Positions 1 through 39,942 of a stretch of DNA of 39,942 bases are shown in pieces. The stretch spans positions 1-39,942 of the forward strand of contig CAMDKQ010000006.1 of assembly GCA_945901095.1 (NCBI GenBank). Direction: 5' to 3'. Position numbers and translations under genes: made by a program. The stretch is from Bifidobacterium breve (GTDB lineage Bacteria > Actinomycetota > Actinomycetes > S36-B12). Numbering within the stretch: position 1 is the first letter of the stretch; each line of letters begins with the position of its first letter. The notes below the pieces were generated by a model, which worked only from the letters and a program-made list of their open reading frames with translations, was not told where the DNA came from and searched no databases.

Positions 1-558
1 GTCGATCGCGTCGATCTTGGCGCACTGCTGGTCCCGTCGACAGAGGGTATGGACCTTCAGGTCCAGGTGGATGAGCAGTCAGGAAATATCGTTCAGGTGA
101 CACTCGCCATGCTCGGATCAGCCGTACAGGTGCAGCCATATGCGGCTCCGCGCTCCGGTGGCATGTGGGACGACATTCGGGCCCAGATCAAGAAGTCGAT
201 CAGTGCGGCAGGTGGCCTTGTCGAGGAGGCGACCGGCCCCTTCGGGATTGAGTTGCGTGCACAGGTCAAGCCATCCGATGGCGGCAACAATCTTCAACCG
301 GCCCGTTTCGTTGGGGTGGAGGGCAGCCGATGGTTTCTACGGGCAGTCTTTCTGGGGAAGTCGGCCCGACCCGGTCCCGAGGCGACAGCGCTGGAGGGCG
401 TCGTCCGCGGTCTCGTCGTCGTTCGTGGTGGTGATGCTATGGCGGTTGGGGCCCCAATCGCGATGCGTCTTCCCGAGGCCATGGAACAGGCCGGACCGGC
501 AGGACGCGCGCCGGTCAATCCCTTCGAGCGCGGGCCCGAGATTACTGAGATCAGGTAG
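1..558 (+). CDS. DUF3710 family protein, 5' end cut by the window
   Basis: The open frame runs in from base 1, so the start lies upstream; 185 residues are visible. The first visible residues (DLGALLVPSTEG, then LQVQVDEQSG) match the early conserved part of DUF3710 proteins, so perhaps 30-50 residues are missing. The rest is a soluble alpha/beta protein without membrane segments or signal. DUF3710 has no assigned biochemical function. In mycobacteria the same protein (Rv2696c) stands next to dut and in front of the OB-fold and DUF3159 genes, the order found here. The 15 nt gap to the next gene suggests partial co-transcription, although the next gene appears to have its own promoter. Confidence 0.85.
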   Translation, partial: VDRVDLGALLVPSTEGMDLQVQVDEQSGNIVQVTLAMLGSAVQVQPYAAPRSGGMWDDIRAQIKKSISAAGGLVEEATGPFGIELRAQVKPSDGGNNLQPARFVGVEGSRWFLRAVFLGKSARPGPEATALEGVVRGLVVVRGGDAMAVGAPIAMRLPEAMEQAGPAGRAPVNPFERGPEITEIR

Positions 559-561
559 GGA

Positions 562-567
562 TAGCCT
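562..567 (+). promoter_or_regulatory. -10 box of a leaderless promoter for the OB-fold gene
   Basis: TAGCCT lies exactly 6 nt before the GTG at 574, the spacing seen at many genes here; no Shine-Dalgarno sequence precedes that GTG. No clear -35 is visible. Confidence 0.5.
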
Positions 568-573
568 GAGCGC

Positions 574-933
574 GTGAGAATTGCACTGTGGGAACGACTG
601 ATGGGAAGCCGCGCCGATCAGGAGGCAGATGAACTCCAGCGCGAGAGCGCTGATCGATCCTGCGGACGGATTTGCGATTGCGCCCCGGGGGACACCGTGA
701 CCATCGCCGGAACCGTCCGGTCTATCACCCTGCGGCCCCGCAGTGAAGCGCCCTCGCTGGAAATCGACCTGTACGACGGTTCTGGCAGCATTCGCGTGGT
801 CTGGCTCGGGCGGCGTCGGATTCAGGGCGTCAGCGCGGGTCGTCGTCTCGTCATCACCGGCCGTTTGAACCAGGTCGCTGGAGAACCGGTCGTCTACAAT
901 CCCCGGTACGAACTCAAGCCAATGGCGGCCTGA
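574..933 (+). CDS. OB-fold nucleic-acid-binding protein
   Basis: A 119-residue protein. Residues about 40-115 form an OB fold (tRNA_anti/RecG-wedge type): GDTVTIAGTVRSITLRP, then LYDGSGSIRVVWLGRR, then GRRLVITGRLN. This is the small OB-fold family next to DUF3710 in actinobacteria (Rv2694c in M. tuberculosis). It probably binds single-stranded nucleic acid; partner and substrate are unknown. The GTG start at 574 is supported by a -10-like TAGCCT 6 nt upstream. The stop is followed after 1 nt by the GTG of the DUF3159 gene, so the two are probably translated together. Confidence 0.85.
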   Translation: MRIALWERLMGSRADQEADELQRESADRSCGRICDCAPGDTVTIAGTVRSITLRPRSEAPSLEIDLYDGSGSIRVVWLGRRRIQGVSAGRRLVITGRLNQVAGEPVVYNPRYELKPMAA

Positions 934-934
934 C

Positions 935-1648
935 GTGTCTGCCGAGCAGCCGATCGAATCGCCGAAGCCCTCCGATCCAGATGCCTCTGGATCGCAGGAG
1001 CATCTGGCTCACGAGAGTAAGGCCGATGTACGAGCGGAGTCGCTCCTCCTCGAACGCGCGATCGGTGGGTGGCGGGGAATCATCGACTCGGGCCTGCCAA
1101 CAGCAGTGTTCGTCATCGCGTTCATCGTGACATCGCAAAACCTACGCTCATCGATCATTGCCGCGATCATCGCAGGTCTGGCCATCGTCATCTGGCGGCT
1201 CATTCGGCGGGAGAAACTCGGTCAGGTGGCCGCAGGCTTCATCGGTTTGGCGATCTCCGCTTGGTGGGCCTCCCGTAACGACAACGCATCAGACATCTAC
1301 CTTCCCGGGATGCTCACCAACCTTGGGTACGGCTCGGCGTTTCTCATCTCCATCATTGTGAGGTGGCCGCTGCTCGGTATCGCGATGGGATTCCTCACCG
1401 GCGAGGGCACGAAGTGGCGCCGCGACCCGGCACTGCGCCGGGTCTATGCAGCGGCATCGTGGATCTGGGTGGTGCTGTTCTTCAGCAGGCTCATCGTCCA
1501 AACGCCCCTTTATCTTGCTGGCTGGGTTGAGGTCCAGGGCATCGTGAAAATTGTCATGGGATACCCGCTTTTCCTCGGGGCCGCCTACTGGACGTATCGC
1601 GTGCTCGCACCGGTGTTATCGAGTAAGCGTGCCGCACGCGAGGAATGA
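935..1648 (+). CDS. DUF3159 family membrane protein
   Basis: A 237-residue integral membrane protein. After a polar N-terminal tail of about 45 residues, hydrophobic stretches near 53-70, 74-90, 96-112, 130-155 and 180-225 give five to six membrane segments. The stretch GGWRGIIDSGLPTAVFVIAF and the motif TGEGTKWRRDP are typical of DUF3159 (Rv2693c in M. tuberculosis). Function is unknown. Its constant position beside the ceoB/ceoC potassium genes hints at a link with ion homeostasis, but that is inference from context. The GTG start is 1 nt after the OB-fold stop. It ends convergently with ceoC, 21 nt away. Confidence 0.85.
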   Translation: MSAEQPIESPKPSDPDASGSQEHLAHESKADVRAESLLLERAIGGWRGIIDSGLPTAVFVIAFIVTSQNLRSSIIAAIIAGLAIVIWRLIRREKLGQVAAGFIGLAISAWWASRNDNASDIYLPGMLTNLGYGSAFLISIIVRWPLLGIAMGFLTGEGTKWRRDPALRRVYAAASWIWVVLFFSRLIVQTPLYLAGWVEVQGIVKIVMGYPLFLGAAYWTYRVLAPVLSSKRAAREE

Positions 1649-1669
1649 GCACGCAGGGAAAGCCGACGG

Positions 1670-2329
1670 TCAGAGGTGACCGAGTAGGCGCTGCAGTTCT
1701 GGCTCCTGGTCGGGAGCGGCGACGAAAAGTAACTCGTCTCCGGCCTCAAGCGGGTCATCCGCTGAAGGCGCAATTACCCTAGGTCCGCGCACGATCGCCA
1801 CGAGTGCGGTATCCGGGGGCCACGTCTGATCGCCAACACGCTGGTTGACCACGGGGGAGTCGGTCGAAAGAGTGATCTCGACAAGATTGGCGTCGCCCTG
1901 TCGGAAGGTGAAGAGCCGGACGAGGTCGCCAACGCTTACCGCCTCCTCAACGAGAGCGGAGAGCATTCGCGGGGTCGACACGGCGACATCGACGCCCCAC
2001 GACTCGTCGAACATCCATTCGTTCTTCGGATGGTTGACCCGGGCAACGACCCGCTGCACCCCGTACTCGGTCTTGGCGAGGAGGGACACGACGAGGTTGA
2101 CCTTGTCATCACCTGTCGCGGCCACGACGACTTGACACTCGGAAAGTCGGGCTTCCTCGAGGGCCGAAATCTCACAGGCGTCGGCAAGGAGCACGTCGGC
2201 GCCCTCGACGATGCCTGGACGCGCTAATTGAATATCACGGTCGATGAGGAGGACCTGATGGCCGTTTCCGATCAACTCGCGGGCAATTGCCCGCCCGACC
2301 TTGCCGGCTCCTGCAATGGCGACGCGCAT
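1670..2329 (-). CDS. ceoC: TrkA-type potassium uptake regulator, CeoC-like
   Basis: A 219-residue cytosolic RCK protein. The N-terminal TrkA_N/Rossmann half (1-120) opens with a GxGxxG loop (G7, G9, G12) and an acidic residue at the end of strand 2 (LLIDRD), which binds NAD(H) or ATP. The TrkA_C half covers about 140-219. Such subunits gate potassium transporters in response to nucleotides. Its start overlaps the stop of the upstream ceoB by one base (TGATG on the minus strand), so the pair is translationally coupled. The same pair, in the same neighbourhood, is ceoB/ceoC in mycobacteria. No TrkH/TrkG channel gene is in the window; the nearby candidate partner is the divergent permease. Confidence 0.9.
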   Translation of the reverse strand: MRVAIAGAGKVGRAIARELIGNGHQVLLIDRDIQLARPGIVEGADVLLADACEISALEEARLSECQVVVAATGDDKVNLVVSLLAKTEYGVQRVVARVNHPKNEWMFDESWGVDVAVSTPRMLSALVEEAVSVGDLVRLFTFRQGDANLVEITLSTDSPVVNQRVGDQTWPPDTALVAIVRGPRVIAPSADDPLEAGDELLFVAAPDQEPELQRLLGHL

Positions 2330-2991
2330 CAGATCTCCTTGGGACCGGTTTCGAACGCTGACTCCACGGCGAGCCGATTGTCGGAGGAGTAGATGGCGTG
2401 GACGAGATCGCCCTCCTGAACGACGCTGTTGTCCGACGGCAGGAGTGCGGATCCGTAGCGGGTGATGAATGCGACACGTGCGCCGGAAGCTCGCTCCAAG
2501 CTGGTCACTAGGTGGCCAATCCAGGCCGAGCCAACGTGTACCTCGGCGAGGGCGATGGTTCCGCTTGGATCGCGGTATTCATCTTGGGCACCCATCGGGA
2601 GCATTTGACGCATGATCTGGCCGGCAGTCCAGGCGACGGTGGCCACGGTCGGAATTCCGAGGCGCTCGTACACCTCAGCTCGACGCTGATCGTAGATTCG
2701 GGCGACGACGCGTTCAACGCCGTAGGTCTCGCGGGCCACCCGTGCCGCGAGGATGTTCGTGTTGTCGCCACTGCTCACCGCGGCGAACGCGTGGGCTCGC
2801 TTGATCCCGGCGTTCTCCAATGTCTCGCGATCGAAGCCGACTCCGGTGACGGTGAGCCCGCTGAAATCCGAGGGCAATCGTCGAAATGACTTCGAGTCCA
2901 TGTCGACGACGGCCACTGAATGGCCGAGTGAGTCCAGATCACGGGAGATGAGTGCACCGACGCGTCCGCACCCGAGGATCACTATGTGCAC
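2329..2991 (-). CDS. ceoB: TrkA-type potassium uptake regulator, CeoB-like
   Basis: A 220-residue paralogue of the downstream gene: Rossmann loop GxGxxG (G7, G9, G12) right after the start, VVDMD at the end of strand 2, a TrkA_N half, then a TrkA_C half from about 135. I chose the GTG at 2991 because family members begin a few residues before the GxGxxG loop. The frame stays open to 3198 but that extension is arginine-rich, unlike the family, and would run through the divergent permease start. The hexamer TACGTT 6 nt upstream fits a leaderless promoter. Expected role: nucleotide-sensing gating subunit for potassium transport. Confidence 0.9.
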   Translation of the reverse strand: MHIVILGCGRVGALISRDLDSLGHSVAVVDMDSKSFRRLPSDFSGLTVTGVGFDRETLENAGIKRAHAFAAVSSGDNTNILAARVARETYGVERVVARIYDQRRAEVYERLGIPTVATVAWTAGQIMRQMLPMGAQDEYRDPSGTIALAEVHVGSAWIGHLVTSLERASGARVAFITRYGSALLPSDNSVVQEGDLVHAIYSSDNRLAVESAFETGPKEI

Positions 2992-2993
2992 GA

Positions 2994-3005
2994 TGTAAAC
3001 GTACA
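2994..3005. promoter_or_regulatory. short inverted repeat and -10 in the ceoB/permease divergent region
   Basis: TGTA-AACG-TACA is a 4-bp inverted repeat. It overlaps the minus-strand hexamer TACGTT (2998-3003), which sits 6 nt before the ceoB GTG. The whole divergent region is only 41 bp, so a regulator bound here could affect both genes. The arms are short and chance occurrence is possible. Confidence 0.3.
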
Positions 3006-3020
3006 CGGAGCTGGTGGGCG

Positions 3021-3026
3021 TAGGCT
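3021..3026 (+). promoter_or_regulatory. -10 box of a leaderless promoter for the KimA-like permease
   Basis: TAGGCT, then 6 nt, then the GTG at 3033. No Shine-Dalgarno sequence fits in the gap. Confidence 0.5.
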
Positions 3027-3032
3027 CTTGCC

Positions 3033-4970
3033 GTGCCTCTATCGGACGGCGCCAAGCGCCTGCTTGTCGGCCGAGCGCTTCGCAGCGACCGCCTCCACGA
3101 CACCCTTCTGCCAAAGCGGATTGCGCTCCCGGTGTTCGCGAGCGACGCCCTTTCCTCGAATGCCTATGCAACGCAGGAGATTCTCCTCGTACTCTCACTC
3201 GGCGGGTTGTCTCTCTACTCGTTCGGACCGTGGGTCGCTGTGGCCGTCATCGTCATCTACTTCACTGTTGTTGCGTCCTACCGCCAAAACGTCCATGCCT
3301 ACCCGAGTGGGGGCGGAGACTACGAGGTGGTCTCCAAGAACCTCGGACCGAACTGGGGCGTGCTGGTTGCGAGCGCGCTGCTCATTGACTACGTGCTCAC
3401 GGTTGCGGTGTCGATCTCATCCGCTGTCGCGAACCTGTCATCGGCACTTCCATTCATCGGCCTGCACGGCACCTGGTGGGCGGTCGGGATCATCGTCGTC
3501 ATCACCGTGCTCAACCTTCGGGGGATCAAGGAGTCCGGGGCCCTCTTTGCCGTGCCCGTCTACTTCTTCATGCTGGCGATTTTCGTGATGATCGCGGTCG
3601 CGGTCGTGAGACTAGCGGCGGGAAGCGACCTCCAGGCCGAGAGTGCCAACTGGGATGTGATCCCCGAGGAGACGTTCGCGGGACTAGCACTCGTGTTTGT
3701 TGTCGCACGCGCCTTCTCGTCTGGCACGACCGCGCTCACTGGAATCGAGGCGGTCTCGAACGGGGTTCCAGCATTCCGCCGTCCGAAATCGAAGAATGCG
3801 GCGTCGACGCTGCTGCTGCTCGGGGTGATCTCGATGGCGATGTTCACCGGCATCACCTGGCTCGCCCTGCAAACAGGGGTACGCGTCACCGAATTTAACA
3901 AGGACCTCATCGGCCTCCCCGCGGGGCAGGAGCAGAAGACCGTGATCGTGCAGATCGCGAACGCTGTCTTCGACAATTCCTATGTTCCGGTGATCACCAT
4001 TACGTTCGCGACCGCCCTCATCCTCGCGCTCGCCGCGAACACAGCGTTCAACGGTTTTCCGGTGCTCGGGTCGATCCTCGCGCGGGATGGCTTCCTCCCG
4101 AAGCAGTTACATACGCGCGGTGACCGTCTCGCATTCAGTAATGGAATTCTCACCCTCTCTGGTCTCGCGGTCATCCTCGTTGTCATATATCGGGCAGACG
4201 TGACGGCACTCATCCAGCTGTACATCATTGGCGTGTTCGTATCATTCACCCTGAGTCAGATCGGCATGGTCCGCCACTGGAACCGGCACTTGCGCTCCGA
4301 GACCGACCCTGCTGCGCGGCGCACGATGCATCGATCGCGTGTGATCAACTCATTCGGCCTCGCCATGACCGGATCGGTGCTCATCATCGTGCTCGTCACG
4401 AAGTTCACGAAGGGCGCATGGCTCGTCGTCCTTGCGATGCCGCTCATCTTCCTGCTCATGCGGGCCATCTCGCGTCACTACGCGAAGGTGCGCGAGGAAC
4501 TCGCGACCACAGATCGTGACAAGATGATCCTGCCAGCACGGGTTCACGCGTTGGTTCTCGTCTCCAGGATCCACAAGCCGACGTTGCGGGCACTTGCATA
4601 CGCCCGCGCGACAAGGCCCACCGTGCTCGAGGCGATTATGGTGAACGTCGATGACGATGAGACGTGCGCTTTGCAGGATGAGTGGGAGCGCAGGGCGATT
4701 CCGGTCCAACTCAAGGTGCTTGACTCGCCGTACCGCGAGATCACCCGGCCCATCCTCAGTTATGTGAAGGAATTGCGATCCGACAGTCCGAATGATCTCG
4801 TCACCGTGTACATCCCTGAGTACGTGGTGGGCCACTGGTGGGAGGCTCTCCTTCATAACCAGTCAGCGCTGCGGCTCAAGGGCCGGCTATTTTTCAGCCC
4901 GGGGGTCATGGTGACGAGCGTTCCGTGGCAACTCGAGTCAAGCGAAGCCGTCATTGACCGGGACAGGTAG
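3033..4970 (+). CDS. APC-superfamily permease of the KimA potassium-importer type
   Basis: A 645-residue protein with about twelve membrane helices (to about 480) and a soluble C-terminal domain of about 150 residues. It is annotated in mycobacteria as an amino-acid permease (Rv2690c), but it carries the signatures of Bacillus KimA: SDALSSNAYAT, SYRQNVHAYPSGGGDY, IDYVLTVAVS, AFSSGTTALTGIEAVSN and LAANTAFNGFP. D38, Y45, D119, Y120, T123, S127 and T236 fall at the positions of the potassium-binding residues I recall for KimA, with a nearly constant small offset. I therefore infer proton-coupled K+ uptake. It is transcribed divergently, 41 bp from ceoB, which fits. The GTG start has a -10-like TAGGCT 6 nt before it. 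Its TAG stop directly abuts the TTG of the next gene. Confidence 0.85.
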   Translation: MPLSDGAKRLLVGRALRSDRLHDTLLPKRIALPVFASDALSSNAYATQEILLVLSLGGLSLYSFGPWVAVAVIVIYFTVVASYRQNVHAYPSGGGDYEVVSKNLGPNWGVLVASALLIDYVLTVAVSISSAVANLSSALPFIGLHGTWWAVGIIVVITVLNLRGIKESGALFAVPVYFFMLAIFVMIAVAVVRLAAGSDLQAESANWDVIPEETFAGLALVFVVARAFSSGTTALTGIEAVSNGVPAFRRPKSKNAASTLLLLGVISMAMFTGITWLALQTGVRVTEFNKDLIGLPAGQEQKTVIVQIANAVFDNSYVPVITITFATALILALAANTAFNGFPVLGSILARDGFLPKQLHTRGDRLAFSNGILTLSGLAVILVVIYRADVTALIQLYIIGVFVSFTLSQIGMVRHWNRHLRSETDPAARRTMHRSRVINSFGLAMTGSVLIIVLVTKFTKGAWLVVLAMPLIFLLMRAISRHYAKVREELATTDRDKMILPARVHALVLVSRIHKPTLRALAYARATRPTVLEAIMVNVDDDETCALQDEWERRAIPVQLKVLDSPYREITRPILSYVKELRSDSPNDLVTVYIPEYVVGHWWEALLHNQSALRLKGRLFFSPGVMVTSVPWQLESSEAVIDRDR

Positions 4971-6206
4971 TTGACTACTGGCGCCGGAGTTAGGCCGGCA
5001 AAGACCGCAGTTCATGTTGGCGATCAGGCGATCGTCGACATCGGGTCGGTTGCGCACGGAGGTCATTTCATTGCTCACCTGTCGGGGCACACTGTCTTTG
5101 TCCGTCACGCACTTCCCGGCGAGCGCGCACGAATTGTGATCACCGATGTGGCGTCAAAGATCGTCCGAGCGGACGCGATCGAGATCCTCGACGCATCCCC
5201 GGACCGGGTGGGATCACCGTGCGCGTGGGCTCGCCCAGGTGGATGCGGTGGCTGCGATTTTCAGCACGTGGAGCGGTCAGCGCAGTTGGTGCTCAAGGCG
5301 CAGGTCGTGCGTGATGCCCTTGCACGCCATGCCGGTTTGCCCGGCATTGACGTGCAGGTCGAGGCACTTGATGATGATGGCAGTGGGCTGCACTGGCGTA
5401 CCAGGGTGCGCTGGACTGTCAACAGCGACGGTCGGCCGGGCTTGCTTGCCTACCGCACCCATGACGTGGTGCCGGTGGATGAATGCCTGCTTGCGAGCCC
5501 TGGAATCGTCCAACTCGGTATTCCGCTCACGCGTCGGCCAGGGGTCACTGAGGTGAGCACGATCGAGGGCGATGAGGGCCGGGTCAGCGTCGTGCTCGAT
5601 GGACGGCTTACATCGGGGAAGCAGCGGACCGACCAACGGGTGCGCGGCCGCGACTGGCGGGTCGACGTCGCGAGTTTCTGGCAGGTGCATCCTCGGGCGG
5701 CAGACACCCTGGTCTCAGCGGTGCTTGAGGCGGGCCGACCGGCTCCGGGGGAGCACTGGTGGGACCTCTATTCGGGCGTGGGTCTCTTCAGCGCCTTTCT
5801 CGCGGAGGAGGTGGGGGTGACGGGCGTCGTGCACGCCGTCGAGAGCGGTCCTAGCGCCGTCCGTGATGCCCGCAGGAGCCTGCACGATCTCGGTCAGGTG
5901 ACCCTCCACCATGACAACGCGCTGCGCTGGCTTCGGGCGGCCGACGAGCGGCCGGACGGCGTCGTCCTCGACCCTCCTCGAGCCGGAGCGGGCCGCGACG
6001 TTGTCCAGGCAATTGCTGGCGCAGGGCCAAGGGTGGTTGTCTACGTCGCCTGCGACCCGGTAGCCCTAGCCCGGGATGTCGCGCTCTTCGCCTCGGCCGG
6101 CTACCGACTTGCGGGACTCCGCGCGTTCGATACCTTTCCCATGACCCACCACGTCGAGACCGTCGCCGCCCTCGTTCCTATCACGTTGGCGCATCCGATA
6201 TCTTGA
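4971..6206 (+). CDS. TRAM-domain RNA (uracil-5-)methyltransferase, TrmA/RlmD type
   Basis: A 411-residue class I SAM methyltransferase. An N-terminal TRAM domain (about 12-72) is followed by four cysteines fitting the RlmD-type Fe-S site (C84, C92, C95, C172) and a central domain. The SAM domain has DLYSGVGLFSAFLA, DPPRAGAG and the nucleophile-region YVACDP, ending with DTFPMTHHVETVA. The family methylates C5 of uridine in rRNA or tRNA; which base is modified here cannot be told from sequence. The start is TTG immediately after the permease stop, with GGACAGG just upstream, so translation is probably coupled. The mycobacterial counterpart is Rv2689c. Confidence 0.9.
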   Translation: MTTGAGVRPAKTAVHVGDQAIVDIGSVAHGGHFIAHLSGHTVFVRHALPGERARIVITDVASKIVRADAIEILDASPDRVGSPCAWARPGGCGGCDFQHVERSAQLVLKAQVVRDALARHAGLPGIDVQVEALDDDGSGLHWRTRVRWTVNSDGRPGLLAYRTHDVVPVDECLLASPGIVQLGIPLTRRPGVTEVSTIEGDEGRVSVVLDGRLTSGKQRTDQRVRGRDWRVDVASFWQVHPRAADTLVSAVLEAGRPAPGEHWWDLYSGVGLFSAFLAEEVGVTGVVHAVESGPSAVRDARRSLHDLGQVTLHHDNALRWLRAADERPDGVVLDPPRAGAGRDVVQAIAGAGPRVVVYVACDPVALARDVALFASAGYRLAGLRAFDTFPMTHHVETVAALVPITLAHPIS

Positions 6207-6216
6207 CGTCGAGATA
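6199..6216. promoter_or_regulatory. 18-bp palindrome upstream of aconitase, candidate operator
   Basis: TATCTTGACGTCGAGATA is a perfect dyad except for one T:G pair (6204/6211). It overlaps the stop codon of the methyltransferase gene and lies 26 bp before the acnA GTG. Length and symmetry suit a dimeric HTH regulator such as a MarR-type protein. It could also be a short hairpin in the transcript. Confidence 0.45.
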
Positions 6217-6241
6217 CTTCGTTGCGAGAGGATGAGTCGTC

Positions 6242-8898
<2,657 letters not shown>

Positions 8899-8902
<4 letters not shown>

Positions 8903-9267
8903 CCCGCTTCGTTCCACCGGGTTGGCCGCGAGGCCTGCCGCCCGGCGGAACAGCGGAGTTTGATGAGCGCGTCGTTGGGTGGCTTCTTGATCAGGGGCCT
9001 GCTGACCTACGTACCTCGGAATTGCGGCACCTGCCCTTCGCGTTGGCGACCTACGTCGAGCATCACCTTGGCGGATGCCTCGAGGGTGCACGAAGGGCCT
9101 ATGGACAGGCTCGCACCCAACTCGGCCCAGCGCTGCCGGCGGACCAACTCGAACGCGCGCAGCGGGCCTTCGAGGCAGAGGGCGCGCGACTGCTGCAGGC
9201 GCAGCGCGAGGTGCGGCTCGTGCTCGAGGCAATGCGTGTTGGTTCACCCGGCAAAGGGGCCGAGTGA
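8899..9267 (+). CDS. conserved hypothetical protein coupled to acnA
   Basis: A 122-residue soluble protein without signal or membrane segments. It has a proline/glycine-rich start ([14 protein letters not shown]) and a largely helical, Ala/Arg/Glu-rich body; residues about 70-112 look like an amphipathic helix or coiled coil. I do not recognise a characterised family, though a similar small protein occurs beside acnA or dxs in other actinobacteria. The 4-nt overlap with acnA implies translational coupling. Codon use resembles its neighbours. No function can be given. Confidence 0.75.
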
Positions 9268-9279
9268 ACCGTTGACCCG

Positions 9280-9285
9280 TAGAAT
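9280..9285 (+). promoter_or_regulatory. -10 box of a leaderless promoter for dxs
   Basis: TAGAAT, then 6 nt, then the GTG at 9292. It implies a start site at or next to the GTG, separate from the acnA transcript. Confidence 0.55.
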
Positions 9286-9291
9286 GCGGAA

Positions 9292-11196
9292 GTGAGTCTG
9301 CTGCGTGGGATCCGCGATCCCCATGATGTTCGTGCCTTGCCGGTCGAGCAACTTCCTGTGTTGGCTGGGGAGATCCGCGCCTTCCTCGTAGAGAAGGTGT
9401 CGGCCACCGGCGGTCATCTGGGCCCGAATCTTGGTGTCGTCGAATTGACGATTGCACTCCATCGCGTCTTCGAATCTCCGAGCGATGTCCTGGTGTGGGA
9501 CACCGGGCATCAGGCCTACGTCCACAAGATGCTCACCGGGCGCATTGACGACTTCGACCAACTTCGTCAGAAGGGCGGCCTCTCCGGGTATCCGAGTCGT
9601 GCAGAGAGTGTCCACGACGTCGTAGAAAACTCGCACGCATCAACGTCGCTCTCCTATGCAGACGGCATTGCGAAGGCCTGGGAGCAGCGGGGGCTCCTCG
9701 GAGCGAACCATGTGGTGGCCGTGATCGGCGATGGTGGCCTCACCGGCGGGATGGCATGGGAGGCGCTCAACAACATCGCCGGATCGGATCGGCAGGTGGT
9801 GATCGTCGTGAATGACAATGCGCGTTCCTACTCGCCGACAATTGGCGGCCTAGCCCATCATCTGTCAACTCTGCGGACTACCGGGAGTTACGAGCGGTTT
9901 ATGTCGTGGGGCAAGCAGGTTCTCAAGCGCACCCCGGTCGTGGGCGAGCCGATCTACGGCACCTTGCATGGCATGAAGAAGGGGCTGAAGGACATCGTCG
10001 CCCCGCAGGGGATGTTCGAGGACCTTGGGCTGAAGTACGTGGGCCCAGTCAATGGGCACGACTTCGCCGAACTCGAGCATGCCCTCGGTCGGGCCAAGGA
10101 GTTCGACGGTCCTGTCATCGTGCACGTCATCACGGAAAAGGGTCGTGGTTACGCTCCGGCGGAGGAGGACGAGGCCGATCGGTTCCACGGAGTCGGCATC
10201 ATTGACCCGGATACCGGCAAACCACTCACCGAGGGTGGGCCCACCTGGACCAGCGCGTTCGCCGATGAAGTTGTGCGCATTGGGCATGAGCGGAGTGATG
10301 TTGTGGTGATCACCGCGGCGATGCTCGGCCCCACAGGCCTCGATCGATTTGCAGCAGCATTTCCCTCGCGTACCTACGATGTTGGCATCGCGGAACAACA
10401 CGCGGTGACGAGCGCGGCAGGGCTCGCCTTCGGTGGCATGCACCCAGTGGTAGCCCTCTACGCGACCTTTCTCAACCGAGCCTTCGATCAGGTGCTCATG
10501 GATTGCGCACTTCATCGGGCTGGCGTGACCTTTGTCCTCGACCGCGCCGGTGTGACTGGCGACGATGGTGCCAGCCACAACGGCATGTGGGACATGTCGA
10601 TGCTTCAGGTGGTCCCAGGCCTGCGTATGGCCGCTCCCCGCGACGAAATCACCCTGCGGGCCGAGCTGCGTGAGGCGGTTGCCGTTTCGGATGCCCCAAC
10701 AGTCGTCCGCTTCTCGAAGGGCGCCCTCGGGCCTGAGATTCCAGCTATACGGACGTTAGGCCCACTCGATGTCATCGCCGAGTCCGGTAATGGCGATGTC
10801 ATCATCGTGAGTGTTGGGGCGTTTGCGCCAATCGCAGTTGAGGTTGCCGATCGACTCAAGGCACAGGGGATCGGGGTTATCGTTGTCGACCCGAGATGGG
10901 TGAAGCCACTTCCCGCTGACCTCATCGAGTTGGCATCGACTGCCCGCCTCGTTGTTGTCCTTGAGGACGGTGTTAGGCAGGGGGGAGTCGGTTCCGCGGT
11001 GAGTCAACTCCTGCGTGATCACGACGTCGACGTGCCCGTCCGCAACCTAGGGGTTCCGGTGGAGTTCCTCGATCACGCGAAGCGAGCGCAGGTCCTCGCC
11101 GAGATTGGCCTCACCGCCCAGGAGATCTCCCGGTCGATCGTCGAGGCTGCGGCGCGGCACGCCCACCTGTCGGACGTGCCGGCCAGTGCCCCCTGA
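9292..11196 (+). CDS. dxs: 1-deoxy-D-xylulose-5-phosphate synthase
   Basis: A 634-residue thiamine-diphosphate enzyme that condenses pyruvate and glyceraldehyde 3-phosphate, the first step of the MEP isoprenoid pathway. Seen: [33 protein letters not shown], the TPP/Mg motif [16 protein letters not shown]...VNDN, the transketolase Pyr domain with [17 protein letters not shown], and [18 protein letters not shown], followed by the C-terminal transketolase domain. Length is normal. The GTG start is supported by TAGAAT 6 nt upstream. The mycobacterial orthologue lies in the same conserved block. Confidence 0.97.
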
Positions 11197-11206
11197 ATAG
11201 AGGGGG
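11189..11206 (+). terminator. GC hairpin at the end of dxs
   Basis: CCCCCT and AGGGGG form a 6-bp stem around a 6-nt loop that contains part of the dxs stop codon. No U-run follows, so this is at best an imperfect terminator. Confidence 0.3.
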
Positions 11207-11238
11207 GTAACTCGCTCGGTAGCGCTGCGTTGGTTGGC

Positions 11239-11244
11239 TAGCCT
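11239..11244 (+). promoter_or_regulatory. -10 box of a leaderless promoter for the exported-protein operon
   Basis: TAGCCT lies exactly 6 nt before the ATG at 11251; no Shine-Dalgarno sequence is present. Confidence 0.5.
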
Positions 11245-11250
11245 CTCATC

Positions 11251-11922
11251 ATGCGAATCTCTACCGTTGCACCATTTGCCCTAGTTCTCGCTTTCGCTTT
11301 GCCAGCGACTGCCGCCCACGCCGCCGATGGTGGAGTGGACCAAATGCTGACGCTGGCCGATGTTCCTTCAGTCGTTGGTACGGTACCCCCGGGAGTTGAT
11401 CCGGTGAATGTCACTGTGCCCGCTCGTGGGCTCGAACTGTGCGACGCTGCCCTCGGATCATGGCAAGTTCAAGTTGCAGGTCCGGCCACGGTGAGTGAAG
11501 TCGTCATTCCCACGAGCAGTTCAGGCACATCGGGGTTGAGTGAGCTCGCCTATGTCTATCCCTCAGAGGCCGACGCTCAAAAGGCTTGGATCAATCTGCG
11601 TTCGGCAGCCAAGGCCTGCAATCGGACGGAGAGGAAATCGCAACCTGATGTCGGCGCAGTGACCTCGACGGTCACGACCGGCTACTTTCCGGGAGTCACC
11701 GCGTATCCGGACCTGTGGATCAACCATCGAGACGTCTACTCGGGGGCTGCGGGGCGCCGTCAGGGGACCATCGTTCGATACAGCGTCTTCAGCCAGTCCA
11801 AGAACGCCATTCTCGTCACCTCAGGCACATCGACCACGACGCCCAAGGGTTTTACCAAGGAGCAACGAGAGGCCGTTCGCGCCCTTGCCCAGAAGTTGAG
11901 CGATCGCTGGGATGTTCGGTGA
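11251..11922 (+). CDS. exported protein of unknown function
   Basis: A 223-residue protein with a clear Sec signal peptide: MR, then a hydrophobic stretch, then ATAAHA before AADGG (cleavage near residue 24-26). There is no lipobox or later membrane helix, so it should be released or loosely wall-bound. The mature part carries two cysteines (LCDAALGSW and AKACNRTE) that could form a disulfide. The arrangement LTLADVPSVVG... followed later by VYPSEADAQKAWINLRSAAKAC recalls extracytoplasmic sensor-like domains of the PknH type, but the resemblance is weak. First gene of a probable four-gene run; the next gene overlaps it by 11 nt. Confidence 0.75.
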   Translation: MRISTVAPFALVLAFALPATAAHAADGGVDQMLTLADVPSVVGTVPPGVDPVNVTVPARGLELCDAALGSWQVQVAGPATVSEVVIPTSSSGTSGLSELAYVYPSEADAQKAWINLRSAAKACNRTERKSQPDVGAVTSTVTTGYFPGVTAYPDLWINHRDVYSGAAGRRQGTIVRYSVFSQSKNAILVTSGTSTTTPKGFTKEQREAVRALAQKLSDRWDVR

Positions 11923-12478
11923 CCGCCGAACTGCCTTGTCTTTGGTGGCGGCGTTAGCGTTGATCGGCGTGATATCGGCCGGGTGCAACACCCCGACGAG
12001 GTTAGCCGCAGGTTCGTGTCAACAAGGCGCCGAAGCATTGAAGGTCGTCGTGCAGGTGCGAAACAATCTGAACGTTTCGATCACCTTCCATGTCCCGCAG
12101 GGCTCGTTCGCGCCGGATGACTGGCTTTGCGGAGAGGACCCAAGCCGTTGGGATGACGCCGAACTGAAACCTGGGCAATCCCGTGAGTTCGCGCTGATGC
12201 CAAACCCAAAGCCTCCACTGCAGCCAACTGAGCAGCCAAGGGCTTTCCCGCTGAACCTTTCCAGTGGTGATTCGAAGATCACTTCCTTCAGATACGCAGT
12301 TGACGTGATCGATCAGGTTGATCGACAGTACATTCAACTTGCGAACAGCAGAAGGTATGACTGCTCACTGCAGGACACTTGGCAATTTGCCTACAGAGGA
12401 GCACCAATGCAGGCCCGAATCAACTGCCAAGGGGACCTGATGATGACCTTTGAGTATCCACTCACCCTGGTCCCTTGA
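11912..12478 (+). CDS. putative lipoprotein
   Basis: A 188-residue protein with N-terminal RRTALSLVAALALIGVISAGC. The cysteine at 25 is preceded by S-A-G, a non-ideal lipobox, so lipidation is probable rather than certain. The mature part is polar with four further cysteines (SCQQG, WLCGED, YDCSLQ, INCQGD), enough for two disulfides, and segments such as VVVQVRNNLNVSITFHVPQG suggest a beta-sandwich. Family not recognised. It begins inside the end of the upstream exported gene (11-nt overlap), so both are probably one transcript. Base composition appears slightly less GC-rich than neighbours. Confidence 0.65.
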   Translation: MFGDRRTALSLVAALALIGVISAGCNTPTRLAAGSCQQGAEALKVVVQVRNNLNVSITFHVPQGSFAPDDWLCGEDPSRWDDAELKPGQSREFALMPNPKPPLQPTEQPRAFPLNLSSGDSKITSFRYAVDVIDQVDRQYIQLANSRRYDCSLQDTWQFAYRGAPMQARINCQGDLMMTFEYPLTLVP

Positions 12479-12488
12479 CGTGATTCCG

Positions 12489-12971
12489 ATGATGAAGCGA
12501 ACCCGACCGGGACTCGTTTTCGTCTGCATGGCTCTGGTCTCGGCACCCCTCATGACGTCGTGCTCATCGGACGGTGTTGGGCGGGATGCGGCAGCGCCTC
12601 GCGCTCTAGTGATTGTTCCGGCCGATTTTGAGACCGCTGACTCCTCGAACGAGGATCAAGGGCTCAATGTTGACTCAGGCTCCGACGTCCTCTTCCAAAA
12701 TGCGCTCGGGGAGCGGGTGAGCAGCGTGGTTGTCGAGGATGAATGCTGGTCGGATGAGGAGTTTCGTCTCCTGTGCGCATCCTCGACGCCGAAGCCCGCT
12801 GACCTTGATCTCGCCACGATCTCGCGGACAGGGGACACCTTCACCGCTCAGACAGCCGCGGACAGCACCTATCTCCCGGCTCACCTCATCCTCACCGTAA
12901 CGAGTTCGACCAAGGAATATCCAAGCAAGACCCGAAGCCGAACGGTTCTCCTTACGCTCACTTGCTGCTGA
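12489..12971 (+). CDS. putative lipoprotein ending in Cys-Cys
   Basis: A 160-residue protein if translated from the ATG pair at 12489/12492. This gives MMKRTRPG, a hydrophobic run and LMTSC, a lipobox-like site with Met at -3. A longer frame from 12450 overlaps the upstream gene and buries the signal, so I prefer the later start; the RBS is weak. The mature part is acidic and threonine/serine-rich, with cysteines in DECWSD and LLCASS and a terminal LTLTCC. Family not recognised. It sits 10 nt after one putative lipoprotein gene and 15 nt before the response regulator gene. Confidence 0.6.
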   Translation: MMKRTRPGLVFVCMALVSAPLMTSCSSDGVGRDAAAPRALVIVPADFETADSSNEDQGLNVDSGSDVLFQNALGERVSSVVVEDECWSDEEFRLLCASSTPKPADLDLATISRTGDTFTAQTAADSTYLPAHLILTVTSSTKEYPSKTRSRTVLLTLTCC

Positions 12972-12986
12972 TATGGAGGTACGTCC

Positions 12987-13628
12987 ATGGTGACGATCGC
13001 GGGACGAGCGTTCCTCGTCCTTGATGACCATGAGTTGGTCCTTGAGGCAATCGGCCAGCGGTTACGGGTCGATTTCCCCGGTTGCACGATCATCTACTCG
13101 GGGGGCTCGCTCAAGGATGCGGTGAATGCAACGCGCACGGCGCACTGCGACTGTGCCATCGTCGACCTTGACCTTGGCGACGGCGCAACGGTTGCCGAAC
13201 TCGTGAGCTCGTTCACATTGCATGGGATCCCAGTGGTTGTCGTGAGTGCTCTCGGTCGGCCAGAGGTCATCAAGGCCGCTCTGGCTGTCGACGTGAGTGC
13301 GTTCGTGACGAAGAGGTCGAGTGCGACGTTCCTTACGACAGCGATCAAGGAAGTACTCAAGGGCGGGACTTGGTTTCCAGCCGATATGGCAGGTGTGCTT
13401 CTTCAGGAATCTGGCAGCGTTGACCTGTCAGGTCAAGAGAGGCGAGCCTTGACCCTGTATGCCTCCGGACTCACGCTCGACATGGTCGCCCGACGAATGG
13501 ATGTCAGTCCGAACACGGCGAAGCACTACATCGACCGGGTACGGTCGAAATACACGGCCGCGGGTATTGCATCGCGAACGAAGATGGAACTCAACACCGT
13601 GGCGAGGAATGAGGGGATGCTCCCTTAG
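12987..13628 (+). CDS. NarL/FixJ-type response regulator without adjacent kinase
   Basis: A 213-residue protein. Receiver domain 7-125: acidic pair D13-D14, phospho-acceptor D60 (AIVDLDLGDG), S87 and K109 all present, so it should be phosphorylatable. LuxR-type HTH about 147-200 (LSGQERRALTLYASGLTLDMVARRM, then SPNTAKHYIDRVRSKY). The ATG at 12987 has a good TGGAGGT 8 nt upstream. No histidine kinase adjoins it: the gene follows one exported protein and two lipoproteins. The nearest kinases are 10 kb away in the tandem pair that has its own regulator. A role controlling envelope genes, including its own operon, is a guess from context. Confidence 0.85.
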   Translation: MVTIAGRAFLVLDDHELVLEAIGQRLRVDFPGCTIIYSGGSLKDAVNATRTAHCDCAIVDLDLGDGATVAELVSSFTLHGIPVVVVSALGRPEVIKAALAVDVSAFVTKRSSATFLTTAIKEVLKGGTWFPADMAGVLLQESGSVDLSGQERRALTLYASGLTLDMVARRMDVSPNTAKHYIDRVRSKYTAAGIASRTKMELNTVARNEGMLP

Positions 13629-13692
13629 ATCGGTGGGCGGGGTCGTGAGCGGATAGTGGCGGTCAGATCGACGATGCGAATGATCGTCCAAT

Positions 13693-13776
13693 GATGCATC
13701 GACGCAGCCATCGGCACCCGATGCATCAACGTAAGCCTCCGGAGTCAGCACATGCGCATCATCCCCGAGTCTCGGG
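13693..13776. other. convergent intergenic region with repeated 8-mer and weak hairpin
   Basis: The 155-bp gap between the response regulator and fadB contains the self-complementary 8-mer GATGCATC twice (13693-13700 and 13720-13727, 27 bp apart) and a 5-bp hairpin CCCGA-GTC-TCGGG (13764-13776). The hairpin could end either convergent transcript but lacks a U-run. I see no gene in the gap. Confidence 0.3.
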
Positions 13777-13783
13777 TGTGTCG

Positions 13784-15886
13784 TTACTCGGGAAGGGATG
13801 CGATTCCCGGTGCTAGGAAGCGCTTCCCGGTGGCGCGCACTGATGCCCCGCTGCGATCGAGGTATGGGGTGAGTCCGCCCAGCGCGAATGGCATACCCGA
13901 TCCCAGGATCATGCACAGGTCAAGGTCCTGGGGTTCGGATACGACGCCATCGTCGAGCATGATCCGTGCCTCGCGGGCGAGCGCATCGGCAACCCGCTCA
14001 AGGACCTGTGACTCATCGAGCGCCGTATCGCCCTGGTCTAGGAGTGCGACGACCTCGGGGTCAAGCTTCGGATTGCCCTTGCCCCCTGGCAGGAAGATGC
14101 CCGGCTTGCCGGCCTCAACGATGCGGCGCAGGTTGTTGGAGAGCGGGTAGCGATCCGGAAATGCGTCGTTGAGCACCTCCATGACGTGGAAGGCAACCGC
14201 AGGTCCGACGAGCTGCAGGAGAGTGAAGGGCGACATCGGCATGCCGAGTGGCCGAAGGGCGCGGTCGGCGATGGAGAGATCGGTGCCCTCGTCGACTGCG
14301 CGGAAGACCTCAGCCATGACGAGGTTGAGGAGCCGGTTGACCACGAAGCCGGGAGTGTCCTGCACCAAGACCGTGGACTTCTTCAGTGTTCGGCCGACCG
14401 TGAAGGCGGTGGCGAGCGTGGCGTCATCAGTGCTCACCGACGGGATGATCTCGAGCAGCGGCATGACTGCAACGGGATTGAAGAAGTGAAATCCGACCAC
14501 CCGCTCCGGATGCGTCATGGCGCTCGACATCTCGGCGAGGGAGAGCGATGAGGTGTTCGACGCGATGACGCAGGTGTCGGAGACCACGGCCTCAAGTTCG
14601 GCGAACACCTGCTGCTTGACGGCCATGTTCTCGAAGACCGCCTCAATAACGAAGCTCGCATCGGCGAACCCGTCCTTCGAGGTGCTGCCGCTGATAAGCG
14701 CGCCGAGCCGGTTGGCCATGTCGGGCTTCATTCGGCCCTTGTCGACCTGCTGCTTAAGCTCCCCTCGGACGAACTCGAGGCCCTTGTCGATCCTGTTCTG
14801 ATCGAGGTCGGTCATGACGACGGGAACCTGAAGCCGCTTAGCGAACAGGAGCGCGAGCTGGCTGGCCATGAGTCCGGCGCCAACGACGCCCACCTTGGTG
14901 ACGGGGCGAGCGAGCGAACGATCAGGCGCGCCGACTGGTGATTTTGCCCGCTTTTGGACGAGATCAAAGGCATAGAGAGAGGCGCGGAGTTCATCACCCA
15001 TGACGAGGTCGGCGAGCGCCTCGTCCTCGGCGGCAAAACCCTCGTCGCGGGTCGAGGTCTTGGCCGCTGCAATGAGATCAAGGGCCGCGTAGGGGGACTT
15101 GAATGCCCCGTGGGTTCGGGCATCGAGTGTTGATCGCGCGAACCCGATGACGGTGTCCCATAGCCCGCGGTCGGGATCCTTACGGGTGATGACGATGTCG
15201 CCGGTGAGCACTCGCGCTGCCCAGTTGAGGGACTGTTCGAGGAAATCAGCCGGCTCGAACATGGCATCGAAGATGCCGAGTTTGCGGCCTTCAGCAGGCT
15301 TGAGCTGACGATTCATGGTCATGGCGTTCGTAAGGATGACCTGCATGGCATCGGCAGGCCCGATGAGGTTCGGCAGGAGCCAAGCGCCTCCCCAGCCTGG
15401 GACAAGACCGAGGAAGACCTCGGGAAGCGACAGGGCAGCAGCGCCGCTCGACACCGTGCGGTAGGTGCAGTGGAGGGGTAATTCGAACCCGCCGCCGATG
15501 GCGGCCCCGTTCACGAACGCGAAGGTCGGGACATCGATCTCGCCGAAGCGGCGGAACACGTTGTGGCCCAGCTGCGCGATCTCGATGGCCTGCTCACGGG
15601 CCCGCACGTGCGAGATGCCCGATAGATCGGCGCCGACGGAGAAGATGAAGGGCTTGCCGGTGACGCCCACCGCGATGATGTCAGGTGTTGCGATGATCTG
15701 GTCGAGTGCAGCGTCGAGTGAGGCGAGGCCAGCAGGACCGAAGGTCGAGGGCCTCGTGTGATCGCGGTCGTTGTCCAAGGTGATGAGCGCCATGGTGCCA
15801 GCGCCGAGGGGTAGGTCGATAAGCCTCACCCTCGCGTGGGTGACGACCTCGCCTGGAAGGGCACCTTCGGTGATGGTCTCGGTCAT
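13784..15886 (-). CDS. fadB: fatty-acid oxidation complex alpha subunit: enoyl-CoA hydratase/3-hydroxyacyl-CoA dehydrogenase
   Basis: A 700-residue bifunctional beta-oxidation enzyme. The crotonase domain (about 10-270) has the oxyanion and acid regions FVNGAAIGGGFELPLHC and SLPEVFLGLVPGWGG. The 3-hydroxyacyl-CoA dehydrogenase domain (about 330-620) has the NAD loop GVVGAGLMASQLA and the catalytic FHFFNPVAVMPLLEI. A second C-terminal helical domain follows. The size matches mycobacterial FadB. The ATG at 15886 overlaps the fadA stop (ATGA) and has GGGAG upstream; the frame is open further but only into fadA. With fadA it forms a two-gene operon for trans-2-enoyl-CoA to acetyl-CoA. Confidence 0.95.
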   Translation of the reverse strand: MTETITEGALPGEVVTHARVRLIDLPLGAGTMALITLDNDRDHTRPSTFGPAGLASLDAALDQIIATPDIIAVGVTGKPFIFSVGADLSGISHVRAREQAIEIAQLGHNVFRRFGEIDVPTFAFVNGAAIGGGFELPLHCTYRTVSSGAAALSLPEVFLGLVPGWGGAWLLPNLIGPADAMQVILTNAMTMNRQLKPAEGRKLGIFDAMFEPADFLEQSLNWAARVLTGDIVITRKDPDRGLWDTVIGFARSTLDARTHGAFKSPYAALDLIAAAKTSTRDEGFAAEDEALADLVMGDELRASLYAFDLVQKRAKSPVGAPDRSLARPVTKVGVVGAGLMASQLALLFAKRLQVPVVMTDLDQNRIDKGLEFVRGELKQQVDKGRMKPDMANRLGALISGSTSKDGFADASFVIEAVFENMAVKQQVFAELEAVVSDTCVIASNTSSLSLAEMSSAMTHPERVVGFHFFNPVAVMPLLEIIPSVSTDDATLATAFTVGRTLKKSTVLVQDTPGFVVNRLLNLVMAEVFRAVDEGTDLSIADRALRPLGMPMSPFTLLQLVGPAVAFHVMEVLNDAFPDRYPLSNNLRRIVEAGKPGIFLPGGKGNPKLDPEVVALLDQGDTALDESQVLERVADALAREARIMLDDGVVSEPQDLDLCMILGSGMPFALGGLTPYLDRSGASVRATGKRFLAPGIASLPE

Positions 15887-17076
15887 GCTGCACTCCCGTG
15901 GTTGAGGTTCTCCCAGATGACGGTCCCACCCATGCCCAGCCCGATGCACATCGTCGTGATGCCGTAGCGGGCCGACCGGTCGTGCTCGAAGTCTCGAGCG
16001 AGGTAGTTCATCAGGCGGATGCCGCTCGATGCGAGGGGATGCCCTACGGCGATCGCGCCGCCCATCGGGTTCACCCGCGGATCCTCATCGTCGATGCCGA
16101 AGTGGTCGAGGAAGGCTAAGACTTGCACGGCGAATGCCTCATTGATTTCGAAGGCGTCGATGTCAGTAATGGAAAGCCCTGCTCGGCTCAGGGCCTTCTC
16201 GGTACTCGGTACCGGCCCCACTCCCATGACCTCCGGCTCGACGCCGGCGAAGGCGAACCCCACCATTCGCATTTTCGCGGTGAGGCCGAGTTCGGCGGCA
16301 ATTTCGGCGCCGGCGAGCAGTGCCGCCGTGGCACCGTCGGTGAGTCCCGAGCTGTTGCCCGCGGTCACTCGGCCATGCGGGCGAAATGGCGTCTTGAGGC
16401 CGGCGAGGCCGGTGAGGGTGGTGTCGGCACGGGGGACCTCATCGACGGTGACGAGGCCCCATCCCTGCTCACCATCACTGACGGCGACGGGGACGAGATC
16501 GACCTGAATGCGACCCTCGGCATAGGCCTTGGCGGTCTTTTCTTGGGATCCGACGGCGAAGGCATCGGCGCGGTGCTTCGTGATCGACGGGAAGCGATCG
16601 TGCAGATTCTCGGCGGTCTTGCCCATGAGCAGGGCCTCGGGATCGACGAGTCTCTCGGCAAGGAATCGGGGATTGGGGTCGACGCCCTCGCCCATCGGGT
16701 GCCGGGACATGTTCTCGACACCGCCCGCAAGGGCCAGATCAATTTGCCCGGCCATGATTGCCGATGAGACGGTCGTGACGGCGGTCATGGCGCCGGCGCA
16801 CATGCGATCGATTGCGTATCCCGGGACCGAGTTCGGGAGGCCGGCGAGCAGGGCCACTGAGCGTCCGATGGTCATTCCCTGATCGCCGGTCTGTGTGGTG
16901 GCGGCGACGGCGACCTCGTCAATGCGTGACGGAGGAACATTGGGGTTTCGGCGGAGCAGTTCGCGCATTGCCTTGACAACGAGGTCATCGGCGCGAGTCT
17001 CCCTGTAGACCCCGCCGGCCTTACCGAAGGGGGTGCGAACCCCGTCGACGAACACAACATCGCGTGCCTGTGCCAT
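15883..17076 (-). CDS. fadA: acetyl-CoA acyltransferase (3-ketoacyl-CoA thiolase)
   Basis: A 397-residue thiolase that cleaves 3-ketoacyl-CoA with CoA to acetyl-CoA plus a shortened acyl-CoA. Seen: VFVDGVRTPFGKAGG at the N-terminus, the nucleophile Cys in YAIDRMCAGAMTAV, GGVENMSRHPMG, the NEAFAVQ motif, the GGAIAVGHPLASSG histidine and the second Cys in TTMCIGLGMGG. The ATG at 17076 has AAGGGGAT upstream; a longer frame to 17130 adds sequence absent from the family. It is the first gene of the fadAB operon. A palindromic TTACCGGTCAGTAA lies 38 bp before the start, overlapping a plausible -10. Confidence 0.96.
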   Translation of the reverse strand: MAQARDVVFVDGVRTPFGKAGGVYRETRADDLVVKAMRELLRRNPNVPPSRIDEVAVAATTQTGDQGMTIGRSVALLAGLPNSVPGYAIDRMCAGAMTAVTTVSSAIMAGQIDLALAGGVENMSRHPMGEGVDPNPRFLAERLVDPEALLMGKTAENLHDRFPSITKHRADAFAVGSQEKTAKAYAEGRIQVDLVPVAVSDGEQGWGLVTVDEVPRADTTLTGLAGLKTPFRPHGRVTAGNSSGLTDGATAALLAGAEIAAELGLTAKMRMVGFAFAGVEPEVMGVGPVPSTEKALSRAGLSITDIDAFEINEAFAVQVLAFLDHFGIDDEDPRVNPMGGAIAVGHPLASSGIRLMNYLARDFEHDRSARYGITTMCIGLGMGGTVIWENLNHGSAA

Positions 17077-17110
17077 GACTATCCCCTTGGGTTGCCGACT
17101 CGGTTTCGTC

Positions 17111-17127
17111 ATATTACCGGTCAGTAA
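17111..17127 (-). promoter_or_regulatory. candidate TetR-type operator and -10 of fadAB
   Basis: On the minus strand TTACTGACCGGTAA (17114-17127) has inverted TTAC/GTAA arms around a central ACCGGT-like core. It overlaps TAATAT (17111-17116), a good -10 candidate. ACCGGT-centred palindromes are typical of TetR-family operators in actinobacteria. No TetR gene lies in the window. Confidence 0.45.
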
Positions 17128-17136
17128 CAAGTCTGG

Positions 17137-18357
17137 CTACGGGGCCACCATCACCGCGACTGCAAGTGCAGAGGCGGTGAGGTCTATTTGCCACTCGCGT
17201 GCACCGCCGGCCCTGAGGAATTCCTCGATCGATGCCGAGGTTGCCGGGTCTGGCGGCTCCCAGCACAGTCGCCGAACGAGGTCAGGAGTAAGAAGGTTCT
17301 CGGCGGGCATGTCGATGCGCTCGAGGATGACCCCGAGCGCAGCCTTTGCTGCCTCAAGGCGTGTGAACGCCTCCGGATTGCGCTCGGGCCAGTTGCGGGG
17401 CGGGGGAGGTCCGGTGGGCGGCGGGCTGATCTCGGGAAGCTCGGATTCCGGGAGCGCCATTGCTGCAGATACCGCGCTCCACCAGCCTGGTAGCCGGCGT
17501 TGCTGACCTCGACCGCTGAACTCCTTAAGGGCACCGAGTGCCTCCTTGGAGATGGGGAGTGCGGTTGCTGCCGCGACAATCGCCGCGTCGGGCAGGATCC
17601 GGCCCTGGGCGATGTCGCTGCGGCGCGCCACTTCATCACGAGCGAACCACAGTGATCGCACGACTCCAAGGGCTCGCGACTTGCGCAGCCGGTGGATCCC
17701 TGACGTGCGCCGCCATGCGTCGTCGCCTCTGTCCCTGGGAGTGAAGTGGACGAGTGCCGCGAATTCCTCATGTGCCCAGTCGAGTTTGCCCGCGGCCTCG
17801 AGCTCATCGTTCATGCGATGACGCAACTCAATGAGCAGCTCGACGTCTAGGGCTGCATACCGCAACTGACTTGGTGTCAGCGGACGAAGGGACCAGTCGG
17901 CGGATCCATGGCCTTTCTCGAGAATCTCACCGAGTTCCGCTGAGACGAGGGCGGCGAGGCCCACCTTCTCCCTGCCGAGGAGTCGACCGGCAAGCTCAGT
18001 GTCGAACAGGAGGGTTGGACGGAGCCCGATTTCAGCGAGGCAGGCGAGGTCCTGGGTCGCTGCATGGAGGATCCATTCGACCCCCTCCGTCGCCGACTGA
18101 ATGACGGAGAGATCGGGGAGGTCGATCGGGTCGATGAGTGCCGTGCCAGCGCCTTCGCGGCGAAGTTGTACGAGATAGGCGCGCTGGCTATACCGGAATC
18201 CCGATGCGCGCTCGGCATCGAGCGCGAGCGGACCGACCCCGGCAGCGAGCTTCGATGCATAGCCTTCGAGGTCCTCGAGGGTGGTGATCACTTGGGGGAC
18301 GCCGTCGCGTGGTTCTAGGGGCGCCGTCTCGGGTAAAGCTTCGGCAGGGATCGTCAC
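17137..18357 (-). CDS. rnd: ribonuclease D (3'-5' exonuclease with HRDC domain)
   Basis: A 406-residue DEDD exoribonuclease that trims 3' ends of tRNA and other RNAs. Catalytic acids are visible in LALDAERASGF (D-x-E), ATQDLACL and YAALDVELLIELR. A helical HRDC domain follows at about 215-300. The frame is open to 18591, but that part lies over the DUF3000 gene in another frame. The GTG at 18357, with AAGGA 6 nt upstream and VTIPAEALPE as N-terminus, is the best start. It follows DUF3000 by 28 nt; the same pair is adjacent in mycobacteria (Rv2681/Rv2680). Confidence 0.92.
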   Translation of the reverse strand: MTIPAEALPETAPLEPRDGVPQVITTLEDLEGYASKLAAGVGPLALDAERASGFRYSQRAYLVQLRREGAGTALIDPIDLPDLSVIQSATEGVEWILHAATQDLACLAEIGLRPTLLFDTELAGRLLGREKVGLAALVSAELGEILEKGHGSADWSLRPLTPSQLRYAALDVELLIELRHRMNDELEAAGKLDWAHEEFAALVHFTPRDRGDDAWRRTSGIHRLRKSRALGVVRSLWFARDEVARRSDIAQGRILPDAAIVAAATALPISKEALGALKEFSGRGQQRRLPGWWSAVSAAMALPESELPEISPPPTGPPPPRNWPERNPEAFTRLEAAKAALGVILERIDMPAENLLTPDLVRRLCWEPPDPATSASIEEFLRAGGAREWQIDLTASALAVAVMVAP

Positions 18358-18385
18358 GTCATCCTTCGTCTGGAGGGGCGCATCC

Positions 18386-18994
18386 TCAGGAGTGGACCGG
18401 CGCTGGGTGGATCTGAGACTGCTGGACATGCTGCGCGCCGGGCGCCATCGGCATGAGCCCGGTCGCATGCCGCAGGAGTTCGATCCATGCTTCGACGTGG
18501 CGCTCCATGAATTCGTGCACGGGCGCATCGTCAATGGAGCAAGGGGTCCACGATGCCCGGATCTCGACGAAGCCATCGCGCGGCCGATCACTGAGCGAGC
18601 CGAACGACTGGCCGGCTGTTGCGGTCACCGTGCCTCCGAGTTGCGAAGCGTGGGCGCCAGTTTCGGCCAAGGACTCCATGAGCCACGTCCATCCGACGTC
18701 GTGGAGCATCGGGTCCGCGACAAGGTCCGGTTCAAGTGATGCCCTCGCGAAGATGACCGCTCGGAAATCTCCGTCCCACTCGTCGACGCCATCGGGGTCA
18801 TGGAGGAGGACGAAGCGACCGGAGAGCGGGTCACGATCATCAATGGCTGATTCAACGGTGAGGGCGAGTGCGAAGGGTGCTAGGCGCTGAGGCGCAGGGG
18901 CCTCATCAACCCGAAATTCCGGGCGGATGCGGGCCTCGCGCACGCGGGCCGACGCCTGCGCGAACGCCTCGGCACTCGCTGTCACTGACCTCAC
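18386..18994 (-). CDS. DUF3000 family protein
   Basis: A 202-residue soluble protein. Family hallmarks: PAPQRLAPFALALTVE, GRFVLLHDPDGVDEWDG, ADPMLHDVGWTWLMESL, SFGSLSDRPRDGFVEIRASWTP. The C-terminal 50 residues are more variable; they include HATGLMPMAPGAQHV. The function of DUF3000 is unknown; it is confined to actinobacteria and usually sits beside RNase D. The GTG start at 18994 is supported by TAGCCT 6 nt upstream on the minus strand. Confidence 0.9.
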   Translation of the reverse strand: MRSVTASAEAFAQASARVREARIRPEFRVDEAPAPQRLAPFALALTVESAIDDRDPLSGRFVLLHDPDGVDEWDGDFRAVIFARASLEPDLVADPMLHDVGWTWLMESLAETGAHASQLGGTVTATAGQSFGSLSDRPRDGFVEIRASWTPCSIDDAPVHEFMERHVEAWIELLRHATGLMPMAPGAQHVQQSQIHPAPVHS

Positions 18995-19000
18995 GGTCGC

Positions 19001-19006
19001 AGGCTA
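19001..19006 (-). promoter_or_regulatory. -10 box of a leaderless promoter for DUF3000-rnd
   Basis: On the minus strand TAGCCT is followed by 6 nt and the GTG at 18994. Confidence 0.5.
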
Positions 19007-19089
19007 CGCGCAGTTGGGTGCCGCAGGGAGATCGGCGCGCCGAGTCCGGGCGGGCGGACCTCGAGGCGCGTGCGCAGGGCGAACTCGCC

Positions 19090-19095
19090 TAGAGT
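19090..19095 (+). promoter_or_regulatory. -10 box before the EamA transporter
   Basis: TAGAGT lies 8 nt before the ATG at 19104, slightly longer than the usual 6 nt here but still giving a very short or absent leader. Confidence 0.4.
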
Positions 19096-19103
19096 CACTG
19101 CGC

Positions 19104-19943
19104 ATGGGCGCCCTCCTTGCACTGGCGTCGTCGATCATGTGGGGTGCGGGCGACTTCGTCGGCGGGATGACGAGCCGCCGGCGCCCTGCGCTCGCTGTGT
19201 ACCTCGGCTCGCAGGTCTTCGGATTCCTCGGCCTCGTCGTGGCAGCGACCCTCACCGGTGCCTGGGGCACAGCGCCGGCGTACTGGCCTTGGGCCATTTC
19301 GGGTTCGATAGCCGGCGTCATAGGGATGTTCGCGTTCTACCGAGCGCTCGCCATCGGTCCCATGGGGATCGTGTCGCCGCTCGTCGCCCTAGCAGTCGTT
19401 ATCCCGGTGGGCTTCGGGCTCATCAACGGGGAGACTCCGTCGAGTTTGCAGGGACTGGGGATTCTCGCCGCCATCGTCGGTGTCTTGCTCGCGTCGGGTC
19501 CTGAACTCAGCGGCGCCGAGTCGGCTAAGCCACTCGGCTACTCAGCCGTGGCGCTGGTGTTCTTTGGTGTCATGTTCGTCACCATTGCCGAAGGCAGCAA
19601 GACGAGCCCCCTCATGACGATGACAGGCATGCGCGCGACCTCGATGTTGCTCATCATCGTGGCGATCATCGTGTTCCGCTCGAAGGGTGGCATCACCCCC
19701 CGTGACTGGCCGGTGCTCGCGTTCGTCGGTCTCTTGGACGCCGCAGCCAACGTCGCATTTGGAGTCGCGACGACCCTCGGTCTGCTATCGACGACGGCGG
19801 TGCTCGGATCGCTCTACCCGGTCGTGACAGCAATTCTCGCCGCAGTCGTTCTCAAGGAGCGATTACGTCCGATTCAGTATGTGGGAGTCGCCGTCACCAT
19901 GCTCGGGGTGTTCCTAGTCAGCGCCGGAGTTGAGGCGAACTGA
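19104..19943 (+). CDS. EamA/DMT-family transporter
   Basis: A 279-residue inner-membrane protein with ten predicted helices in two EamA repeats. The first repeat begins [21 protein letters not shown]; the second runs over about 145-275 and ends [31 protein letters not shown], a classic EamA ending. The family exports small metabolites such as amino acids or nucleobases; the substrate is unknown. The frame is open upstream to 18927 but those 59 residues are Arg/Ala-rich and lie over DUF3000, so I take the ATG at 19104. Its last 30 nt overlap the 3' end of msrB on the other strand. Confidence 0.9.
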
Positions 19944-20369
19944 GATGGAATTGATGCAGTAGCGCAGGTCGGTGGGCGTGCCGTATCCCTCACCCTGGAA
20001 CACGTGACCTAGGTGGCCGCCGCAAGCGGCGCACCGAACCTCGGTGCGCACCGATCCAAGTGACCGGTCGTCGATAGTGACGATCCGATCCTGGGCGAGT
20101 GGCGAGAAGAAGCTTGGCCAGCCGCAGTGCGAGTCGAACTTGGTGTCACTGCGAAACAACTCCTCGCCACAAGCCCGGCAGCTGTATACGCCTTCGGTCT
20201 TGGTGTCGGTGTACTCGCCGACGAACGGCCGTTCGGTGCCGGCCTCGCGCAGGACGTGATACTCGAGCGGGGTCAATGCGGCCCGCCACTCGGCTTCAGG
20301 CTTCGAGATCGGGTACGGGGTTCCGTCAGGCATGAGGTTCATACTTGTTACAGGGGTGTCGTGGCTCAT
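19914..20369 (-). CDS. msrB: peptide-methionine (R)-S-oxide reductase
   Basis: A 151-residue MsrB that reduces methionine-R-sulfoxide in proteins. The zinc site is complete (C64, C67, C113, C116), the catalytic Cys is C138 in RYCINSISV, and [11 protein letters not shown] and GGHLGHVF are present. It lacks the extra MsrA half found in fusions. The start at 20369 ([12 protein letters not shown]) fits family length; a longer frame would run through the divergent gene. The 3' end overlaps the EamA gene by 30 nt. Confidence 0.95.
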
Positions 20370-20397
20370 GGGACCATGCTGCCATGAGCCACGATAC
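20356..20397. repeat. inverted repeat spanning the msrB start and the DUF4916 promoter
   Basis: Arms 20356-20369 and 20384-20397 match at 13 of 14 positions (ATGAGCCACGAYAC) with a 14-bp spacer. The left arm encodes the first codons of msrB (MSHDT); the right arm also reads MSHDT in frame with DUF4916 and contains its putative -10 GATACT. Confidence 0.6.
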
Positions 20398-20398
20398 T
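20393..20398 (+). promoter_or_regulatory. -10-like box before DUF4916
   Basis: GATACT is followed by exactly 6 nt and the ATG at 20405, favouring that ATG over the one at 20384. Confidence 0.35.
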
Positions 20399-20404
20399 GA
20401 GACC

Positions 20405-20920
20405 ATGTCCTCCTGGCTGAGTTCCCAGGAGTTGGCAACCGCGCGCGAGCGAGTGCCCATCGTGTACGTCGATGCGATCCCGGTCCGCACTGATGCCCAG
20501 GGGGCGGTCACTCAGGTGGGCCTCCTTCTTCGTGCGATGCCCGACGGAACAATCAGTAGAACCGTGGTCTCCGGACGGATCCTGCACGGCGAGCGAGTGC
20601 GCGATGCCCTGCTCCGCCACCTTGAGAAGGATCTAGGGGCCATGGCCCTTCCGCAGATCCCGCCGTCACCCCAGCCATTTACCGTCGTCGAGTACTTCCC
20701 TGACCCCTCGGTGACGGGTTTCGTCGATCCGAGACAGCATGCCGTGGCGTTGGCCTTCATCGTGCCGATCGCGGGGGACTGTGCACCCTCGCAGGATGCC
20801 CTTGACCTCGTCTGGGTGACCCCAGAGGAGGCATCGAAGCCTGAGTTTCAAGGGGAGATGTCGGGTGGACAGGGACGACTCGTTCGTATGGGTCTCGCAC
20901 ATTGCGGCTTGCTGCCATAG
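20405..20920 (+). CDS. DUF4916 family protein (NUDIX-like fold)
   Basis: A 171-residue protein from the ATG at 20405 (178 from the alternative ATG at 20384). Strong family stretches: [95 protein letters not shown]4916 is described as NUDIX-related, but a full Nudix box GX5EX7REUXEEXGU is not visible; the matching region reads [21 protein letters not shown]. Catalytic activity is therefore doubtful. It is divergent from msrB across a short shared promoter region. Confidence 0.85.
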
Positions 20921-20990
20921 TCTGCCGTGTGTTGCCCTCGTTGGGGGCACTTGACTTGAGGGCAGGCGACTGCCGAGGAAAGGGTTGACT

Positions 20991-21248
20991 ATGAGTGAAT
21001 TCGGCAAGGCGGCGACTGAGAACAAGCGAATCTCCGTGCGTGGTGTCATCGCCATCATCATTCTCGTGATCGCTGTGGTGTTTATGGCGCAGAACACGAC
21101 AGATGTGACCATCAGGGTGCTCGGCTACAGCTATGACGTCTGGCTGTGGGCGCTGATCCTCGTGGTCTTCCTGCTCGGAATGGTCCTCGGTGGCGCCGTT
21201 CGCGCGGGAGTCCGCAAGCTCCGTGGCGAGGAGAAGGCACCGAAGTAA
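20991..21248 (+). CDS. LapA-domain (DUF1049) small membrane protein
   Basis: An 85-residue protein with two membrane helices: about 20-38 (VIAIIILVIAVVFMAQNT) and 50-70 (WLWALILVVFLLGMVLGG). A basic C-terminal tail RKLRGEEK follows. The NTTDVTIRVLGY linker between the helices is typical of LapA/YciS-like proteins, which help assemble envelope components. I chose the ATG at 20991 because GGAAAGGG precedes it; a TTG two codons earlier is also in frame. The TAA stop is followed immediately by the nested inverted-repeat element. Confidence 0.85.
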   Translation: MSEFGKAATENKRISVRGVIAIIILVIAVVFMAQNTTDVTIRVLGYSYDVWLWALILVVFLLGMVLGGAVRAGVRKLRGEEKAPK

Positions 21249-21350
21249 TCACGCTCACGTAACGGGTCGACTCGTGCGGCGCTTCATCGTCGTACGAGTC
21301 GACACCGAGGCCACGAGTCTCGAGGAGACTCGTGGCCTGAGTGAGCGTGA
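21249..21350. repeat. nested inverted-repeat element: closing stem plus two hairpins
   Basis: It begins at the base after the LapA stop. An outer 10-bp perfect stem (21249-21258 with 21341-21350; TCACGCTCAC/GTGAGCGTGA) encloses two perfect hairpins: 10 bp (21266-21275 with 21294-21303, 18-nt loop) and 13 bp (21308-21320 with 21326-21338, 5-nt loop). Together they form a three-way junction. Both hairpins contain GACTCGT/ACGAGTC, so the arms could pair in alternative ways. The 13-bp hairpin alone could act as a terminator for the LapA gene, but no U-run follows. Confidence 0.75.
21308..21338 (+). terminator. 13-bp perfect hairpin after the LapA gene
   Basis: AGGCCACGAGTCT-CGAGG-AGACTCGTGGCCT is a perfect GC-rich stem-loop 60 nt downstream of the stop codon. 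It is followed by GAGTGAGCG rather than U-residues, so it is only a possible terminator. Confidence 0.4.
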
Positions 21351-21376
21351 AGAGGCATGGTGACCACTTGGTTCAT

Positions 21377-21382
21377 TAGAGT
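21377..21382 (+). promoter_or_regulatory. -10 box of a leaderless promoter for the desaturase
   Basis: TAGAGT, then 6 nt, then the ATG at 21389. No RBS is visible. Confidence 0.55.
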
Positions 21383-21388
21383 GGTGCC

Positions 21389-22333
21389 ATGACCGTTCTA
21401 GCTGACGACCTAACCGCCCAGCGACTGCTCATCGACCTCGAACCCGTCGTCGAACGTGAACTCAACCGGCACCTGTCGACAGCGAAGGAATGGTTCCCCC
21501 ACGAGTACATTCCGTGGGACGAGGCAGAGAACTTCGACGGACCACTCGGCGGCCGCGAATGGACTCCGCAAGAGCGGCGATTCAGCGAAGCGGCCCGCAC
21601 CAGCCTCGTGATCAACCTCCTCACCGAGGACAACCTGCCGAGCTACCACTATGAGATCGCCACTCACATGGGTCGCGACGGCGCGTGGGGCACCTGGGTC
21701 GGGCGTTGGACTGCCGAGGAGGGCCGGCACGGCACGGCGATCCGTGACTACCTGCTCGTGACGCGGTCCGTCGACCCGATCGAACTTGAGCGTGCTCGAA
21801 TGATCCAGATGGAGGCGGGCTTTTCGGCGATACATCCGGGCCTGCTCGGTGGGCTTGCCTACGTCTCATTCCAAGAGCTCGCGACCCGCGTCTCACACCG
21901 CAATACCGGTACCGCGACCCAAGATCCGATCGCCGAGCAGCTCCTCGCCCGCATCGCGCTCGATGAGAACCTTCACATGATCTTCTATCGCAACACCTAT
22001 GCTGCGGCACTTGACCTCGCACCGGATCTAGCGATGCGCTCGGTAACTGACAACGTCCGAGATTTTGCGATGCCCGGGCACGGAATCGAGGGCTTCGGGC
22101 GAAAGGCGGTCGAGATCGCGGTCGCCGGAATCTACGACCTGAAGCAGCATCGCGATGAGGTCATCCTGCCGGTCCTGCGCAAGTGGCAGATATTCGAACG
22201 CAATGACTTCGGGCCCGAGGGGGAGGCTGCGCGCGACGAACTCTCCGCCATTCTCGCCGACATGGACGTGGCGGTGGATCGCTTTGAGGAGCGTCGCGAG
22301 GCGCTTCGCGCCCGGCTCGCTGCGCGCGACTGA
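21389..22333 (+). CDS. acyl-[acyl-carrier-protein] desaturase (soluble diiron type)
   Basis: A 314-residue enzyme of the plant stearoyl-ACP/mycobacterial DesA1-DesA2 family. It introduces a double bond into an acyl-ACP, using O2 and reduced ferredoxin. Diiron ligands are visible as E80 (LLTEDNLPSYH), E111-x-x-H114 (AEEGRHG), E164 (SFQELATRVSHRN) and E194-x-x-H197 (LDENLHM). The usual N-terminal HEYIPWDEAENF is intact. The position of desaturation cannot be told. The downstream ACT gene starts 8 nt after the stop. Confidence 0.95.
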   Translation: MTVLADDLTAQRLLIDLEPVVERELNRHLSTAKEWFPHEYIPWDEAENFDGPLGGREWTPQERRFSEAARTSLVINLLTEDNLPSYHYEIATHMGRDGAWGTWVGRWTAEEGRHGTAIRDYLLVTRSVDPIELERARMIQMEAGFSAIHPGLLGGLAYVSFQELATRVSHRNTGTATQDPIAEQLLARIALDENLHMIFYRNTYAAALDLAPDLAMRSVTDNVRDFAMPGHGIEGFGRKAVEIAVAGIYDLKQHRDEVILPVLRKWQIFERNDFGPEGEAARDELSAILADMDVAVDRFEERREALRARLAARD

Positions 22334-22341
22334 ACGCCGAG

Positions 22342-22737
22342 ATGCTCGGATTGCGGGTACTCGCCGAGCCTCTGAGCGTCTGCCGTCTGGAGCCGGGGGT
22401 TCAATGGCCGGGGCCGGTGCATCCGACATCGATCTTCTCGGTGACGAGAACCCCGCACGAGGTATCGGTGGTCTGCCACGCATCTGACGAGCCTGCAGGT
22501 GCGGTGGTCGAGCCGGGCTGGCGGTGCCTCGAGGTTGCTGGGCCCCTCGACTTTGGCATGGTCGGTGTCATGGCCGCAATCACCGGTTGTCTCGCGCGGG
22601 CGGCGGTGAGCGTGTTCGTCCTTTCCACATACGACACGGACTATGTCCTTGTGCGCGAACAGGATCTCAAGACGGCAGTGTCATCGCTCGCACAGGACGG
22701 CTACCACGTGAGCGAGTCCCGTTCGCATCACGACTAG
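22342..22737 (+). CDS. ACT-domain protein
   Basis: A 131-residue protein with two ACT-like halves: about 8-48 (SVCRLEPGVQWP...SVTRTPHEVSVVC) and 60-128 (WRCLEVAGPLDFGMVGVMAAITGCLARAAVSVFVLSTYDTDYVLV). This is the small CASTOR-like ACT family common in bacteria. It presumably binds an amino acid or similar ligand; no partner is evident. It follows the desaturase by 8 nt, so is probably co-transcribed. Its stop overlaps that of the convergent PhyH gene (22734-22737). Confidence 0.85.
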   Translation: MLGLRVLAEPLSVCRLEPGVQWPGPVHPTSIFSVTRTPHEVSVVCHASDEPAGAVVEPGWRCLEVAGPLDFGMVGVMAAITGCLARAAVSVFVLSTYDTDYVLVREQDLKTAVSSLAQDGYHVSESRSHHD

Positions 22738-23540
22738 CCGATGAGCAGCGGGAACAGTGGGTGGTCGAACTTCGCTCCGTCGGCGAGCGGCGGATCGAGG
22801 TCATCAAACGGTGGCGAGGTGCGCCAGGGCCTCATTGCATGCCGTGCATCGTCGCCGACGAAGCGCACTGAGAATGCGCGTCTCCTGCCTTGCGACCCGG
22901 CCGAACCGTGCAGTGTGAGCATGTGAAAGAACACGGCGTCGCCGGGCTCGAGGGTCCAGCCGAGGATCGGATACGAATCGCGATCGGCCTCCACCTCCGG
23001 CAGTTCACCGAGGGTTCCCTCGGGGAACCACTTTGCCTGGTTGTCCTTGAAGGTCCGCGGCATAAGCCACGGTCCGCGGTGAGTCCCGGCGACGAACTCT
23101 AGGGTGGATGCGCGGGGTACCGGGTCGACTGGCATCCACATCGATACGTTCTGAAACCCATCGATGTTGTAGAAGGGCTGATCCTGGTGCCAGGGCGTGC
23201 GCTGTCTGGTGTTGGCAGTCTTGGTGAGCATGTGATCGTGGTGGAGGCGCACCGTCGTGCTTGCCATGAGTTGTTGGGCGATCGACGCCGCTGCTGACTC
23301 TCGGATGAACCGCTCGTACTCGTTGATGCGAGTCCAGTTGCGAAAGTCCTCGACGAACGTGCCGGGATCGCCCGAGTCGCTGGCAATTAGGCAGAGCGGG
23401 CTCGGTTCTGCGAGGTTCCGCTCAATTCCTCGCTCGACGAGGGCTACCTGCTCTGGCGTGAACGCTGATCGGACGATGACGGCTCCGTCGCGCGCAAAGT
23501 CAGCCGCGACGTCTCCGGGAAGCTTGAACGCAAGGGTCAT
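22734..23540 (-). CDS. phytanoyl-CoA dioxygenase family protein (PhyH)
   Basis: A 268-residue Fe(II)/2-oxoglutarate oxygenase. Iron triad: H118-x-D120 (TPWHQDQP) and H211 (LTLHGSAG); R226 in RRRAFSVRF is suited to bind 2-oxoglutarate. The frame DGAVIVRSAFTPEQ at the N-terminus and AGTHRGPW are typical of the family. The substrate is unknown; PhyH proteins hydroxylate diverse small molecules and lipids. The ATG at 23540 is preceded by TAGGCT at 6 nt. Confidence 0.9.
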   Translation of the reverse strand: MTLAFKLPGDVAADFARDGAVIVRSAFTPEQVALVERGIERNLAEPSPLCLIASDSGDPGTFVEDFRNWTRINEYERFIRESAAASIAQQLMASTTVRLHHDHMLTKTANTRQRTPWHQDQPFYNIDGFQNVSMWMPVDPVPRASTLEFVAGTHRGPWLMPRTFKDNQAKWFPEGTLGELPEVEADRDSYPILGWTLEPGDAVFFHMLTLHGSAGSQGRRRAFSVRFVGDDARHAMRPWRTSPPFDDLDPPLADGAKFDHPLFPLLIG

Positions 23541-23546
23541 GTTGAG

Positions 23547-23552
23547 AGCCTA
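23547..23552 (-). promoter_or_regulatory. -10 box of a leaderless promoter for the PhyH gene
   Basis: On the minus strand TAGGCT, then 6 nt, then the ATG at 23540. Confidence 0.5.
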
Positions 23553-23645
23553 CGGTGCGACCCGCCGATCGCGGGCGTAAAGCAAAAACCGATGATTCTC
23601 CACACGATTCCTCGAAATTCAGGTTGAGCATGAAAGCATTTACCC

Positions 23646-25496
23646 GTGGTGAATTACGAGGCGAAGGGGGAACATCGCGCGGCGCCTGATCGATCGTCGG
23701 TCCGCGAAGCCATCGCCGGTGAATGGGCGACCTCTCCGACTCTCTGGCTCCTCGCCTTCCCCTTCATTGTGCTCATTCAGCAGGCTCGACTACAACTGTT
23801 CTCCGAATGGGTGACTCCGCAACTTCTCGGCATCGCCTTCCTTGGACAGGTCGCGGCGCTCCTCGTGCTCCTAGCGGCGCGACGCGTACGGGTCCGAGTA
23901 CCTGATGCAGAACCCCGGAGCCTCGTCGCAGTGATTGGGATTTGGCTCATTGCAGGGGGAGTAGCGGGCGCTGTCAGCGGATGGCTCGTAGGCCTGTTCG
24001 ATATCTTTCAGGTGCCCGGTCAGGTCCTCAGGGCCATGCTGTCGATGGCCATGACAACGGTGCTCACCTACCTACTCGTCTCCTTCACCATCGGCGTGGT
24101 TCGTGGCCACCGGGTGGAGGTTGTCCGCCTCCGTGCCTATCGCGATGTACTTGTGCTTCGCAGTCAAGAGTCGGGTGCCTACCTCGAGGACCAGCAGCGA
24201 CTTTTGCGCACGGCGCTGGACGACGACGTCCTTCCTGCATTCCGCGACCTCGTCGAGCGCGTCGAGGCCCTGAGCTTCCGACCACTCCAAGAGGAGCTTG
24301 TGCAGTTGCGATTGCGCGTCATCACCACCTCGGAGAAGTTGGTCGGTCGCGTGAAGGAGGGTATCGACGATGCGGTCCAACAGCAGCGAACGAATCGACT
24401 GCGAGGTATCGCTCAGGGTAGGCGGACCGATGGGGGATGGCGGAGCATCATCCTAAATACGTCGGTCACTCCACGTATCGGTTGCCTCATCGTTATCGCC
24501 TTCGCGTTTGTGGAACGACTTCGCGGCTGCGCCACAACCTCGGTTGTCATGGCAATTGGGATGGTGATCGTGGTTCTCGCCGGGGCCACCGTGCGCCGGT
24601 ACACCTCCGGTGAGCCACCGGGCACTCGCCTAGCCGTGGGCGTGGGAACAATCGGAACAATCCTTCTGGTCTTCTGGGCGGTGACCCGCCTTGAGATTGC
24701 CGGCTGCACGTGGACAGGATCAACCGCGGTCATCGTCACATCCGGCTGTGCACTCGTAGGCGCACTCGCATTCGCAGGGGTGTCGCTTGAGGCGGATCGT
24801 CAGTTGAGGCTCATGCAGGACGAACTTCGTGACGCGAATGATGCATCCCAAGCCGCAATCGCAGTCCTGAACGAGACTGGCCGCACACTCCGCGATCAGG
24901 TCTCGCATGTGCTGAACGGGGTACTTCAGGGAAGGCTCGCCGCGGTGTCGATTGCACTCCAAGCCCACATTGACGACCTCGGTCGGGGTGGGCACCCGAG
25001 CACCGAGCGACTCGTTGAGCAAGTGACAGCGCTACTGCACCTCGCAGACCAAGACATCGCCGAGATCGTCACCGAGCCGGTTCAACCGCCTCGAATCGAC
25101 GAGGCCTTACACCGACTTCGAAGCCGCTGGGCGGGACTCCTCACCGTCGGATGGGATATCGAACCTGCGGCGCAAGCGCTGCTTGACGATGACATCATCC
25201 TGCTCCAATGGGCGAACGAAGTTATTGACCATGCGGTGAGAAACTCGAGCAGGCACGGCGGGGCGGCAGGCCTCACCATCTTGGTGAGCGCCTCGGGGGT
25301 GGTGATCGGGTGGCTCAGAATTCGAATACAGGACAACGGATTCGGACCAGGGCCTGGTGAGGTGCTGGGTGGATCGGGTGCACGATTGGTCACTTCACGT
25401 CAAGGCACCTGGGTGCTACGTGGCCGACCGGTCGGAGGAGCTGAGCTCACCGTGGATCTGCCTGGAACGCGATGGTCGAGCGCTCACTTTGCCTAA
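23646..25496 (+). CDS. membrane histidine-kinase-like protein, probably a pseudokinase
   Basis: A 616-residue protein. Membrane bundle 1 is about 30-150. A cytoplasmic helical block follows at about 155-245, including LEDQQRLLRTALDDDVLPAF. Membrane bundle 2 is about 270-380, then a DHp-like helix pair (about 395-475) and a HATPase domain (about 510-606). Compared with the downstream paralogue, the phospho-acceptor position reads N424 (VLNGVLQGRL against VLHGSVQSRL) and the N-box Glu is H529 (HAVRNSSRHG against EAVTNASRHG). The DxGxG motif (D563) remains. H421 lies one helical turn before N424. It may regulate or heterodimerise with the second protein. The GTG start has no clear RBS. Confidence 0.85.
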   Translation: MVNYEAKGEHRAAPDRSSVREAIAGEWATSPTLWLLAFPFIVLIQQARLQLFSEWVTPQLLGIAFLGQVAALLVLLAARRVRVRVPDAEPRSLVAVIGIWLIAGGVAGAVSGWLVGLFDIFQVPGQVLRAMLSMAMTTVLTYLLVSFTIGVVRGHRVEVVRLRAYRDVLVLRSQESGAYLEDQQRLLRTALDDDVLPAFRDLVERVEALSFRPLQEELVQLRLRVITTSEKLVGRVKEGIDDAVQQQRTNRLRGIAQGRRTDGGWRSIILNTSVTPRIGCLIVIAFAFVERLRGCATTSVVMAIGMVIVVLAGATVRRYTSGEPPGTRLAVGVGTIGTILLVFWAVTRLEIAGCTWTGSTAVIVTSGCALVGALAFAGVSLEADRQLRLMQDELRDANDASQAAIAVLNETGRTLRDQVSHVLNGVLQGRLAAVSIALQAHIDDLGRGGHPSTERLVEQVTALLHLADQDIAEIVTEPVQPPRIDEALHRLRSRWAGLLTVGWDIEPAAQALLDDDIILLQWANEVIDHAVRNSSRHGGAAGLTILVSASGVVIGWLRIRIQDNGFGPGPGEVLGGSGARLVTSRQGTWVLRGRPVGGAELTVDLPGTRWSSAHFA

Positions 25497-25569
25497 AATT
25501 CTCCGCACTTCTCGCGGACCGAGGGCCACTGCGTCGTAGGCTCGTGCGGGGGGATAGCTGGAGGTTGCG

Positions 25570-27375
25570 GTGAACATGGCGGCGGTCGAGTACTCCTGGC
25601 GTGATGCGCTGAGGAGTCGTTGGTCGACGTCACCCCTGATGTGGCTTGTGGCTGCTCCCGTGCAGATCTGCGGAATCGCCATCCGAAACTTCCCCCTCCA
25701 TCAGGACCGTGCAGCGATCATCGTTGTGATCGCTGTCGTCGCAGAACTTGCGGTGCTGCTCCTGCTCATCTTGGTGGCTGGGCAGCGCTCGCCGCGGGGC
25801 CGGTTCCCGTCAATGACCACCGGTCAGGTGATGTTCGTATGGTCCGGGTGTGGGGTCCTTCTTTCGCTCATCATGGAACTTGGCATCGACTTGCTCATCG
25901 GGGGAGGCGGTATTGGACTCGGTGGCCGACTGCTATGGACGGTTGGAAGCACACTTGCATTGTTCGGTGCCGCCACCATCGTTGGGGCGGGCGTCAGAGA
26001 GCGACAGGCTGACATCGAGCGCCTGCGCCGCGCGGATGATCACATCAACGAGCTCGGTGCCGCATCACAACGTTTCGCTGCGGATCAGCGACTACTCCTC
26101 GCGGATGCACTCGACGCAGTGGTGATTCCGGCCCTCAAGCAACTTGCGGAAGAGGCAGAGGAACTCAATCTGGCTACCGATAGCGACCTAGAGCCGCTGC
26201 GGTCTCGGGTCGCTTTTTACTCCGAGACGATCATCCGGTCCCTCAGCCGGGAGGTATCGGGCACTGCTCCGCAGTGGCCGGAGCGAACGCCTGCGACTGA
26301 TACGAGAAGGGGCTTTACCCTTCGAGGGCTCCTAGACCTCTTCATGACGGCGAGGGTGCCGATACTTCCGTCAGCGGCCTTCATCGGCGTCATCCTGTGG
26401 GCCCAGATCGTCCCCTCATGCCTCGAGCGTGATGCGTTGGCGTTGGCGAGCGGCACGATTGTTGTCGTTATCGGCCAAATGATCTCCCGATCGCTGTTCC
26501 CTGGATCGCACCGGGGCACGGGGTTCGTCAACCTCGTGATCTATCCTGCGATCGGCGCTTCGTTCGTGTGGAGCGTTCGAACGCCAATCGTTGCCTGCGA
26601 ATGGGAGCGCTCAAACCCTCAATTGCTCGTCGTGGTCGGTATTGGGTTGACATGCTTGGCGCTGATCGCCATGGCGTTCGAGGTGACCAGACGTTCACGG
26701 GATGACGCCTTGTCGCTGGCTTCTCGCATTCGAGTTAGTGAGGCGATAGCGGCAGAGTTGGATCGTGCTGGTGCGCGAATGCGCGATCAGGTGTCGCTCG
26801 TGCTGCATGGTTCCGTCCAGAGTCGCCTGACCGCAGTAGGGCTCGCCCTGCAGGTGCACATCGATGAGGTGAGGTCTGGTGGACACCCCGATAAGCGACG
26901 ACTCCTCGCGCGCGTGACCATGCTGCTGGAACAGTCCGCGGCTGACGTGCAGTCGGTGTTTGCCGAGGAGCCGCCCCCCGCGAGTGTCGAGAAGCAAATA
27001 CAGGACATACGAACTCGGTGGCTCGGACTCATTGACATTTCCTGGGGGATGTCAATGAGGGCCGCGGAGGTTCTCGGTGCCGATCCCGAATGTGCTGCTT
27101 GGGTTTTGGAGATCCTTGGCGAGGCAGTCACGAATGCCAGCCGGCACGGTGAGGCAGGCTCGCTCCAACTGCGAATTGACGTCGACCATGGGACGGGCAC
27201 GATGCTCATCATTAGCGCGACCGATGATGGCATTGGGCCGTCGAATGACCTTCGTGAAGGTCTCGGTACCCATCGAATCAGGGCCCGCGGCGGATCCTGG
27301 GCACTTGAAGCTGAGCAAGAGGGTGGGGCTCGCATGACCGCGATGCTCCCAATCCGCCAAGGTAGAGGAGCCTGA
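25570..27375 (+). CDS. membrane sensor histidine kinase (NarL-partner type)
   Basis: A 601-residue paralogue of the upstream protein with the same layout: W-S-T-S-P-L-M-W near residue 18, a first membrane bundle (about 22-142), a helical block containing ADQRLLLADALDAVVIPALK (about 145-230), a second bundle (about 262-372), a DHp and a HATPase domain. Key residues are intact: H413 (VLHGSVQSRL), N-box E518/N522 (EAVTNASRHG), D552-x-G-x-G (TDDGIGPS) and a G-rich lid (REGLGTHRI). No extracellular sensor domain is visible, so the signal is probably sensed in the membrane. It has GGAGG before the GTG at 25570 and is followed by a response regulator gene after 146 nt. Confidence 0.88.
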   Translation: MNMAAVEYSWRDALRSRWSTSPLMWLVAAPVQICGIAIRNFPLHQDRAAIIVVIAVVAELAVLLLLILVAGQRSPRGRFPSMTTGQVMFVWSGCGVLLSLIMELGIDLLIGGGGIGLGGRLLWTVGSTLALFGAATIVGAGVRERQADIERLRRADDHINELGAASQRFAADQRLLLADALDAVVIPALKQLAEEAEELNLATDSDLEPLRSRVAFYSETIIRSLSREVSGTAPQWPERTPATDTRRGFTLRGLLDLFMTARVPILPSAAFIGVILWAQIVPSCLERDALALASGTIVVVIGQMISRSLFPGSHRGTGFVNLVIYPAIGASFVWSVRTPIVACEWERSNPQLLVVVGIGLTCLALIAMAFEVTRRSRDDALSLASRIRVSEAIAAELDRAGARMRDQVSLVLHGSVQSRLTAVGLALQVHIDEVRSGGHPDKRRLLARVTMLLEQSAADVQSVFAEEPPPASVEKQIQDIRTRWLGLIDISWGMSMRAAEVLGADPECAAWVLEILGEAVTNASRHGEAGSLQLRIDVDHGTGTMLIISATDDGIGPSNDLREGLGTHRIRARGGSWALEAEQEGGARMTAMLPIRQGRGA

Positions 27376-27379
27376 CTGC

Positions 27380-27410
27380 TTGTGATATTTGTCGATGAGG
27401 TGCGGATAAT
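27380..27410 (+). promoter_or_regulatory. possible promoter before the response regulator
   Basis: In the 146-bp gap after the kinase, TTGTGA (27380-27385) and GATAAT (27405-27410) are 19 bp apart, with TG one base before the -10 box. The spacing is long, so this is tentative. The regulator might thus be expressed apart from the kinases. Confidence 0.3.
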
Positions 27411-27521
27411 CGGGCGTGTGTGTGAGAAAACCGAGCATGGGAGGTGGAGACTCACCTACGGAACGGGGGGGAATGCGCCAAGGTCGACTCGGGCTCGGGA
27501 CAGAAAGGGGGGTGAGCGACA

Positions 27522-28187
27522 GTGACTGAAGGCATCCCGGGATTTCGAACGAAGGTCCTCGTCGTTGAGGACGAGGAGTTCACGCGCACCATTCTCGCGG
27601 ACTCACTGGCCGCCAGCGGGATGACCGTCCGGTCTGCCATCTCGGTTGCCGAGGCCCTCGAGATCCTGCTCGAATTCGAGCCGAATGCCGTGGTGACGGA
27701 TCTTCACCTTGGTCCGGGCCCTGACGGGGTGGACCTGCTCGAGCGTCTGAACCGTGATTTGCCGTGGATTGGGCAGGTTGTACTCACCTCGCATACGTCC
27801 GTCCAGGTCGCGCTGGGCATCAACCGGCGGATTCCTGAGCGGGCGGTCTACCTCGTGAAGTCACGCATCACTTCGCTGGCAGATGTCGAGGATGCGATCT
27901 TCGATTCGATCACGCGCACGTCCGCGGAAGACTCGATCTCTCTGGAACCAGCCGAGGGGCGAATTGAGCTGAGCGCCTCGCAGGGCGAGATCCTTCGTCT
28001 CATGTCCGAGGGCCTTTCGAACGCGGCCATCGCGGCCCGGCGCGAGACAACCCTGCGATCGACGGAAAGCCTGGTCGCACGCACGTTCGCGACACTCGGA
28101 CTGTCTAATGACCCTAATGTGAATGCCCGGGTTCTCGCCGTTCGGATGTGGCTGCAGGGCCAGGTGGTCGTTCGCGGGCGAAGCTGA
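27522..28187 (+). CDS. LuxR-type response regulator
   Basis: A 221-residue protein. The receiver domain (10-125) has acids E16-D17, phospho-acceptor D60 (VVTDLHLGPGPDG), T89/S90 and K113 (YLVKSRI). The LHLGPGPDG loop after the acceptor is longer than usual. A LuxR-type HTH lies at about 150-205 (LSASQGEILRLMSEGLSNAAIAARRETT). The natural input is the kinase just upstream. The GTG at 27522 has AAAGGGGGG about 9 nt before it. It ends convergently with the hydrolase gene 38 nt away. Confidence 0.88.
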   Translation: MTEGIPGFRTKVLVVEDEEFTRTILADSLAASGMTVRSAISVAEALEILLEFEPNAVVTDLHLGPGPDGVDLLERLNRDLPWIGQVVLTSHTSVQVALGINRRIPERAVYLVKSRITSLADVEDAIFDSITRTSAEDSISLEPAEGRIELSASQGEILRLMSEGLSNAAIAARRETTLRSTESLVARTFATLGLSNDPNVNARVLAVRMWLQGQVVVRGRS

Positions 28188-28225
28188 GCACTCGACAGGT
28201 AATGAGCTACCCCCGTTCGAGGGTG

Positions 28226-30136
28226 TCAGTCTCGCTCGATCTCGCGGCGCATGATGGCACGCTGGACGACAGCCGGATCTGGCCCGACACCGCGGACCTC
28301 GAGTGACGCGAGCGCCCGACTCGTTACCCGGGCCTTGGCGTCCCATTCCTTTGTGCCAGGCCGTCCAGGTGCGATCTCGGCGTGCAGGCCCCGTTCGTGC
28401 GCGACCAAGGACTCGGTTCGAAGAAGGAGTGCTTCGATGCTCCCTGCGTCGGAGGCGAGCCCAAGCTGACACTGGGCGAACAGCACTGCAAGCATCCCGG
28501 CGATGGAGGTTCTCAGCTGGACCGCGGTCTGGTCGGCCAGCTGCGTGGCCATGGCCTCGCGAACCAGCTCGTAGCGAGGGTCCTGGGGGCTCAGTTCGAC
28601 CGCGACCCCGATACCCGCCATCGCGGAAGCGGCACCGGTGAGGGCGGTGAGCGTCGCGATCCCCCCGACCATGCCGCCGGGACCGAAGGTGGCGAGGGTG
28701 CCGGCTATCGCTGCGGCGCCCGCGAGGCCCACCGGTACTGCAATGGCTAGGCCAACACCGGTGGCGGCGAGTAGACCGATCCCGGCGGTGATGAGGACTG
28801 GCCCCCAGCGGAACCCGGATTCCTGAAGCGCCGCCTTTGATTCCTTCACCGCCGCGATCACGGCATGCGCTAGTTCTGGCCCGGAGTGCGCCGAAGACGG
28901 GCGCCTTATCTGCTCGAACAGGGCCTCGAGAGCCTCGTGGGCATGTGATCCAGCGACGTCGAGGTCAAATGGCGGCAGGGCCGGGGCGAGAAGGAAGTCG
29001 ACGCCTGCGACAACGAGTTGGGTATCTGACATCTGGCCTCGTACGAGACTGGCTGCGTGGATGAGGAGATCGGCTTCCGTTGGGGTCCGCGATGGGTGCA
29101 AGGGACTGAGTTCCCGCAGGTCTTCCGGCAGTCCGTTGTGCCGTCGTCGGATGTCGTCGATCGTCCGGCGGGCGAGGACCCGGCGCGCTGCGTCAAGGTT
29201 CCGGCGAAACCCCCACTTTCCTGTGTCGCACGTGGCCCAGAGTTGCTGGGTGTAAGCGAAGCGTAGGAGGAGTGGATCCCAGCGCGGATCGAGGCGACGC
29301 GACGGTACCCCCTGCGATCGTTGCTCGGCGCGGTCGCCGAACATGGTGAATCCCACGGCCGCAGCAACGACCGGGTGACTCATATAGCCGGTGAGGCTGT
29401 GTGATGCACCGGTGTTAATCGGCGCATCGAGGGCGGCCTTGAAAAAGGGGCTCGCGCCTCGTCCGATTGTGATGATGTCGCCCGGGTCATAGACATTGAG
29501 CCACGACAGCACCCGGTCGGATGGGAAGCCGGTGGCTGTGTCGACACCATGATGATGACGGCGCAATGCCTTGACCCCCATGGGGGACCCGATAGTCAGG
29601 AGGAGGTCGATCTGCAGGCCCGGGGGCAGTCGCGTGAGGAGGTCGATCATGAGGATCGACCCGAGACTGTGGGCGACGACGGTAATCTGGCCCGCCTCCG
29701 GAAGGCAGCCAATGACCGCGCGCCATGCGGCATGCCGGTGCCTGCTCGACCCTCGATACGTTGCGACGGCCTCCATCGTTCCGGCGATCGCATTGGGCAG
29801 GGGGGTGTCACTCACGAGGCCCGCGTGCAGTGGCCCAGGGTTATTGCGCGACTGTTCGATCACCTCGGCGAGTGCTTCCTGCCGTACGAGGTAGTCCGCC
29901 CAGTTCGCGTGGCGTTCCCGCGACTCGGGCTCGGCCCACTCGATCGCCGGGGTGATGCCCTCGGAGCCTTCGAGTAGCGCGACGAGGTAGTCGGCCTCAA
30001 TGATCCGATCGCCATGCGCGCCGATGACGGGATAACCGAGGCCTGCCAGGCCTGAGTTGAGTGGACCGAGCCAGGACTGCCGCGACTCGAACCCGCCCTT
30101 GCCGTGCACGAAGAGGATGGTCCGACCGTCGGTCAT
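28226..30136 (-). CDS. alpha/beta hydrolase with glycine-rich membrane-like C-terminal region
   Basis: A 636-residue protein. The N-terminal half is a serine hydrolase: oxyanion FVHGKGG (11-15), nucleophile elbow AHSLGS with S157, probable acid D217 or D220 (NVYDPGDIITIG) and H254 (YMSHPVV). Residues about 275-420 are soluble and unrecognised. About 440-505 is a Gly/Ala-rich hydrophobic region (GPVLITAGIGLLAATGVGLA, then GTLATFGPGGMVGG) that could form membrane hairpins, followed by a helical tail of about 130 residues. There is no signal peptide, so the enzyme domain is probably cytosolic. A lipase, esterase or similar activity is likely; substrate unknown. GAAGGGA precedes the ATG. Confidence 0.75.
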   Translation of the reverse strand: MTDGRTILFVHGKGGFESRQSWLGPLNSGLAGLGYPVIGAHGDRIIEADYLVALLEGSEGITPAIEWAEPESRERHANWADYLVRQEALAEVIEQSRNNPGPLHAGLVSDTPLPNAIAGTMEAVATYRGSSRHRHAAWRAVIGCLPEAGQITVVAHSLGSILMIDLLTRLPPGLQIDLLLTIGSPMGVKALRRHHHGVDTATGFPSDRVLSWLNVYDPGDIITIGRGASPFFKAALDAPINTGASHSLTGYMSHPVVAAAVGFTMFGDRAEQRSQGVPSRRLDPRWDPLLLRFAYTQQLWATCDTGKWGFRRNLDAARRVLARRTIDDIRRRHNGLPEDLRELSPLHPSRTPTEADLLIHAASLVRGQMSDTQLVVAGVDFLLAPALPPFDLDVAGSHAHEALEALFEQIRRPSSAHSGPELAHAVIAAVKESKAALQESGFRWGPVLITAGIGLLAATGVGLAIAVPVGLAGAAAIAGTLATFGPGGMVGGIATLTALTGAASAMAGIGVAVELSPQDPRYELVREAMATQLADQTAVQLRTSIAGMLAVLFAQCQLGLASDAGSIEALLLRTESLVAHERGLHAEIAPGRPGTKEWDAKARVTSRALASLEVRGVGPDPAVVQRAIMRREIERD

Positions 30137-30179
30137 GGCGCATCCCTTCGATGATGCCGTCGTTCAGATTGCGTGTCCG

Positions 30180-30208
30180 TGAAACGCTTGTCGTAGGCGC
30201 CCTATGCT
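30180..30208 (+). promoter_or_regulatory. possible promoter of the LppM-like gene
   Basis: TGAAAC (30180-30185) and TATGCT (30203-30208) are 17 bp apart in the 130-bp divergent region, giving a leader of about 50 nt that contains AAGGAG. Tentative. Confidence 0.3.
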
Positions 30209-30266
30209 TACGATCGCCCCCGGCAAGTGAGGGCAGTGCGTCGACGATAGCCTCCAAGGAGCCCCA

Positions 30267-31001
30267 ATGTCTCGTGCCGCCCATGCCATTCGTCGCTCTG
30301 GTGGGATGCTCGCCCTCGCAGGGCTCGCTGTCGTGGTCCTTACCTCCTGCATGAACGTCAATTACACACTCGTCGCGAATCCCGATGCGACGGTCAGCGG
30401 AACTGTGCAACTGCAGGTCGCCAAGGAGGCTGCGTCGATGCTTGGCATCGCGACCGCAGAGGACCTTGAGGCCCAGCTCAAGTCAGGGGAACTCACAGAC
30501 GCAGGCAATTCAAAGGTCCTCGACAGTTGCGTGCCGGGATCGGACGACACCTACATCATTTTGAACTGCAGCGTCACGAATGCCCCGCTCGCCGATATTG
30601 ATGATGGCTGGAGCCTCGTCCCCGAGGGGGACACCCTCGTCATGCATGTGAAGACCGACAGTGGCGCAACGGGTGAGGAATCCTCGGTCGATCTCGGTGC
30701 GGTCTCAATCACCGTGACCTTTCCCGGGGACATCCTCAGCGTGGAGGGCAACGGGGTCACAAAGACGGCACCAGACACGATCGTCGCCAAGGGGTCTATC
30801 GATGAGACCCTCGACTTCACGGTGACGGCCGCAGCGTCCAGCGAGGGGGGCATCGACCCGATTTGGATCCTGCTGGCCGGATTCATCGTCGTCATCGGCG
30901 GCCTCGCACTACTGCTGCTCATGCGGCGCCGGGGTCAAGGGTCAGAGGCATTTCCGGCTGATACGGCATCTCCGTCCGACACGGCGGGGCAGATCGACTA
31001 G
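30267..31001 (+). CDS. LppM-like lipoprotein with C-terminal membrane anchor
   Basis: A 244-residue protein. The signal region ends in the lipobox VLTSC (C28), followed by MNVNYTLVANPDATVSGTVQLQVAKE, as in the LppM domain (Rv2171 in M. tuberculosis). Residues 30-190 form the beta-rich domain. A membrane helix follows at about 196-216 (DPIWILLAGFIVVIGGLALLLLM), then a basic stop-transfer RRR and a short cytosolic tail. It thus appears tethered at both ends. LppM in mycobacteria is surface-associated; its role here is unknown. The ATG has AAGGAG 7-8 nt upstream. The stop TAG is part of the -10 of the next gene. Confidence 0.8.
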   Translation: MSRAAHAIRRSGGMLALAGLAVVVLTSCMNVNYTLVANPDATVSGTVQLQVAKEAASMLGIATAEDLEAQLKSGELTDAGNSKVLDSCVPGSDDTYIILNCSVTNAPLADIDDGWSLVPEGDTLVMHVKTDSGATGEESSVDLGAVSITVTFPGDILSVEGNGVTKTAPDTIVAKGSIDETLDFTVTAAASSEGGIDPIWILLAGFIVVIGGLALLLLMRRRGQGSEAFPADTASPSDTAGQID

Positions 31002-31004
31002 CCT
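30999..31004 (+). promoter_or_regulatory. -10 box of the peroxiredoxin promoter overlapping the upstream stop codon
   Basis: TAGCCT, whose TAG is the stop codon of the LppM-like gene, is followed by 6 nt and the ATG at 31011. Confidence 0.5.
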
Positions 31005-31010
31005 CACCGC

Positions 31011-31496
31011 ATGCCTATCGCCATCGGAGACCGAATCCCGTCTGTAGACATCCGCCTCATGGTCGATGGGGCTCCCGCTATTGAGTCTGCAGCAGTGGTG
31101 CTCGGCCGCGGGCAGATTGTCCTGTTCGCGGTGCCCGGAGCTTTCACTCCCGGCTGCTCGACACGCCACCTGCCCGGCTACATAGAGCGCGCCGCGGAGA
31201 TCTCGGCAAGGGGCGTTGATGTCATCGCCTGCATCTCGGTGAACGACGTGTTCGTCATGGATGCGTGGGGCAAGGCTCACGGCGTTGCTGAGACCTTCAC
31301 GATGCTCGCCGATCCAGATGCTGGGTTCACCAGGGCCATCGGGATGGAGATCGACGCCTCAGCCTTCGGCCTTGGGGTGCGATCGAAGCGCTACGCCATG
31401 GTCATCCGCGATGGCGTCGTCACAACCCTCCTTGAGGAGGACAACGGGTTGTCGATCATGAACAGCACTGCCGAGTGCGTGCTCGAGCGGCTCTAA
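31011..31496 (+). CDS. peroxiredoxin, Prx5 type
   Basis: A 161-residue thiol peroxidase. The peroxidatic Cys is C49 in the motif P-G-A-F-T-P-G-C (P42, T46, C49), with the family Arg later in KRYAMVIRDG. The sequence VPGAFTPGCSTRHLPGY and the ending DNGLSIMNSTAECVLERL place it in the Prx5/PMP20-like group, which reduces H2O2 and alkyl hydroperoxides using thioredoxin or glutaredoxin. C143 near the C-terminus might serve as resolving Cys; this is uncertain. It ends 1 nt before the stop of the convergent dioxygenase gene. Confidence 0.93.
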   Translation: MPIAIGDRIPSVDIRLMVDGAPAIESAAVVLGRGQIVLFAVPGAFTPGCSTRHLPGYIERAAEISARGVDVIACISVNDVFVMDAWGKAHGVAETFTMLADPDAGFTRAIGMEIDASAFGLGVRSKRYAMVIRDGVVTTLLEEDNGLSIMNSTAECVLERL

Positions 31497-31497
31497 C

Positions 31498-32571
31498 TCA
31501 CATCAGATCCGGGTAGTGCAACCGGACAACCTCCGGGTAGCTGCGTACGTAGTAGTTCCACATCTGCTCGCCGAATACCGGCGCAGGCGCACTCGTCGTT
31601 CCTGACTCACCGGCAAGTAGCTCATCGCGCTTTGCCATAAAGGCAGCATCGCGGTGGCGGGGACTCACTTGGACTGCCGCCGCAAAGCTTGGGTCGAGGA
31701 CGATCGGGTGCAGGTTTGTGCGCAGGTCTGGGCCGTGAAAGTACGCCGACGAGTAGCGCTGGGATGACGTGATAACCCGATGGGTGGTGGCGACGAGGTA
31801 GTTGCCGGTCATTGACTGCAGCATCTCGCCAAGGTTAATGACGAAGGCGTCCGGCGTCGGAGGAACATCGATCCAGTCCCCATCAGGGTTCAGTGCCTGC
31901 AGCCCCCCGACTCCGTGCTGGAGCAGGATGGTGAGAAAGCCCGCATCGTGGTGCCCGTTCACGCCCGCCTGCCCTGGAGGAGTCGGTGGATATGAGATGA
32001 GCTTGGCAAATGAGAGCGGCCGCTCCCCGAACACGGCGCGAAAGGCGTTGCGCTCAAGTCCTAGGCCCACGGCGAGAATCTCCATGAGCTCATCGGCGAG
32101 GGCGCCCATCCGCGCGAGGAAGTCGTTGACGATCGAGTGGAAGCCGGGGAGCACGGATTCGGGGAGCCACTGGTTGGGTCCGTCGAGGCGAAGGTACGGC
32201 GGCATCGCGTCAGGCGGATAAGGAGGATGTTCGGTCGAAAGATCGAGTTGCTCACGATAATCGACCCGGTTGTCGGTGAGCTCTGCCCCGACCTGTTCCC
32301 ACCCGCGAAAATGCGGGGACTGTTGCTTGTCAATGAGAGCCTTGGCTGCGCTCGGTAGTGCAAAGAAGGACTCGAGGGCAGCGAAGTAGGCGGCGATGAA
32401 TGCGTCGTCGATGCCATGATCGACGAGGGTGAAGAAGCCCACCTCGTGGCAGGCTTTGACGACCTGCTCGGCGAATGACTGGCGACGAGAAGGATCCTGC
32501 CGCCACATCGCGAGCGACACGATGGGAATGTCGGTGAACGCGATTGTTGGCGCGAGTGTGGTCCCGGTCAC
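31498..32571 (-). CDS. isopenicillin N synthase family 2-oxoglutarate/Fe(II) dioxygenase
   Basis: A 357-residue protein. The DIOX_N domain (about 12-130) contains VVKACHEVGFFTLVDHGI. The 2OG-Fe(II) oxygenase core has iron ligands H207-x-D209 (GHHDAGFLTILLQ) and H264 (ATTHRVI), and R272-x-S274 (QRYSSAYF) for the cosubstrate. The family covers IPNS, ethylene-forming and many tailoring enzymes; the substrate is unknown and no biosynthetic cluster surrounds it. The GTG start at 32571 has TAGATT exactly 6 nt upstream. Confidence 0.92.
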   Translation of the reverse strand: MTGTTLAPTIAFTDIPIVSLAMWRQDPSRRQSFAEQVVKACHEVGFFTLVDHGIDDAFIAAYFAALESFFALPSAAKALIDKQQSPHFRGWEQVGAELTDNRVDYREQLDLSTEHPPYPPDAMPPYLRLDGPNQWLPESVLPGFHSIVNDFLARMGALADELMEILAVGLGLERNAFRAVFGERPLSFAKLISYPPTPPGQAGVNGHHDAGFLTILLQHGVGGLQALNPDGDWIDVPPTPDAFVINLGEMLQSMTGNYLVATTHRVITSSQRYSSAYFHGPDLRTNLHPIVLDPSFAAAVQVSPRHRDAAFMAKRDELLAGESGTTSAPAPVFGEQMWNYYVRSYPEVVRLHYPDLM

Positions 32572-32577
32572 GTGGTG

Positions 32578-32583
32578 AATCTA
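32578..32583 (-). promoter_or_regulatory. -10 box of the dioxygenase promoter overlapping the upstream stop codon
   Basis: On the minus strand TAGATT starts with the TAG stop of the GDT1-type gene, followed by 6 nt and the GTG at 32571. Confidence 0.5.
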
Positions 32584-33159
32584 TCCCATCGTTGTCTGAA
32601 CGCCCTCGAACAGGAGCCACGCCCCAAATATGAAGAACAGGCAGGCCGCACCGATCCGAATGACCCGTTCAGGAAGCGCCCTTCCGAGAACGGTCCCCAC
32701 TCCGATGGCGAGCGCATCGGCGGCGACCATGCCGACCGTCGACCCAAGCCAGGTACCGAACCAGCCCTGTGTCGTGGCGAGTGTCACGGTCGCAAGCATC
32801 GTCTTGTCTCCAAGCTCCGCAAGGAAGAAGGCGATCATCACGGCAATGAACGCTGGCCGGGTGCTGCGTTGGACTCTTGACTCCTCGTCCTCGCTTAATT
32901 CATCGCCGCGCAGGGTCCACAGGCCGAAGGCGACAAAGGCGATGCCGGCGACGAGACTGATCGGTCCCGTTGGAAGGGAAAGGCCAACGATGCTGCCCAG
33001 GGCCACCGAAAACAGGTGGATTACGGCGGTCGCTGCTGAGATGGCTGCGATGACCGTCCAAAATCGATAGCGTGTAGCGAAGGTCATTGCCATGAGCTGG
33101 GACTTGTCGCCGAGCTCCGCGATGAAAATCACGGCGAAGCTCAGGAGGAATGCGCTCAT
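32581..33159 (-). CDS. GDT1/UPF0016 family cation exporter (probable Mn2+)
   Basis: A 192-residue membrane protein with six to seven helices in two repeats. Each repeat carries the family signature E-L-G-D-K-S/T: residues 15-20 and 115-120. They are separated by a polar acidic loop (RGDELSEDEESRVQ). Homologues (TMEM165, Gdt1, bacterial MneA/MneP-like proteins) export Mn2+ or Ca2+. I looked for a yybP-ykoY manganese riboswitch upstream and did not find its conserved sequence. The frame starts with ATG at 33159. Confidence 0.9.
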   Translation of the reverse strand: MSAFLLSFAVIFIAELGDKSQLMAMTFATRYRFWTVIAAISAATAVIHLFSVALGSIVGLSLPTGPISLVAGIAFVAFGLWTLRGDELSEDEESRVQRSTRPAFIAVMIAFFLAELGDKTMLATVTLATTQGWFGTWLGSTVGMVAADALAIGVGTVLGRALPERVIRIGAACLFFIFGAWLLFEGVQTTMG

Positions 33160-33274
33160 GCAGTTCCGTGTCCTCAGGTTCTGTCGGTCAACACAGGTAT
33201 GCGCAGACCAAAGAGCAGGCTATCGGTGGCAAAGGGCGGTATCCCCGGGGCGGGTCGGGCGCCGTGGGCTAGTG

Positions 33275-33769
33275 ATGAGTGTCTGCATCGTGCTGATGAG
33301 CGGATGCTCAGGGCCGCCCGCGACCTCAGTTTCAAGCGCCCCGACAACCGTCGAGCCTGCGGTTGTTGACGAGTTGGTCATCGTGTACAACTTCTTTGAC
33401 TCCTCGGTCCCGCCACCCTCGCACCGGAGCCTAGAGCTCACCGTGAGCAGCACGCAGTCGCGGCTTGTTATCGACAGCTATGGCGATGTGCTCGCCGATG
33501 AATCGCGGACCACCCCTCCTGAGGTCTGGAGCGGCCTTGTTGATGGGATTCCGTCCTTGGCCGCTCTGCGTGTCGAAGGTGCGCAGGAGGGGTGCGTCGG
33601 TGGAACGGGGGAGGCGGTGCACGTGTCGTTGGGAGAGCAGCTGATTGTCGAGCTCGCAGTTGACGAATGCGCCGGGAGCAATGAGGTCGTAAGCGACGTC
33701 ATCGGAAGATGGATCAAGCCGGCTCGGGAGGTGTTCCCTTCGACGGAGGTGTTGGCTCCGACCGGATAG
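33275..33769 (+). CDS. putative lipoprotein, start uncertain
   Basis: From the ATG at 33275 this gives 164 residues starting MSVCIVLMSGCSGPP, with a lipobox-like LMSGC. That signal is unusually short and lacks a positive n-region. The open frame continues upstream through VGRRGLVMS (twin Arg) to ATG 33158, which would overlap the divergent GDT1 start codon; upstream codon use looks non-coding, so I keep 33275 (a GTG at 33272 is equivalent). The mature part is acidic, with cysteines in QEGCVGGTG and VDECAGSN. The stretch LVIDSYGDVLADESRTTPPEVWSGLV resembles small actinobacterial lipoproteins of unknown function. Confidence 0.6.
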   Translation: MSVCIVLMSGCSGPPATSVSSAPTTVEPAVVDELVIVYNFFDSSVPPPSHRSLELTVSSTQSRLVIDSYGDVLADESRTTPPEVWSGLVDGIPSLAALRVEGAQEGCVGGTGEAVHVSLGEQLIVELAVDECAGSNEVVSDVIGRWIKPAREVFPSTEVLAPTG

Positions 33770-33892
33770 CGGTGCCTCGCAGGATGAGCGCTGTTGTGCC
33801 GCCACCATGGTGGGTACCATGCAATATTGATGGAGGTAGCGATGCGGGCCTCCGTGCGTGCAGTTTCTGATCCGCGTCTGACCAGGGAGCAC

Positions 33893-34330
33893 ATGATGTC
33901 CAATCCTGAGAATTCCAGCGAGTCGATCGCCTATCTCCCCGGTGCCGGGGACGGCGACAGTGCTGCGGTCGCGACCGGGGCGGAATCCGGCGGTGATGCT
34001 CAGGATCGGCTCGCCGCTCTTGAGCATCAGCTCGCAGAGAGCGTGGCCGACCGCGATGACCTCCGCAGGCAGCGCGACGAGTTGCGCGATGAGGTCCTTG
34101 AACTCCCTGAGGAGTTGGAGGTCATTACGAACTCGCGGGCCTTTCGCATCATGAAGTCCGGGCCCCTCCTCGCGATGCGCCAGCCGCTGTCAACCCTGCT
34201 CATCATCAGCAGCATGGGCTTGCTCACGAACCTTTGGTCGTTCACGCCCATGGCAACGTCGATTTACATTGGTGTCGGGTCAGTCGTGCTCCTGATCTCG
34301 GCACTGCAATTTTGGGCCAGCAACGACTGA
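33893..34330 (+). CDS. coiled-coil membrane protein of unknown function
   Basis: A 145-residue protein starting at the ATG pair 33893/33896, with GGGAG just upstream. Residues 1-38 are polar and disordered-looking. About 40-80 is a charged coiled coil (RLAALEHQLAESVADRDDLR...). There follows the motif ITNSRAFRIMKSGPLL, and then two hydrophobic helices (about 98-113 and 117-139). The motif resembles one that ends the helix in some glycosyltransferase-associated proteins (N-S-x-x-F-R/W-R), but family membership is not established. The frame is open further upstream to 33794 without a good start. Confidence 0.6.
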   Translation: MMSNPENSSESIAYLPGAGDGDSAAVATGAESGGDAQDRLAALEHQLAESVADRDDLRRQRDELRDEVLELPEELEVITNSRAFRIMKSGPLLAMRQPLSTLLIISSMGLLTNLWSFTPMATSIYIGVGSVVLLISALQFWASND

Positions 34331-34374
34331 CCGAATGAACGCAGCCTCGGCGTGCTCGACCTTTGTGCGCGTTG

Positions 34375-36009
34375 TTACCCCAAGGCCACGGACGCAGAGC
34401 TCTCACGCCCATTGCGATCGACCGCGGTAACGAGGTACGTCACGATGGTTGCGGGATCGGCGCTCGTCTTGCCCGAATCTGTCCACGACATCGCCTCACC
34501 GGTCCGGCGCACGGTTGCGATGAGATTGCGAGCATCAGCGAGGTCACATGGGCCGGCCGATGACCCGGGAACCCGATAGATCGCATACGAGGCTGCGGAA
34601 GGGTCGGACCCGGTCCAGTTCAGCGATGCCCCGTTGCGACTGACGGACGTGACCGCTTGGGGCGCAGATCCCTGTGAGTCGCCGACAACGGGGAGGAGCG
34701 CCGGTCGCGTGTACCAACGCTGGACGAGTGCGGTGGTGGTTCCGCGCCTGTCCGCCAGCACGTCCTTCGCTGAGAAGTAGATATTGCCGAGAACTTCAGG
34801 AATTCCAGCGGTAACGGCGAGATGGCGACTGAGTTCCTGGCGCTTGCGCCACTGTCGATCACCCTTCGTTCCGGCTCGGTAGGTGGCCTCGCCGATGTAC
34901 AGGCCCACGTTGTGCCCGAGTGCGGCAGCAGCGGCGACCTCGCGGGCCCACCAGCGGGCGATCGTCCCGTACCGAGCGATCTTGAATCCCCTGGTCCAGT
35001 AGATCTGAGGGGCGACATAGTCGATCCAGCCCTCGCGAACCCAGAGCCTGGTGTCGGCGTAGAGGTCGTCGAATGTTTCGATGCCGGCCCTCGTTTGGGA
35101 CCCCTCCGCGTGGGTCGAGTCATTGCGCCAGACCGCGAAGGGCGACACCCCGAACTGAACCCAGGGCTTAACGGCGTTGATGCGGTCGTGAAGTCCCTTG
35201 ATCAGGGCATCGATATTCGCCCGACGCCAGTCGGCCTTCGAGGCGTAGGCGCCTCCGTAGGCCGCATACGCCTTGGCATCGCGGAAGGGCCTGCCGGATC
35301 CGGGGTAGGGGTAGAAGTAGTCGTCGAAGTGGACGCCGTCAACGTCGTACTTGGTAACGGCGTCCATGATCGCGTTCGTGACGAACTCGCGGACCTCCGG
35401 GATGCCCGGGTTGTAGTAAAGCTTGCCGTCCTTGCGCACGATCCAATCCGGATGTGCGCGTGCCGGGTGGGTAGGTGCGAGCTTCCTCAGCTTGGCGTTC
35501 ATGCTCACCCGGTAGGGGTTGAACCAAGCGTGCAGGTCGAGATTCCGCTTATGAGCCTCATCGACGGCAAAGCGAAGCGGGTCGTAGCCGGGATCTTGAC
35601 CCTGCTTACCGGTGAGCCAGGTGGACCAAGGCTCGAATGGCGATGGCCAGATCGCATCGGCGGCCGGCCGCACCTGGAGCACGACCGCGTTGAAGTTGTT
35701 CTTGACCGCGAGATCGAGCCAGGAGCGGAGTTCTGCCTGCTGGGTCTGAGCGGAAAGGCCGGGACGTGAGGGCCAGTCGACATTGGCGACACTGGCGATC
35801 CACATCGCCCGGAAGTCGTGCTTCTTAAATTGAGGATCGACCGGGCAGGCATCTGATGCTGGGAGATCGACCTGCGGCACCATGGCGTTCGCAGGCGTCG
35901 TCGGGGTGATAACGGTTGTGAGCCCGATGACCAAGAGGCTCGTTGCGGCGATGAACGCCGTGACGCGTTGATATGCATGGATGGAGGGCAATGGACTCGG
36001 CGATTTCAT
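34375..36009 (-). CDS. secreted glycoside hydrolase-like 10 (GHL10, YngK-type) protein
   Basis: A 544-residue exported protein. The signal peptide occupies about 1-42 (hydrophobic AATSLLVIGLTTVI, then PANA). The TIM-barrel GHL10 domain is about 60-430: FRAMWIASVANVDWPS, NNFNAVVLQVRPAADAIWPS, LDLHAWFNPYRVSMN, VDGVHFDDYFYPYPG, WVQFGVSPFAVWRN and IDYVAPQIYWTRGF are family signatures. A C-terminal fibronectin-III-like domain follows at about 455-543. Family members are thought to act on cell-wall glycans. The ATG has TAGGAT 9 nt upstream. It ends convergently with the coiled-coil membrane gene. Confidence 0.93.
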   Translation of the reverse strand: MKSPSPLPSIHAYQRVTAFIAATSLLVIGLTTVITPTTPANAMVPQVDLPASDACPVDPQFKKHDFRAMWIASVANVDWPSRPGLSAQTQQAELRSWLDLAVKNNFNAVVLQVRPAADAIWPSPFEPWSTWLTGKQGQDPGYDPLRFAVDEAHKRNLDLHAWFNPYRVSMNAKLRKLAPTHPARAHPDWIVRKDGKLYYNPGIPEVREFVTNAIMDAVTKYDVDGVHFDDYFYPYPGSGRPFRDAKAYAAYGGAYASKADWRRANIDALIKGLHDRINAVKPWVQFGVSPFAVWRNDSTHAEGSQTRAGIETFDDLYADTRLWVREGWIDYVAPQIYWTRGFKIARYGTIARWWAREVAAAAALGHNVGLYIGEATYRAGTKGDRQWRKRQELSRHLAVTAGIPEVLGNIYFSAKDVLADRRGTTTALVQRWYTRPALLPVVGDSQGSAPQAVTSVSRNGASLNWTGSDPSAASYAIYRVPGSSAGPCDLADARNLIATVRRTGEAMSWTDSGKTSADPATIVTYLVTAVDRNGRESSASVALG

Positions 36010-36018
36010 GGCCGTTTG

Positions 36019-36024
36019 ATCCTA
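36019..36024 (-). promoter_or_regulatory. -10 box before the GHL10 gene
   Basis: On the minus strand TAGGAT lies 9 nt before the ATG at 36009. Confidence 0.35.
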
Positions 36025-36050
36025 CGTTGAATACGCACGAATCCCATCGA

Positions 36051-37091
36051 TCAAACGCGGGGCTTTCGGGCAATAATGATGTCGCGCTGGATCGCCTGAT
36101 CGACACGGTGGCTGAACCCCCGTTCCGAATCCGGCTCGACTATGCGTAGCCCGGCGGACTCAAGGGCTGCGGCGGCATCGTCCCGCTTTGTCACGTGGGT
36201 ATTCCAAGCGATGCCGATGGCTCCTCCGGGCCTCAACACTCGGGTCCATGCGGGCGCGTTCTCGGTAATGAGTTCGAGGGGACTGCGAGAAAGTTCCCGG
36301 CTTCTCGCGCGACTCCCGTGCTGCACGCCATAGGGAGCGTCGGTCACAATGAGGTCGACGGAGGCGGCGCGAAAAAAGTCTGGGAGCAGGGAGGTGTCGG
36401 CGCTGACGACGTCAAGTCGCTGGACGACTCCCGCCTTGTAGTCCTCCTTGTTCGCAGCGAACGTGATATCCAGGCGGTGTGCGACGACTCGGCGGTCGCG
36501 TCGCACCGGTCCGTACTCTGCCCGGTGCTTGAGGCGCTTCTCCTTGAGCCACCGCTGGATGAATACCGCGTAGGCGTCGACGTCGCGGTCATCGATCTCG
36601 ATTCCGTAGGCGTCCCAGCCGTACATGAGCGCCTGGTTGAGCGTGGTTCCCCTGCCGCACAGCGGATCGAGCACCGTGAGGCTGCGTTCGAGCATGGCGC
36701 TCGCAAAATCGGAGGCGAGGACGGTCACGTTCATCAGGAGTTTCGTGAACTGCTCGTTGGTCTTGCCGGAGTATTTCTGAATGGTGATGAGGTCGTCGTC
36801 GAGGCGGTCAAGCGGCCGCGCGGTCACCGGACGCAGGACGTCACCTTCCATCGCGAACAGGGCGTACAGCGATGAGAGGTTGGCGAGGAGGGCGATGTCG
36901 CGGTCGCCGAGGTCGTCGCACTCGAAGGTGACGTACGGCACACCGCCGATGATCTCGGCCGCAATTGTGCCGATGCGCCTGCCGAGAACTGCCTCATTAA
37001 AGGCGGCTAGCTCAGCCTGGGTCAGGGCGATGGCGGCATCGGCGTAGACCCGGTTGGCGGAGGGGAGGATGAGGACGGCGTAGCGGCTCAT
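36051..37091 (-). CDS. Trm11-like tRNA/RNA guanine-N2 methyltransferase
   Basis: A 346-residue protein. The N-terminal domain (1-115) is followed by a SAM methyltransferase domain: LDPLCGRGTTLNQALMYG (141-158, motif I), IEIDDRDVDAY (motif II region) and the catalytic TDAPYGVQH (250-258). The latter is an N/D-P-P-Y variant with Ala in place of the first Pro, as in Trm11-like enzymes (TDAPYG). RPGGAIGIAWNTH follows. The RNA target is unknown; guanosine N2 in tRNA is likely. Start MSRYAVLILP fits the family. It is divergent from the GNAT gene across 103 bp. Confidence 0.88.
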   Translation of the reverse strand: MSRYAVLILPSANRVYADAAIALTQAELAAFNEAVLGRRIGTIAAEIIGGVPYVTFECDDLGDRDIALLANLSSLYALFAMEGDVLRPVTARPLDRLDDDLITIQKYSGKTNEQFTKLLMNVTVLASDFASAMLERSLTVLDPLCGRGTTLNQALMYGWDAYGIEIDDRDVDAYAVFIQRWLKEKRLKHRAEYGPVRRDRRVVAHRLDITFAANKEDYKAGVVQRLDVVSADTSLLPDFFRAASVDLIVTDAPYGVQHGSRARSRELSRSPLELITENAPAWTRVLRPGGAIGIAWNTHVTKRDDAAAALESAGLRIVEPDSERGFSHRVDQAIQRDIIIARKPRV

Positions 37092-37194
37092 GGCACCGGG
37101 ACAGATCTGGGCATCTTCACGGGTACATCATCCAATGCAGGCGCATCGCTCCTAGGGTTGAGTCCGATGGCGCGGACAGCAGGGAGGTTGAGGG

Positions 37195-38187
37195 ATGACA
37201 GCGCACGACGTTCTGATCAAGGCCCCGATGACGTGCCGGGCGATGGACCTTATGGTGGTCGATGGCTTGCTCGACGGAGCTGACGTCGACCGCGCCTACG
37301 AGGTGGTCTGCGAGTCGGACTTCGCGATGATCGGCCGGGTAGAGAGCAGCAGGGAGAGCCTGCGATTCCAGATCACCAGCCCCGATGCCGCGCAGCACGA
37401 GCACCGGTTGGTTGAGGATGAGGACGGGAATGCTGTTGGTGTGCTCGTGATTGAGCGCGACGCTGCAGCCCGGTTGGTGTTCGCCGACGCCTACAGCCTT
37501 CCGGGCCTGGAGGCTGCTGTGCTCGCGCCACTCGTCGCGATGGGTATCGCTGCCGGTGGCCGGTTGAGCGAAGGGGAGCCCGGTTGGCAAATGGAGGCTG
37601 GCGCTCTTGCAAAGGATGTCGCGGCGTGTGCGGTGCTCGAGTCGAGCGGTTACGTCCAGGTCCGCCGCTTCTGGCAAATGGGCATCGACCTTGCCGATAC
37701 CTTCGTCACCGAGCCCACGCCGCCGCTGGGCGTCACGAAGTCAGTGGCTGAAGGAGAGGGTGACAGGCGACTGCTCCACTCCATTCATGAGTCGGCATTT
37801 GCAGAGCACTTCGGGTCGGTGGCGCGCCCGTATGAGCAGTGGCTGGCGTGGCACAGGGATCGGCAGGATGCCGCGCCCGACCTGTGGTGGCTGGCCTGGC
37901 TTGACGGCGAGCCGGTCGCCGAGATCACCCAGGATCACTCCCGCGAGGGGATCAATGCCGCGTACGTGAGGAGTCTCGGCGTAGCGCCGAATGCTCGAGG
38001 CTTGGGCATCGGCCGATGGCTCTTGGAGTGCGCATTCGCCGACGCTGCCCGGCGTGGCCGCGAGCAGGTGTGCCTCACGGTCGACAGCGACAACACCACC
38101 GGCGCGACGGCGCTCTATGAGTCCGTCGGCATGGTGTCAGAGGTGGTCATTGACCTGTTCCGTCGGCCGCTTGGTGGGTCGGGCTGA
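37195..38187 (+). CDS. tandem GNAT acetyltransferase (mycothiol-synthase-like)
   Basis: A 330-residue protein with two GNAT-type halves. The N-terminal half (about 20-170) is degenerate. The C-terminal half (about 180-325) has the acetyl-CoA loop VAPNARGLGIGRWLLECAF (R/Q-x-x-G-x-G/A) and the strand VCLTVDSDNTTGATALYESVGM. The layout resembles MshD and related tandem GNATs, but the mycothiol synthase identity is not shown. The ATG has GGGAGG about 8 nt upstream. A possible -10 TAGGGT lies at 37153. Confidence 0.85.
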   Translation: MTAHDVLIKAPMTCRAMDLMVVDGLLDGADVDRAYEVVCESDFAMIGRVESSRESLRFQITSPDAAQHEHRLVEDEDGNAVGVLVIERDAAARLVFADAYSLPGLEAAVLAPLVAMGIAAGGRLSEGEPGWQMEAGALAKDVAACAVLESSGYVQVRRFWQMGIDLADTFVTEPTPPLGVTKSVAEGEGDRRLLHSIHESAFAEHFGSVARPYEQWLAWHRDRQDAAPDLWWLAWLDGEPVAEITQDHSREGINAAYVRSLGVAPNARGLGIGRWLLECAFADAARRGREQVCLTVDSDNTTGATALYESVGMVSEVVIDLFRRPLGGSG

Positions 38188-38207
38188 CCGCGGCGGCCTG
38201 ATCAGCG

Positions 38208-38213
38208 GAGAAT
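38208..38213 (+). promoter_or_regulatory. weak -10-like box before DUF4126
   Basis: GAGAAT lies exactly 6 nt before the GTG at 38220, but the first base differs from TANNNT and GGAG in the same place could act as an RBS. Confidence 0.25.
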
Positions 38214-38219
38214 GGGCTC

Positions 38220-38858
38220 GTGGAAGCGGCGATCCCTTTGGCCTTCACGGCGGCTTGGGCAAGTGGTATCAATCCCTACCTGCTGGTCTTCCTCATGGGG
38301 CTTCTTGGACGGGTCACCGATCTCGGTGTCCCGGTCGCGTTCGAGCGTGTTGACGTCCTCCTCGTCTTCGGTGTCCTTGTCGTCATTGACGCCATCGCGG
38401 ACAAGATCATGTGGCTGGACTCTGCGTGGGATGTCTTCAACACGGCGATTCGGCCGATCGCCGGCGGGGTAGTCGCGGTGCTCATCGCCTCGCCGAGTGT
38501 TGACCTGCCGAGTGCAGTGATCGCAGCGGGTGGCGGGATCGTCGCCCTCATCACCCACTTCGCCAAGGCGACGACACGGCTCGCGGTGAACACCTCGCCC
38601 GAGCCAGCGAGCAATGTCGTGGTTTCGGTCGCTGAGGACGCAGCTATCGCCGGCGTCGTCATCACGGCGATCTTCAACCCGTGGATCGCGGCCGCCATCG
38701 CGGCGGTCCTGTTCATCGGCGGGGTGGTCGTAGCCCTCGCGGTTGCCGGAACAGCAAGGGCAGCCCTGCGCAAACGAAGACAGCGCAAAACCCAACCAAC
38801 AACAAACCCAACCACCCCCCTCATTTCATCTGGCCCAGAATCTGGGCCAGATGAGTGA
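38220..38858 (+). CDS. DUF4126 family membrane protein
   Basis: A 212-residue membrane protein with four to six helices. MEAAIPLAFTAAWASGINPYLLVFLMGLLGR is the typical DUF4126 N-terminus, and LVVIDAIADKIMWLDSAWDV and GGIVALITHFAKATTRLAVN match the family. Function unknown. The C-terminal tail is basic (RAALRKRRQRK), then threonine/proline-rich. The last codons (SSGPESGPDE) are written by a near-perfect 29-bp palindrome, so the natural end of the gene may have been altered by insertion of that repeat. Confidence 0.85.
   Translation: MEAAIPLAFTAAWASGINPYLLVFLMGLLGRVTDLGVPVAFERVDVLLVFGVLVVIDAIADKIMWLDSAWDVFNTAIRPIAGGVVAVLIASPSVDLPSAVIAAGGGIVALITHFAKATTRLAVNTSPEPASNVVVSVAEDAAIAGVVITAIFNPWIAAAIAAVLFIGGVVVALAVAGTARAALRKRRQRKTQPTTNPTTPLISSGPESGPDE
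38826..38854. repeat. perfect 14-bp-arm palindrome at the 3' end of DUF4126
   Basis: TCATCTGGCCCAGA-A-TCTGGGCCAGATGA: two perfect 14-bp arms around one base, inside the last codons of the gene. A partial copy of one arm (CATTTGGCCC) starts at 38888. It may be a terminator hairpin or a dispersed repeat; no U-run follows. Confidence 0.6.
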
Positions 38859-38918
38859 ATATCCGTCAATCGGTGTCGCATTCGTTCATTTGGCCCGCAG
38901 GCGGCGCGCACGCCGAGG

Positions 38919-38934
38919 AAGCATCACGATGCTT
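38919..38934. promoter_or_regulatory. palindrome upstream of vapB, candidate autoregulatory operator
   Basis: AAGCATC-AC-GATGCTT has perfect 7-bp arms and lies 28 bp upstream of the putative -10 of vapBC. VapBC complexes commonly repress their own operon by binding palindromes near the promoter. Confidence 0.45.
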
Positions 38935-38962
38935 GAAGGATGATGACTTGGTGTCCACAGGC

Positions 38963-38968
38963 TAGACT
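38963..38968 (+). promoter_or_regulatory. -10 box of a leaderless promoter for vapBC
   Basis: TAGACT, then 6 nt, then the ATG at 38975. Confidence 0.55.
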
Positions 38969-38974
38969 GCGCTC

Positions 38975-39256
38975 ATGCGGACGACACTGACATTGGACGA
39001 TGATCTCGCCATGGCGCTGCAGGAAAAGGCTCGCAGAATGTCTCTGCCATTTAAGGACGTCGTCAATGCGTGTCTGCGCAGGGGCCTAGCCTCCGAATCC
39101 GAACCGCCTCGCAGCCCGTTCGTCATTCGCACCTTTGACGCAGGGCTGCGCGAGGGCATAGACATGACGAAAGCTCTAGACCTCGTCGCCGAGATGGACG
39201 ATGAGCACTTCGAGGTATTGACGCGCCGATTGCACCCGGGAGCTCAGGGCCAATGA
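38975..39256 (+). CDS. vapB: VapB-type antitoxin (ribbon-helix-helix)
   Basis: A 93-residue protein. Residues 1-40 (MRTTLTLDDDLAMALQEKAR...FKDVVNACLRRGL) form a ribbon-helix-helix DNA-binding domain. The remaining acidic tail (FDAGLREGIDMTKALDLVAEMDDEH) should wrap around and inhibit the toxin. It overlaps vapC by 4 nt (ATGA), the normal coupled arrangement. A -10 box 6 nt before the ATG and a 16-bp palindrome further upstream fit an autoregulated operon. Confidence 0.9.
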   Translation: MRTTLTLDDDLAMALQEKARRMSLPFKDVVNACLRRGLASESEPPRSPFVIRTFDAGLREGIDMTKALDLVAEMDDEHFEVLTRRLHPGAQGQ

Positions 39257-39684
39257 TTGTCCCCGATGCGAATCTCATCATCTACGCATCCGACAGCGGG
39301 TCGCTGTTCCATGAGCGCGCTCGGGAGTGGTGGACCGCAGCACTCAATGGCGATGAGTCGGTGGGACTGAGCTGGCTTGTCCTCGTCGCTTACGTCCGGG
39401 TGATGTCGTCGGCGCGCATCATGAAGCGCCCTGTCGCGGTCGGCGAGCTGCTCGACGAGGTTGAACGATGGCTCGCAGCTTCGCACGTGCAGGTGCTGCA
39501 ACCGACGGCCCGCCACCCGAGTGCACTGCGATCACTTCTCGTCCCGACCGGGGTTGGCGGAGACCTCGTGAATGACGCTCACCTTGCCGCGTTGGCGGTG
39601 GAATACGGTGGGATCGTCCATTCGGCCGACACAGATTTCGCCCGATTTCCGAATGTTCGCTGGGTGAATCCGTTGACCGGGTAG
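39253..39684 (+). CDS. vapC: VapC-type PIN-domain ribonuclease toxin
   Basis: A 143-residue PIN nuclease. Acidic residues: D5 (VPDANLIIYA), D108 (VNDAHLAALA), D126/D128 (SADTDFARF). The Glu found near residue 45 in many VapC proteins is absent (WLVLVAYVRVMS); this is also true of the subfamily with a W-x-x-L-x-A-x-x-R-V segment, so it need not mean inactivity. The ending FPNVRWVNPL is typical of that subfamily. It is expected to cut tRNA or rRNA when VapB is degraded. The operon shows normal actinobacterial composition. Confidence 0.92.
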   Translation: MIVPDANLIIYASDSGSLFHERAREWWTAALNGDESVGLSWLVLVAYVRVMSSARIMKRPVAVGELLDEVERWLAASHVQVLQPTARHPSALRSLLVPTGVGGDLVNDAHLAALAVEYGGIVHSADTDFARFPNVRWVNPLTG

Positions 39685-39755
39685 GGAAGAGTAGAGCGAG
39701 CGGCAAGGCCACGGTGCCCAGCGGATGTGGACAGAATTTCTGCAAGGATGCTCGG

Positions 39756-39878
39756 ATGTCGAGAATCGATGATCGGGCGCATCTCGTCATCGACGTGCAC
39801 GAGTGGGACCCCTGCGACGACATGCCCGTCCGACGGTGCGACCTCACCACGACCATGGAGGACTTTGCGAATGGCTGA
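39756..39878 (+). CDS. small ORF, 40 residues, acidic
   Basis: Begins MSRIDDRAHLVIDVHEWDP and ends TMEDFANG. AAGGA lies 7 nt before the ATG. Its last 8 nt overlap the start of the next ORF (ATGGCTGA). It has two cysteines and no membrane segment. I do not recognise it. The RBS and the coupled overlap make it plausible, but its length alone gives weak support. Confidence 0.4.
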   Translation: MSRIDDRAHLVIDVHEWDPCDDMPVRRCDLTTTMEDFANG

Positions 39879-39942
39879 GCAACGCGGTGGCGGTACTGAC
39901 GATTTGATGCGCCAGTTCAAGGACATGATCGCGAGCATGTCC
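39871..39942 (+). CDS. N-terminal fragment of an ORF cut by the window end
   Basis: Twenty-four codons are visible, beginning MAEQRGGGTDDLMRQFKDM. GGAGG (39857-39861) lies 9 nt before the ATG, a good RBS, and the start overlaps the preceding small ORF by 8 nt. Too short to assign to a family. Confidence 0.45.
   Translation, partial: MAEQRGGGTDDLMRQFKDMIASMS

Follow-up and report, generated by a model that had tools for sequence, protein, structure and literature searches.

The 102-nt element at positions 21249-21350 of the 39,942-nt stretch analysed here (the window) folds between two tandem genes, and it was originally predicted to be a structured RNA, a bidirectional regulatory element, a non-autonomous mobile repeat or a complex terminator. 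This raises the question of what the element is and how its stems came to lie at this place. To our knowledge, the origin and persistence of long, perfectly paired terminators without U-tracts in GC-rich genomes are poorly documented. The upstream gene (20985-21248, plus strand) is an open reading frame for a small LapA-like membrane protein; its LapA_dom match (E 4.3e-6, 27 bits) is slightly below the curated cut-off of 28, and the element begins one base past its stop codon. The downstream tandem gene (21389-22333, plus strand) encodes a fatty acid desaturase (FA_desaturase_2, E 3.3e-67). The relatives of this desaturase come from actinobacterial MAGs, several of them labelled Candidatus Nanopelagicales, and the host is a freshwater actinobacterium. 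The nearest two, at 98-99% desaturase identity, are recorded as Bifidobacterium breve, a label that we consider wrong. Three of the loci compared, L058 (CAMCSO010000009.1), L059 (CAMAWO010000010.1) and L068, are titled Bifidobacterium breve, and their desaturases and gene order place them among loci of the Nanopelagicales type; these titles are probable mislabels.

The hexamer TAGAGT (21377-21382, plus strand), which we take to be -10-like from the promoter consensus, lies six bases before the desaturase ATG and fits a leaderless start. A similar -10-like spacing was seen upstream of other Nanopelagicales desaturases. A consensus scan found no promoter.

Anatomy and stability of the element

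A base-by-base check bore out the predicted perfect 10-bp closing stem directly after the lapA stop codon, with ten Watson-Crick pairs between the left arm TCACGCTCAC (21249-21258, plus strand) and the right arm GTGAGCGTGA (21341-21350). When both 14-nt flanks were shuffled, ten or more pairs were obtained in 3 of 200,000 cases. Two long hairpins lie within this stem. Hairpin 1 (21263-21307) contains the predicted perfect core of 10 pairs (21266-21275 with 21294-21303); with G-U pairs the fold has 16 continuous pairs and 3 more past a bulge, giving 19, and the segment 21262-21306 folds at -31.2 kcal/mol. Hairpin 2 (21308-21338) has 14 perfect pairs (21308-21321 with 21325-21338) around a loop of 3, rather than the 13 pairs first counted. 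The gap between the folded hairpins is 0 nt, which places them inside the limit of less than 15 nt for a hairpin cluster.

The complete element folds at -77.7 kcal/mol and its minus strand at -68.3 kcal/mol. The fold of 21240-21360 has a z score of -9.1, equalled by none of 200 shuffles. An energy scan of the window and 40 further stretches, together 834,303 bases of an assembly of 3,334,801 bases in 338 contigs, ranked the element first in stability among 48,852 segments of 102 nt; the next distinct site reached -63.5 kcal/mol. The scan alone was used for this ranking, and a search of the same genome for nested hairpins with perfect stems did not list the element because the loop closed by the perfect stem of hairpin 1 exceeds the 12 nt allowed.

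The motif pair GACTCGT/ACGAGTC is common to four arms of the element, and two alternative pairings had been predicted from it. Both exist, the first from 21269 rather than 21268 (21269-21276 with 21312-21319, 8 bp) and the second at 21294-21300 with 21327-21333 (7 bp), but when either is forced the best fold is -49.9 or -49.4 kcal/mol, about 28 kcal/mol worse than the fold with two hairpins. Folding of pieces growing from 5' to 3' indicated that hairpin 1 forms completely before any of hairpin 2 is present.

Conservation of the parts across the genus

Among the five genomes of the genus set, the lapA 3' end could be read in four, and no lapA locus was obtained from G004; the interval was aligned in the window, G001, G003 and G002. 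Hairpin 1 is found at the same place in 4 of 4 readable loci, with fold energies of -31.2, -32.2, -26.7 and -31.3 kcal/mol, and is still paired despite a divergence of approximately 33% in the neighbouring 1.3 kb. In a gapless 41-nt alignment of these four species, 61 of the 64 cells formed by its 16 pairs are standard pairs. Double-sided changes occur in three of the 16 pairs (6-33, 7-32 and 9-30). The pairing score was reached by 10 of 500 shuffles, and slid registers gave no double change. This evidence for pairing comprises four sequences, and all three double changes separate G002, the most distant member, from the others; they may represent one event, and template switching could produce such changes without selection.

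The other parts are distributed differently. Hairpin 2 is absent from the alignment of G001 and G003 and was found in this species only. Over the 19 nt at 21310-21328 the window matches these two relatives at 6 and 7 positions, and the relatives match each other at 13, a pattern that would be expected if a copy of one arm of hairpin 2 had replaced the opposite arm. The right arm of the closing stem keeps 9 or 10 of its 10 bases in G001 and G003. Ten pairs remain possible in G003 (6 Watson-Crick and 4 G-U), and the stem is broken in G001 (5 of 10). The window, G001 and G003 are about equally distant from one another (91.4-91.6%), with 15, 14 and 14 sites supporting the possible branching orders, so that the view that hairpin 2 is derived rests on the agreement of G001 and G003.

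Judged from this alignment, the element is composed of layers of different age and is not one conserved three-way junction. The predicted junction is real as a fold, but as a unit it is not kept in either G001 or G003. The original prediction had been made to depend on pairing conservation in close relatives, and such conservation was found, but for hairpin 1 only. It is also all that speaks for a structured RNA, for which an Rfam search of the element yielded no match at gathering score and one match at chance level (E 0.89).

The convergent gene S and the right arm of hairpin 1

In many loci of the family, lapA is followed by the end of an opposite-strand gene, here called S, which finishes with TPEDETLLGIDPYDD or similar. 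S encodes a conserved acidic protein of roughly 120-155 residues, and two members tested had no Pfam or NCBIfam match. Of 85 family genomes, 49 yielded an S-like protein, and 0 of the 5 genus genomes did; the contig of G002 ends inside S. The distance from the lapA stop to the desaturase start is 140-141 nt in the window, G001 and G003, and about 450-690 nt where a full S lies between the two. A minus-strand S after lapA was observed at L033, L034, L039, L041-L044, L046, L048, L049 and L052, in many loci between lapA and the desaturase. At another locus (L032 of G008), a 31-bp perfect hairpin with a 4-nt loop lies between lapA and S, immediately past the lapA stop, and is followed by a run of GGGC repeats; its sequence is unrelated to the hairpins of the window.

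The consensus of the S end is TLLG[IV]DPYDD. On the minus strand, translation across the right arm of hairpin 1 and its edge yields RGLGVDSYDD in the window (21286-21315), SGLGADSYDD in G001 and SVLGVDSYDD in G003; positions 21288-21303 of this putative fossil are the right arm itself. Against a ten-codon protein profile of the S end built from other genera, the window site is among the best 4 of 878,540 six-frame positions (440 kb), itself counted, and the G003 and G001 sites are equalled by 1 and 7. With a 30-nt DNA profile and 1,666,028 background positions, the G003 site is equalled by 0, G001 by 6 and the window by 8. The ten-codon profile was chosen after a longer one of 14 residues had given no minus-strand score above zero at the window site and -3.1 at the G003 site, and the match is only ten codons long. 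Therefore, much of the claim is carried by the DNA profile and by the fact that the sites lie at the single expected place and strand.

G002 retains the coding end of S (EDETLLGVDPCDAQE and the stop), with the hairpin beside further copies of that end. Three versions of the S end follow one another head to tail there, and the hairpin arm is the last of them. These 29-bp tandem copies (L009:19-117) change the C terminus of S to GVDPCDAQE. Outside the genus, G099 (L047) has no S and a desaturase match 106 nt after lapA, and it keeps an S-end match 4 nt after the lapA stop that 5 of 1,666,028 background positions equal. This loss of S would likewise have left an S-end match beside lapA, as if the neighbour needed those codons. 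A weak S-end match at L050 (G100) was not counted, since its score is reached at 2,919 of the 1,666,028 background positions.

In hairpin 1, the right arm appears to be the left-over tail of a deleted neighbouring gene. The original option of a bidirectional element probably applied at an earlier time, while a convergent gene was still present downstream. The element does not now lie between convergent genes; the convergent ancestor is suggested by G002 and the other genera.

Proposed termination and competing explanations

The element shares with canonical Rho-independent terminators a GC-rich hairpin after a stop codon. No T-run follows its stems in the sequence, the canonical U-tract being absent, and a consensus scan for terminators at the element returned 0 terminator-like sites. 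Hairpin 1 starts 14 nt past the lapA stop and agrees with the description of U-less (I-shaped) terminators, in which a stem lies within 50 nt of the stop and lacks a U-tract. In the 834 kb of its own genome, single hairpins of -30 kcal/mol or better follow 25 of the 345 gene ends that have room for one, compared with 1 of 190 at divergent starts and 3 of 776 in gene interiors; nearly all of the strong gene-end hairpins lack U-tracts, and hairpin 1 ranks 18 of 345 among gene ends. A first sample contained 47 gene-end hairpins of -18 kcal/mol or better; the highest number of T in the 8 nt after any of them was 5, seen in 2 cases. The overall energy shift at gene ends in this sample was not significant (p 0.088), enrichment being confined to the strong tail. 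The counts at gene ends and the scarcity of T indicate that U-less hairpins at gene ends form a class in this genome, of which hairpin 1 is typical. At the -30 kcal/mol threshold the enrichment was weak in 200-kb samples of G001 (4 of 98 gene ends, 0 of 47 starts and 3 of 190 interiors) and G003 (3 of 100, 2 of 58 and 2 of 188). Genes in these surveys were called by a home-made rule. As minor observations from the own genome, a 16-bp perfect hairpin fills a 63-nt gap between convergent genes (L154:17929-17964) and is a candidate U-less bidirectional terminator, and GGGTCG[AG] is present in several gene-end hairpins of the first survey, for which no enrichment is claimed.

Several known systems resemble the element. 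According to a review, mycobacterial genes mainly use U-less I-shaped terminators; the same review cites work on both sides of the dispute whether U-less hairpins terminate in mycobacteria, including a study titled as requiring the U-tract (PMC12288462). The terminators it describes likewise have a tall stem within 50 nt of the stop and no U-tract in a high-GC actinobacterium, whereas the element has two long hairpins and a closing stem instead of one hairpin, has an arm matching the end of a deleted convergent gene and is known from its sequence. Among terminators with several hairpins, clusters of two are reported to be the most frequent; like the element, they have two hairpins less than 15 nt apart near a stop codon; matched clusters have stems of 7.4 pairs on average, compared with 14 to 19 pairs and an enclosing stem here (PMC8355165). 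For bidirectional terminators between convergent genes, compensatory evolution under selection is on record (PMC5381666); double changes that keep a stem paired and, putatively, a convergent ancestral site are shared with the element, but its second gene is gone and its stem overlaps the former coding end of that gene. Through template switching, a perfect stem can arise in a single event or be repaired, leaving double changes in one step, and the mechanism produces, as seen here, a perfect stem in one lineage with one arm replaced; the report describing it concerns RNA genes and does not mention terminators (PMC8794818).

The best explanation, which we regard as probable, is a U-less, terminator-like hairpin cluster at the lapA 3' end that was born at the end of the convergent gene S, kept after S was deleted and then elaborated. 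A complex terminator is also the best supported of the four roles originally offered. Such a cluster would most likely terminate lapA transcription, or fix and protect the 3' end of the lapA mRNA, and would so shield the putative desaturase promoter approximately 25 nt downstream. In a related but unlikely scheme, the hairpins would be a processing or protection point, with Rho ending transcription downstream and exonucleases trimming back to stabilise the lapA mRNA. The missing U-tract, the position after the lapA stop codon and the class of strong gene-end hairpins agree with this scheme as well, but the -10-like box and the desaturase start lie no more than about 25-40 nt beyond the element, so that a Rho site could hardly be accommodated ahead of the next gene. 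The shared motif in four arms and the position upstream of the desaturase would agree with a regulatory RNA or 5' switch for that gene, in which the alternative pairings are the second state. This is considered very unlikely, because the alternative folds are far less stable, hairpin 2 and the junction are not conserved, Rfam gave no match, and the desaturase start looks leaderless, so that the element would not be part of the desaturase mRNA.

Two further explanations concern the origin of the repeats. The palindromic anatomy recalls a non-autonomous mobile repeat of the MITE or REP type, for which multiple copies or filled and empty sites were sought and neither was found. The element has a single copy in its own genome, the copy search there and in the five genus genomes gave no dispersed copies, and among sequences with up to 3 mismatches to hairpin 1 the genus genomes contain only three orthologous sites. 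Since the spacing between lapA and the desaturase agrees within 1 nt in the window, G001 and G003, nothing was inserted at the locus, and this origin, one of the predicted options, is contradicted to the point of being hardly credible. It is also rather improbable that the element is a functionless mutational by-product, in which quasi-palindromes of the S end (GTCGAC, GATC) seed template switching or duplication into ever longer inverted repeats. Hairpin 2 and the perfect closing stem in a single species, the tandem copies of the S end in G002 and the known ability of template switching to make and repair hairpins (PMC8794818) are in its favour, but hairpin 1 has stayed paired across the divergence of its surroundings and strong hairpins are concentrated at gene ends.

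In the favoured account of a lapA terminator born at the S end, hairpin 1 would have arisen between lapA and S, with a stem made of the final S codons paired to their inverted copy, and would have been able to act on both strands. A deletion reaching as far as the hairpin would then have removed S in the common ancestor of the window, G001 and G003, leaving the hairpin in place as terminator of lapA. At a later stage, and in this species only, the adjoining 19-nt stretch would have been rewritten to hairpin 2 and the 10-bp closing stem would have become perfect, probably by template switching during replication. Template switching fits hairpin 2 and may also explain the double changes in hairpin 1; alternatively, the quasi-palindromic S end may have been duplicated directly, because G002 shows such duplications, and both fit the sequences equally.

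The element is ordinary in kind and unusual in stability, and its history lifts it above the ordinary. The sister species form a series from a gene with a hairpin at its end, through deletion of the gene with the hairpin kept, to a hairpin doubled and enclosed. It is tentatively proposed that terminators can be born from coding sequence, when the last codons of a convergent gene and their inverted copy make a two-way terminator that outlives the gene. If general, this would give GC-rich genomes a way to acquire long U-less hairpins. The locus also suggests that in compact genomes the terminator of a neighbour may set the limit of a gene deletion, which is testable across many genomes. A search of limited open literature found no published description of a terminator derived from the codons of a neighbouring gene and no publication on Nanopelagicales terminators.

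Two minor observations concern the desaturase side. A recurring palindrome (CCTACGGT..CGTAAGTTACG) was seen by eye near the start codon of many Micromonosporaceae and other actinobacterial desaturases (L071-L137) and not upstream of those of Nanopelagicales; it is perhaps the operator of a regulator. Within the desaturase gene, positions 21719-21786 of the minus strand match the Rfam family ASdes, an antisense sRNA of M. tuberculosis; the match may reflect only coding conservation, since 5 of the 6 further actinobacterial desaturase loci tested showed it as well.

Follow-up and report, generated by a model that had tools for sequence, protein, structure and literature searches.

The window (the whole stretch of 39,942 nucleotides that was analysed; GC content, 63%) carries on its forward strand two kinase genes, encoding kinase A and kinase B, and a response regulator gene. 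A gap of 73 bp separates kinase A from kinase B, and the gap from kinase B to the regulator is 146 bp. The features are listed below, where G002 and G004 are related genomes of the same genus.

23646..25496, + strand: kinase A, putative histidine pseudokinase of 616 aa; intact open reading frame with eight predicted membrane helices, a first cytoplasmic hairpin, DHp, and CA
Residues about 415-480 of kinase A, + strand: DHp, with N424 where the acceptor His is expected
Residues about 516-607 of kinase A, + strand: CA, with H529 for the N-box Glu and DxGxG kept
24906..24908, + strand: H421 of kinase A (codon CAT), proposed shifted acceptor; Leu in the G002 and G004 orthologues
24915..24917, + strand: N424 of kinase A (codon AAC), phospho-acceptor position
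24927..24929, + strand: Q428 of kinase A, acceptor+4, possible phosphatase residue
25230..25232, + strand: H529 of kinase A (codon CAT), replacing the N-box Glu
25570..27375, + strand: kinase B, canonical paralogue of 601 aa; intact open reading frame with acceptor H413 and N-box E518
27522..28187, + strand: response regulator with a receiver (E16/D17, D60, and K113, read from the sequence) and a weak LuxR/GerE-like HTH

A BLASTP comparison indicated a paralogous relationship between the two kinases (30% over 463 aa, 162 bits, E = 3e-47), and both were modelled as eight membrane helices followed by DHp and CA, in agreement with the tandem of membrane kinases with a common layout described in the sequence-only reading. 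The residues named in that reading were also found as described: the acceptor and N-box positions are replaced in A and intact in B, and the ATP-site DxGxG is retained in A (D563-N-G565-F-G567) as it is in B (D552-D-G554-I-G556). The regulator is canonical. Pfam and NCBIfam searches of the window gave only weak HATPase matches for the two kinases. A second receiver/LuxR-type regulator is encoded at positions 12987-13628 of the window; no kinase of the A/B family adjoins it, and a homologue is located at the start of locus L067 of the genome G001.

The AlphaFold2 models of A and B (mean pLDDT of 84.6 and 86.8, respectively), in which membrane helices were assigned by eye from model and sequence, show about four membrane helices leading into a helical hairpin, a unit that occurs twice; the second hairpin is the DHp, and the CA comes after it. 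The DHp-CA part of the A model is confident, and A is predicted to retain this fold. The two halves of the kinase are alike (hhalign probability 95%, E = 3e-8; reversed controls, about 4-5%), and the hairpins alone scored 19.6 compared with at most 11.9 in 20 shuffles. This likeness suggests that kinases of the A/B family are internally duplicated, with four membrane helices and a hairpin occurring twice. Across the family, the first hairpin resembles a DHp having Asp or other residues at the place of the His. Profile matches of the CA were 3zxo (2e-15), 4gt8 (3e-8), and DesK (about 1e-7), the nearest solved CAs being those of DevS, DosT, VraS, and DesK; the best fold matches of A were DesK and also DivL (4q20). 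Pfam HisKA_3 (PF07730) was matched by 1 of 36 family members at E < 0.1. The family accords with HPK7/HisKA_3 in its CA but not in its DHp, which as a rule has neither the HisKA_3 match nor Asp after the acceptor.

Orthologues were compared among five draft genomes of the genus (the window genome and G001 to G004), some of which are quite incomplete; MAGs of the genus (L098, L099, and L100) measure 3.0-3.7 Mb where fairly complete. The A-B pair was present in all five, and the frame of A was open in every case, the G002 copy being cut by a contig end. The A orthologues of G003, G001, and G002 (partial) shared 81%, 66%, and about 52% identity with window A, respectively. Asn occupied the acceptor position of A in four of the five genomes, encoded by AAC every time, and each Asn-bearing A was located directly upstream of a His-bearing B. 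At the N-box, A had His in the window, G003, and G001, and Asp in G002. The sequence-only reading had expected consistent loss of both His and Glu among orthologues of a maintained pseudokinase; three A orthologues carry Asn, but the G004 orthologue, on the deepest branch, keeps the acceptor His, although its N-box Glu is replaced by Asp.

The family was surveyed in 83 stretches (the window plus 82 loci). The acceptor could be read in 88 of its kinases and was His in 84; the only four without it were window A and three A orthologues. Since the same codon recurs in three other genomes and only A orthologues depart from an otherwise universal His, chance or an assembly error at N424 was ruled out. 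In contrast, the N-box Glu was also missing in 8 of 83 His-bearing family kinases, so that its loss alone is weak evidence, and the notion that it proves inactivity was rejected. A signature-peptide scan for A across 84,980 species genomes matched only the same three relatives; diverged forms would escape such patterns. Directly tandem kinases were confined to this genus among the order-level matches listed, as read by eye. One related kinase, at positions 4800-5782 of L138 (G103), is apparently split by a frameshift between DHp and CA.

The sequence-only reading had offered H421 as a shifted acceptor, at which A would autophosphorylate. The His codon CAT is found at this place in the window, G003, and G001. 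However, the equivalent residue is Leu in the A of G002, where the acceptor is already Asn, and five family kinases with His at the H421 place also bear the normal acceptor. Phosphorylation at H421 is therefore not credible.

In a maximum likelihood tree of 34 family members, the A clade (support 98/96) and the B clade (96/89) were sisters (99/98); of the two G004 kinases, the first fell in the A clade and the second in the B clade. Judging from this tree, the A-B pair is the product of a single ancient duplication. Because the G004 copy belongs to the A clade and yet has His, the duplication preceded acceptor loss. By parsimony, Glu was lost after the duplication and His was then lost once, and G004 likely represents an intermediate in which His is still present.

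Ka/Ks values were calculated by the Nei-Gojobori method with our own script, comparing the window with G003 and G001. The whole-gene value of A was 0.26-0.29 (0.26 for G003 and 0.28 for G001). The loss of two catalytic residues might suggest a decaying duplicate without function; however, the values above, together with a frame open in five genomes and a nearly frozen DHp, make this highly improbable, and the interpretation of A as a pseudogene was rejected. A is maintained by selection as a protein and shows no decay. Its DHp gave Ka/Ks values of 0.054 (G003) and 0.063 (G001), compared with 0.31 and 0.24, respectively, for the DHp of B. Changed sites in A numbered 3 of 66 and 5 of 66 in the DHp versus 113 of 550 and 207 of 549 elsewhere (Fisher p = 7e-4 and 2e-7), and the comparison of changed sites between the DHp of A and that of B gave p = 0.21 and 0.016. 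The His-less DHp is thus the part of A most guarded by selection, which points to a binding role, namely dimerisation, regulator docking, or phosphatase action.

Alternatively, A could act as a homodimer that, independently of B, binds or dephosphorylates the shared regulator as a decoy or dedicated phosphatase. The constrained DHp contains a Gln at acceptor+4 that is common to 81 of the 88 family kinases, including every A copy, and may be a phosphatase residue. Known phosphatase motifs are E/DxxT/N and DxxxQ, and the phosphatase residue of NarX-type and HisKA kinases lies in the same stretch of the DHp (PMC3510030). In ChrS, however, the acceptor is H186 and the Gln is Q191, that is, at +5 (PMC9491836), and 83 of 88 family kinases have Gly immediately after the acceptor. 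With the Gln one residue off the HisKA_3 place and Gly where DxxxQ has an acidic residue, phosphatase chemistry is not readable from the sequence. In addition, the maintenance of A in tandem with B suggests joint action, and we regard the homodimer as unlikely.

The ATP site of A is largely preserved. A keeps N533 and D563xGxG, and GxG is present in three A orthologues, with GSA in G002; these residues make nucleotide binding by A plausible. It is conceivable that the CA of A binds ATP and phosphorylates His413 of B in trans, as a mirror image of FasB/FasC. The retained residues and the purifying selection acting on the CA (Ka/Ks of 0.28-0.34) would suit such a reciprocal arrangement, but the N-box Glu is gone from the four Asn-bearing A copies and G002 has departed from GxG, which leaves it very unlikely.

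Relatives of the window regulator adjoin most single kinases of the family. Outside the genus, the usual arrangement is a single kinase next to one regulator, in most cases immediately downstream of it; in the genus, both kinases stand ahead of the regulator. An orthologue of the regulator was found in all five genomes, with 76-94% identity in the four others. From this association, A and B appear to belong with the regulator. Two kinases and one regulator occur at one locus in the window, G002, G003, and G004. In G003, the regulator lies about 1.2 kb from the kinases with an extra gene between them, and in G001 its orthologue starts another contig, apart from the kinases; the regulator and the kinases thus need not form one operon. 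The extra gene of G003 (L066:6018-7168, between kinase B and the regulator) encodes an exported-looking repeat protein with repeats like 'VGRVVRLNANGTHDTAFTTN..'. A related gene follows position 15121 of L067 in G001, downstream of B, where the window has only 146 bp.

The proposal of the sequence-only reading that an active kinase and a pseudokinase act on one regulator is consistent with the maintenance of A without an acceptor, the canonical residues of B, and the association of both with the regulator; it does not extend to G004, whose A has His. Since A lacks His and is nevertheless kept intact across related species, it is probably a regulatory partner of an active sensor and not a kinase. 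Our main reading, to which we assign a probability of about 0.6, is that A is a conserved histidine pseudokinase derived from tandem duplication that serves as a regulatory partner of B, likely via DHp pairing, and tunes B and the regulator. A membrane sensor kinase would have been duplicated in tandem, and A would then have lost its acceptor. A would pair with B through the DHp helices, dock the same response regulator, or do both, and would feed a sensory signal of its own into B. As A has no usual His for phosphate, an A-B dimer would hold only one acceptor, His413 of B. A might bias the pair toward the unphosphorylated or phosphatase state until its signal changes. That A, with the family Gln at acceptor+4, lowers output until its signal is sensed is a guess as to sign, and we hold it tentatively, at less than even odds. 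We have shown which residues A lost, that these losses are conserved, that purifying selection acts on A, and in which order the events took place; we infer the A-B dimer, the shared regulator, and this sign. The DHp is the part in which A and B are most alike (42-48% identity), but single kinases of other genera are nearly equal in this respect (36-42%), and the similarity was set aside as a heterodimer signal. The membrane parts are only 16-19% identical, so that shared dimerisation is not assured.

A stricter form of this partnership, in which A and B constitute an obligate split sensor kinase, with A giving input and possibly an ATP-site function, only B having the acceptor, and the five genomes preserving the steps of the conversion, seems quite unlikely. 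If true, the genomes would record duplication, Glu loss, and His loss in turn.

The kinases belong to an uncharacterised, expanded, membrane-bound family that is barely recognised by Pfam, and the pseudokinase/kinase tandem is maintained across a genus represented by draft genomes only. The pair is well suited to examining what role a kinase duplicate takes after acceptor loss. To our knowledge, only a small number of natural histidine pseudokinases have been investigated, the best studied being DivL of Caulobacter; our literature search on histidine pseudokinases found little or nothing.

DivL is a pseudo-histidine kinase and a partner of CckA and DivK (PMC4211667). According to the sections of that paper drawn on here, its acceptor His is replaced (Tyr550), its other kinase boxes are largely kept, and residues near the lost acceptor are conserved, as in A; it also regulates another kinase, as proposed for A. 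In contrast, DivL carries PAS sensors and interacts with DivK in its phosphorylated form, and a tandem origin beside the partner kinase, as in A-B, is not described in those sections. A lies outside the DivL family: its acceptor position holds Asn instead of Tyr, it has membrane helices, and Pfam gave no PAS match. The FasB/FasC/FasA locus of group A Streptococcus likewise encodes two sensor-kinase-like membrane proteins and one regulator, the arrangement of the four loci above; FasB and FasC form a heterodimer in two-hybrid analysis, and one has been proposed to be a pseudokinase (PMC12675982). By its description, FasC keeps His and its CA is dispensable (PMC12675982), whereas A is the opposite, having lost His and mostly kept its ATP site. 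HrrS and a pseudokinase variant of ChrS from Corynebacterium are similar in being actinobacterial paralogous kinases with a native heterodimer, in which the DHp of the inactive partner matters; however, the ChrS variant arose from a laboratory-evolved CA frameshift and A from natural acceptor loss (PMC9491836). DesK, DevS, DosT, and VraS (HPK7, HisKA_3-type) have the closest solved CAs by sequence, DesK being the best fold match, but HisKA_3 kinases have Asp after the acceptor where the A/B family has Gly, and the A/B family carries four more membrane helices and a hairpin. The A-B pair thus represents a variant, in an uncharacterised kinase family, of a theme known from DivL/CckA, FasB/FasC, and RetS/GacS.
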